Shown here: positions 1 through 40,542 of the stretch, in pieces | Layout of the letters: each line of letters begins with the position of its first letter | Position numbering within the stretch: the first letter of the stretch is position 1 | Origin: Uliginosibacterium gangwonense DSM 18521 | GTDB lineage: Bacteria > Pseudomonadota > Gammaproteobacteria > Burkholderiales > Rhodocyclaceae | Length of the DNA stretch: 40,542 nucleotides | Assembly (NCBI RefSeq): GCF_000373965.1 | Contig: NZ_KB892845.1 | Coordinates: forward strand, 156-40,697 | Reading direction: 5' to 3' | The notes under the pieces: model-generated | The model's input: the letters and a program-made list of their open reading frames with translations, nothing else | Told to the model about the DNA's origin: nothing | Databases searched by the model: none | Translations under genes and position numbers: made by a program

Positions 1-1266
1 AGCAAGCCCTTCAATGTGATGTTCAGTGGTCCGGCGGGGACCGGCAAGACTAAGCTGGCCAGTTACTTGGCCAAGGAGCTGGGGCTTCCCATCCTGTTCC
101 ATTCCGCCGCCAACCTGGAAACAGGCTTTGTTGCCGGCGGTTCGAATACGTTGAGCCGCATCATGACAATGGCCAAGCGGAGAAGGCGCTGTATCGTCTT
201 CCTCGACGAGGCTCAGGACCTTTTCATGAAGCGCGGTGGCCGCCGCAAGTTTGACGATGACACGGCGAATACGCTGTTGTCGGTGCTCGACGGCGTGCGC
301 AACCGAAACGAAGCTGAGATCATCTGGATAGTAGCCAGCAACTTCAACAGCGAAAGCATGCCGATGGACGAAGCCATGCTGCGCCGCTTCCAAATGAAGG
401 TTGACTTTCGCATGCCCAACCGCGAAGAGCGGTTAGCGATCATCGCTCATTACCTGGGCCAACGTGCCGGCAAGGTGTTGCCTAACCTCGACCTACGTCA
501 CATGGTGGACGTGACCGAGGGCTGCAGCCCTGCCGACCTGGAAACCATCGTCAACCAGGCCGGCATCACAGCCGTACAGGTGGGCGAGCTGATTGGCGCC
601 GATACCTTGATGCAGGCTGCTGAACGGGTGCTGGTGGGCAACGTCAACATCCAGGCTACCGAGGAACGCGAGCGTGACCGCCGCATCATCGCCGTGCACG
701 AATGGGGTCACTTTCTCGTTGACTTCGAGCACGAACGCACACAGCCCAATAGCAACTGGGAGCAAATCCTTGCCGATATGAAAACGATCAAGATTTCGCT
801 CAAAGCCAACCCGCGCACCAACGCGTTGGGCTTTGTATTCCACAAACAGGGGACCAACTTGCTTAAGACCAAGAGCGACATCGAACACGATGTGCGTGTG
901 TTGCTCGGAGGAATGGCGAACGAAGAACTATTTTTTGGCGAGGAAGGTACGACCAATGGGGCGCACAATGACATCACACGCGTGACGCAGTTACTGCACC
1001 ACGCTGTCGGCGAGATGGGCATGTACCGTAAAACCCGCCTGAACTACGGGTCACTTACCAAAAGACGCCAAGACGGTGTCTATGAAATGGACGAAGAGAC
1101 ACGTAGCATCATGGAGGCTCAGAGCGAGCGCCTTTACAACGAAACCAAGGCTGTGCTCGCCCGGCTCAAGCCGCTGACCGAGCATCTGGTTGGCAAGCTG
1201 CTGGAAGCTGGTGAGATGAGCCTGAATGAGGTGCTGTTGGAGATCCGCCGCTTCGAGACGAGTTGA
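1..1266 (+). CDS. FtsH-like AAA+ ATPase/M41 metalloprotease, 5' truncated by window edge
   Basis: The reading frame is open from base 1, so the true start lies upstream; the first ATG/GTG-like codon at 16 is internal. Numbering from 16, a Walker A motif (GPAGTGKT) lies at about residues 5-12, a Walker B motif (IVFLDEAQD) near 60-68 and an arginine-finger region (DEAMLRRF) near 118. An M41 zinc-protease signature follows: HEWGH at 228-232, with a later NDITRVTQL segment that supplies the usual third Asp ligand. This order (AAA+ then HExxH) is that of FtsH/Yme1, which unfold and degrade membrane or misfolded proteins using ATP and zinc. The protease half is divergent from housekeeping FtsH, so this is probably an accessory paralogue. 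Whether it has N-terminal membrane helices cannot be seen. Confidence 0.85.
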   Translation, partial: SKPFNVMFSGPAGTGKTKLASYLAKELGLPILFHSAANLETGFVAGGSNTLSRIMTMAKRRRRCIVFLDEAQDLFMKRGGRRKFDDDTANTLLSVLDGVRNRNEAEIIWIVASNFNSESMPMDEAMLRRFQMKVDFRMPNREERLAIIAHYLGQRAGKVLPNLDLRHMVDVTEGCSPADLETIVNQAGITAVQVGELIGADTLMQAAERVLVGNVNIQATEERERDRRIIAVHEWGHFLVDFEHERTQPNSNWEQILADMKTIKISLKANPRTNALGFVFHKQGTNLLKTKSDIEHDVRVLLGGMANEELFFGEEGTTNGAHNDITRVTQLLHHAVGEMGMYRKTRLNYGSLTKRRQDGVYEMDEETRSIMEAQSERLYNETKAVLARLKPLTEHLVGKLLEAGEMSLNEVLLEIRRFETS

Positions 1267-1859
1267 TACATTTTCGACCGTGTAGTCAGTCAGTTTGAAA
1301 CAAGAAGATGAAATACGTCATTTCCTAGGAGTACCTCTTTCGAGACATCAGTCCGGGGGTTTCAAAGACATCCTCTTTTGAATTTCATGCCTGATTGACC
1401 CTCATATTGATTCCGCACTGACCCGCTTCTTTTGGGTTATGAATGCATGGTTGAGAACTTAGAGTTGTCAGCCTGGCTGGGTCAGTGACACTTGGCCAAT
1501 CAAGCACGGAATTCAACATCTTGACCAGATTTTTTTCGCGGTCCAGGCCGAACGGCGGAAATGTGAAGCGCAACTGACGCTCAATACGCCTGCCCTCAAT
1601 GACCGCTGTGGCCAACGATGAGTCGGCGAAGACAGTGAAAGCTGGTCCCCTCTGCCTATCCAATCCTCATTGGCCGGGTATCGGCCATAGCGGCCCTTGG
1701 ACTGAAACGTCAAATCAGGCAGCAACTTGCCGCTTAACTGCCGTTCAGCGTTTGGAGGTCGTGAACGGCAGCTTTCCTTTTCGACGAATAGGTGCTCAGC
1801 CGCTCACGGCAGCCAAGTCTACTGGCAGCTTCCCGCTGATAACAGACAGGCTGTTACTC
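1267..1859. other. 593-bp stretch without a convincing gene
   Basis: Several overlapping short frames exist on both strands (for example minus 1385-1663 and plus 1599-1913). None has a recognisable domain, a good ribosome binding site or a clear advantage over its rivals. The sequence lies between the 3' ends of the convergent FtsH-like and PaiB-like genes. It may be decayed coding DNA, but I cannot identify a parent gene. Confidence 0.5.
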
Positions 1860-2480
1860 CTACCGCGTTTCCATCGTGGCCAACATCGACGGACAAACCT
1901 GTTCAGCCCGTAATCCGTCAACAACTCCCTGACGGTCAACTGGCAACCTGTTCTGACTCACCTTCCACTTCCCTTCGATTGCCAGAATGGGAATCTCGAT
2001 GCCGACAATGGCTTTGAGTTGAGCCGCGATAAAGTCATCGGGGGCGTCAGAAACCGTCCAGGGGTGTTCGCGTTGGCGCTCATGGTTGTTGGTCATCTCG
2101 TCGATCTGTGCCCGAACCCAGGTCGCATCATCAAAAATCTGCGGTTTGCCGCGAACCTGGACCATCGCAAAATTCCAGGTGGGCACAACTTTGCCGCTTT
2201 CAGCTTTGGACGGATACCACGAGGGTGTCACATAGCATTCAGGTCCCTGGAAGACCACCAATGCCTCGGCTCCCTCTCGAAGAGCATCTAGTTGCTTGTT
2301 TCCCCTTGCCAAATGGGCACGCAGTATCCCGTGTTCTCCACCGACATGAAGCGTGAAGGGAATCAGGTTTGCCATCAGGCCATTGCTCCCCGCGGTAATC
2401 AGCGTCGCCAAGGGATGTGCGGTTATCAGGCCATGAAGAACATCAAGGCGTTCTTCACGAAACATGGAGGGGCAGTGCAT
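1860..2480 (-). CDS. PaiB-type FMN-binding split-barrel protein
   Basis: This 206-residue protein matches the PaiB/FMN-binding negative regulator family in length (about 205-210) and in landmarks. The N-terminus has the sequence HPLATLITAG. A GPECYVTPSWYPSK block lies near residues 81-94, followed by VVPTWNFAMVQVRG and the C-terminal IVGIEIPILAIEGKWKVSQN. Family members have a pyridoxamine-phosphate-oxidase-like flavin barrel. In Bacillus PaiB was described as a transcriptional repressor, but the enzymatic or regulatory role of most homologues is unknown. The ATG at 2480 is preceded by AAGGA six bases upstream. The gene is divergent from a MocR-type regulator 117 bp away, a common arrangement in which the regulator controls its neighbour. 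Confidence 0.85.
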   Translation of the reverse strand: MHCPSMFREERLDVLHGLITAHPLATLITAGSNGLMANLIPFTLHVGGEHGILRAHLARGNKQLDALREGAEALVVFQGPECYVTPSWYPSKAESGKVVPTWNFAMVQVRGKPQIFDDATWVRAQIDEMTNNHERQREHPWTVSDAPDDFIAAQLKAIVGIEIPILAIEGKWKVSQNRLPVDRQGVVDGLRAEQVCPSMLATMETR

Positions 2481-2597
2481 TTCAGGTCCTTTCGGAAGTC
2501 AATTCGTGGATGCATTTTTTCGCTAAACCGGACTATTATTAAGAGCCAGTTATCCACAAAGTAAATGATCCAGTATTTCGCATAAAGGAGCCTGGTC
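2481..2597. promoter_or_regulatory. Divergent promoter region between paiB-like and mocR-like genes
   Basis: This 117-bp A+T-rich intergenic region must hold the promoters of both divergent genes. A TATTAT hexamer at 2534-2539 could be a -10 element for the plus-strand gene. I see no clear direct-repeat operator of the kind MocR regulators often bind, so the site assignment is limited to the region. Confidence 0.4.
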
Positions 2598-4082
2598 GTG
2601 CCGCGTCGCCAGCCGTTGATAGAGATTCCTGCCCTTGGAGCCTTAGACCGCACCCAGGGTGGTATTGGCCGGCAACTGGCAGAGGCTTTACGCAACGCCA
2701 TCTCCCGAGGGGAACTGGCTGCTGGCGAGCCGCTACCATCCAGCAGGGCGCTGGCCAAGTCCTTAGGCGTATCACGGGGAACCGTGACGGAAGCCTACGA
2801 GCAGTTGATGGCCGAGGGGTGTCTGGATGCGCGACCTGGTGCCAGCACGCGGGTAGCGGCTACGCTTCATGAGCCGAATGTGGCTGTTCAACGCAGTTCC
2901 GTGAGTGACGCGGATTCCATGCCTATGCCACCCGAGTCTGCCTCGCGCTATGCGGCCGTTGCTGAGCGCTTGACTCCGTTACCCTTGGTACCGTTCTCCG
3001 TTGCCGTGCCAGAGGGCGCCGTGGCGATGGATGACCACTGGCGGCGACTCAGCAACCGTGTCCGGGTATCGCAAGTCGCGGCCCCATCTGGGTACAGCGA
3101 CCCAAGCGGCTTGCTGCCACTGAGAGAGTCGATTGCCAACTATTTGCGGAAGGCTCGGGCTGTTCGTTGTAGCCCAGAGAACATCATCATCACCGAAGGT
3201 GCACAACAGGGGCTTTTCTTGGCGGCCAGGGTACTGCTGTCTCCCGGCGACGCAGCCTGGGCTGAAGACCCTGCCTACCCGGGTCTGACCTCGGTGCTCG
3301 AAGAGCGCGGCATTGAGGTACAGAGAATCGCCGTGGATAACCAAGGTTTCGATGTGGCAAAAGCCTTGGAGATGTGCCCAGCAGCCAAGGCTGTCTTTGT
3401 GACCCCTTCGCATCAATACCCAATGGGGATGCCATTGAGCATGCCTAGACGCTTGGCACTCATTGAATGGGCCAGAAAGTCCAACGGTTGGATTGTCGAA
3501 GACGATTATGACAGCGAGTTGCGCTATGCCGGCCAACCGTTTCCTGCCATGCAAGGTTTGGATAGCAGCCGGGTCGTTTACCTGGGGACGTTCAGTAAAG
3601 TCTTGGCGCCTTCGCTTCGGCTGGGTTACCTCGTAGCACCGGATTGCTTGGTGAAGGCGTTTGTCGGAGCACGGGCTCTAGTGGGTCGAGGTTCGCCAGT
3701 GACTGAACAGCATGTCATCGCGGCCTACATGAAAGAGGGCTACTTTGAAGCACATATTCGGCGGATTCGCGGCATCTACGGCGAGAGACACCAGATTCTG
3801 ATTGATGCACTACACCTTGAACTGCCAGAGCTACACATCCTGTCGGCCGACCAGGGAATGCATATCGTTGTTTGGCTACCGGATGGGCTGGACGATGTGG
3901 CTGTTGCGAAGGCGGCTGACGAAGCAGGAATTGCGATACGAGCCTTGTCGCCGATGTGCTCAGGCAATTCTCCTCTATCCGGTTTAATGCTCGGCTTTGG
4001 TGGCTTTACGGACGAGCAGCTAAGGGATGCGGTACGAAGGCTGCGCCAAGTGCTTAAAGAAGCTGAGAGGCTTTCAAAGTAA
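2598..4082 (+). CDS. MocR/PdxR-family regulator (GntR HTH fused to aminotransferase fold)
   Basis: The 494-residue protein has an N-terminal GntR winged helix (about residues 20-90: ALRNAISRGELAAGEPLPSS, then LGVSRGTVTEAYEQL). A linker leads to a fold-type I aminotransferase domain. The PLP region is well preserved: VEDDYDSELRY and GTFSKVLAPSLRLGY, in which K334 is the expected Schiff-base lysine. MocR proteins sense PLP or amino-compound adducts and usually regulate an adjacent gene, here most simply the PaiB-like gene. The start is a GTG at 2598, with AGGAG at 2586-2590 giving good spacing; no upstream ATG is as good. The specific effector cannot be deduced. Confidence 0.9.
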   Translation: MPRRQPLIEIPALGALDRTQGGIGRQLAEALRNAISRGELAAGEPLPSSRALAKSLGVSRGTVTEAYEQLMAEGCLDARPGASTRVAATLHEPNVAVQRSSVSDADSMPMPPESASRYAAVAERLTPLPLVPFSVAVPEGAVAMDDHWRRLSNRVRVSQVAAPSGYSDPSGLLPLRESIANYLRKARAVRCSPENIIITEGAQQGLFLAARVLLSPGDAAWAEDPAYPGLTSVLEERGIEVQRIAVDNQGFDVAKALEMCPAAKAVFVTPSHQYPMGMPLSMPRRLALIEWARKSNGWIVEDDYDSELRYAGQPFPAMQGLDSSRVVYLGTFSKVLAPSLRLGYLVAPDCLVKAFVGARALVGRGSPVTEQHVIAAYMKEGYFEAHIRRIRGIYGERHQILIDALHLELPELHILSADQGMHIVVWLPDGLDDVAVAKAADEAGIAIRALSPMCSGNSPLSGLMLGFGGFTDEQLRDAVRRLRQVLKEAERLSK

Positions 4083-4240
4083 CGCCCCCTGGCTGCTCGC
4101 TATTAGCGAATAGGGCTTTGTCAAATGGCTGCTCAACGGATGGCAAGCGAACGTTGCAACCCAATTGATCAAGCTCTTCCCCAGGTCGGGAGGGTGAGTT
4201 CGGCAGGCGCGAACCGGCCGTTTAACACGATTCCTATCGA

Positions 4241-4259
4241 CGCTGTCGGAATTAGCTGT
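4241..4259 (+). repeat. Left terminal inverted repeat of the IS1595-like element
   Basis: The sequence CGCTGTCGGAATTAGCTGT is the exact reverse complement of 5017-5035. The stop codon of the transposase frame (TAA read on the minus strand, 4252-4254) lies inside this repeat. Confidence 0.85.
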
Positions 4260-4969
4260 TGAGCAGCCATCGTCCAACGGCCTCGTTGAGACAGAGCGTG
4301 GGAGAAATAGCGTCCCGATAGCGCTCAAGGATGCGGTGCCAGCCCAGATAACTGTCGAGGTATTTGGTGGCAACGCCGTTGAATCGGCGCATCCACGTTT
4401 TCAGGCGACTATCGTAGGCATTGACGTTCTGGATGTGGAATACGCCGTCGATGACATGAATACCTTGCTGTACGTTCAAAGCGCGATGCACGACGCCGGT
4501 TAGGCGTGCAAAGGTTTTATAGACCTTGGCCCCATCGGTACAGAGCACGGCGTCAGGCGCAATGATCGGGCGCAGGACGGCGATAACGTGGGGCGCATCC
4601 AGCTTGACCAGACGGAAGTTGGCTGTCTCTCCACTGCGGTCGAGCACGACCAGCACTGCGATCTGATATCGCCTGGGCATAGCGTGACCATTGTTTGCGC
4701 TTGCGCAGATGCGCCAAGGGTGTTCCGGTCAGCGCGTTGCACGTCCTGCCGCAGTCATGGCATCGATAGCGAGGTAAACCGTGGCTTTGCCCCCACGGAT
4801 GCAGCTGCTCGGCATCTGCACCGCAACGCGGACAATTTGACGGGCGGGAACAGGTCTCGCCCAAAGACGGCCTTGCCGACCCCGACAAGGCGAGCGCCAA
4901 CCTTGTTCTCTGCCGATCTGTCAGCAAGTCCAGTTGCTGCAGATACTCTGAAAATACTTGTTCAAGCAT
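4252..4969 (-). pseudogene. IS1595-family transposase, internal deletion and frameshift
   Basis: The N-terminal part (from ATG at 4969) carries the zinc ribbon of IS1595 transposases: CPRCGADAEQLHPWGQ, then YRCHDCGRTCNALTGTPLAHLRKRKQW. After this the frame runs into unrelated residues. The ISXO2-like DDE region resumes in another frame near 4680 as RRYQIAVLVVLDRSGETANF and continues through VLCTDGAKVYKTFA, NVQQGIHVIDGVFHIQNVNAYDSRLKTWMRRFNGVATKYL to the stop at 4252. Full-length relatives are roughly 300 residues or more. The segment that should lie between the zinc ribbon and the DDE core, including the helix-turn-helix and the first catalytic Asp, is missing. The protein cannot be active, although the repeats could be mobilised in trans. 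Confidence 0.8.
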
Positions 4970-5016
4970 GATGGACCTCCGATCGACCCATTCATGCTTT
5001 CAGTTTAGAACCTGCT

Positions 5017-5035
5017 ACAGCTAATTCCGACAGCG
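5017..5035 (-). repeat. Right terminal inverted repeat of the IS1595-like element
   Basis: This is the exact 19-bp complement of the left repeat, located about 48 bp upstream of the transposase start codon. Confidence 0.85.
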
Positions 5036-5037
5036 CC

Positions 5038-5731
5038 AAAGGAAATGTTCACGTTTTGCACTGTGATACTTGGTGATTCTTTTTGTCCGTTGTATTTCGG
5101 ATCACCACAATGTGTGGCAGGAGATTGCTCTTGGGCTTACCCTGCCGCCACATTCATCGCAATAACATTCTCTTCTTGCCGGAGCTTCCGCGCTGGATTG
5201 AAATGAGTCGCCAGTGTTTGTTGTGTTACCCACGATTTGCCTCTCCCTTGAGTCGTCTGTTTGCAACACTACATCCACTGAACACGATCAAGGACAAGGC
5301 GTGGCCCAATTGGCCCATTCTTTACTGTCCCAAATATACGTGCTTTGCAATGGATCATCTGGCATTCGTTAAGGATCTGCTTTCTGTCGTCTCGTGCAAG
5401 ATTGGAGGCAGAAGCGAAAACCAGACCAAACCAATCAGTCTCCACGGAAGCCGAGGCGATTCACAACCCCTGACTTCTTTCACTAATATTTTCTATATTG
5501 GTGGCTGATTTATCCATGGCAACCTGCAAATTCGCTCGTTACTATGTATTTCATAATACCAAATACAAGTGACATCAAGGAGCTAGTGGGGCCGCTTTGG
5601 GGCTGGCTGAGGAAAATGCCTTGAGTCGGTTCGCTTATGTCTTTCCCTAGAGCTTTGATGTCTGCTACCTGCGTGAATTACATCGTAGTGCAGGTTGTTT
5701 GCAAGAAGACACTAAGAAAGAGACAAATCAG
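5038..5731. other. 694-bp stretch without a convincing gene, upstream of the sugar operon
   Basis: One open frame (plus, 5083-5508, TTG start, 141 codons) has no recognisable domain or clear ribosome binding site. Its composition (rich in Cys, Arg, His, Leu) resembles non-coding translation. The 3' part should contain the promoter of the sugar-binding protein gene. A small palindrome, GTATT-TCAT-AATAC, lies at 5546-5559. Confidence 0.5.
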
Positions 5732-6976
5732 ATGAGAACATATCTTTGTAAGGCGCTACTTGGGTGCTCCATTCTCGCCGCTGCAGGCGCACAGGCGGCA
5801 ACTACCATTACTGTGGCTTCTTTTCCAAGCCACGATGCCCAAGTGAAAGCGTGGCTCCCTGGGTTCAAGAAGGCTCACCCAGAAATTGAAGTCAAGCTTA
5901 TGAGTCTGGCTTTTGCTGATCACCACACTGCCATGACAACTGCGCTCGCAACCGGCGCTGGTTTGCCAGATGTGATGGCGATCGAGATTGGTTATATCGG
6001 CAAATTTGCCGAGTCCGGTGGTCTTGAGGATTTATCTAAACCACCCTACAGCGCACTGCAATACCAAAGTAAATTTGCTCGTTTCTCTTTCCCGCAGGCC
6101 ACCAGCGTTAATGGGGCTTTGATGGCAATTCCTACGGACATTGGGCCAGGGACTCTCTTTTATCGCAAGGATATCATTGAGAAGGCGGGTGTTACTGAGG
6201 CGGATCTTTCCAAGAGCTGGGAAGGGTTTGTTGAAGCGGGGAAGAAAATTAAGGCAAGCACGGGCGCCTATCTGCTGGCTAATGCCAAAGACATCAAGGA
6301 TATCTATATTCGCACGGGCCTGAAAGACGGCGAGGGGATCTACTTCGACAAGAAGAACAATGTGCTCGTGGATAGCCCTCGCTTCCATAAAGCGTTCGAG
6401 CTTGCCAAGGCCGTGCGTGTTGCCGGAGTGGATGCCAATATTCCGCCCTGGGGTAACGAATGGTCGGAAGGTTTTCGTCGTGACAAAATTGCCACCCAGA
6501 TGATGGGGTCTTGGCTGGCGAGCCACTTTGCAACATGGCTGGATCCAGATCACAAAGGCAAGTGGCGTTCCGCACAATTGCCAGGTGGTTCCTTTGCTCC
6601 ATTTGGAGGCTCCTTTTTTGCCATCCCTAGCAAATCCGCTAATAAGCAGGCTGCCTGGGAGTTTATCAAGTACGCAACGATGAACAAGGACGCACAACTT
6701 GAAGCATTACGTCTGGTGGATGCGTTCCCGGCCTTGATCGAGGCGCAGAATGATCCATTCATTGAAATGCCTATCGAGTATCTTGGCGGGCAGAATGCGC
6801 GTAAGCTCTGGAAAATTGCTGCCAACAATATTCCCGCCGTCAAAGTGAATCGTTACGATGCAACGGCTCAGGATATCGTTGATACTGAATTGAATAATGT
6901 CATGGAGCGTGGCAAGGATATTAATCAGGCGTTGGCGGATGCTAAAGCATTGATTCAGCGGCGCGCACGAAGATAG
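5732..6976 (+). CDS. ABC transporter sugar-binding periplasmic protein (family 1)
   Basis: The 414-residue protein has an N-terminal signal peptide (MRTYLCKALLGCSILAAAG, cleavage expected after AQA). The mature part is typical of family 1 solute-binding proteins: TTITVASFPSHDAQVKAWLPGFKKAHPEIEV, then the LPDVMAIEIGYIGKFAESG hinge region, a GPGTLFYRKDIIEKAG block and a C-terminal AAWEFIKYATMN segment. Such proteins capture mono- or oligosaccharides for an ABC importer. The ATG at 5732 is preferred over the in-frame TTG at 5699 because it begins the signal peptide directly and has a purine-rich AAGAAAGAGA upstream. It is followed by two glycoside hydrolases, suggesting hemicellulose-derived sugars as ligands. 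No permease or ATPase gene is present nearby. Confidence 0.9.
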   Translation: MRTYLCKALLGCSILAAAGAQAATTITVASFPSHDAQVKAWLPGFKKAHPEIEVKLMSLAFADHHTAMTTALATGAGLPDVMAIEIGYIGKFAESGGLEDLSKPPYSALQYQSKFARFSFPQATSVNGALMAIPTDIGPGTLFYRKDIIEKAGVTEADLSKSWEGFVEAGKKIKASTGAYLLANAKDIKDIYIRTGLKDGEGIYFDKKNNVLVDSPRFHKAFELAKAVRVAGVDANIPPWGNEWSEGFRRDKIATQMMGSWLASHFATWLDPDHKGKWRSAQLPGGSFAPFGGSFFAIPSKSANKQAAWEFIKYATMNKDAQLEALRLVDAFPALIEAQNDPFIEMPIEYLGGQNARKLWKIAANNIPAVKVNRYDATAQDIVDTELNNVMERGKDINQALADAKALIQRRARR

Positions 6977-7089
6977 GGAGAGACAAGCTTGCTGGATGAA
7001 AATAGCTCGAATCCTTGAGCGGCTTGGTAATTTCAACCCTGAGTTGTGGCAATAGTACCCCCGCCATGACTTGGGCCTGGAGAAACGAA

Positions 7090-8124
7090 ATGAAGCATAT
7101 ATTGTGTGCAATCCCCCTTGTTTTTGCCACTTTGTTTGGCTCTACGGTGATGGCTGAGAGTCTTCCCGAAGCTGAGCTGGCACTGCCAATACTGGAGGAT
7201 ACGAATGCAGGAGATACGCAGGGGGTGTTCTTCGGGATTTTTCGGGAGATGACGGCGCCAGAACTGGTGGCTGAGGTTCCCGGGGATTTGCGTCGCAAGC
7301 CCGCTGCGGTGTTGAGCTTTTCGCGTTTTGGCGGAGCATTTCCGCAAACTCAGGTTTTGTATCTGCATCAACAAGGCTATGTTCCCCAGATTACCTGGGA
7401 GCCCTGGGGCCCGCATGATGAACCGATGCCCTTGGCCGATTTTGTGAATGGGAAGTGGGATGCCTATATCACACAGTATGCGCAAGATGCTGCGCGTCTT
7501 GATCTTCCTTTCATGTTGCGCTGGGGGCATGAGTTCAACAGCGATTGGTATCCTTGGGCGCTGATTAAGAATGGCCGTGATCCGGCGCTTTACGCCAAGG
7601 CTTTTCGCCATATTGTTGACATTTTTCGGCGGGAAGGTGCCAACAAGGTTCAGTTTGTCTGGTGTTTCAATAATGACAGCGTGCCAAATGAATCGTGGAA
7701 CAACCCCGCTGCGGCTTACCCAGGGGATGATTATGTGGACTGGGTCGGTATTGATGGATATAACTGGGGGGCAAGCAAGAGTTGGAGTTCATGGCGTAGC
7801 TTTGAGCAAGTCGTGAAATCTTCTTACGATATGGCACTAAAGATAGCTCCAGATAAGCCCATTATCGTTGCTGAAATTGCGTCTGCGGAAACTGGGGGCG
7901 ACAAGGCGGTCTGGATCAAGGGTATGTTTGCAACACTTCCCAGTATGCCCCGTATCCGTGCGTTGTCGTGGTTTGATCTGCGCAAGGAAACTGCATGGAA
8001 TATTGATTCCAGTAGCCAGGCGTGGGCTGCCATGATTCAGGGCTTACGCCAGCCTTGGGCGCGCGGTAACGCTGAGGCCATGTATAAGGTGGCGGGCCGT
8101 AAAGCAACCGCTTCAGATAAATAG
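7090..8124 (+). CDS. GH26-family beta-mannanase-like glycoside hydrolase, exported
   Basis: The 344-residue protein has a signal peptide (MKHILCAIPLVFATLFGSTVMA, cleavage expected after VMA). The catalytic domain resembles GH26: GVFFGIFREM near the start, MLRWGHEFNSDWYPW with E148 as expected acid/base, DYVDWVGIDGYNWG, and PIIVAEIASAE with E262 as expected nucleophile. GH26 enzymes cleave beta-1,4-mannans; some members act on beta-1,3-xylan or mixed-linkage glucan, so substrate is not certain. The ATG at 7090 is chosen because GGAGA at 7079-7083 precedes it and it opens the signal peptide; the longer frame from 7015 does not. It lies between the binding protein and the GH51 gene, in the same direction. 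Confidence 0.82.
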   Translation: MKHILCAIPLVFATLFGSTVMAESLPEAELALPILEDTNAGDTQGVFFGIFREMTAPELVAEVPGDLRRKPAAVLSFSRFGGAFPQTQVLYLHQQGYVPQITWEPWGPHDEPMPLADFVNGKWDAYITQYAQDAARLDLPFMLRWGHEFNSDWYPWALIKNGRDPALYAKAFRHIVDIFRREGANKVQFVWCFNNDSVPNESWNNPAAAYPGDDYVDWVGIDGYNWGASKSWSSWRSFEQVVKSSYDMALKIAPDKPIIVAEIASAETGGDKAVWIKGMFATLPSMPRIRALSWFDLRKETAWNIDSSSQAWAAMIQGLRQPWARGNAEAMYKVAGRKATASDK

Positions 8125-8143
8125 TTTGATGTCTTTGTATGTG

Positions 8144-8183
8144 CAAGGAGCGTGGCAGGGTTTGTGTTCTGCTCATCTCCTTG
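8144..8183 (+). promoter_or_regulatory. Compound hairpin between the GH26 and GH51 genes
   Basis: CAAGGAG (8144-8150) pairs with CTCCTTG (8177-8183). Inside it, GCAG (8155-8158) pairs with CTGC (8169-8172). The two stems are separated by a symmetric 4-nt internal loop. No T-run follows, so it is unlikely to be a simple terminator; it may be an mRNA processing or stability element. Confidence 0.4.
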
Positions 8184-8216
8184 TCTTGAGTATTGTTGCG
8201 TCAGGATTGCATTATC

Positions 8217-9737
8217 ATGATTAAATCACGTCTTGTTGTTGATCGAGACTTTGTCATATCCGAACTGGATCGTCGTCTGTTCGGTACTTTTGTGGAGCAT
8301 ATGGGGCGGTGCGTTTATACAGGGATTTACGAGCCTGAGCACCCTCTTGCTGATGAAAACGGGTTTCGGCAAGACGTCATTGATCTGACCCGCGAATTGG
8401 GCGCCACGGTGGTCCGTTATCCTGGTGGCAACTTCATGTCTGGCTATAACTGGGAGGATGGGGTGGGGCCGCGTGACAAGCGCCCGACCCGACTTGACTT
8501 GGCCTGGTATTCCACTGAAACCAATCAGTTCGGGACCAATGAGTTCATGGATTGGTGTCGCAAGGTCGGTATAGAACCCATGTATGGCGTCAATCTGGGC
8601 ACACGTGGGCCAGATGAAGCACGTCATTTCATCGAATACTGCAACCATCCCGGTGGCACAACGCTTTCTGATTTGCGTCACAGCCACGGTTACGAAGCTC
8701 CGCATGATATCAAATTGTGGTGTTTGGGTAACGAGATGGATGGTCCCTGGCAGATTTGTCGCAAAACAGCAGATGAGTATGGGCGCATTGCGCTGGAAAC
8801 CGCCAAATTGATGCGCATGGTAGACCCCACCATCCAGCTTTCGGCTTGTGGCTCATCTTTTTGGGATATGCCAACGTTCGGGGCATGGGAAGACAAGGTT
8901 CTTGAGCATTGTTTTGACGAGGTGGATTACCTCTCTTTGCACAGCTATTTTGGTAATCATCACGACTCAACAGAAGAATATTTCGGTAATATCGAGCTGA
9001 CTGATCGTTTCATCAAGCAAACCGTGGCAGTGGCCGATGCAGTGGCAGCGCGCAAGCATTCCAAACGCAAGATCATGCTTTCCTTTGACGAATGGAATGT
9101 CTGGTATAAAGCACGCAGTATTGAAGATCTGCGTAAGCCGGGGTGGCCCGTGGCGCCACGTTTGATTGAAGAAGTTTACAATCACGAGGATGCGCTGGTG
9201 GTGGGGGGCGCGTTGATCGTGATGATGAATAATTGCGACCGCGTGAAGGTGGCTTGTCTGGCACAGCTTGTGAATGTGATCGGCCCGATCATGACCGAAC
9301 CTGGCGGCGCAGCATGGCGCCAAACCATTTTTCATCCTTTTGCGCAGGCCGCACGGTTTGCCCATGGCCGTGTGTTGCGCCCAGTGATTGATTCCGATTC
9401 CTATGAAGCCAAAAGCTGCGAGGAGGCGATTTCCTATTTGTGCGCAGCAGTCGTGGATGATGAGGCAACAGGTCGCACCACGATTTTTGCCTTGAACCGC
9501 CATCTGGAAGAAGATATGGAGTTGCGTATCGAGTTACGCGGCCTGGGCACTGATCGTCGTCTGGAAACCGCACTGGAGCTGTTCCACACCAACATGAAGG
9601 CCGTCAACACCAAGGATGCCCCCAATACTGTTGTACCTCGTGAAAACAAGGAGGTCCGCTTTGAAGGGGAAACCTTGATTGCGTGGTTGAAACCCGGATC
9701 ATGGAACGTGCTGGTCAGCTCTGCCGTAGCGCAATAA
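8217..9737 (+). CDS. Alpha-L-arabinofuranosidase, GH51
   Basis: The 506-residue protein has the length and motifs of intracellular GH51 arabinofuranosidases. The N-terminus DRDFVISELDRRLFGTFVEHMGRCVYTGIYEP is characteristic. VVRYPGGNFMSGYNWEDGVGP follows. LWCLGNEMDGPWQ contains E173 as acid/base, and IMLSFDEWNVWY contains E292 as nucleophile. There is no signal peptide, so it should work in the cytoplasm, removing arabinose from imported arabino-oligosaccharides. The ATG at 8217 is chosen because it begins the conserved N-terminus; an AGGA at 8202-8205 is a weak, distant ribosome site. It follows the GH26 gene by 92 bp and precedes the GntR gene by 23 bp, fitting one operon. Confidence 0.93.
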   Translation: MIKSRLVVDRDFVISELDRRLFGTFVEHMGRCVYTGIYEPEHPLADENGFRQDVIDLTRELGATVVRYPGGNFMSGYNWEDGVGPRDKRPTRLDLAWYSTETNQFGTNEFMDWCRKVGIEPMYGVNLGTRGPDEARHFIEYCNHPGGTTLSDLRHSHGYEAPHDIKLWCLGNEMDGPWQICRKTADEYGRIALETAKLMRMVDPTIQLSACGSSFWDMPTFGAWEDKVLEHCFDEVDYLSLHSYFGNHHDSTEEYFGNIELTDRFIKQTVAVADAVAARKHSKRKIMLSFDEWNVWYKARSIEDLRKPGWPVAPRLIEEVYNHEDALVVGGALIVMMNNCDRVKVACLAQLVNVIGPIMTEPGGAAWRQTIFHPFAQAARFAHGRVLRPVIDSDSYEAKSCEEAISYLCAAVVDDEATGRTTIFALNRHLEEDMELRIELRGLGTDRRLETALELFHTNMKAVNTKDAPNTVVPRENKEVRFEGETLIAWLKPGSWNVLVSSAVAQ

Positions 9738-9760
9738 GTGAGATAGAGAAGGTAGGATGC

Positions 9761-10483
9761 ATGTTTGAGCGTGAGCCCGTAGTTGGCACAATGAGTGCGC
9801 AAGTGGCAAAAATTCTAGGAACGCGGATCGTGGGTGGGGAATACCAACCCGGCGACACGCTGCCTATAGAGGGTGATCTATGCGCACAATTTGGGGTGAG
9901 TCGTACTACGGTCCGCGAAGCAATCAAGCACCTGGCGGGCAAGCGTCTGATTGATGTGCAGCCCAAGATTGGTACGCGCGTCCTGCCATTTGCAGATTGG
10001 AACCTTTTGGATCGAGAAGTTTTGGCGTGGCGCCTGGAAGCACAGTTTGACTCGAAGATTGTGGAAGACATCTTTGAGATGCGCCTGTGCTTTGAACCGC
10101 GCGCCAGCCTACTGGCTGCTCGCCATGGTTCAATTGAGGATTTGCGGCTGATCGAGAAGCGTTATACGAAGCTTGCTGCCATCGCCAACGCAGGTAATGA
10201 TGTACAGCAGGCTGCGCAGGCTGATCTTGAGTTTCACCTGACCATCATTAATCTTTCGCATAACGGGATGTTTATCACCATAGGCAGCGCAATCAAAACG
10301 GCACTGCGGGTGTCCTCGGAAATGCTGTTACGTCACGCTGAGAACCCAAGCGAAGACTTGGACCTGTACGACAATGTACGTCGGTACATCGTCAATCGAG
10401 AGCCTGAACACGCGGCAGAAGCAATGATCCGTTTGCTGGAAGCCTCTCGCGCCCGAATGCTACCTTTCACCACCAAGGTTTGA
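9761..10483 (+). CDS. GntR-family regulator, FadR subfamily (FCD domain)
   Basis: The 240-residue protein has an N-terminal winged helix (AQVAKILGTRIVGGEYQPGDTLP, then FGVSRTTVREAIKHLAGKRLIDVQPKIGTRVLP). A C-terminal FCD ligand domain follows (DIFEMRLCFEPRASLLAARHG, then AQADLEFHLTIINLSHNGMF), with His residues typical of metal-assisted ligand binding. FCD regulators usually sense sugar acids or other carboxylates and repress the catabolic genes beside them. The ATG at 9761 is preferred over an upstream frame that begins inside the GH51 gene, because GAGAAGG at 9746-9752 lies just before it. It closes the sugar operon and is its likely regulator. Confidence 0.9.
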   Translation: MFEREPVVGTMSAQVAKILGTRIVGGEYQPGDTLPIEGDLCAQFGVSRTTVREAIKHLAGKRLIDVQPKIGTRVLPFADWNLLDREVLAWRLEAQFDSKIVEDIFEMRLCFEPRASLLAARHGSIEDLRLIEKRYTKLAAIANAGNDVQQAAQADLEFHLTIINLSHNGMFITIGSAIKTALRVSSEMLLRHAENPSEDLDLYDNVRRYIVNREPEHAAEAMIRLLEASRARMLPFTTKV

Positions 10484-10680
10484 TTCCATTTCAAACTTAT
10501 CATGAATCGGTAGCAATACCGCCGTCATCACTAATCGGCTAGGCGATATAAAGAGTGAGTAATGCAAACCTAAGGACTTTTACTAGCACGCCTGTAGTAT
10601 GGTGCTTCATAGAGACTGAAAACGCAGCGTACTAAAATAGTCTCTTCATAGATATTGTTCCTGCGGCGCATTTAGTGTAT

Positions 10681-11670
10681 TTATAATGCATTGGCCGTTG
10701 GCCTGCCATGCTCAAAGGCCGTAGCATTATCCAGTGTTGTTGAAGCAATTGCTTGTAGTGCTTCACAGGTAAGGAAGCCTTGATGTGATGTAATCAGTAC
10801 ATTGGGGAAACTCATCAGACGTGCGAGTGTGTCGTCCTGGAGGGGGCGATCAGAGAGGTCGTTAAAGAAAATACCTTCTTCCAATTCATATACATCCAGA
10901 CCTACACTTCCCACTTGACCAGACTTGAGGGATTCAATTAATGCAACGGTGTCTATCAAACCGCCCCGGCTTGTATTGATGATAACGACCCCTCGACGTG
11001 TCAAAGCTAAAGTATCAGCATTAAGGATATGGTGGCTATTTTGTGTAAGTGGCAGATGGAGCGAGATTACATTGGCTTCGCGTATCAGGCGTTCGATGCT
11101 CACATACTCAAATCCTATTTCTGCGGCAATCTGTGGACTTTCATGGGTGTCGTAAGCGAGAAGGCTGCAGCCAAAGCCTTTGGCTATTTTCAGTGTGCTT
11201 TGGCCGATACGCCCAGCCCCTAAAGCACCAAATGTCTTGCCATTCAAGGTAAATCCCTCCAGGCCATCAAGGGAGAAATTTTGATCGCGTACCCTGTTAT
11301 AAGCGCGGTGGATTTTACGGATCAAAGAGAGCAACAAAGCAAAAGCATGTTCAGCAACCGCCTCGGGGGAATAGGCGGGTACGCGTGTAACACATATACC
11401 GTTGTGCCCGGCGGCTGCAATATCTATTCCGTTAAAGCCTGCAGCTCGAAGCAATACGAGCCGGACTCCCAATTGTGATAGCCGTTGAAAAACCAAAGCA
11501 TTAAGTCGGCAGTTGACGAAAGGGCACACCGCATCAAATCCTTTTGCCAATTCCACGGTTTTGTCATGTAACCGCTCTTCAAAGAATTCAAGCACGTGAC
11601 TATGCGAGATGTTCGCTGCCTTGAGAGCCTGTTCGTCATAGGGATGAGTGTCGAAAACGGCTATGCGCAT
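10681..11670 (-). CDS. ldhA: D-lactate dehydrogenase (NAD-dependent 2-hydroxyacid dehydrogenase)
   Basis: The 329-residue protein has the D-isomer 2-hydroxyacid dehydrogenase layout and the length of fermentative LdhA. The substrate domain includes LVLLRAAGFNGIDIAAA. The Rossmann region has FGALGAGRIGQ. The catalytic region has VISLHLPLTQNSHH, a VVIINTSRGGLIDT block with the active-site Arg, and TSHQGFLT with the catalytic His. It should interconvert pyruvate and D-lactate with NADH in the cytoplasm. The ATG at 11670 is preceded by GAGGA. It lies downstream of and in the same direction as cfa, 86 bp away, so the two may be co-transcribed. Other 2-hydroxyacids as substrate cannot be excluded. 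Confidence 0.88.
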   Translation of the reverse strand: MRIAVFDTHPYDEQALKAANISHSHVLEFFEERLHDKTVELAKGFDAVCPFVNCRLNALVFQRLSQLGVRLVLLRAAGFNGIDIAAAGHNGICVTRVPAYSPEAVAEHAFALLLSLIRKIHRAYNRVRDQNFSLDGLEGFTLNGKTFGALGAGRIGQSTLKIAKGFGCSLLAYDTHESPQIAAEIGFEYVSIERLIREANVISLHLPLTQNSHHILNADTLALTRRGVVIINTSRGGLIDTVALIESLKSGQVGSVGLDVYELEEGIFFNDLSDRPLQDDTLARLMSFPNVLITSHQGFLTCEALQAIASTTLDNATAFEHGRPTANAL

Positions 11671-11756
11671 GGTCGAGATCCTCGGGGTAAGCCCAATGAC
11701 GAAGTTTTTTTGTGTTGTTTTACAAGAAATGGATCGGCTTGTGTAGATACAACCAA

Positions 11757-13127
11757 TCAGTCCGAAACGCAGTATAGATGTCGCCTGGTTAGCGGAAGTG
11801 TAACGGGTTTGTGCGCTCGCTTACTTGCCAGTACCTGATAAAGACCAATTTCACCTGTTTCGAATTCAAGAGCGCAGGCAGCCATGTATAGACGCCAAAC
11901 TCGCCAAGTTGATTCACTGACGTATTTTAGTGCTTCAGCATGGCGCTCTTCCAAACGTGCAACCCAGTGCCTAAGCGTTAATGCATAGTGTGCGCGCATC
12001 GATTCGAGGTCCGCAATTTCGAAACCAGTGCGTTCCATTCCGCGCTGGATGTTGCTGATGGTATCGAGTTGGCCGTCAGGGAAAACGTAACGGTTGATGA
12101 ATTCGGTGGATGAAGTTTTTTTCCAGCCTTCCACGTCGTGTGTAATACCGTGATTTAGAAATAGGCCTGAGGGCTTCAATAATTGCATGACTTTTGAGAA
12201 ATAGGTTGCTAGGTTTTTGAGTCCGACATGTTCAAACATGCCGATACTGGCGACCTTGTCATAGATTGCTTCGCCTTCCAGATCACGATAGTCGCGCAGC
12301 TCAACACTCACACGGTCTTCAACACCTGCTTGAGAAATGTGGTGACGTGCAAGTTCCAGTTGTTGCTCACTCAGAGTGATGCCATGAGCGCGAACCCCAT
12401 AATGTTGTGCCGCATGGATGACAAGAGCGCCCCAGCCGCAGCCGACGTCTAGAAAATTCTCTCCTGGTCTGAGCTGCAGTTTTCGACAAATGTGCTCGAG
12501 TTTGGCCGTTTGTGCCAGCTCCAATGTGTCTTCAGGGTTCTGGAAGTAGGCACAGGAGTAAACCATTTTTTCGTCTAGCCATAAAGCATAAAAATCATTG
12601 GATACATTATAGTGAAACTGTATGGCTTCTTGGTTCTCTGCTTTAGAATGTTTTTTGACAACATGTGCATGCATACAGGAGTTGCTCAATGTAGAGCTAT
12701 CTGATTTGCGTGTTGCAGCGTATAGACGAATCACTTTGAAGATGGCATGCAGACGATCTCGCCAGTTCAGGCAAATCGAGTTCAGATGGTCTTTCAGTTG
12801 GAGTGCAGCGAAGAAATTGCCCTCGACGTCAATCTCGCCTCTGAAATAGGCTTCAGCCAATCGCAATCGGTCTCGTCCCAATACGATCGAACGCACGATG
12901 CGTGGAGTGTGGCATACAAGGGTGAAAGGGTCTGCTGATATTTTAGACTCTTGTTGGCCCAGGCTCAGGGTTTTCCCATTCCACAAACGTAGCGCCAACG
13001 TACCGTCAAAGCACCGAAACAAATGTTTCAACAGGTGTGTTGCTTCTCTGACGTCATTATGTTGGACGGCCCGTGCCGCAAGTTCAGGTTCCTCTGCTGT
13101 CAATGGCGTCTGTGTTGAATTAAGCAC
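11757..13127 (-). CDS. cfa: Cyclopropane-fatty-acyl-phospholipid synthase
   Basis: The 456-residue protein contains the SAM-binding motif FLDVGCGWGALVIHAA and the family blocks QFHYNVSNDFYALWLDEKMVYSCAYF, SIGMFEHVGLKN, LNHGIT and FPDGQL. The enzyme transfers a methylene group from SAM to unsaturated acyl chains of membrane phospholipids, which hardens the membrane in stress and stationary phase. It has the N-terminal extension seen in many proteobacterial paralogues (about 400-430 residues). An operator-like palindrome at 13191-13210 lies 63 bp upstream of the start and is shared with other genes in this block. The Crp/Fnr gene lies upstream in the same direction. Confidence 0.93.
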   Translation of the reverse strand: MLNSTQTPLTAEEPELAARAVQHNDVREATHLLKHLFRCFDGTLALRLWNGKTLSLGQQESKISADPFTLVCHTPRIVRSIVLGRDRLRLAEAYFRGEIDVEGNFFAALQLKDHLNSICLNWRDRLHAIFKVIRLYAATRKSDSSTLSNSCMHAHVVKKHSKAENQEAIQFHYNVSNDFYALWLDEKMVYSCAYFQNPEDTLELAQTAKLEHICRKLQLRPGENFLDVGCGWGALVIHAAQHYGVRAHGITLSEQQLELARHHISQAGVEDRVSVELRDYRDLEGEAIYDKVASIGMFEHVGLKNLATYFSKVMQLLKPSGLFLNHGITHDVEGWKKTSSTEFINRYVFPDGQLDTISNIQRGMERTGFEIADLESMRAHYALTLRHWVARLEERHAEALKYVSESTWRVWRLYMAACALEFETGEIGLYQVLASKRAHKPVTLPLTRRHLYCVSD

Positions 13128-13190
13128 GTTGGGCTCCGAGTCTCAGTTAGGTAAAGATCGCTCCAAACGTACGCAAATGGATTCGCATTG

Positions 13191-13210
13191 TCTGTTCGGT
13201 ATCGAACAGA
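13191..13210 (-). promoter_or_regulatory. Crp-type operator candidate upstream of cfa (perfect palindrome)
   Basis: TCTGTTCG-GTAT-CGAACAGA has two perfect 8-bp arms. It is the best copy of a motif found seven times in intergenic DNA of this block. The TGT-N10-ACA spacing equals that of Crp-family sites. Confidence 0.7.
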
Positions 13211-13325
13211 TTTGCGTTGTTGTTAGATTTATGTTTTCGAGATAGAAACGTATTTTTGGCGTGTTATCCAACGCAGGGGAAGGTCTTGTCAGAGACCTGT
13301 CGGGGGAATAGCCATCAGTGATAAG

Positions 13326-14033
13326 TCATATTGCTTTTGTGAGGGGCAGCAATCGGTCGTATTCTTTCTTTACGACGGCATAGCACTCGCAGGTACGCTG
13401 TTCCAACCCGGCGCGGTCGAGGACTTTGATGTGGCCGCGATGATAGCTGATCAGCCCTGCTTCCTGAAGATGTCCAGCGGCTTCGGTCACTCCTTCGCGG
13501 CGTACCCCGAGCATATTGGCGATTAGTTCTTGGGTCATGACCAACTCATTACTTTCAAGCCGATCCAGGCTCAAAAGCAACCAACGACATAGCTGCTGAT
13601 CCAAACTGTGGTGACGATTGCAAACTGCCGTTTGCGACATTTGGGTGATGAGTGCCTGAGTGTAGCGCAGCAGCAGGTGCAAAACCGGGCCCGCCCGGTT
13701 GAATTCTTGCAATAGCAGATTTGCCTTAAGCCTGTATCCTCTCCCGGCACTTTGCACAACGGCTCGACTGGGGGTTGTCTCTCCACCCATAAACAGCGAC
13801 ACACCGACGATGCCTTCAAACCCAACAATGGCGATTTCAGCCGAGGCTCCATCTTCCATTACGTACAGTATTGAGACAAGGGCTGTTGTGGGGAAATATA
13901 CATGGGTGAGTTTGTGACCTGATTCGTAGAGCACATCGCCCAGTGGCATATCGACCGACTCAAGCTGAGTACTCCAGCGCTCCCATTCGGCGTCCGGGAG
14001 AGCGGCCAATAAGAGATTTTGTCGTGGATTCAA
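13326..14033 (-). CDS. Crp/Fnr-family transcriptional regulator
   Basis: The 235-residue protein has a cyclic-nucleotide-binding-type barrel (about residues 25-130: LYESGHKLTHVYFPTTALVSILYVMEDGASAEIAIVG) and a C-terminal Crp-type winged helix (TQELIANMLGVRREGVTEAAGHLQEAGLI). Aligned without gaps to E. coli CRP, R179 and E180 match CRP R180 and E181, but CRP R185 is replaced by E184. The barrel lacks the usual Arg-Ser cAMP contact, and the N-terminus has no Fe-S cysteines, so neither cAMP nor Fnr-type oxygen sensing is indicated. The start is a TTG at 14033, supported by GGAGGGAG five bases upstream. It is the candidate reader of the seven palindromes spread from cfa to ndvB. Confidence 0.9.
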   Translation of the reverse strand: MNPRQNLLLAALPDAEWERWSTQLESVDMPLGDVLYESGHKLTHVYFPTTALVSILYVMEDGASAEIAIVGFEGIVGVSLFMGGETTPSRAVVQSAGRGYRLKANLLLQEFNRAGPVLHLLLRYTQALITQMSQTAVCNRHHSLDQQLCRWLLLSLDRLESNELVMTQELIANMLGVRREGVTEAAGHLQEAGLISYHRGHIKVLDRAGLEQRTCECYAVVKKEYDRLLPLTKAI

Positions 14034-14168
14034 GGCTCCCTCCTGGTTGGGTTTACTTGCCGCATATCAAATTGATTTTGTCGTTCAAATGCCTGAATAA
14101 AAGGGTATTGCGGCATTTTTTACATAGAACCCGCTCGAGTTCCCAGCACATACCTTCTATACCTGATT

Positions 14169-14188
14169 TAGGTGCGATAGCGCACAGA
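14169..14188 (+). promoter_or_regulatory. Crp-type operator candidate upstream of the slipin gene
   Basis: TAGGTGCG-ATAG-CGCACAGA contains the perfect core GTGCG-ATAG-CGCAC. The site lies between the divergent Crp/Fnr and slipin genes. Its centre is 41.5 bp upstream of a start point predicted from a CATGAT hexamer at 14208-14213. Confidence 0.55.
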
Positions 14189-14262
14189 CGCCTGAGGTTC
14201 AGGCATTCATGATCAGTACCATGGCATTGTGTTTGAACCCTTGGTTTTTCAGGAGCGCTCAC

Positions 14263-15141
14263 TTGAATCCGATTACCTTCTTTATTGTGTCCGTGTTGGC
14301 TGCAATAGGGGCATTATTAACAGCTATTGGGTATCTACCTTGGGGTATCGCCCTTTGGGTCATCGCGGTGGTTATTTCCCAATCATTGAAGATGGCCAAT
14401 ACATGGCAGAAGTTTGTCGTCCTGCGGGCTGGCAAGCTGCAAGGAGTCAGAGGGCAGGGCCTATTTCTCATCATCCCTATTATAGATAACGTCGTGGCAA
14501 TCATTGACGAACGGATCCAAACCACGGCCTTCAATGCTGAGCAAGCCTTGACAAGGGATACCGTCCCGGTCAATGTCGATGCCATCATCTTCTGGCACGT
14601 ACATGATGCTCAGAAAGCCGCCCTGGCCACCACTGACTATCAGCTCGCCATTGATCGAGTAGCCCAGACTTCGCTGCGAGAGATGATCGGATCATCTTTG
14701 CTGGCGGCGCTGCTGTCTGATCGCCGGGCAGCCGACCAAAAATTGTGCGAAGAGATTGGGCACAAAACAATCGAGTGGGGCGTCACCGTCAGCTCTGTCG
14801 AGATCCGGGATGTAGCCATCCCGATTGCGCTGCAGGACGCGATGTCTCGTCAAGCCCAGGCCGAGCGTGAGAAACAGGCACGCATCATTCTGGGGGCCGC
14901 AGAAGCCGAAATTGCAGGAAAATTTGTAGAAGCCGCCGAAATCTATGTCAGCCAGCCGGGCGCATTGCAGTTGCGCGCCATGAACATCATTTATGAAACG
15001 ACCAAAGAACGTGGGGCAACGATTTTGATCCCAACCACAATGATCGACAGCATGAACCCTTCAGCAGCAATTGCCTTGGCTGTTGCTGCAACCAGCACAG
15101 ACAATGTGTCTGCCTTGAACCACGTGCCGCAGCCTGCATAG
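14263..15141 (+). CDS. Slipin/stomatin-like SPFH (band 7) membrane protein
   Basis: The protein starts with two hydrophobic segments (NPITFFIVSVLAAIGALLTAIGYL and WGIALWVIAVVISQSL). An SPFH domain follows: FVVLRAGKLQGVRGQGLFLIIPIIDNVVAIIDERIQTT, PVNVDAIIFWHVHD and LREMIGSSLLAALLSDR, then an Ala/Glu-rich coiled segment (QAQAEREKQARIILGAAEAEIAGKF). Slipins form membrane-associated assemblies that organise lipid microdomains and often partner with NfeD proteases; none is adjacent. I prefer the TTG at 14263 (292 residues) because AGGAG at 14251-14255 has ideal spacing. The ATG at 14209 would add 18 atypical residues and lies upstream of the start point predicted from the operator at 14169-14188. 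Confidence 0.88.
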   Translation: MNPITFFIVSVLAAIGALLTAIGYLPWGIALWVIAVVISQSLKMANTWQKFVVLRAGKLQGVRGQGLFLIIPIIDNVVAIIDERIQTTAFNAEQALTRDTVPVNVDAIIFWHVHDAQKAALATTDYQLAIDRVAQTSLREMIGSSLLAALLSDRRAADQKLCEEIGHKTIEWGVTVSSVEIRDVAIPIALQDAMSRQAQAEREKQARIILGAAEAEIAGKFVEAAEIYVSQPGALQLRAMNIIYETTKERGATILIPTTMIDSMNPSAAIALAVAATSTDNVSALNHVPQPA

Positions 15142-15163
15142 AGCGCTCACAAACGAGGATCTT

Positions 15164-15367
15164 ATGAACCACCCGATTCGGTATCATACAGCGAAGATGC
15201 GTCGCCATGCGGCACCTGCCCAAACAATTGTGAGAACGGGACGCCCCCAGCCGCGATCAACGGAATCAATCCTGAGGGAGTTGGAGACAGCCGATCACCC
15301 ATTTCTGACGCCCCATCACCATTGGCTGGCATGCCAGGCTTCAAAACTGGAATATCGTCGTAGGTGA
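15164..15367 (+). CDS. Possible 67-residue leader peptide upstream of mgtA
   Basis: A short frame begins at an ATG preceded by GAGG with good spacing and stops 19 bp before the P-type ATPase gene. The peptide is basic and His-rich (RRHAAPAQTIVRTGRPQPRS, then LTPHHHWLACQ) and matches no family I know. Regulatory leader peptides upstream of mgtA exist in enterobacteria, but this one is not homologous to MgtL by sight. It may be a genuine leader, a small protein or chance. The alternative is simply a 245-bp untranslated region between slipin and mgtA. Confidence 0.3.
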   Translation: MNHPIRYHTAKMRRHAAPAQTIVRTGRPQPRSTESILRELETADHPFLTPHHHWLACQASKLEYRRR

Positions 15368-15386
15368 GTGCCGCGCGAACGCTCCC

Positions 15387-17939
15387 ATGACAAGGCCTAC
15401 TTCTACACCCGAGCCGAATAGTGCATTTTGGCAAAGTCCTGTCGCCGATGTTCTTAAGCAGATGGGGGCACGGCAGGAAGGCTTGAATAATGGTGAGGTA
15501 GCAGCGCGCCTGCAGCAGTTTGGCCCCAATCTGATTCATGGTGAGCGCAAGCGTGCTGTCATCCTTCAATTCCTGACAAAATTTCGTAATCCTTTAGTTA
15601 TCATCTTGCTGGTGGCCAGCGCGCTTTCAGCATTGACAGGCGATGTCGCAAGCTTCTTCATTATTGGTGCGATTGTCCTGATGAGCGTAAGTCTGGACTT
15701 TGTGCAGGAATATCGTGCAGGTCAGGCGGCAGACCGTTTACGTCAGTCTGTTGCTGTGCGAGCGAAGGTGTTGCGCGATGGTAAGCCCAATGACATTCTT
15801 ATCGCTGAGTTGGTACCTGGCGATGTTGTCATACTGAGTGCAGGTGATTTGATTCCATGCGATGGGCGGGTATTGGAAGCCAAGGATTTCTTCGTTAACC
15901 AGGCATTGCTGACTGGTGAGCCCTATCCCGTAGAAAAGGCTGCCTTAGACTTGCCGCCCAATACAGAAATCCTGTCTGCAGGTAATACTGTACTGATGGG
16001 AACATCGGTCATCAGTGGCTCGGCCAAGGTTTTAATGTGCCGCACGGGGCAGGGGACGGCCCTGGGGGAGATTGCTGACACGCTACTTGCCAAGACGCCA
16101 CCCACAGCATTTGAGGCTGGGATTCATCAATTTGGCATCCTCATCATGCGGATGACAATCCTGCTCGTGCTGTTTGTCTTGCTTATCAATGCGTTCTACC
16201 ATCGTCCTTGGCTCGAATCTTTTCTGTTCGCGGTTGCACTGGCCGTCGGGCTTACCCCAGAATTACTTCCAATGGTGGTATCTGTGACGCTGGCACGGGG
16301 TGCGATGCGCATGTCCACCAGCAAGGTGATCGTCAAGCGCTTGGGTTCCATTATCAATCTGGGGAGCATGGATGTTTTTTGTACGGACAAGACCGGCACC
16401 CTGACCGAGGCGAAGATCAAACTGGAGCGTCACCTGGACCCCGATGGTCATAGTAGTCAACATGTGTTGGAGTTGGCCTACCTGAACAGCTATTTTGAAA
16501 CAGGGGTTAAAAGTCCTCTAGATGACGCCATTCTGGAGCATAAAGAAATTGATGTGAGTGCGTGGCACAAGATCGATGAGGTGTCCTTTGATTTTGAGCG
16601 CCGCCGGATTTCTGTTTTGCTCGATAACGCAGCAACCCGGTTGTTGATCGTAAAGGGGGCGCCCGAGGATATCTTGCGTTTATCGATCAACTATGGGCTT
16701 GAAGGCGATCCAGAGGAACATTTGCTGGACGCAACTGCACGCGCACGCATCAATGCCCAATTTGAGGCACTTAGCGCGGAGGGGTTCCGTGTGCTGGGGA
16801 TCGCGTCAAAACGCGTTGGAATGGACCACCCGCATGCTGTTGTGGGCGATGAAGCGGAAATGATGTTTCTGGGGTTTGCCGCCTTCCTGGACCCGGCAAA
16901 GGAGAGTGCCAAGGTGGCCTTGGCAGGGCTTGCCGCAGACCAGATCCAAGTCAAGGTGATTACGGGGGATAATGAACTTGTTACCCAGCATCTCTGTGCA
17001 CAACTCGGCCTTGCCGTTACAGGTGTACTGACGGGAGCTGATATCCAGAGGCTGGATGATTCTGCACTCGCCATCCGGGTGGAGCAGGCCAATCTGTTTT
17101 GTCGTGTGGCACCTGCGCAAAAAAATCGCGTGATTCTCGCACTAAAACGGCGTGGCCATACGGTGGGCTATCTGGGGGATGGTATTAACGACGCGCCCTC
17201 GTTACACTCGGCGGATGTTGGAATTTCTGTGGCCAGCGCGGTGGATGTAGCCAAGGCTGCGGCAGATATGATTCTGCTTGAGCAGGATCTCGGGGTGCTT
17301 CATGCAGGTGTGTTGGAGGGGCGGCGTACCTTCAGCAACATCATGAAATACATCATGATGGGAACCAGTTCCAATTTCGGCAACATGTTCAGCATGGCTG
17401 GCGCATCCCTGTTTCTTCCATTTCTTCCGATGCTGCCGGTGCAGATCCTGCTTAATAATCTGCTCTACGATGTCTCTGAACTCCCTATTCCACTGGATCG
17501 GGTAGATGACGATTACCTGAGCCACCCACGGCATTGGGATATGAGTTATATCCGCAATTTCATGCTTATGCTTGGCCCCGTTAGTTCAATTTTTGATTTT
17601 CTGACCTTTTACGTCATGCTGACAGTATTTCGGGCTAATGAGGACTTGTTTCACACCGGTTGGTTCATCGAATCGATGGCAACACAGGTTCTGGTCATCT
17701 TTATCATTCGTACTCGCAAGAGTCCTTTCAAAAGCCAGCCGCATCCATGGTTGATTGCATCTTCCCTCATCGCCGTGATTGCGGCAGTGCTACTGCCCTA
17801 TACCCCGGCAGGCCGCTATCTGGGGTTTGTAGCGCCTCCACCCCTATTCTTTCTTGTGCTATCAGGCATGTTGGTGTTATACCTGTTCGCGGCGGAACGG
17901 ATGAAGCAGTGGTTCTTTCGCCGGTTTGCCATTGATTGA
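15387..17939 (+). CDS. mgtA: Magnesium-translocating-type P-type ATPase (MgtA family)
   Basis: The 850-residue protein has the full P-type ATPase order. An N-terminal cation-ATPase segment (AARLQQFGPNLIHGERKR) precedes the first helix pair. The actuator domain has DFFVNQALLTGEPYPVEKAA, where TGE is the dephosphorylation motif. The phosphorylation site is FCTDKTGTLTEAK with D334. The nucleotide domain has LIVKGAPEDIL, the hinge has LGDGINDAPSLHSADVGISV, and further helices follow. The LTPELLPMVVSVTLARGAM motif in the fourth helix is characteristic of MgtA/MgtB. It should import Mg2+ across the inner membrane. A good ribosome site is not evident before the ATG at 15387; AGGTGAG lies rather far upstream. 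It follows the slipin gene in the same direction. Confidence 0.92.
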   Translation: MTRPTSTPEPNSAFWQSPVADVLKQMGARQEGLNNGEVAARLQQFGPNLIHGERKRAVILQFLTKFRNPLVIILLVASALSALTGDVASFFIIGAIVLMSVSLDFVQEYRAGQAADRLRQSVAVRAKVLRDGKPNDILIAELVPGDVVILSAGDLIPCDGRVLEAKDFFVNQALLTGEPYPVEKAALDLPPNTEILSAGNTVLMGTSVISGSAKVLMCRTGQGTALGEIADTLLAKTPPTAFEAGIHQFGILIMRMTILLVLFVLLINAFYHRPWLESFLFAVALAVGLTPELLPMVVSVTLARGAMRMSTSKVIVKRLGSIINLGSMDVFCTDKTGTLTEAKIKLERHLDPDGHSSQHVLELAYLNSYFETGVKSPLDDAILEHKEIDVSAWHKIDEVSFDFERRRISVLLDNAATRLLIVKGAPEDILRLSINYGLEGDPEEHLLDATARARINAQFEALSAEGFRVLGIASKRVGMDHPHAVVGDEAEMMFLGFAAFLDPAKESAKVALAGLAADQIQVKVITGDNELVTQHLCAQLGLAVTGVLTGADIQRLDDSALAIRVEQANLFCRVAPAQKNRVILALKRRGHTVGYLGDGINDAPSLHSADVGISVASAVDVAKAAADMILLEQDLGVLHAGVLEGRRTFSNIMKYIMMGTSSNFGNMFSMAGASLFLPFLPMLPVQILLNNLLYDVSELPIPLDRVDDDYLSHPRHWDMSYIRNFMLMLGPVSSIFDFLTFYVMLTVFRANEDLFHTGWFIESMATQVLVIFIIRTRKSPFKSQPHPWLIASSLIAVIAAVLLPYTPAGRYLGFVAPPPLFFLVLSGMLVLYLFAAERMKQWFFRRFAID

Positions 17940-18260
17940 CCGCAGGCCGCGTGATGGACAGCGGGTAGGGGTCTAGTGTACCGACGCGTTGAGCTTGATA
18001 GGTGATGCAGGAACTGTAGATGAAGGCTATCCCAGAATTTGGAGAGTAATTTTACATACCAATCCGCTATCGCTTTTCTCTTTCAGGTTTGAATGCCATT
18101 CCAGGCGCAAACCGTTTAAAGGGTTTGTATTGCGCCAGTCTGCAGATTCCGTTACAAGGGTTACTCAGCTTGTCGGCTTTGCTCCTGGTCTTGCTTGGAA
18201 CGCTGTGCAACAAGATTCAACAACAATGCTTGAGTTATAAGGATCTCTACTGGAGTGCCG
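17940..18260. other. Intergenic region upstream of the KaiC-like operon
   Basis: This is about 320 bp without a supported gene; a frame at 17989-18240 has no recognisable features. A short inverted repeat, CAAACC (18108-18113) with GGTTTG (18122-18127), is present. I found no good copy of the Crp-type palindrome here. Confidence 0.45.
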
Positions 18261-18686
18261 ATGCCAGACGACGTACGCCGAAGCCATGATATTTTTGTAC
18301 AGCGCGTTACAGAATGCGCCAATGTCGGCCAAGTCGTAGACATGGCGATGTCAACATGGCATGCACTCAATAATGTGTTGTCTCCAGTCATTGGACAACG
18401 AGGATTCTTTGAACTTTACAAGCGCAGCTTGTATGTTAATCGCATTCTCTACCCCTGGTTGCTGGCGGTATACGAAGACGCGAAACGCCCAGACGATTTC
18501 ACTGGTTTGCGCGATGTGCTCTTGCAGCGAACAATGCAGGATGCCACGGAATCTAATGATAAATTAATGCAAACATTTTATGACATCCTGGGCAAACTGA
18601 TCGGAGAACCCCTCGCCGAGCGTTTGCTTAGATCCCTTTGGGAAAAACCTTCAAGCGGCCATCCCGCACAGGATACCTCTTCATGA
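18261..18686 (+). CDS. Uncharacterised small protein of the KaiC-like operon
   Basis: This 141-residue, mostly helical-looking soluble protein is one I do not recognise. It contains DIFVQRVTECANVGQVVDMAMSTWHALNNVLSPVIGQRGFFELYKRSLY in the N-terminal half and TMQDATESNDKLMQTFYDILGKLIGEPLAERLLRSLW near the C-terminus. It lacks a signal peptide and membrane segments. The ATG at 18261 is preferred to the GTG at 18255 because the GGAG at 18252-18255 can only serve the former. Its stop overlaps the KaiC-like start by 4 bp (ATGA), so the two are translationally coupled and probably act together. A role as partner or input module for the KaiC-like ATPase is an inference from this coupling alone. Confidence 0.75.
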   Translation: MPDDVRRSHDIFVQRVTECANVGQVVDMAMSTWHALNNVLSPVIGQRGFFELYKRSLYVNRILYPWLLAVYEDAKRPDDFTGLRDVLLQRTMQDATESNDKLMQTFYDILGKLIGEPLAERLLRSLWEKPSSGHPAQDTSS

Positions 18687-20146
18687 GCAAAGCAAATATC
18701 AACCGTCTCAAGACCGGCGTTCAAGGGTTGGACGAGGTGCTTGGCGGTGGTCTGCCGGAATTCTCGTTCAACCTACTCGCAGGTCCTCCCGGTAGTGGCA
18801 AGACTACTTTGGCACACCAGATCATGTTTGCTCTGGCTACACCGGAACGGCCCGCACTGTACTTCACCGTGCTGGGAGAGCCCCCGTTGAAGATGCTGCG
18901 CTATCAGCAGCAGTTTGACTTCTTTGATCTCGACAAACTGAACCGTTCAATTCGATTCATCAATCTGGCTGATGACCTTGCTGCGGGAGACCTCAGCAAG
19001 GTGCTCGCTCGCATCGTGGGAGAGGTTGAGGCTCATGAGCCAGGACTGGTGTTTGTGGATTCTTTTCGTTCCGTGATTCTTGCGAATCAAGGAGAAGGAA
19101 ATTCCTTCATCAGCTTGCAAAAATTTATCCAGGAGTTGGGCGTCTTGCTGACGAGTTGGCAAGCCACCACTTTTCTGATCGGTGAATACTTCACCGAGAC
19201 AGATCCGAATCCAGTGTTTACCGTTTCCGATGGTTTAATCTGGCTGCGCCAGAGCGTGCAGGGTAACTCCATGGTGCGCAAGATTGAAATCATGAAGATG
19301 CGTGGGCAGGCAAGCTTGCAAGGCTTGCATACGTTTCGCATCAGCAATTCAGGTATCCAGATTTTCACGCCCCCACCGCTGGCGTCGCCCCCTGAGCACG
19401 ACGACACGTTGTCGGTTTGCAGCCGCTTGCCAATGGGAATACTGGGCCTAGATGAAATGATGGGCGGAGGCTTGCCAAGCGGATATTCTTTGCTGGTAGC
19501 AGGGCCATCAGGTTCAGGTAAGAGCATCTTGGCGTCTGCTTACCTTGCAGAAGGTGCGCGCAATGGGGAGGCAGGCGTGATTGCAGCCTTCGAGCAGCGC
19601 CCCAGCCAGGCACGTGGTCATGTGATTGCCGGGCTTATCCAAAGTGGCCGGATTGGTGTGGTCGATACGCGTGCCACCTCATTGTCTGTAGACGAAATTT
19701 CGATGCAACTCATTGCCGAGATTCGTCGACTTAAGGCACGTCGTGTTGTCATCGACTCACTGTCGGGATTCGAATTGGCTCTGGCACCTACATTTCGTGC
19801 GGACTTCCGTGAGTCGTTGGCTCGCATGGTTTCGGCGCTGGCAAGCACAGGGGCTACGGTTCTTATGACTTCAGAATTGGAAGACCGCTATTATGATTTA
19901 CGTTTTAGCCCTTATGGTACGGCATTTTTAACCGACGCAATCATTGTACAGCGCTATATTGAGATTGATGGGCGCCTGCAGCGTGTAATGGCAGTGGTAA
20001 AGGTACGCGCGAGCGCACATTCCAACGAATTGCGTCTGTTTCATATTGGCAACGAGGGCATCGAAATAGGCGAACGTTTTGCCAATTACGAAGGACTTCT
20101 GTGTGGTAAGCCCAGCCTCTACCAGAGAGACCCCATGACTGATTAG
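18683..20146 (+). CDS. KaiC-like protein with two RecA-type ATPase domains
   Basis: The 487-residue protein has two tandem KaiC/RadA-like domains. The first begins RLKTGVQGLDEVLGGGLPE with P-loop GPPGSGKTT at about residues 34-42. The second begins RLPMGILGLDEMMGGGLPSGY with P-loop GPSGSGKS from 274. Each has a Walker B strand (GLVFVDSFRSV and RRVVIDSLSGFEL). In domain 2 the catalytic-glutamate segment reads AAFEQRP; in domain 1 the equivalent reads FTVLGEPP, so the usual Glu pair is altered. Outside cyanobacteria such proteins are signalling ATPases without a proven clock role; no KaiA or KaiB is seen. The ATG at 18683 overlaps the preceding stop, and a GGDEF gene follows 13 bp after the stop. 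Confidence 0.9.
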   Translation: MSKANINRLKTGVQGLDEVLGGGLPEFSFNLLAGPPGSGKTTLAHQIMFALATPERPALYFTVLGEPPLKMLRYQQQFDFFDLDKLNRSIRFINLADDLAAGDLSKVLARIVGEVEAHEPGLVFVDSFRSVILANQGEGNSFISLQKFIQELGVLLTSWQATTFLIGEYFTETDPNPVFTVSDGLIWLRQSVQGNSMVRKIEIMKMRGQASLQGLHTFRISNSGIQIFTPPPLASPPEHDDTLSVCSRLPMGILGLDEMMGGGLPSGYSLLVAGPSGSGKSILASAYLAEGARNGEAGVIAAFEQRPSQARGHVIAGLIQSGRIGVVDTRATSLSVDEISMQLIAEIRRLKARRVVIDSLSGFELALAPTFRADFRESLARMVSALASTGATVLMTSELEDRYYDLRFSPYGTAFLTDAIIVQRYIEIDGRLQRVMAVVKVRASAHSNELRLFHIGNEGIEIGERFANYEGLLCGKPSLYQRDPMTD

Positions 20147-20159
20147 AAGGTGATATGCA

Positions 20160-20918
20160 ATGAGCGACAACTTGGAAGGTAATGCAGCTGTCGCCGTAGA
20201 GCATACCGTTATACGTCTTAACCACGAGGTGAAGGCACTTCGAGCCGAGGTTCTTGCCTTACGGCAAAAGCTGGCTGATGCCCAGCAAACGCATGGCGAA
20301 CCACATAACAGACAACTCCTGGAAGCCAACGAGCACTTGGTAATTGCTGCGCTCCAAGCAGATATGGTTGCAGAAATAGCCAAGTCCGATCTTGTCGAAT
20401 TGGCCCGTACCAGTCAACACGACGCGCTGACTGAAATTCCTAACCGTACTCTGATGCTTGACCTCCTTGAGCATTCTGTTGCCATATCAAAAAGAAACCG
20501 CACAAGATTTGCTTTGATTTTTCTAGATCTTGACCAGTTCAAACAGGTCAACGATGAGATGGGGCACGCTATTGGCGATGAGGTCTTAAGGCATACAGCA
20601 TGCTGTGTACAGTCCGTGCTGCGCGACTCGGATACGGTCAGTCGCCAAGGAGGAGACGAGTTCTTGGTCTTGCTGAACGATGTTTTGCAAATCAGTGATG
20701 CTGAACATATCGCCCAGAAAATTCTGCACGTCCTTTCTACGCCATATAAGGCTGGAGAACACACGTTCCGTTTATCTGCCAGCCTTGGTATAGCCATGTA
20801 CCCAGAGGATGGGAAAGATCCAGCCAGTCTGATCGCCCACGCAGATGCCGCCATGTACCGCTCAAAAAAACGTGGGCCAGGCGGCTTTGCGTTTCACACG
20901 GCGGGTAATCAAGACTGA
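20160..20918 (+). CDS. Diguanylate cyclase (GGDEF) with N-terminal coiled coil
   Basis: The 252-residue protein has a Glu/Ala/Leu-rich heptad region (about residues 15-80: NHEVKALRAEVLALRQKLADAQ) likely to dimerise. A GGDEF domain follows: HDALTEIPNRTLMLDLLE, FALIFLDLDQFKQVNDEMGHAIGDEVL, and an intact signature SRQGGDEF with G164-F168. An RDSD inhibitory site lies five residues upstream of it, so c-di-GMP product feedback is expected. There is no signal peptide, membrane segment or sensory domain, so input probably comes from a partner protein. It is the third gene of the small protein/KaiC-like operon, which points to ATPase-controlled c-di-GMP synthesis. Confidence 0.92.
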   Translation: MSDNLEGNAAVAVEHTVIRLNHEVKALRAEVLALRQKLADAQQTHGEPHNRQLLEANEHLVIAALQADMVAEIAKSDLVELARTSQHDALTEIPNRTLMLDLLEHSVAISKRNRTRFALIFLDLDQFKQVNDEMGHAIGDEVLRHTACCVQSVLRDSDTVSRQGGDEFLVLLNDVLQISDAEHIAQKILHVLSTPYKAGEHTFRLSASLGIAMYPEDGKDPASLIAHADAAMYRSKKRGPGGFAFHTAGNQD

Positions 20919-20981
20919 CGTGCTGTGTTGATTGTCCCTCCATTCAACATGGTAATCGTATTGCTCGATTTAAGTTCCAGA

Positions 20982-21001
20982 TGAGTTCGATAACGTACAG
21001 A
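20982..21001 (+). promoter_or_regulatory. Crp-type operator candidate upstream of csbD
   Basis: TGAGTTCG-ATAA-CGTACAGA matches the best site (13191) at 13 of 16 arm positions with the same 4-bp spacer. It lies 168 bp upstream of csbD. Confidence 0.5.
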
Positions 21002-21169
21002 CACACTTCGTGCTAATTGTGCATCATTAAGATATCACCTATTCCATGTAGAAAAAATTGTCATGGATAACTATGGATGGTATCTCGGCCAATACGTGAT
21101 TTGTATGACTAACTAGCCGAGAGGGCATGGTAAATCAATCAGACTCGTCTCAGGTGAAGGATCAAAATC

Positions 21170-21361
21170 ATGAACAAAGACCAAGTTAAAGGCGCTGCCA
21201 AAGATATCGCTGGCAAAATACAAGAGGGTGCAGGCAAGGTTGTTGGTAGTAAAAACCAAGAACTTAAAGGGCTGGAAAAGCAGGTAGAAGGCCGTACTCA
21301 GAAAAATCTGGGTGATGCAAAAAAAGTAATCAAGGATGCGGCCAAACAGCATCGATCATGA
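21170..21361 (+). CDS. CsbD-family small stress protein
   Basis: The 63-residue hydrophilic protein begins MNKDQVKGAAKDIAGKIQEG and repeats the KGAAKDxAGK/KGLEKQVEGRTQKNLGDAKK pattern of the CsbD family. These are small, highly charged, helix-forming proteins induced in general stress (sigma-B in Bacillus) with no known biochemical activity. It is followed by two lipoprotein genes in the same direction. A candidate Crp-type operator lies 168 bp upstream. Confidence 0.92.
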   Translation: MNKDQVKGAAKDIAGKIQEGAGKVVGSKNQELKGLEKQVEGRTQKNLGDAKKVIKDAAKQHRS

Positions 21362-21409
21362 TGCGCTACCCAGGGTAGGGATTCCCACGTAGAGCAAGCT
21401 TTGTGTATT

Positions 21410-21459
21410 GATGAGAGTAGCGCCGTCCTGAGGATTGGTGTGGCGGACAAACTCTCATC
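21410..21459 (+). repeat. Inverted repeat between csbD and the first lipoprotein gene
   Basis: GATGAGAGT (21410-21418) and ACTCTCATC (21451-21459) are perfect 9-bp inverted arms separated by 32 bp. No T-run follows, so a simple Rho-independent terminator is not supported. It may be an RNA structure or protein site. Confidence 0.45.
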
Positions 21460-21509
21460 CTGCCGCTCTTCTGTATGAGCCAAAGTCAGAATAACCTATA
21501 GGATATTAT

Positions 21510-21893
21510 ATGCCTAATGTATTGTTTACTTCCTTTTCTATTCGTACGATTACGGTTTTATTTGTACTCGTATTGGGGGCCTGCGCAAGCGAGCCAAAAT
21601 CAAACATGCAGATGGCCGTGGCAGAAGCCTCTGTTCAGCACGCCAACACCAGCAGCACAAGTGAAAATGCCAACGGCCAACTCCAGATAGCACTTTCCAA
21701 GCTGGACCGCGCACGCCAGGCTGTAATCGACAAAGACTACGAGCGTGCGCAACAACTGGCGGAGCAAGTTGAGCTCGATTCGCAGGTGGCTGAGCTGCAC
21801 GCCCAGTCTGAGCGTTCGCGCAAAGCCGCCCAAGAGACACAAAACGCAGCCAATGTGCTGCGTGATGAAATCAATCGCAAAACCCCTCATTGA
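21510..21893 (+). CDS. DUF4398-like lipoprotein
   Basis: The 127-residue precursor has a lipoprotein signal with lipobox VLGAC, giving a lipidated Cys near residue 26. A long helical segment follows (LQIALSKLDRARQAVIDKDYERAQQLAEQVELDSQVAELHAQSERSRKAAQE). This is the TPR-like helical pattern of DUF4398 domains, which occur fused to or beside OmpA-type lipoproteins. The next gene, 18 bp downstream, carries the same kind of N-terminal region plus an OmpA domain. The two probably act together in the outer membrane. Function is unknown. Confidence 0.8.
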   Translation: MPNVLFTSFSIRTITVLFVLVLGACASEPKSNMQMAVAEASVQHANTSSTSENANGQLQIALSKLDRARQAVIDKDYERAQQLAEQVELDSQVAELHAQSERSRKAAQETQNAANVLRDEINRKTPH

Positions 21894-21911
21894 GCAAAAT
21901 AGGAATATAAA

Positions 21912-22820
21912 ATGAAAAATAGATATCTTTACCTTGCTACCTTGTCGGTTGTCTTGGCAGCCTGCAACTCGATGCCCGCAAACCGTAATAGCCAGCTGGA
22001 TCAGGCCACCGAGCACTTCAAATTGGCACAGGGCGACTCACAGGTTTCCGCACTTGCCCCAGAGGAACTGGTGCGAGCAGGAGAGTCATTGCGCATCGCG
22101 GAGCTTGCCTGGATGAATGGCGACAAAACCGATAAGGTGGACCACCTTGCCTATATGGCTGATCGTCGCGTCGTCATAGCTCAGGAAACAGCTTCAAGTA
22201 AGACCGCACAAAATGTGACCGCAAGTGCAGCGGCAGAGCGCGACAAAATGCGCCTGGAAATGCGTACTGCAGAAGCTGACACCGCTCACCAGCAGTTGGC
22301 TGTGGCAAAGCTGGATACACTGCAAAAAGAAGGCGAATTGTCAGATGTGAAAGATGCTGCAGCCCGAAGTGCAGAAAATCTTGAACGAAGCGATGCACGG
22401 GTTAATGACCTGGAATACCAGCTCAAAGATCTCAATGCACGGAAAACTCCGCGTGGTATGGTTGTAACCTTAGGAGATGTCTTGTTTGATACAGGCAAAT
22501 CCGCCCTCGCGCACAATAGTAGCCACAATATGGATAAACTCGCCGATTTCTTTATTCGTAATCCGCAACGCACGGCTACGATCGAAGGTTATACTGACAA
22601 TATTGGTAGTACAAGCTCCAACTACCGGTTATCCGAAAGACGAGCCAACGCAGTGATGAAGATGCTTGTTGATAAAGGAGTGCCTCAAGACAGACTGAGT
22701 ACACATGCGTATGGAGAAGAGAGCCCTGTTGCAGACAATGCCAGTGCAGCAGGTCGGCAAATGAATCGCCGTGTGGAAATCGTGTTTTCGCAGCAAAGTG
22801 GGGACGTATCGGAGAAGTGA
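21912..22820 (+). CDS. OmpA-family peptidoglycan-associated lipoprotein with DUF4398-like N-terminus
   Basis: The 302-residue precursor has the lipobox VLAAC near residue 18. A helical DUF4398-like region follows (QLDQATEHFKLAQGD, then AGESLRIAELAWMNGDKTDKVDHLAYMADRR), then a coiled coil up to about residue 175. A C-terminal OmpA domain contains TIEGYTDNIGSTSSNYRLSERRANAVMKML and RQMNRRVEIVF. That domain binds peptidoglycan diaminopimelate. The protein should tether the outer membrane to the wall. It lies 18 bp after the smaller lipoprotein and ends before a bidirectional terminator. Confidence 0.9.
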   Translation: MKNRYLYLATLSVVLAACNSMPANRNSQLDQATEHFKLAQGDSQVSALAPEELVRAGESLRIAELAWMNGDKTDKVDHLAYMADRRVVIAQETASSKTAQNVTASAAAERDKMRLEMRTAEADTAHQQLAVAKLDTLQKEGELSDVKDAAARSAENLERSDARVNDLEYQLKDLNARKTPRGMVVTLGDVLFDTGKSALAHNSSHNMDKLADFFIRNPQRTATIEGYTDNIGSTSSNYRLSERRANAVMKMLVDKGVPQDRLSTHAYGEESPVADNASAAGRQMNRRVEIVFSQQSGDVSEK

Positions 22821-22872
22821 TAATCGTGGTGGTAGACCGAAGGTCTCATTGGTAAAGTATTTTCAATGCCGT

Positions 22873-22906
22873 AAAAAGAGACCAGCTGCGAGGCTGGTCT
22901 CTTTTT
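22873..22906. terminator. Bidirectional Rho-independent terminator
   Basis: A perfect 14-bp stem pairs AAAAAGAGACCAGC (22873-22886) with GCTGGTCTCTTTTT (22893-22906) around a 6-nt loop. Flanking A and T runs make it work on both strands. It sits between the convergent lipoprotein and OmpA-porin genes. Confidence 0.92.
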
Positions 22907-22924
22907 ATAATCCAATTTTAGGGG

Positions 22925-24010
22925 TCAGGGAATGCGGCGTTCAGTGGTGAATTCCTCAATTTCAACACGGCGGTTGGGTTCAAGGCACTTGATCAGATCA
23001 GCACGTTTCTTTTCATTGCACTCGACAATTGGGTCACTCTCGCCCTTGGCTATGGTACTCAGGCGGCCAGCGTCGACTCCCTTGTTGGCCAGATAGGCCT
23101 TGACGGCGTCCGCACGGCGTTGTGAGAGCTTGTTGTTATACTTTGCAGAGCCTAAGCGATCGGTGTAGCCCGTAATGGTGATGTTGCTGATTTCGGGCTT
23201 GCGGTTCAAGACATCCGCAATTTCATCCAGCTTGGGCTGTGGCAAGCGTAGATCAGAGCGGTCGAAGCTAAACAGTTCAGTTGAAGAGAGCGTATAGCGT
23301 TCAAAACGTGGCTTAGGCGGCGGTGGTTCTGTGGGTGGGGTGGGGGTGACCACTGGTGGAGGGGCCGCCTGGGCAATAGGTGCTGGCATGGGGGAAGGGA
23401 CCCTTTCCATTGGTGTTTTTCCAAAAGCATATATCACACCCAAGGTGACGGTGTTTGTCTTGGCGTGGCGGAAACCAAAGTCACTGCTACGTAAGTAACT
23501 TTGGGCATGGCGGATATCAACTTGCATCCCCCATTGATCAGTAAACAAATACTGTGCCCCAAGCCCCACATTCATATACGGTGAGGTGTGTGCGGCGTGC
23601 AGGGTTGGGCCATTGGCCTTGTCGAACTCGGCCCCACCTCCAATGAATATGAACGGACGGAGGCTATTACGCGAGAACATATAGAGTAAATCTACACCCA
23701 AAGTATTCTGGCGGTATTGAGAGTCGCCTTCATGCGTACGTGAATACGTAGGCCCAAACTGTAAGTCCCAGCTTGGTGAAAGCGGTTTTCCCAAGCGTAG
23801 CCCCGCTCCTGATCCGTGACGGTTTGGCCCAAAATCATGGTCTGGCTTGAAGATATTGACGCTTGGGATGATGTACCAGGATGGGTTATAGGCCATAGCC
23901 GGCCTGAAATCATCGTTGCTTTGGGCTTGCACAAAATTTGAGGTAAGGCATCCCAAAACCGTGATGGCGCCTGCAATGCCGGTTAAACGCATATTTTTGA
24001 TCGTGTTCAT
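22925..24010 (-). CDS. OmpA-family outer-membrane protein (beta-barrel plus peptidoglycan-binding domain)
   Basis: The 361-residue precursor has a signal peptide (MNTIKNMRLTGIAGAITVLG, ending near FVQAQ). An eight-strand-type barrel region follows (WYIIPSVNIFKPDHDFG, GAGLRLGKPLSPSWDLQFGPTYSR, LGVDLLYMFSRNSLRPFIFIGGG). A Pro-rich hinge lies near residues 210-240. The C-terminal OmpA domain contains ITITGYTDRLGSAKYNNKLSQRRADAVKAYL and NRRVEIEEF. It should anchor the outer membrane to peptidoglycan. The ATG at 24010 is chosen over an upstream one because GAGG at 24016-24019 precedes it and it starts the signal peptide. A Crp-type operator candidate lies 174 bp upstream. Confidence 0.92.
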   Translation of the reverse strand: MNTIKNMRLTGIAGAITVLGCLTSNFVQAQSNDDFRPAMAYNPSWYIIPSVNIFKPDHDFGPNRHGSGAGLRLGKPLSPSWDLQFGPTYSRTHEGDSQYRQNTLGVDLLYMFSRNSLRPFIFIGGGAEFDKANGPTLHAAHTSPYMNVGLGAQYLFTDQWGMQVDIRHAQSYLRSSDFGFRHAKTNTVTLGVIYAFGKTPMERVPSPMPAPIAQAAPPPVVTPTPPTEPPPPKPRFERYTLSSTELFSFDRSDLRLPQPKLDEIADVLNRKPEISNITITGYTDRLGSAKYNNKLSQRRADAVKAYLANKGVDAGRLSTIAKGESDPIVECNEKKRADLIKCLEPNRRVEIEEFTTERRIP

Positions 24011-24184
24011 TTTAACCTCGCGTAGTGGATTTGCCTGATGAAACATTCAAATTGAGGCATCAGGCCGTATCCGGGTACAAAGTTTGGTTCGAATGGGTAA
24101 ACAGACTTGTGTGCTATAAAATTTATTTTTCATAGATGAATCCTGCGTTGCCAGTTTTCACAGTGTATGTGATGACATTTTTAG

Positions 24185-24204
24185 TCTGTTCGTTAGCGAA
24201 CAAA
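24185..24204. promoter_or_regulatory. Crp-type operator candidate between ompA and the hydroxylase gene
   Basis: TCTGTTCG-TTAG-CGAACAAA matches the best site at 15 of 16 arm positions. It lies in a 352-bp divergent intergenic region that is otherwise without a gene, about 174 bp from the ompA start and 159 bp from the hydroxylase start. It could serve either or both. Confidence 0.65.
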
Positions 24205-24362
24205 GTTCTGCCTTGAGTTATTTGGCATCTGCAGAACATAATCATGAAATCTATTCGATGGAATGTGCGCCACCGTACTGTAAGCGGTATAAGGTATGAC
24301 TAAGCTTGGTTTATCTGCCTATCTCAGATCCTCTTGAGGGGCAAAACAGACAAAGGGGTCGC

Positions 24363-24938
24363 ATGCGTTTATTTTCGCTGGAGCACAGCAGGTTTGCTTA
24401 TGGCATCGACTTTATGGCGTATGGCGTTGCAGTCGTGGGGCTGACATCGCTTCTTGTGGTGCTGAGTCCGCCCACGCAACGGCTTGCTCTAATCGCTCTG
24501 GTGCTGGTCGGGCTATTGAGTTGGAGTTTGATTGAATATCTACTCCATCGTTTTGTGTTACATGGGATGCAGCCGTTTCGGCGCTGGCATGCAGCGCACC
24601 ATCAGCGCCCCAAGGCATTGATTTATACCCCCACAATCATGAGTGCGGCGATGATATTCTTTTTGGTTTTTATGCCGACATTTGGTGTGATGGGTTTATG
24701 GAGTGCCAGTTCTTTTTTTCTTGGCGTATTGGTAGGGTATTTTGCATATTCTGTTACCCATCATGCTATACATCATTGGCAATTTAATAGTCTATGGTTG
24801 AAGCAGCGCAAGCACTGGCATGCACTGCATCACCGTAGGCTCGATAAGCCGGGCTACTACGGCGTTACCAACTCATTTTGGGACAGGGTGTTTGGCAGTG
24901 GTGAATCGGAACGCAGCCCTGGATCTGCGCGTGGTTAA
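24363..24938 (+). CDS. Fatty acid hydroxylase/sterol desaturase family membrane protein
   Basis: The 191-residue protein has about four membrane segments and the His clusters of the family: HRFVLHGMQPFRRWHAAHHQRP, then THHAIHHW and HWHALHHRR. These eight or more histidines bind a di-iron centre used to hydroxylate or desaturate lipids, carotenoids or sterols with O2. The substrate cannot be told; membrane lipid modification fits the neighbouring envelope genes. The ATG at 24363 is preferred to the start at 24306 because a GGGG sequence lies just before it and the conserved region begins soon after. Confidence 0.85.
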   Translation: MRLFSLEHSRFAYGIDFMAYGVAVVGLTSLLVVLSPPTQRLALIALVLVGLLSWSLIEYLLHRFVLHGMQPFRRWHAAHHQRPKALIYTPTIMSAAMIFFLVFMPTFGVMGLWSASSFFLGVLVGYFAYSVTHHAIHHWQFNSLWLKQRKHWHALHHRRLDKPGYYGVTNSFWDRVFGSGESERSPGSARG

Positions 24939-25053
24939 AAAAAGTATTGAATTCCGAGTGTTTGCATTTTTAGGTGCTTGCTACGTACAAAAGGGTAGCG
25001 CAAAAAACTATTCAAATCTCTAGAGCTGTGTAACACAAACAAATTTTATAAAT

Positions 25054-25073
25054 TGTGTTCGGTAGCGCACTGA
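25054..25073 (+). promoter_or_regulatory. Crp-type operator candidate upstream of the DUF3309 gene
   Basis: TGTGTTCG-GTAG-CGCACTGA matches the best site at 13 of 16 arm positions. A TATTAT hexamer at 25113-25118 predicts a start near 25125, which puts the operator centre at about -61.5, the classical class I Crp position. Confidence 0.55.
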
Positions 25074-25167
25074 TTGAATTTCTTGAAAATGTTTATATGT
25101 AAATTAGGTTGTTATTATTTTGATATTCTCTGTACTGCGTCCTATTTTACTATTTGAGGAGCATCTG

Positions 25168-25326
25168 ATGAGCCTAGGAACATTGCTTCTATTAATTCTA
25201 ATCCTGATGTTGGTGGGGGTTCTGCCCACTTGGTCACATAGCCATAGTTGGGGGTACATGCCTAGCGGGGGGGTTGGCGTTTTGCTCGTCATTGTCATTG
25301 TGCTGCTGCTAACAGGGCGTTTGTAA
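25168..25326 (+). CDS. DUF3309-family small membrane protein
   Basis: The 52-residue protein, MSLGTLLLLILILMLVGVLP then WSHSHSWGYMPSGGVGVLLVIVIVLLLTGRL, has two hydrophobic helices around a short polar loop with the family's WGYxPSGG motif. Such proteins are found in many proteobacteria and have no known function. The ATG at 25168 is preceded by GAGGA with 7-nt spacing; an upstream in-frame start has no such site. It has its own operator candidate 94 bp upstream. Confidence 0.9.
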   Translation: MSLGTLLLLILILMLVGVLPTWSHSHSWGYMPSGGVGVLLVIVIVLLLTGRL

Positions 25327-25373
25327 TGATCAAGCCTGCAATATATGAGCTTCTATGCCCGCATTGATTTCGA

Positions 25374-25393
25374 TTTGTACGCTGACGCACAGA
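25374..25393 (+). promoter_or_regulatory. Crp-type operator candidate upstream of the DUF883 gene
   Basis: TTTGTACG-CTGA-CGCACAGA matches the best site at 13 of 16 arm positions. A TATGTT hexamer at 25434-25439 would place the operator centre about 62 bp upstream of the start point. Confidence 0.55.
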
Positions 25394-25469
25394 TAGGGTT
25401 CAGAAAGACCTGCATGATGTGCTGAGGGTTGGTTATGTTCAAAAATTTTCCAAATAATAAGGAGGTACC

Positions 25470-25802
25470 ATGAGTACCGAACCCAGCTTGAGTTCCATTG
25501 GAGTTGAAGCACGGAAGGATGCGCTAATGAAGGACATAAAAGTGGTGGCAGAAGATGCGGATAGCTTGATCAAGGATGTTGGTAATGCCACCGTTGAAGA
25601 GGTGTCTGCGACACGCGCAAATATTGAAAACAGTATTGGCGCGGTCCGAACAAAATTACATGATGTCAGAACGACTGTCGGTCACAAGGTGGGATGTGTA
25701 GCAAATTGCACACATGCTTATGTCAATCAACATCCGTGGAAATCTATTGGGCTCGCATCGATAGCCGGGCTGATGATTGGATTTCTGCTTCGTCGCCGTT
25801 AA
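25470..25802 (+). CDS. DUF883 (YqjD/ElaB-like) membrane-anchored protein
   Basis: The 110-residue protein has an amphipathic helical region (LMKDIKVVAEDADSLIKDVGNATVEEVSATRANIE) and a C-terminal anchor with the family signature VNQHPWKSIGLASIAGLMIGFLLRRR. YqjD and ElaB of E. coli are RpoS-dependent stationary-phase proteins that associate with ribosomes and the inner membrane. The ATG at 25470 has an excellent AAGGAGG upstream. Two cysteines (GCVANC) before the anchor are unusual. It is followed by the BON and YihY genes. Confidence 0.92.
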   Translation: MSTEPSLSSIGVEARKDALMKDIKVVAEDADSLIKDVGNATVEEVSATRANIENSIGAVRTKLHDVRTTVGHKVGCVANCTHAYVNQHPWKSIGLASIAGLMIGFLLRRR

Positions 25803-25916
25803 ACTTCTTACCTTAATCACCCTGATGTTGCCTATTCCGTGTCCTGCCCAGTCAGGCCTCGCGCAAATGAATTTCTTTGCATTCACGACATCTTATTATC
25901 TCGGGAGATCCTCATC

Positions 25917-26231
25917 ATGAAACTAATCAACAGGCTTCTTTCTGTGTTATTCCTTGCTTTTGCCTTGAGCATCGTTATGGGCTGTGCGTCTACTGCCAAA
26001 CAGGAAGGTACCGGCGAATATATCGATGACAGCGTAGTAACCACGAAGGTCAAGACAGCAATTCTAAATGAGCCAAGCCTGAAAGTTAACGAAATCAACG
26101 TTGAGACTTTCAAGGGAATTGTCCAGCTAAGCGGCTTTGTTAACACCCAGGCTGCTGTGAACAAAGCGACAGAGGTCGCGCGCTCAGTGGGTGGGGTGAA
26201 GTCCGTAAAAAATGATATACGTGTTAAATAG
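25917..26231 (+). CDS. BON-domain lipoprotein (OsmY-like)
   Basis: The 104-residue precursor has a lipoprotein signal (MKLINRLLSVLFLAFALSIV, lipobox VMGC, lipidated Cys near residue 23). One BON domain follows: DDSVVTTKVKTAILNEPSLKVNEINVETFKGIVQLSGFV then EVARSVGGVKSVKNDIRVK. BON domains bind phospholipid membranes; OsmY and related proteins are periplasmic and osmotically induced. The ATG at 25917 is preferred because GGAG at 25903-25906 precedes it and it starts the signal. The YihY gene begins 3 bp after the stop. Confidence 0.92.
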   Translation: MKLINRLLSVLFLAFALSIVMGCASTAKQEGTGEYIDDSVVTTKVKTAILNEPSLKVNEINVETFKGIVQLSGFVNTQAAVNKATEVARSVGGVKSVKNDIRVK

Positions 26232-26234
26232 AGG

Positions 26235-27182
26235 ATGACTAATCGCGGGGCTCTTTCAGGCTTAAGGTCTTTGGGCAACCCGCGCAGTGTTGTCTATTGT
26301 TCAGAATATCCTAAGCCTGTTTGGCTATGGCGGTTACTGGCCATACTCAGTGAGTCGGTCACTTCATGGATCAGCCATCGCGCAGGAAGTAAAAGTGCAG
26401 CATTGGCGTTTTACACTTTGTTTTCCATGACACCGATCCTGTTATTGGCAATAGCAATTGGTGGGCGCATATTCGGTGCTCAAGCAGCACAGGATGAGAT
26501 TGTGGCACAAGTACACAGTTTGGTTGGCCCTAACGGTGCTCTTGTAATTCAGGCATTACTGGCGGCGGCAGCGGATACTTCTGCAGGACTGTTGGCAACT
26601 CTGGTCGCCAGTGTTGTGCTTCTGGTTGGAGCCACCAGTGTGTTTGTCGAGCTTAAAGGTAGTCTTGATGAGCTCTGGGGCATCAATGCTCGCCCGGCTG
26701 CATTTAGCGTGGTATTTCTCAAAACGCGGCTTTTATCTTTTGGGATGGTATTGGCACTGGCTTTTCTTCTCCTCATTTCGCTGGTAGTGAGTGCCGCGTT
26801 GGCTATGTTAGCCCATTACACGAATAGTGCTTCGGGCTACATAGCCTCTCTTTTCGCCTCCATAGCCTCCCTGATCTCATTTTGTGTGATTGCTGGCTTG
26901 TTTGCCGTGATCTATAAAACGCTACCTGATGCGCTACTGTCATGGCGTGACGTATGGATTGGGGCTGCCTTTACTGCGGGTCTGTTCAGTCTGGGCAAGC
27001 ATGTGATCGGCCTATATCTTGGCAACAGTGGGGTCGCATCAAGTTTTGGCGCTGCCGGGTCACTGATTGCACTGCTACTCTGGGTCTATTATTCGGCACA
27101 AATTTTCTTTCTCGGTGCGGAATTTACCCGACTATACGCGTTGGCTTGTGGCAGTTTGCACCGAAAAACATCAAATATGTAG
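26235..27182 (+). CDS. YihY/BrkB-family inner-membrane protein
   Basis: The 315-residue protein has about six membrane helices and the family landmarks: HRAGSKSAALAFYTLFSMTPILLLAIAIGG, FVELKGSLDELWGI, LPDALLSWRDVWIGAAFTAGLFSLGKHVIGLYLG and LLWVYYSAQIFFLGAEFTRLYA. The family was once misnamed RNase BN; its function is unsettled. The ATG at 26235 is only 3 bp after the BON stop, with GAGG immediately against it, too close for a good site. Translation may be coupled, or start later within the first 40 codons. It probably forms an operon with DUF883 and BON. Confidence 0.87.
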   Translation: MTNRGALSGLRSLGNPRSVVYCSEYPKPVWLWRLLAILSESVTSWISHRAGSKSAALAFYTLFSMTPILLLAIAIGGRIFGAQAAQDEIVAQVHSLVGPNGALVIQALLAAAADTSAGLLATLVASVVLLVGATSVFVELKGSLDELWGINARPAAFSVVFLKTRLLSFGMVLALAFLLLISLVVSAALAMLAHYTNSASGYIASLFASIASLISFCVIAGLFAVIYKTLPDALLSWRDVWIGAAFTAGLFSLGKHVIGLYLGNSGVASSFGAAGSLIALLLWVYYSAQIFFLGAEFTRLYALACGSLHRKTSNM

Positions 27183-27213
27183 TTGTGTCTCAAGTGGGCT
27201 AGGTTCAATTTTG

Positions 27214-27233
27214 TATGTACGGTATCGAACAGA
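27214..27233 (+). promoter_or_regulatory. Crp-type operator candidate upstream of the glucan synthase gene
   Basis: TATGTACG-GTAT-CGAACAGA matches the best site at 14 of 16 arm positions and shares the 14-mer CGGTATCGAACAGA with it. A second palindrome, GTACGGT-N9-ACCGTAC (27217-27239), overlaps it. Confidence 0.6.
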
Positions 27234-27448
27234 CCGTACGTTTAAAATGAACTATGGTGAAGGCGTGGACGAAAGCCTATTGTCATCTTCCTGGGAGATT
27301 GTCATGCTCCCGATCCCCTTGGCTATTTCTCGGCATTTTTTGTTGAGTCGGTGGTCAGCACGTATACTTCAATTGCTGCTTAAGGAATCGTCTTTCGCGA
27401 CCTGATTCACATCGCCGAGACCTCCCTTTCTGGAAAGGATCCACTAAA

Positions 27449-30400
27449 TTGGGCGCCGGCAACACTGTCGTCAGGCAATGGTTTCCTTGGAGCACCGTGC
27501 TTCTGCGTGGAGTGTGGTCAAAAATCTCCAGCATAGAAGAGCCGCCGTTGCGTGCAGAACTCTTCAGTGCAGACCAGATGGAGCAGCACGGTAGGGCCCT
27601 TGCAGCAACGCATGCGCTTGCCTTGGGGCGTGGGCCAGATCTGCTGTTGCCGCGCCTTGCTGAAAACGAAGCGGTGTTGATCGGCGTTTGCAATGTGTTA
27701 GCGGGAGTCGTGACTGCCAAGAGTCGAATTACACCGGCTGCTGGCTGGTTACTTGATAATTTCTATCTGATCGAAGAGCAGATCCGTACCGCCAAGCGGC
27801 ATTTACCCAAGGGCTACAGCCGTGGGCTTCCACGCTTGGCACAAGGGCCATCGGCAGGGCGACCACGTATGTATGACATTGCGTTGGAGATTATTTCCCA
27901 CGGCGATGGTCGCGTCGATATTGAGGTTCTCAGCCATTTTGTGGAGGCATACCAGACCGTAACGGACCTTACCTTGGGAGAATTGTGGGCAATTCCAATC
28001 ATGCTTAGGTTGGCCGTGATCGAAAATCTGCGTCGGGTTGCGATGCGGATTTCAGCGGGCTGGAGTGCGCGTGATCTGGCCAATTCATGGGCTGACCGAA
28101 TGACGCAGATCATTGAGGAAGACCCCAAAAGCCTGATCCTGATTGTTGCCGACATGGCACGTTCCGATCCTCCTATGGTCAGTGCCTTTGTGGCCGAACT
28201 GGCGCGCCGCTTGCAGGGCAGGGGGCCAGCGCTGGCATTGCCTTTGACCTGGATTGAGCAGCGATTGTCTGAGTCGGGGCTGTCAATCGAATTACTCGTC
28301 CAGTCTGAAAACCAGCAGCAAGCAGCGGATCAGGTATCCATCAGCAACAGTATTGGCAGCCTTCGCATGCTGGGGGCCATAGACTGGCGTAATTTCGTTG
28401 AAACAGTCAGCATCGTTGAGCAAATTCTGTGTGAAGACCCTGCGGGCATATACGCCAAGATGGATTTTCCCACCCGAGATCAGTATCGCCATGCCACTGA
28501 ACGTATTGCCAAGGCTGGTGTTATGGCCGAAAAGGAAGTGGCTCGCAAAGCGATTGAGCTGGCTTGCGCAGGAGTGGTAATTGATGAGAGTACCGAGTCG
28601 AATGCTTACATGGGTCATGTGGGTTATTTTCTGATTGACAAAGGGGTTCCAGAACTGGAGCAGTTTGCGCGAGTGCATCTATCCGTGGGCACTTTGATAC
28701 GTCGTGCGATGCGTAAGGTCCCTTTATCGCTTTATTTGGGCGGGGTCGCACTTGTTTCGCTCATGGCTACGCTGTTACTCATGGTGCAGTTGCCTACGGC
28801 AGGCTTGGAGGAATGGATATTGTGGTCGGTCGGTAGCATTGCGCTCATAGCAGCCAGCCGCTTAGCGGTAGCTTTGGCCAACTGGGTGAGTAGTGTAATA
28901 GTCGCGCCACAGTCATTGCCAAAAATGGATTTTTCCAAGGGCATACCACCACAATGGCACACTCTGGTGATTGTGCCCACCATGCTGACCAGTGTTGCAA
29001 GCGTAGAAAATTTGATTGAAGCGCTGGAAGTACGCTTCCTAGCCAATCAGGACAAATATTTGAGTTTTGGTCTGCTCACCGATTTCGCCGATGCAGATCG
29101 TGCTACCTTATCTGAAGACGAGCCTATACTGGCATTGGCAAAAAATAGAATAAATAAGCTTAATGACAAATACTTTGCCAGTGATAGTGAGTATGCCCAG
29201 GGTGGTGTTTTCTTTCTCTTTCATCGCCCACGGTGTTGGAATCCACACGACAAGATCTGGATGGGCTATGAACGCAAGCGGGGAAAACTGGCGGCATTGA
29301 ACGCTTTCCTGCGCGGAGGTGGTCAGGACGCCTTTACACTTGTCGTCGGTAACACTGCATTGTTGGGTGATGTGAAATATGTCATCACGCTGGACACGGA
29401 TACGCAGTTGCCCCGTGATGCGGCGCGGCAATTTGTCGGCGCCATGGCACACCCTCTGAATCAACCACATTTTGACGCAACAAGGCTGCGTGTCATTAAA
29501 GGGTATGGAATTTTGCAGCCAAGTGTCGCTATCAGCTTGCCAAGTACCAATCGTTCACGCTATGCCCGCCTGTATGGCGGAGAACCCGGAATTGACCCCT
29601 ATACGCGTGCTGCATCAGATGTTTATCAAGATGTATTTGGCGAAGGTTCCTTCATCGGTAAGGGAATCTATGATATTGATGCGTTCGAGCAGGCTGTAGG
29701 GGGATGTTTCCCTGAGAACCGGATACTGAGTCACGATTTACTCGAAGGCTGTTATGCACGCTCGGGGCTGCTAAGCGATGTGCAGCTCTATGAGGATTAC
29801 CCAACTCGCTATATGGCGGATGTCTGCCGACGTTACCGTTGGATTCGTGGCGATTGGCAACTGGCCAGTTGGCTGCTGCGACGTGTTCCGGCAGGAGGCG
29901 CAAGTAGCTGTCAAAATCCGCTCTCTGCTTTGTCACAGTGGAAATTGCTTGATAATCTGCGCCGCAGTCTTGTACCTACGGCACTGATGGTCTTGTTCTT
30001 TACCGGGTGGTTGGTATTGCCACAGGCATGGGTTTGGAGTGCTTCTGTGCTGAGTTTCATATTCATCCCGTCTTTGTGTTCACTCATTCGTGAGCTGCTG
30101 CGCAAACCCGAAGAGGTGATGTTCAGGCAACACCTTATGGCGTTGGCACACTCAGCTTCCCGCCATTTTGGCCAGATGTTTTTTGAACTTGCGTGCTTGC
30201 CATATGAAGCTCTTTTCAGTCTGGATGCAATTGTTCGAACGCTCTGGCGCGTGGCAAGGGCCCGAGGGCATTTACTTGAGTGGAATCCGTCGAGCAACGA
30301 CAGCAGCGTATTTGCCCGCAATGCGTTCCTTAGCACTGTCCGCAAGATGTGGATCGCGCCGGTGTGCGCTGTGTTAGGGAGTATCGCGTTGCTTTTCATG

Positions 30401-33400
30401 CAACCGGTATCCTTGCCGGTTGCTGTCCCATTCCTGTTACTATGGTGTATTGCGCCTCTGTTTGCCTGGTGGATAAGCCTGCCATTGCAGCCTCACCAAG
30501 CAGCCCTATCGTCGGAGCAATTACTTTTCCTGCGTTGTATTGCTCGCCGCACCTGGGCCTTCTTCGATGGCTTTGTCAGTCAGGAAGACCACTGGCTGCC
30601 GCCTGACAATGTACAGGCGTATCGTGCGGTTGCGGTGACTCATCGCACATCTCCCACCAATATGGGGCTGGCGTTACTGGCGAACCTATCAGCATATGAT
30701 TTTGGCTATATTTCTAGCGGTAGCCTGATTGAGCGGAGTACCAATACCCTGCATACGATGAAGACCTTGGCTCGACATCGCGGGCACTTCTTCAACTGGT
30801 ATGACACCCTTACGCTTCAACCGCTGCCGCCGCTCTATGTATCAACAGTGGATAGCGGAAACCTTGCTGGTCACCTATTGACCCTACGTGGCGGACTTCT
30901 TGCGCTGAGCGCTCAACCGATTCTAGGAGGGCAGCTGTTTGAAGGGCTGAGCGATACGGTGAGGATTCTTTCGGAAACCTTGGGAGATGCTTTTGCAACA
31001 ACTATTGTGCGCGTGAAGGCATCCCTTGCCTCTATACAGCACCATCCACTCAATACCTTGAGTGCTGCACATCTGTCACTTGTCGATTTACTTCAGCATG
31101 TAAAGACACTGAATAACCTGCTTCCAGGAAATGCCCTTCCTACGGAAGCACTTGGGATGGAAATCATCGCGCCCGAACATGAGGCGGCTGCCTGGCAGAT
31201 GGCACTTGTCCAACAGTGCCAAGAAGCGCTGAACGATCTCGAAGCCCTGGCCCCTTGGGTGCAATTACCCGTTCCACCAGTAGGGCTGGAGGTGTTTCTC
31301 CGCACAGCAAATGTCGTCCCAAGCCTGCGTGCGCTATCGAAGCTGGATGATGTGCTGTGCCCCGCAATTGCAAGCCGGCTCGATCAAGGCGTTGATCCGG
31401 CTCAACGTATATGGCTTGAAAGCCTAGATCGAACTGTACTCACCGGTAGTCAGTGCGCCCGAGAACGCATCCTGGCGCTGGAGGCACTGGCGCAGACATG
31501 TCTTGAGCTCTCGCATATGGATTACGAGTTCCTGTTTGACAAGGCTCGTCGATTGCTCTCTATTGGCTATAACGCCGGGGAGCGTCGAGTAGATGCGGGC
31601 TATTATGATTTGTTGGCTTCTGAATCCCGGCTCTGCAGTTTTGTTGCCATTGCACAGGGGCAATTACCGCAAGAGAGCTGGTTTTCATTGGGACGTCTGC
31701 TTACGAGCACTGGGGGGGATCCGGTTTTGCTATCGTGGAGCGGCTCAATGTTTGAGTATCTGATGCCATTGCTGGTGATGCCAACCTATGACAATACGCT
31801 GCTCGATCAAACGTGTAAGGCCGCTGTTGCAAGACAGATTGAATACGGCCATCAGCGCGGTGTGCCCTGGGGGATTTCTGAGTCTGGCTACAACACGGTC
31901 GATCTGCATCTGAATTATCAGTATCATGCATTTGGTGTGCCGGGGCTTGGGCTCAAGCGTGGGCTGGCAGAGGATCTTGTTATTGCGCCTTATGCTTCTG
32001 CAATGGCTTTAATGGTTGATCCAGAAGAGGCTTGCCGGAATCTTCAACGGATGGCACAGGATGGGTTTGTTGGTAAATACGGATTTTTTGAGGCGATAGA
32101 CTATACCCCAGCCCGACAACGCCGGGGACGTTCCTGCTCAATCGTGCGTTCCTTCATGGCGCACCACCAAGGCATGAGTCTGTTGGCCTTGGCGTATTTG
32201 ATTCTGGATCGCCCTATGCAGAAACGGTTTGAATCGGAGGCTCAGTTTCAGGCTGTCATGTTGTTGTTGCAGGAGCGGATTCCGAAAGAACCCGCCTTGT
32301 TTTCACATACAGCCCAACATTTTGATCTGCGGTCAAATTCTGCAGCGGAAACCTCAATTCGGGTATTTGACAACCCAACCACCGCTATGCCCGAAGTTCA
32401 ATTGCTATCAAATGGCCGTTATCACGTCATGGTAAGCAATGCTGGAGGAGGTTACAGCCGCTGGAAAGATCTGGCGGTTACGCGTTGGCGTGAAGACAGT
32501 ACTTGCGACAATTGGGGAAGCTTCTGTTACATCCGAGATGTGGCAAGCGGCAGGTTCTGGTCAACCAGTTATCAGCCTACGCTCGAAATGCCAGAACGCT
32601 ACGAAGCGATCTTCTCCGAGGGGCGCGTTGAATTTCGTCGTCGTGATACTTCGAATTATGGCGAAAGTATATTTGATACCCATACCGAAATTGTTGTATC
32701 TCCCGAAGATGATATTGAATTACGTCGTGTGCACGTCACGAATCGTTCACGCCACCAGAAACAAATTGACCTGACAAGCTATGCTGAAGTCGTCATAGCG
32801 TCTGCTTCTGCCGATGCAATGCATCCCGCGTTCAGCAATCTATTTGTGCAGACCGAGATTCTTCAGGACCGACACGCAATTCTGTGTACCCGTCGCCCCC
32901 ACTCGGTTGGGGGACAGTCGCCTTGGATGTTGCATCTGATGGTGGTGCGCGGTTGTGTTATCGGTGAGGTTTCTTTCGAGACGGATCGGTCGCGCTTTAT
33001 CGGCCGTACTTGTAACGCTGCTAACCCGCAAGCGATGCGTAGCGCTGGCGCTCTTTCCGGTACTGAAGGTTCGGTACTCGACCCGATTGTGGCAATCCGC
33101 TGTCGCATCACACTCGAACCAGAACAAACGGCCATCTTTGACATTGTGTCGGGCATGGCCGATACCCGCGATATAGCCCTCAGCCTAGTTGAAAAATATC
33201 AGGACAGGCATCTTGCAGACCGTGTGTTTGATCTGGCATGGACCCATAGCCAGGTGGTCTTGCGTCAGCTCAATGCCAGTGAGGCTGAGGCCCAACTGCA
33301 TTCACGCTTGGCCAGTTCTGTCATCTATGCAAATGCTGTGTTGCGCACAGACCCTGCTGTGATCGTCCGTAATCGTCGTGGGCAGTCTGGCCTATGGGGC

Positions 33401-36265
33401 TATGCGATCTCAGGCGATTTGCCGATTGTGCTGCTCCAGATCGGGGATGCCGCCAACATCGATTTCGTTCGACAACTCGTGCAGGCGCATGCGTATTGGC
33501 GCCTTAAGGGGTTGGCGGTGGATCTGGTGATCTGGAATGAAGATCACGCCGGTTATCGACTACGCCTGCAAGAGCAGATCATGGGGTTGATCGCCTCCGG
33601 GATTGGGGCCAGCTTGATTGATCGGCCCGGGGGGATCTTTGTTCGTTCTGCAGACCAGATATCAAATGAAGATCGGATACTGTTCCAGTCAGTTTCCAGG
33701 GTGGTGATCTCTGATGGGCGTGGCTCGCTTGTTGAGCAACTTGATCAGCGTGGGCAGCCAGAGCCACGTGCGCCTCGCTTCGTCCCCAGCAGGTACGCTC
33801 AGGCAGAACATCCGGATGGCAAGAACCACGCGCGCGAGTTGCTGCTTTTCAACGGGCTGGGTGGTTTTACGCCTGATGGTCAGGAATACGTCATTACGCT
33901 CGCATCTAGTCAGACAACCCCGGCACCCTGGGTTAACGTACTGGCCAACCCACAATTTGGCAGCGTTATCTCTGAAAATGGCGTTTCCTATACATGGATG
34001 AACAATGCGCATGAGTATCGGCTTACCCCCTGGAACAATGATCCTGTGAGTGACCTTAGTGGGGAAGCCTTCTATCTCCGTGATGAAGAAAGTGGTCATT
34101 ACTGGTCACCGTCACCCTTGCCAGCACGTTCAGCAACCCCTTATGTTATTCGACATGGCTTTGGCTACAGTGTTTTCGAGAACACCACAGGAGGGATCCG
34201 TTCCGAGTTGTGGGTCTACGTGGCGTTGGATGCTGCGGTGAAATTTTCTGTACTCAAGCTTTGTAATGAATCTTCCCGACCACGAAAACTTTCGGTTACC
34301 GGATATGTGGAGTGGGTATTAGGGGACTTGCGGGCAAAATCGGCTATGCATGTGAGTACAGAGATCGACCCTCACACGGGGGCTGTGTATGCAAGAAATG
34401 CCTATAACACTGAGCTTGCAGACCGTGTTGCCTTCTTTGATGTGGATGACCTCACCCGTACTCTTACAGGAGATCGTACTGAATTCATCGGGCGCAACGG
34501 CTCGTTGCGTAACCCAGCAGCAATGAGCCGCACACGCCTGTCTGGCAAGGTAGGCGCAGCGTTGGACCCTTGTGCAGCAATTCAGATTGAACTTGAACTG
34601 GCAGAAGGGCAGGAGCGAACGATTGTTTTTCGCCTTGGTGCTGGACGCAATGCCGAAGATGCGGGAGCGTTGGTTCAACGTTTCCGCGGCACACTCGCTG
34701 CACGAGGCGCGCTCGAAGCGGTCCAGCGTTACTGGAGGGGCATACTTGGGGCCGTGAAGGTCGAGACCCCGGACCCCGCGCTCAACGTACTCACCAACGG
34801 TTGGCTGATTTACCAAACCCTGGCCTGCCGTATCTGGGCACGTAGCGGCTACTACCAATCTGGCGGTGCCTACGGTTTTCGAGATCAGCTGCAGGATGTG
34901 ATGGCACTTGTGCATGCAGAACCCGCCTTGGTACGCGCACACTTATTGTTATGCGCGAGCAGGCAATTCCAAGAGGGCGATGTTCAGCATTGGTGGCATC
35001 CCCCAACTGGACGCGGAGTGCGCACACGCTGTTCTGATGATTACTTGTGGCTGCCTCTGGCAGTCTGCCGATATGTCACGAGCACGGGCGATTTTGCCGT
35101 GCTTGACGAGCAGGTGTCTTTTCTGGAAGGTCGCCCCGTAAATCCGGAGGATGAATCCTATTATGACCTTCCTGGACGCTCTGCTGATGTGGCTAGTCTC
35201 TATGACCATTGCGCCCGTGCAATTCGGCATGGTCTGAGGTTTGGTGAGCACGGACTGCCGCTGATCGGCTCTGGCGACTGGAATGATGGCATGAATCTGG
35301 TGGGCGTCCATGGCAAGGGGGAGAGTGTCTGGTTGGGATTTTTCCTCTGTGAAGTGCTGCAACAATTTTCTGTGCTTGCGCAAGCACATGGCAATATTGT
35401 CTTTGCCGAAACATGCACAGCAGCGCATGTGAATCTTCGTACAGCGATTGAGCTGACTGGTTGGGATGGTGAGTGGTATCGCAGAGCCTATTTTGACGAC
35501 GGAACGCCTCTGGGAGCGGCAAATAACGAAGAATGTCAAATAGATTCCATATCACAGAGCTGGTCAGTGCTCTCTGGCCCTGGAGATGTGTCGCGTTCGA
35601 GCATGGGTATGGAGGCTGTCTATAAACGCCTCGTGCGCCACAGTCATGGGCTGGTCCAATTGCTTGATCCCCCTTTTAGCGCATCCGGGCTTGATCCAGG
35701 TTACATACGTGGCTACGTGCCAGGGGTGCGTGAAAATGGCGGACAATACACCCATGCCGCAATCTGGGTGGCGATGGCATTTGCTAAATTAGGGCAGGGC
35801 AGGCGAGCTTGGGAGGTATTCAACATGATCAACCCTGTCAATCATGCCAGAACGATCGAAGGGGTCGCCACCTACAAGGTAGAACCTTATGTGGTGAGCG
35901 CAGATGTCTATGCAGTCGAACCGCATATCGGTCGCGGTGGCTGGAGTTGGTATACCGGATCAGCTGGCTGGATGTATCGGCTGGTGGTTGAGTCCCTGCT
36001 TGGCTTGGTTCGTGAGGGGAACACACTTTATATGCGACCTTGCATGCCTAAAGAATGGATTGGCTTCAATTTTACATATTCTTATCGAGAAACTGATTAC
36101 AAAATAATCGTGTCGCTCATCGATGATAAAAGCATGGTGAATGGGGATTTCATTCAAATCAAGGTCGACGGTATTTTGCAGCTAAAGCCTTGCCTTACTT
36201 TGATAAATGACAAGAGTACTCATGAAGTCGACGTATATGTCTTGCCAGATTCAACTGAAATATGA
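27449..36265 (+). CDS. ndvB: Cyclic beta-1,2-glucan synthase (NdvB/Cgs-type, GT84 + GH94)
   Basis: This 2938-residue protein has the length and order of NdvB/Cgs. An N-terminal soluble region opens with PLRAELFSADQMEQHGRALA. Membrane helices follow near residues 425-480. The GT84 synthase domain has TLDTDTQLP near residue 648 and RRYRWIRGDWQLASWLL near 795; more helices lie near 830-1020. A glycoamylase-like region carries SWSGSMFEYLMP near 1430 and GVPWGISESGYN. The C-terminal GH94 phosphorylase-like half holds IGSGDWNDGMN near 2608, whose Asp is the expected general acid that trims chain length before cyclisation. Cyclic glucans are exported to the periplasm in osmoadaptation and host interaction. 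The TTG at 27449 is supported by GGAAAGGA at 27432-27439; the first in-frame ATG would remove conserved residues. Confidence 0.93.
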   Translation: MGAGNTVVRQWFPWSTVLLRGVWSKISSIEEPPLRAELFSADQMEQHGRALAATHALALGRGPDLLLPRLAENEAVLIGVCNVLAGVVTAKSRITPAAGWLLDNFYLIEEQIRTAKRHLPKGYSRGLPRLAQGPSAGRPRMYDIALEIISHGDGRVDIEVLSHFVEAYQTVTDLTLGELWAIPIMLRLAVIENLRRVAMRISAGWSARDLANSWADRMTQIIEEDPKSLILIVADMARSDPPMVSAFVAELARRLQGRGPALALPLTWIEQRLSESGLSIELLVQSENQQQAADQVSISNSIGSLRMLGAIDWRNFVETVSIVEQILCEDPAGIYAKMDFPTRDQYRHATERIAKAGVMAEKEVARKAIELACAGVVIDESTESNAYMGHVGYFLIDKGVPELEQFARVHLSVGTLIRRAMRKVPLSLYLGGVALVSLMATLLLMVQLPTAGLEEWILWSVGSIALIAASRLAVALANWVSSVIVAPQSLPKMDFSKGIPPQWHTLVIVPTMLTSVASVENLIEALEVRFLANQDKYLSFGLLTDFADADRATLSEDEPILALAKNRINKLNDKYFASDSEYAQGGVFFLFHRPRCWNPHDKIWMGYERKRGKLAALNAFLRGGGQDAFTLVVGNTALLGDVKYVITLDTDTQLPRDAARQFVGAMAHPLNQPHFDATRLRVIKGYGILQPSVAISLPSTNRSRYARLYGGEPGIDPYTRAASDVYQDVFGEGSFIGKGIYDIDAFEQAVGGCFPENRILSHDLLEGCYARSGLLSDVQLYEDYPTRYMADVCRRYRWIRGDWQLASWLLRRVPAGGASSCQNPLSALSQWKLLDNLRRSLVPTALMVLFFTGWLVLPQAWVWSASVLSFIFIPSLCSLIRELLRKPEEVMFRQHLMALAHSASRHFGQMFFELACLPYEALFSLDAIVRTLWRVARARGHLLEWNPSSNDSSVFARNAFLSTVRKMWIAPVCAVLGSIALLFMQPVSLPVAVPFLLLWCIAPLFAWWISLPLQPHQAALSSEQLLFLRCIARRTWAFFDGFVSQEDHWLPPDNVQAYRAVAVTHRTSPTNMGLALLANLSAYDFGYISSGSLIERSTNTLHTMKTLARHRGHFFNWYDTLTLQPLPPLYVSTVDSGNLAGHLLTLRGGLLALSAQPILGGQLFEGLSDTVRILSETLGDAFATTIVRVKASLASIQHHPLNTLSAAHLSLVDLLQHVKTLNNLLPGNALPTEALGMEIIAPEHEAAAWQMALVQQCQEALNDLEALAPWVQLPVPPVGLEVFLRTANVVPSLRALSKLDDVLCPAIASRLDQGVDPAQRIWLESLDRTVLTGSQCARERILALEALAQTCLELSHMDYEFLFDKARRLLSIGYNAGERRVDAGYYDLLASESRLCSFVAIAQGQLPQESWFSLGRLLTSTGGDPVLLSWSGSMFEYLMPLLVMPTYDNTLLDQTCKAAVARQIEYGHQRGVPWGISESGYNTVDLHLNYQYHAFGVPGLGLKRGLAEDLVIAPYASAMALMVDPEEACRNLQRMAQDGFVGKYGFFEAIDYTPARQRRGRSCSIVRSFMAHHQGMSLLALAYLILDRPMQKRFESEAQFQAVMLLLQERIPKEPALFSHTAQHFDLRSNSAAETSIRVFDNPTTAMPEVQLLSNGRYHVMVSNAGGGYSRWKDLAVTRWREDSTCDNWGSFCYIRDVASGRFWSTSYQPTLEMPERYEAIFSEGRVEFRRRDTSNYGESIFDTHTEIVVSPEDDIELRRVHVTNRSRHQKQIDLTSYAEVVIASASADAMHPAFSNLFVQTEILQDRHAILCTRRPHSVGGQSPWMLHLMVVRGCVIGEVSFETDRSRFIGRTCNAANPQAMRSAGALSGTEGSVLDPIVAIRCRITLEPEQTAIFDIVSGMADTRDIALSLVEKYQDRHLADRVFDLAWTHSQVVLRQLNASEAEAQLHSRLASSVIYANAVLRTDPAVIVRNRRGQSGLWGYAISGDLPIVLLQIGDAANIDFVRQLVQAHAYWRLKGLAVDLVIWNEDHAGYRLRLQEQIMGLIASGIGASLIDRPGGIFVRSADQISNEDRILFQSVSRVVISDGRGSLVEQLDQRGQPEPRAPRFVPSRYAQAEHPDGKNHARELLLFNGLGGFTPDGQEYVITLASSQTTPAPWVNVLANPQFGSVISENGVSYTWMNNAHEYRLTPWNNDPVSDLSGEAFYLRDEESGHYWSPSPLPARSATPYVIRHGFGYSVFENTTGGIRSELWVYVALDAAVKFSVLKLCNESSRPRKLSVTGYVEWVLGDLRAKSAMHVSTEIDPHTGAVYARNAYNTELADRVAFFDVDDLTRTLTGDRTEFIGRNGSLRNPAAMSRTRLSGKVGAALDPCAAIQIELELAEGQERTIVFRLGAGRNAEDAGALVQRFRGTLAARGALEAVQRYWRGILGAVKVETPDPALNVLTNGWLIYQTLACRIWARSGYYQSGGAYGFRDQLQDVMALVHAEPALVRAHLLLCASRQFQEGDVQHWWHPPTGRGVRTRCSDDYLWLPLAVCRYVTSTGDFAVLDEQVSFLEGRPVNPEDESYYDLPGRSADVASLYDHCARAIRHGLRFGEHGLPLIGSGDWNDGMNLVGVHGKGESVWLGFFLCEVLQQFSVLAQAHGNIVFAETCTAAHVNLRTAIELTGWDGEWYRRAYFDDGTPLGAANNEECQIDSISQSWSVLSGPGDVSRSSMGMEAVYKRLVRHSHGLVQLLDPPFSASGLDPGYIRGYVPGVRENGGQYTHAAIWVAMAFAKLGQGRRAWEVFNMINPVNHARTIEGVATYKVEPYVVSADVYAVEPHIGRGGWSWYTGSAGWMYRLVVESLLGLVREGNTLYMRPCMPKEWIGFNFTYSYRETDYKIIVSLIDDKSMVNGDFIQIKVDGILQLKPCLTLINDKSTHEVDVYVLPDSTEI

Positions 36266-36576
36266 GTCTAGGCTGCTCGGAATTTTGTAACCCGGGATGT
36301 TGAGTTGAGGCCGTAAGTTTGCCTCTTTCACAATTTCTGATTGCCTCCATCAAACAACCAATTTTTGCGTTTAATACATGAGAAGGAGGTTGATCATATA
36401 AGCCCTCATATAATAATTGGCCTCAAGTCTTGATGGCGCTATGGAACAGGAACACTCGTTAGTCATTCGTCATTAACAAGCTTGTCGTAGATATCAATGT
36501 CCGAGTCGTTTCGCGCTCACCCAGGGGCGACCTATGATCCGACGGAAAGAAACTGCTGGTCAGCACGTGACGCCGA
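36266..36576. other. 311-bp intergenic region between ndvB and the sigma-factor gene
   Basis: This lies between two convergent genes. No gene, strong terminator or operator-like palindrome is evident. Base composition rises visibly in G+C towards the sigma-factor side, so a block boundary may lie here. Confidence 0.45.
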
Positions 36577-37107
36577 TCAGTTGTCTGGGCTCAGCAGATA
36601 TTCCCGCACGAGTTCGCGCGCGCGATGTAGCCGACTCTTGACCGCCCCTGGCTGCTCCCCAAGGCGCTCGGAGATTTCCGCGATGGTCAGCTCTTCAAAA
36701 TCCCGTAGCAACACGATTTCAAGGTAGTGAGCAGGCAACGATTCGAGCGCGTGCGCGAGGTCAATTCTCAAGGCCTCATCAGTGCGGTAGGTCAACAGCT
36801 GCTCGGCCACCTCGTCTTCCAGTGGCTCATGCTTGAACATCATGCGTTCGAGCTTACGGCACTCGCGCTTGATGACGATGAACAACCAAGAAGAAAACGC
36901 CACTGCGGCTTTCAGGCTTGCGACCCTGCGTGAAATGATCAGCAGCGATTCCTGTACAGCGTCATCAACGTCACTGGCATGACAATGCCTGCGGGCATAG
37001 CGGCGGGCATCCGCCTGGCAGACCGCGAGCAGACGGGTGATCGCCGTTTGGTCGCCCGTCTGAGCCGCCAAGATTAGATTCTCTCGTTCGATCACGCTTG
37101 TCGCCAT
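36577..37107 (-). CDS. ECF-type RNA polymerase sigma factor
   Basis: The 176-residue protein has the two-domain ECF layout. Region 2 (about residues 15-85) contains DADARRYARRHCHASDVDDAVQESLLIISRR and SSWLFIVIKRECRKL. Region 4 (about 115-170) contains LESLPAHYLEIVLLRDFEELTIAEISERLGEQPGAVKSRLHRARELVREYL. It directs RNA polymerase to stress promoters. It starts 3 bp after the stop of the DUF2892 gene, so they share an operon. No classical zinc-finger anti-sigma gene is adjacent. A promoter of the form GCGAACC-N17-CCTCTTAG precedes the operon and recurs upstream of the two neighbouring operons, consistent with autoregulation. Confidence 0.92.
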   Translation of the reverse strand: MATSVIERENLILAAQTGDQTAITRLLAVCQADARRYARRHCHASDVDDAVQESLLIISRRVASLKAAVAFSSWLFIVIKRECRKLERMMFKHEPLEDEVAEQLLTYRTDEALRIDLAHALESLPAHYLEIVLLRDFEELTIAEISERLGEQPGAVKSRLHRARELVREYLLSPDN

Positions 37108-37110
37108 GGT

Positions 37111-37320
37111 TCAGTGCCCCTTATCGAGCTTGCGGCCCACCATGGCGCACATGGGGCAAAAACCCACCAAACCGGTCATGGCAAGCATAGCTCCCATGAT
37201 GCCTGCACCGACGGCCAAGCCCGAGGTACCCCAGTTCATGGCGGCGAACACGAGCGCCACCACACCTATGACGATGCGCAAGATACGTTCCCAGTTGGGG
37301 ACATTCTTCACGTAGAACAT
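37111..37320 (-). CDS. DUF2892 small membrane protein
   Basis: The 69-residue protein starts MFYVKNVPNWERILRIVIGVV, as in the DUF2892/YgaP transmembrane family. It has two hydrophobic helices (ILRIVIGVVALVFAAMNWG and GAGIMGAMLAMTGLVGFCPM). A CPMC motif sits at the end of the second helix. In YgaP this domain is fused to a rhodanese; here it stands alone. The paired cysteines could be redox- or metal-active. It is the first gene of the operon ahead of the ECF sigma factor; with no other anti-sigma candidate, a sensory role is possible but unproven. The ATG at 37320 has AAAGGAG upstream. Confidence 0.88.
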   Translation of the reverse strand: MFYVKNVPNWERILRIVIGVVALVFAAMNWGTSGLAVGAGIMGAMLAMTGLVGFCPMCAMVGRKLDKGH

Positions 37321-37359
37321 TTCAATCTCCTTTGGCGGTTGCGAGAGTTTGAGGACATC

Positions 37360-37376
37360 CCTCGCTTGCTAAGAGG
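37360..37376 (-). repeat. 17-bp repeat, copy 1 (upstream of DUF2892-sigma operon)
   Basis: CCTCTTAGCAAGCGAGG, read on the minus strand, is identical to 39154-39170 on the plus strand. It covers the proposed -10 element and the initially transcribed region of both operons. Confidence 0.8.
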
Positions 37377-37400
37377 AAACGAGCCAACAAAACGGTTCGC
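37369..37400 (-). promoter_or_regulatory. Predicted ECF promoter of the DUF2892-sigma operon
   Basis: On the minus strand, a -35 element GCGAACC (37394-37400) is separated by 17 bp from CCTCTTAG (37369-37376). The same pair and spacing occur in front of two neighbouring operons. GAAC-core -35 boxes are typical of ECF promoters. Confidence 0.7.
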
Positions 37401-37453
37401 AAGTGACTGAAAAAAGTGCGCCCCTATACGGTTGTAGCCTGTATGACGCCGCA

Positions 37454-38182
37454 TCAAAAGCGTGTTGTCAATGCAGTCAGCCAAGGCGGAGACATCTCGA
37501 CCAGCCAAGCCTCCAGTGGCTTGTCGGCTCCAGTAAGAATCAGCGCTGCAATGGCCACCATGATGGCTCCCAGCGCAATCTTTCCTGTTTTGCCTGCCTG
37601 CATCAGCTTGCCACGTACCTTCATCATGGCGGCACGCGAGAGGTAGGCAAGGCCAACGACCGGCATGGCCGCGCCGATACCGAAGATACCCATGAGCAAG
37701 GCAATCTGCGGTAGATGCGAGCCCTGGCTGGCCAACACGACAGCAGCACCAAGCGTCGGACCGACACAGGGGCTCCAGATCACGCCCAAGGCCAAGCCGA
37801 TGACAAACTGTCCTCTGAGGCCGTTGAGATTGAGCCGAGAAATGAAGGTGTTGCCTGCATCCCCAATGCTGGAGGTCGCTGACGCAAAGCGCTGTTGGAG
37901 ACTGGCAGACATCAACACCAACCCGAGCAGGCCCAGGATTGCAGCCCCCACATTTCGGATGATGGAGACATCAATGCCAATGGCTGTGCCTGCCCACGCG
38001 ATCAGCGTTCCGATGACGGCATATGACAGGGCCAGGCCACCCGCGAGGGCCAGTGGCGCGCGGGGATGTGCCGTCGTGGCCGAGCCCAACAGAATAGGCA
38101 GGATGGGCAGTACGCAGGGCGACAAAGTGGAGAGCAGCCCGGCCAGTAGACCGAAGCCATAGGAGCCGAGCCCGAACTCCAT
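37454..38182 (-). CDS. CcdA/DsbD-type thiol-disulfide transporter
   Basis: The 242-residue protein has six membrane helices and the two conserved cysteine motifs of the CcdA family: LSTLSPCVLPILPILLGSA near residue 18-36 and GVIWSPCVGPTLGAAVV near 134-150. CcdA moves reducing power from cytoplasmic thioredoxin to periplasmic thioredoxin-like proteins. Its ATG overlaps the stop of the exported thioredoxin-fold gene (ATGA), so the two are translationally coupled and that protein is its likely periplasmic partner. It is the last gene of the cytochrome c/thioredoxin/CcdA operon. Cytochrome c maturation is another known CcdA role. Confidence 0.93.
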   Translation of the reverse strand: MEFGLGSYGFGLLAGLLSTLSPCVLPILPILLGSATTAHPRAPLALAGGLALSYAVIGTLIAWAGTAIGIDVSIIRNVGAAILGLLGLVLMSASLQQRFASATSSIGDAGNTFISRLNLNGLRGQFVIGLALGVIWSPCVGPTLGAAVVLASQGSHLPQIALLMGIFGIGAAMPVVGLAYLSRAAMMKVRGKLMQAGKTGKIALGAIMVAIAALILTGADKPLEAWLVEMSPPWLTALTTRF

Positions 38183-38574
38183 CAGTAGCCCGCCTTCTTA
38201 AAGATGTTCTCAATGCCGGCAGGCGTGGTGTCACCAACCGAACGCGCCATTTCCTTGCCGCCCTTGAAGGCGATCAAGGTGCTTTGCATATTCACTTTGA
38301 ATTGCTTAAGGACGGCCTTGTCGGCGTCGAAGTCCACCGCCAGAATCGCCACATCCTTGTAGGCAGGCTGCTTGGATAGGTTCTCGACAATGGGCTTCTG
38401 GGCCTTGCAGGTCGGGCACCAGGTGGCAGACACATCCACCACGACCGGCTTGCCGTCATGAGCCAGTTTGTCGAAGTCTTGCTGGGTGAAGGGTTTGGGC
38501 TCAGCAGCGGATGCAATGGCTGCCCACAACGTGAGCGCAGTCATAGAAATGGCGAGGACGGCGGATCGTTTCAT
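38182..38574 (-). CDS. Exported thioredoxin-family protein
   Basis: The 130-residue precursor has a signal peptide (MKRSAVLAISMTALTLWAAI, ending near SAAEP). A compact thioredoxin fold follows, with active site VSATWCPTCKAQKP and VNMQSTLIAFKGGKEMARSVG, which lacks the exact cis-Pro sequence of cytoplasmic thioredoxin. CPTC suggests a periplasmic reductase or metal-thiol carrier, kept reduced by the adjacent CcdA-type protein. The ATG at 38574 is chosen because it starts the signal and is preceded by AAGGAG; the longer frame from 38616 is not supported. It lies 38 bp after the cytochrome c gene. Confidence 0.92.
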   Translation of the reverse strand: MKRSAVLAISMTALTLWAAIASAAEPKPFTQQDFDKLAHDGKPVVVDVSATWCPTCKAQKPIVENLSKQPAYKDVAILAVDFDADKAVLKQFKVNMQSTLIAFKGGKEMARSVGDTTPAGIENIFKKAGY

Positions 38575-38612
38575 GGTGTTCTCCTTGGGATGGGTTGGTG
38601 GGGAAAAGTGAA

Positions 38613-39044
38613 TCAATAGGCTGGCTTGAAGGTCTTTTGCAGCTCAGCCACATAGGTGGTCAGGTTGGCCAGCTCTTTGGAATTCCATGGCAACAGCTTG
38701 GCGGCCATGGGTATGACCATGCAAGCTTGCACCATCTCGTCTAGGTTTACACTCTTGAGGCTAAGCCGATCACGTGCCATCACCACCATGTGAGGGTACG
38801 GCTTGGCGAAGCTGGTCGAAAAAGCGCCATGGTTGGCGTGGCAGGAGGCGCACGACATCCCATTGGTAGAGAGCTTCGTGTCGTTGAACAGCACCTTCCC
38901 CGCTTCGGGATCGCCCTTCAAGGGTTTGTAGCCAGAAGGGCGGACGGTTGATGCCGCCAGATTAGTTTGTGCGAACGCCATGGACGCTGCCAGGGCAAGC
39001 CCGGTGGTGATGAGCACGCGCCGAGCAGTTGAGTCGAGTTTCAT
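38613..39044 (-). CDS. Exported monohaem c-type cytochrome
   Basis: The 143-residue precursor has a signal peptide (ARRVLITTGLALAASMAFAQ). One CASCH haem-binding motif sits at the start of the mature domain (GKVLFNDTKLSTNGMSCASCHANHGAFS). A downstream Met-rich stretch (VQACMVIPMAAKLLPW) could provide the axial Met. It should be a periplasmic electron carrier. The ATG at 39044 is chosen because of GGAGG at 39050-39054; a longer frame to 39368 is not credible and would cross the promoter. It leads the operon with thioredoxin and CcdA and has the shared ECF-type promoter 30 bp upstream. Confidence 0.9.
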   Translation of the reverse strand: MKLDSTARRVLITTGLALAASMAFAQTNLAASTVRPSGYKPLKGDPEAGKVLFNDTKLSTNGMSCASCHANHGAFSTSFAKPYPHMVVMARDRLSLKSVNLDEMVQACMVIPMAAKLLPWNSKELANLTTYVAELQKTFKPAY

Positions 39045-39073
39045 AGGAAGCCTCCTTTCACGGTGGTTGCCAA

Positions 39074-39105
39074 CTAAGAGGTGGTGGAAGATCAAAACGG
39101 TTCGC
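39074..39105 (-). promoter_or_regulatory. Predicted ECF promoter of the cytochrome c/thioredoxin/CcdA operon
   Basis: On the minus strand, GCGAACC (39099-39105) is separated by 17 bp from CCTCTTAG (39074-39081). The -10 lies 30 bp before the start codon. The sequence GCGAACCGTTTTG around the -35 is identical to that of the sigma operon. Confidence 0.7.
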
Positions 39106-39129
39106 GGCTGAAAAATTATTCTCGCGACC

Positions 39130-39161
39130 GCGAATCCGAACGCAACCATGCCGCCTCTTAG
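39130..39161 (+). promoter_or_regulatory. Predicted ECF promoter of the Cys-rich peptide operon
   Basis: GCGAATC (39130-39136) is separated by 17 bp from CCTCTTAG (39154-39161), 45 bp before the start codon. It is divergent from the cytochrome c promoter; the two -35 elements are 24 bp apart. Confidence 0.65.
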
Positions 39162-39170
39162 CAAGCGAGG
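39154..39170 (+). repeat. 17-bp repeat, copy 2 (upstream of Cys-rich peptide operon)
   Basis: CCTCTTAGCAAGCGAGG is the exact counterpart of 37360-37376 in the opposite orientation, each reading towards its gene. A further TCCTCAA follows 4 bp later in both. Confidence 0.8.
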
Positions 39171-39206
39171 ACCATCCTCAACCATCCATCTGTTAAGGAG
39201 AACTGT

Positions 39207-39446
39207 ATGAAGACCCAACTGAAACTGGCCTCGCTGGCTGCTCTGACCGCCGCCACCCTGGCGCTGCCCGCGGCAGCCCAAGAGGTGGCGACTCCGGTCA
39301 AGTGTGCACCCGTCGCCATGGCGAAATGTGGTGCGAAGTGTGCACCAAAATGCCATGCCAAAAAGCACCCGGCCAAGAAGGCTGCCAAGTGCGGGGCCAG
39401 CAAGTGCGCCCCAAAATGTGCTCCCAAGTGTGCGCCAAAGAACTGA
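39207..39446 (+). CDS. Small exported Lys-Cys-repeat peptide
   Basis: The 79-residue precursor has a clear signal peptide (KTQLKLASLAALTAATLALP, cleavage after AAAQ or AAA). The mature part is low-complexity, with eight cysteines, every one preceded by lysine: KCAP, KCGAKCAPKCHAKK, KCGASKCAPKCAPKCAPKN. With Lys, Pro, Ala and His making up most of the rest, it looks like a periplasmic metal- or thiol-binding peptide, or a precursor for modification. It has the general look of exported Cys-rich bufferin-like precursors, but no DUF692 enzyme is present. The ATG at 39207 has AAGGAG upstream. The His-rich protein gene starts 5 bp after its stop. Confidence 0.85.
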   Translation: MKTQLKLASLAALTAATLALPAAAQEVATPVKCAPVAMAKCGAKCAPKCHAKKHPAKKAAKCGASKCAPKCAPKCAPKN

Positions 39447-39451
39447 CCTTC

Positions 39452-40144
39452 ATGAAGAAGGCGCAGCCACGCTCACCAAAGCCCGATAACCGTCTGGCGA
39501 CGGCCGGGCTGCGCCTGCAGCAGACCTACGCAGGCCTGGCCGAGCGTGGCGAGCACCTGCTGGGTCAGTTGCTCAAGGGGGAGCCTCCCCGGCAGTGGAC
39601 ACACTACCCGGAAGACGACGCCATCGATGCTACCAGCAGCTATCAGTGGTTCTACCACTCACACAGCCCCGAGGATCGACCGGACGCGGTGGAGCATGGG
39701 CACGTCCACCTGTTTGTGCGAAGACCCCTATGGGGCAGAAGGCTGTACTCAAGATCGGAGCGCGCGTTCGCTGAACTGTGTGGCAACCCGTCCGCCAGTC
39801 CGGCAACACGGCATCTGCTCACCATCGGCTTCGACGCGAAGGGCCTGCCGATCTCGTTGTTCACGGTCAACAGTTGGGTGACGGGCGACCTGATGCTGGG
39901 AGCCGACCTGACCCTGGAACTGCTCTCGTCGATGAAGCTCGCCACCGGGCATCCCGAGGTTGATGCTGTCATCGAATCGATCGCCCAGCTCTGCGAACCC
40001 GAGTTGTGGGAAGTGATGCGGCGGCGGGATGACGCCCTGCGGCCGCATCAAGCTGCCAACAAGCTGCAAGACGAAACGCTGGAACTGCTCTCGGAAGTCC
40101 GCATTGATCTGGACGCTAAGCTGTGTGCTCTCATGAGTGATTAG
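39452..40144 (+). CDS. Uncharacterised His-rich conserved protein, partner of the Cys-rich peptide
   Basis: The 230-residue soluble protein has no signal peptide. I recognise no characterised family; it resembles conserved hypothetical proteins (possibly DUF6969, uncertain). Visible landmarks are a central WFYHSHSPEDR followed by EHGHVHLFVRRP, giving two HxH-type clusters that could bind a metal. HLLTIGFDAKGLPISLFTVNSWVTGD and a helical C-terminus with DETLELLSEVRIDLDAKL follow. The ATG at 39452 lies 5 bp after the stop of the Cys-rich peptide, so the pair is co-transcribed from an ECF-type promoter. Possible roles are modification enzyme, chaperone or metal loader for the peptide; none is shown. 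The long frame from 39302 overlaps the peptide gene and is rejected. Confidence 0.8.
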   Translation: MKKAQPRSPKPDNRLATAGLRLQQTYAGLAERGEHLLGQLLKGEPPRQWTHYPEDDAIDATSSYQWFYHSHSPEDRPDAVEHGHVHLFVRRPLWGRRLYSRSERAFAELCGNPSASPATRHLLTIGFDAKGLPISLFTVNSWVTGDLMLGADLTLELLSSMKLATGHPEVDAVIESIAQLCEPELWEVMRRRDDALRPHQAANKLQDETLELLSEVRIDLDAKLCALMSD

Positions 40145-40290
40145 GCAGTCGGGATAACAACATCCCAGTCTTAAGAGCAAGTGTTGATAGTGATGGCGGT
40201 ACGAAACTCAGCTTGTGAGTTTCCATCAGCACGCAATACCCCACAAGGTCGAGATCGGGATATGCGGCAAATGTACCCACGGTGCTACCT

Positions 40291-40542
40291 AAGAACCTGT
40301 TCACGATCTTTTGAGCAAAAGCGCCAGGAATGCAAGATGTATGAACTGCAAGCTTGTGTTGAGTTTGCGCTCGCAGTTCTTCCACAAACGCCTACATTTT
40401 TCGATCCAGGCAAATGACCGCTCAACCACCCAGCGCTGGGGTAGGACAGCAAAGGTATGCAACTGGTTGCGTTTGGCGATTTGAACCTTGGCGCCCAGAA
40501 GTTCTTCAACGGCCTTGGCAAAGGGGTGGCCGACATACCCTC
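40291..40542 (-). mobile_element. IS5-family insertion sequence, one end only
   Basis: The element probably begins near 40291 with AAGAACCTGTTCACGATCTT, just outside the transposase stop codon. The other end lies beyond the window, so its repeat and any target duplication cannot be checked. Confidence 0.65.
40301..40542 (-). CDS. IS5-family transposase, C-terminal part, cut by window edge
   Basis: Read on the minus strand from the window end, the frame gives GYVGHPFAKAVEELLGAKVQ, then VLPQRWVVERSFAWIEKC, RRLWKNCERKLNTSLQFIHL and AFLALLLKRS before a TGA at 40301-40303. The VVERSFAWxxxxRRLxKxxE block is the catalytic Glu region of IS5-type DDE transposases. There is no start codon because the gene continues past base 40542. 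The stop lies about 10 bp inside the probable left end of the element (AAGAACCTGTTCACGATCTT from about 40291), as is common in this group. Confidence 0.88.
   Translation of the reverse strand, partial: GYVGHPFAKAVEELLGAKVQIAKRNQLHTFAVLPQRWVVERSFAWIEKCRRLWKNCERKLNTSLQFIHLAFLALLLKRS

Follow-up and report, generated by a model that had tools for sequence, protein, structure and literature searches.

A putative ECF sigma factor regulon for a periplasmic Cys-rich peptide and a thiol-reducing pathway in Uliginosibacterium gangwonense

The genome of Uliginosibacterium gangwonense DSM 18521 carries, next to an ECF sigma factor gene, three promoter-like elements of one design, each in front of a different operon. 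The question is whether the adjacent sigma factor reads them, and what kind of response such a regulon would provide. The window, i.e. the whole stretch of DNA analysed, comprises 40,542 nucleotides. As an overall explanation, a sigma-driven, three-operon regulon for a periplasmic thiol peptide is likely.

The promoter motif in the genome and in relatives

Promoter 1 (37369-37400, minus strand) consists of the -35 box GCGAACC, a spacer of 17 bp and the -10 box CCTCTTAG, and precedes the DUF2892-ECF sigma operon. Promoter 2 (39074-39105, minus strand) precedes the cytochrome c-thioredoxin-CcdA operon, and promoter 3 (39130-39161, plus strand) the Cys-rich peptide-DUF6969 operon. The original prediction had placed three sites of shared architecture here, and a window search recovered all of them as exact matches to GCGAAYC-N17-CCTCTTAG; the predicted 17-bp identity over the -10 of promoters 1 and 3 was also found (CCTCTTAGCAAGCGAGG at 37360-37376, minus strand, and 39154-39170, plus strand), and open reading frames and Pfam domains agree with the three operons as they had been proposed. 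Promoters 2 and 3 are divergent, with 24 bp separating their -35 boxes. The motif ends 48, 29 and 45 bases from the start codon at promoters 1, 2 and 3, respectively.

The count in the window is not remarkable by itself: with up to 3 mismatches there are 4 matches against a shuffle mean of 1.64, and at least 4 were reached in 10 of 100 shuffles. The weight of the motif comes from its exactness and conservation, not from the number of matches in the window. The three sites are the sole exact matches in the 5,021,710 bases of the genome at spacings of 16-18, with 0 for the reversed-pattern control. When up to 2 mismatches are allowed at spacing 17, the genome contains 3 exact matches, none with one mismatch and 7 with two, and the control gives 11 places. 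A chance repeat as the origin of the three sites is ruled out by their exactness together with their conservation in relatives. Sigma-70-type promoters and terminators showed no excess over shuffles, and an Rfam search over the cluster gave no match at the gathering score.

In 80 loci encoding homologues of the sigma factor with 56-90% identity, the motif was found at 52, 40 and 25 sites with 0, 1 and 2 mismatches, 117 in total, against 0 for the reversed-pattern control. Spacings of 10-25 other than 17 yielded no exact and altogether 5 one-mismatch matches in these loci. Among the features of ECF promoters are a rigid spacing of 17 bp and a -35 box of the GAAC type, and the sigma's own operon appears to be preceded by such a fixed-spacing bipartite promoter, with exact matches solely at 17 bp. 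The 120 sites with up to 2 mismatches in the 80 loci and the window include 58 before DUF2892, 21 before a Cys-rich peptide gene and 11 before cytochrome c. The offsets to the start codon in these classes are 19-61, with a single one at 96; they are 19-31 for the cytochrome c class and 46-56 for the peptide class. Seven of the 80 loci have no site at this threshold: L064 and L073 begin at contig edges, L023 and L063 contain degenerate or 18-bp-spaced versions, and no version was seen in L005, L054 and L061. Before the DUF2892-sigma operon the motif persists in sigma relatives with 50% and 45% identity (2 and 1 mismatches, respectively); it was not found before the sigma gene of the E. coli plasmid pYDC637 (68% identity).

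In a survey of 297 genomes of the family, the sigma factor occurs in 7 (E 1e-40) and the exact motif in 5, all among those 7, and all 8 exact sites are located on the sigma contig (hypergeometric P of about 1e-9). The proposal of autoregulation and a local three-operon regulon thus gains support, at the level of sequence comparison, from the conservation of the motif with sigma homologues and from their genome-wide co-occurrence. The sigma factor encoded at 36577-37107 very probably recognises the three promoters, and the two would form a pair of unusually sharp specificity, with an exact motif, rigid spacing and three sites in the genome.

In relatives the same regulon can, as judged from the motif, be dispersed. 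A shorter motif, searched in 40 genomes drawn from 41 of the 80 loci, occurs at 58 places against 3 for the control. Among 17 motif-bearing stretches away from the first loci, one is the sigma locus again, ten carry regulon-like genes and six, which are probably due to chance, have no related gene. Seven of the ten are on contigs other than that of the sigma gene, while L084, L085 and L098 lie on its own contig at a distance of about 7-10 kb. MNIO (DUF692) genes are found near the sigma gene in 9 of the 80 loci, and in 7 loci the motif stands in front of DUF2282 or of the gene just upstream of MNIO; the regulon of relatives therefore seems to take in some bufferin (DUF2282/MNIO) operons. On an E. 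coli IncC plasmid, the sigma gene is located 8-11 kb from DUF2282, DUF692, DUF2063 and DoxX genes.

Dyads follow the -10 box of promoter 1 (GAGGGATGTCCTC, 37351-37363, minus strand), near the putative start site, and of promoter 3 (GAGGACCATCCTC, 39167-39179, plus strand). Watson-Crick stems of at least 4 follow the -10 at 53 of 58 DUF2892 sites (0.18 in letter shuffles); the dyad is present at 17 of 21 peptide sites (0.16 in letter shuffles) but at 2 of 11 cytochrome c promoters. RNA folding of the two leaders in the window gave z-scores of -0.05 and -1.14. The dyad may be an RNA hairpin or a DNA operator. As a second conserved element that could be an operator, it is consistent with a bipartite element bound by another sigma factor or a dimeric regulator, its linkage to this sigma gene being mere synteny. 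Such a reading is nevertheless very improbable: 292 of the 297 family genomes lack the exact motif, which was found only with the sigma factor, it marks related genes on other contigs as well, and its spacing, its -35 box and its autoregulatory position fit an ECF sigma factor.

The sigma factor, its cysteines and the DUF2892 protein

The sigma factor (36577-37107, minus strand) is a protein of 176 aa in which Pfam recognises Sigma70_r2 and r4_2 above cut-off, so that the gene adjoining the sites does encode the predicted ECF sigma factor, a short group 4 protein with regions 2 and 4 only. The best Foldseek matches of its low-confidence AlphaFold model are E. coli sigmaE. No NrsF (DUF1109) domain was found by a general Pfam search among the window's seven proteins, and clustering of the neighbours of the sigma loci revealed no conserved neighbour beyond DUF2892 and the regulon genes, and no recognised anti-sigma factor. 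Since no anti-sigma factor is evident, the conserved cysteines of the sigma factor may themselves sense the signal, although we hold this on-board sensing only tentatively. C30, C42 and C83 are invariant in all 47 aligned rows of the sigma's close group. In the remaining sigma factors of the genome, Cys is absent from these positions wherever they align, which is the case for all three positions in one protein and for C83 in three more. However, a universal C30/C42/C83 sensor triad is weakened by the loss of C30 in relatives of 50%, 68% and 45% identity. The pLDDT of the model, 69, is too poor for the geometry of C42 and C83. A Cys-rich C-terminal extension is missing: region 4 ends near residue 169, the protein at residue 176, and there is no C-terminal Cys.

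The gene upstream of sigma (37111-37320, minus strand) encodes a DUF2892 (YgaP-like) transmembrane protein with a C-terminal CPMC motif (Pfam PF11127, E 1.1e-16). It could be the missing regulator, either a minimal membrane anti-sigma factor or a redox or metal sensor co-transcribed with sigma. The gene directly precedes sigma in 61 of the 80 loci. The shorter-motif search in 11 Variovorax genomes found the DUF2892 promoter as the only one in 5, none in 3, only an unrelated place in 2, and two in G307, where DUF2892 is unlinked to sigma yet still under the motif. Small membrane proteins with CPxC other than DUF2892 also occur under the motif or close to it, namely in L011, L014, L084 and L098. 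Nevertheless, a regulatory role for DUF2892 is unlikely. Anti-sigma genes as a rule come after the sigma gene, whereas DUF2892 precedes it, and the protein has just 69 aa. Moreover, 16 of 17 genomes whose sigma has no adjoining DUF2892 (18 of 19 such loci, some in draft bins) have no copy at E 1e-8, which weakens the case for an obligatory anti-sigma factor in particular.

The thiol pathway, the Cys-rich peptide and DUF6969

The operon behind promoter 2 encodes, all on the minus strand, a monohaem cytochrome c with a CASCH motif (38613-39044; Pfam SoxA-TsdA cytochrome c), a thioredoxin with a CPTC motif (38182-38574; PF00085) and a CcdA/DsbD-type transmembrane electron carrier (37454-38182; PF02683). 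The cytochrome and the thioredoxin have apparent signal peptides, as judged by eye. Promoter 3 precedes a gene (39207-39446, plus strand) for a peptide of 79 aa with 8 Cys, in which an apparent signal peptide is followed by KCxxK-type repeats. This peptide matched no Pfam or NCBIfam entry, and so no DUF2282 or other bufferin precursor signature among these, and no relatives were found on plasmids at E 1e-3. The identity of its first 24 residues is 0.84, against 0.44 for the thioredoxin and 0.50 for the cytochrome c. With a conserved leader, a variable Cys-repeat core and a dedicated partner gene, it looks like a RiPP precursor whose signal peptide is more conserved than its core.

The partner gene (39452-40144, plus strand) encodes a DUF6969 protein (Pfam PF22308, E 4e-52) without an evident signal peptide. 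Ten residues are invariant in the family alignment (H51, D56, D59, H69, H71, H84, H86, H121, N140 and D146), and their set resembles a metal site. Among 26 genomes sampled independently, the loci being judged by eye, 23 have a Cys-repeat peptide with DUF6969; the misses are L107, L108 and L125. A regular expression for Cys repeats discriminates poorly at 3 repeats, which 35 of 112 background windows match; at least 4 repeats occur in 16 of the 26 DUF6969 loci against 12 of 112 background windows, and at least 5 in 11 against 5. The Cys-repeat segment is fused to cytochrome c in L067 and in the DUF6969 loci L101, L110 and L102, the last with a thioredoxin between the fusion and DUF6969, and L118 has two repeats only. 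DUF6969 appears to be what usually accompanies Cys-repeat peptides of diverse kinds, and is possibly a new peptide-modifying enzyme family.

Modification of the Cys-rich peptide by DUF6969 is plausible, at somewhat below even probability. There is an even chance that the protein is instead a chaperone, a metal-loading factor or an unrelated neighbour. Its AlphaFold model is confident (pLDDT 90.4), but no catalytic homologue emerged: no PDB structure matched the fold at E 0.001 or better, no PDB sequence matched below E 0.23, and the literature searched contained no paper naming DUF6969. Against a non-enzymatic role stand the constancy of the association across greatly differing repeats, the resemblance of the His/Asp/Asn set to a metal site and the RiPP-like leader and core of the peptide. 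A bolder proposal is rather improbable, namely that DUF6969 is a new metalloenzyme family of unassigned structure modifying many exported or membrane-anchored Cys-repeat peptides (KCxxK, NPCAAK, SPCGL, TCAAT and GCC types) for RiPP-like metal or oxidant buffering without MNIO, here under an ECF sigma factor that can do without an anti-sigma factor by sensing stress via its region 2 cysteines.

In the proposed mechanism, periplasmic metal (copper-like) or oxidant stress may be sensed by C42 and C83 of the sigma factor, perhaps together with the small CPxC membrane proteins of the regulon. The sigma factor would then drive its own DUF2892-sigma operon, a positive feedback, and the two divergent operons. 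DUF6969 would act on the peptide ahead of export, and the exported thiol-rich peptide would bind metal or take up oxidant in the periplasm. CcdA and thioredoxin would carry electrons over the membrane, keeping the peptide thiols and the haem-binding cysteines of the cytochrome reduced.

A periplasmic thiol/metal buffer is a fairly probable function. The regulon would be metal- or oxidant-responsive and produce a thiol buffer that acts like bufferins; the choice between metal and oxidant is suggested by gene company alone. Alternatively, the peptide could be a sacrificial thiol that scavenges oxidant and is re-reduced by CcdA and thioredoxin, as in the methionine-rich peptide/YedYZ system of perchlorate reducers. 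The occurrence of the same promoter motif before the divergent reductant and peptide operons is consistent with this, as are the analogue described in PMC4623255 (SigF/NrsF, mrpX and yedYZ) and a CMD/AhpD-type protein under the motif in L089. However, the motif also precedes bufferin-type operons, and bufferins (PMC12452194) and Gig (PMC10304878) are linked to copper; the Cys-repeat cores, too, suggest chelation. Scavenging in place of metal buffering is a possibility of lesser weight.

Comparison with known systems

SigF/NrsF-type systems carry the ECF16 label. The suppressor-of-copper-sensitivity (Scs) thiol systems also place proteins of the thioredoxin fold in the periplasm, where they are associated with copper tolerance; unlike them, the window has an ordinary thioredoxin with CcdA, ECF sigma control and a Cys-rich peptide, and no trimeric isomerase was recognised. 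The on-board metal sensors CorE/CorE2 and OrbS (PMC9023288, PMC8999054) are ECF sigma factors without an evident anti-sigma factor and with group-conserved cysteines. In CorE and OrbS these are in a C-terminal Cys-rich extension, whereas C30, C42 and C83 of the window's sigma factor lie in its region 2 half, and their sensing is putative.

The SigF/NrsF-MrpX-YedYZ hypochlorite system (PMC4623255) combines, like the window, an ECF sigma factor, a peptide of the periplasm rich in one residue and a reductase system of its own, although here Cys takes the place of Met and CcdA-thioredoxin that of YedYZ, and no NrsF is seen adjoining. MmrA-type MNIO Cys-repeat RiPPs of Microbulbifer (PMC12538549) share a conserved N-terminal leader, a variable number of Cys units and a dedicated neighbouring partner; the partner in the window is DUF6969 rather than MNIO/DUF2063, and its modification of the peptide is putative.

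The likeness to bufferin operons with an ECF sigma factor, namely those of Caulobacter (SigF/NrsF) and C. metallidurans (RpoQ/RsqA, gigPABT), lies in a sigma gene near a small exported Cys-peptide operon. SigF and two of its targets are reported not to be essential for metal resistance in Caulobacter (PMC3511200), and no evidence was obtained for RpoQ-driven expression of gig (PMC10304878). In contrast to these operons, the window operon lacks DUF2282, MNIO (DUF692) and DUF2063 by Pfam, with DUF6969 in the partner place; the window's seven proteins include no NrsF/RsqA-like one, its peptide is of the KCxxK-repeat type, and CcdA, thioredoxin and cytochrome c are added. Some relatives nevertheless have this sigma family and its motif by DUF2282-MNIO-DUF2063-DoxX. 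The locus connects an apparently uncharacterised sigma family with Cys-peptide defences of the periplasm, among them bufferin operons and a conjugative plasmid.

The cluster and its promoter motif

The cluster comprises an ECF sigma factor of 176 aa (36577-37107, minus strand) preceded by a DUF2892 gene, the genes of CcdA, a thioredoxin and a monohaem cytochrome c, the latter two with apparent signal peptides, and, divergent from these, the genes of a Cys-rich peptide, 79 aa long and apparently also carrying a signal peptide, and of a DUF6969 protein. No family match was obtained for the peptide in Pfam or NCBIfam. Close upstream of the cluster ends a single 2938-codon ORF (27449-36265), presumably related to cyclic beta-glucan synthase/GH94-type enzymes.

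The motif GCGAAYC (-35 box), a 17-bp spacer and CCTCTTAG (-10 box) is matched exactly before the DUF2892-ECF operon (site 1, 37369-37400, minus strand), the cytochrome c-thioredoxin-CcdA operon (site 2, 39074-39105, minus strand) and the Cys-rich peptide-DUF6969 operon (site 3, 39130-39161, plus strand), as the original prediction had stated. The 5.02-Mb genome contains no further exact copy, spacings of 16-18 bp included, and allowing up to two mismatches adds only seven two-mismatch places, against 11 places for the reversed control motif. The 17-bp identity proposed for two of the promoters joins sites 1 and 3 (37360-37376 and 39154-39170).

Linkage of the motif to the sigma factor

One scan with the sigma factor gave 242 relatives, the best 80 of which formed the locus sample. 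The motif occurs in these loci 52, 40 and 25 times at zero, one and two mismatches, the reversed pattern not at all at up to two mismatches; other spacings between 10 and 25 bp give no exact and altogether five one-mismatch matches. A site is present in 34 of the 80 loci when exact, in 58 at up to one mismatch and in 73 at up to two. Of the seven loci without a site at this tolerance (L005, L023, L054, L061, L063, L064 and L073), L064 and L073 start at a contig edge, and L023 and L063 carry degenerate or 18-spaced versions.

Adding the three of the window gives 120 sites. Each was allotted to the homologous gene that comes next, up to 700 bases away: DUF2892 (58), the Cys-rich peptide (21), cytochrome c (11), thioredoxin (9), ECF (5), DUF6969 (2) or none of these (14). 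Seven of the last group (in L011, L014, L021, L029, L040, L042 and L070) precede a DUF2282 gene or a gene preceding MNIO (DUF692). Offsets from site to start codon are narrow for cytochrome c (19-31), DUF2892 (38-61, with a single one at 96) and the peptide (46-56); they are wide for some thioredoxin, ECF and DUF6969 assignments, at which an unassigned gene may intervene. This conservation of motif and sigma factor in the 80 loci supports, at the level of sequence, the proposal that the adjacent ECF factor would regulate its own operon and a local regulon of three operons.

About 5 bp after the -10 box lies a dyad, GAGG(A)-N3..5-(T)CCTC, which takes the form GAGGA-N3-TCCTC at promoters 1 (37351-37363) and 3 (39167-39179). 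Stems of at least 4 are found at 53 of 58 DUF2892 sites, 17 of 21 peptide sites and 2 of 11 cytochrome c sites (0.14-0.18 in letter shuffles), and pairing in register reaches 0.81 and 0.70, compared with 0.44-0.58 when slid. The sequence of the dyad is mostly fixed across sites, so that a DNA operator and a 5' mRNA hairpin are both possible.

Among 297 genomes of the family, seven encode the sigma factor (E 1e-40) and five contain the exact motif, all five being among the seven (P 1.1e-9), and all eight exact sites fall on the sigma contig. The seven other genomes of the genus in this sample have neither sigma factor nor motif; together with ORF pieces just past the cluster at the contig end (40285-40542), which we take to be transposase-like and of IS5 type, this hints that the cluster may have been acquired horizontally.

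A shorter motif, scanned against 40 whole genomes of relatives from the 80 loci, occurs at 58 places (control, 3), with at least one in 34 of the 40. Among 17 motif stretches fetched from these genomes, ten carry regulon-like genes, one (L094) is the sigma locus again and six show no related gene within the stretch (L090, L095, L096, L097, L099 and L100). The regulon-like L084, L085 and L098 (thioredoxin-CcdA) are separated from the sigma gene by about 7-10 kb, on the same contig judging by its length. The other seven of the ten are on other contigs and contain cytochrome c-thioredoxin-CcdA and Cys-rich peptide-DUF6969 genes (L086), peptide-DUF6969 followed by a bufferin precursor, MNIO and DUF2063 (L091), the latter three genes (L092), a lone DUF2892 gene (L093), a secreted protein (L087 and L088) or a CMD/AhpD-type protein (L089); the motif thus also predicts related functions where these are unlinked. 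The secreted protein, encoded downstream of the motif in two genomes of Undibacterium, has no assigned family (its DUF3224 match is below the cut-off), and proteins resembling it by eye are encoded near the sigma gene in L012, L033, L034 and L036. The dispersed regulon, the DUF6969 pairing and the cysteine conservation extend past the original account.

Two more distant sigma factors have the motif too: that of genome G072 (50% identity) with two mismatches before a CPAC DUF2892 gene, and that of Ensifer (45%) with one mismatch before DUF2892. A 68% identical homologue, carried by the IncC plasmid pYDC637 of E. coli, has no motif before its own gene; DUF2282, DUF692, DUF2063 and DoxX are encoded 8-11 kb away, and a two-mismatch motif precedes a DUF6789 gene, a family also found between motif and sigma gene in the Shewanella locus L047. 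The sigma family (68% identity) is found on pYDC637 (L143/L147), which is among conjugative plasmids, and on similar plasmids of Klebsiella, Salmonella, Citrobacter and Providencia; the source was milk, cattle or veal in 13 of 21 enterobacterial plasmid records among the matches listed.

The Cys-rich peptide and DUF6969

The peptide homologues of 24 loci were inspected. In 23 they have 6-13 cysteines in KC-type repeats, and in L067 the peptide, with 14 cysteines, is fused to a cytochrome c domain. Such a combination in one reading frame was seen in L067 (about 5820-6146), L101, L102 and L110. The signal peptide is nearly alike in 22 of the 24 loci, L067 and L068 deviating. In 13 loci with both peptide and thioredoxin (the close L004, L006 and L010 left out), peptide identity is 0.84 over the first 24 residues and 0.61 over the rest; the corresponding values are 0.44 and 0.65 for thioredoxin, and 0.50 and 0.77 for cytochrome c (six loci). 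Conservation of the leader above the core is shared with the Cys-repeat RiPP precursor MmrA, as described in PMC12538549.

DUF6969 is encoded in all 21 peptide-bearing loci of the 80, and in four further loci without a peptide match at E 1e-3, one of them the fusion L067. In an independent sample of 274 genomes of the class, 26 encode DUF6969 (none of 14 control genomes does) and two match the sigma profile (E 1e-30); both occur together only in the genome of U. gangwonense, so the association of DUF6969 with the peptide is not a product of the sigma search. Read by eye, 23 of the 26 DUF6969 loci, the window's included, encode a Cys-repeat peptide or a repeat-bearing cytochrome c, the exceptions being L107, L108 and L125. 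The peptides differ strongly from locus to locus (L101-L126) and are short, exported or membrane-anchored, with repeats of NPCAAK, SPCGL, TCAAT, GCC and KC types. An automatic control (at least four repeats within 60 residues) retrieved 16 of the 26 loci and 12 of 112 background windows. In L104, DUF6969 is flanked by CcdA on one side and by a bufferin precursor and MNIO on the other. The motif is missing, at up to two mismatches, from the 25 other DUF6969 loci (stretches of 2.5-3.6 kb), which suggests that DUF6969 is for the most part regulated in other ways. From L116 onwards, several loci encode a peptide with PCGL/PCSL repeats behind a conserved 'DHTRH' membrane-anchor leader; close by lie what we take to be YeeE-like transporter and rhodanese-like genes.

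Eleven residues of DUF6969 are invariant in 25 rows (H51, D56, D59, H69, H71, H84, H86, H121, N140, W142 and D146). Its structural model is confident (pLDDT 90.4, pTM 0.87) and matched no PDB fold at E 0.001 or better; a literature search, to which most subscription journals were external, found no paper naming the family.

Control of the sigma factor and comparison with known systems

No anti-sigma factor was recognised among the neighbours of the sigma gene. The commonest neighbour is DUF2892, directly before the sigma gene in 61 of 80 loci; 16 of the 17 genomes without it in this position have no DUF2892 at E 1e-8 (the search covered 18 of the 19 such loci). Residues C30, C42 and C83 of the sigma factor are invariant in all 47 aligned rows (the window and 46 of the 80 loci) and kept in 78 rows of a broader set of 79, the exception being the second, unrelated ECF factor of L072. 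The G072, pYDC637 and Ensifer homologues have lost C30 and kept C42 and C83. Of the other sigma factors of the genome, one can be aligned at all three positions and three at C83 only, and none of these has a cysteine there. According to PMC9023288 and PMC8999054, cysteines can turn a sigma factor into a metal sensor, as in OrbS and CorE. By analogy, on-board sensing could be hypothesised here, although the OrbS and CorE cysteines, unlike C30, C42 and C83, are C-terminal.

The accompanying genes (CcdA-thioredoxin, cytochrome c and the Cys-repeat peptide, plus bufferin operons in certain relatives) suggest a role in periplasmic metal or oxidant stress. The main alternative, by analogy with a Met-rich peptide system (PMC4623255), would be oxidant scavenging. 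Among the matches listed for ECF factors with DUF2892, DUF692, DUF2063 or DoxX, no title or abstract describes this sigma factor. The Gig system, which contributes to copper resistance, adjoins the sigma gene rpoQ, and its authors report having obtained no evidence of RpoQ driving gig (PMC10304878). In Caulobacter, SigF governs DUF2282-DUF692 operons during chromium stress, though metal resistance did not require SigF or two of its targets (PMC3511200), and bufferins are reported to aid growth under copper stress (PMC12452194).
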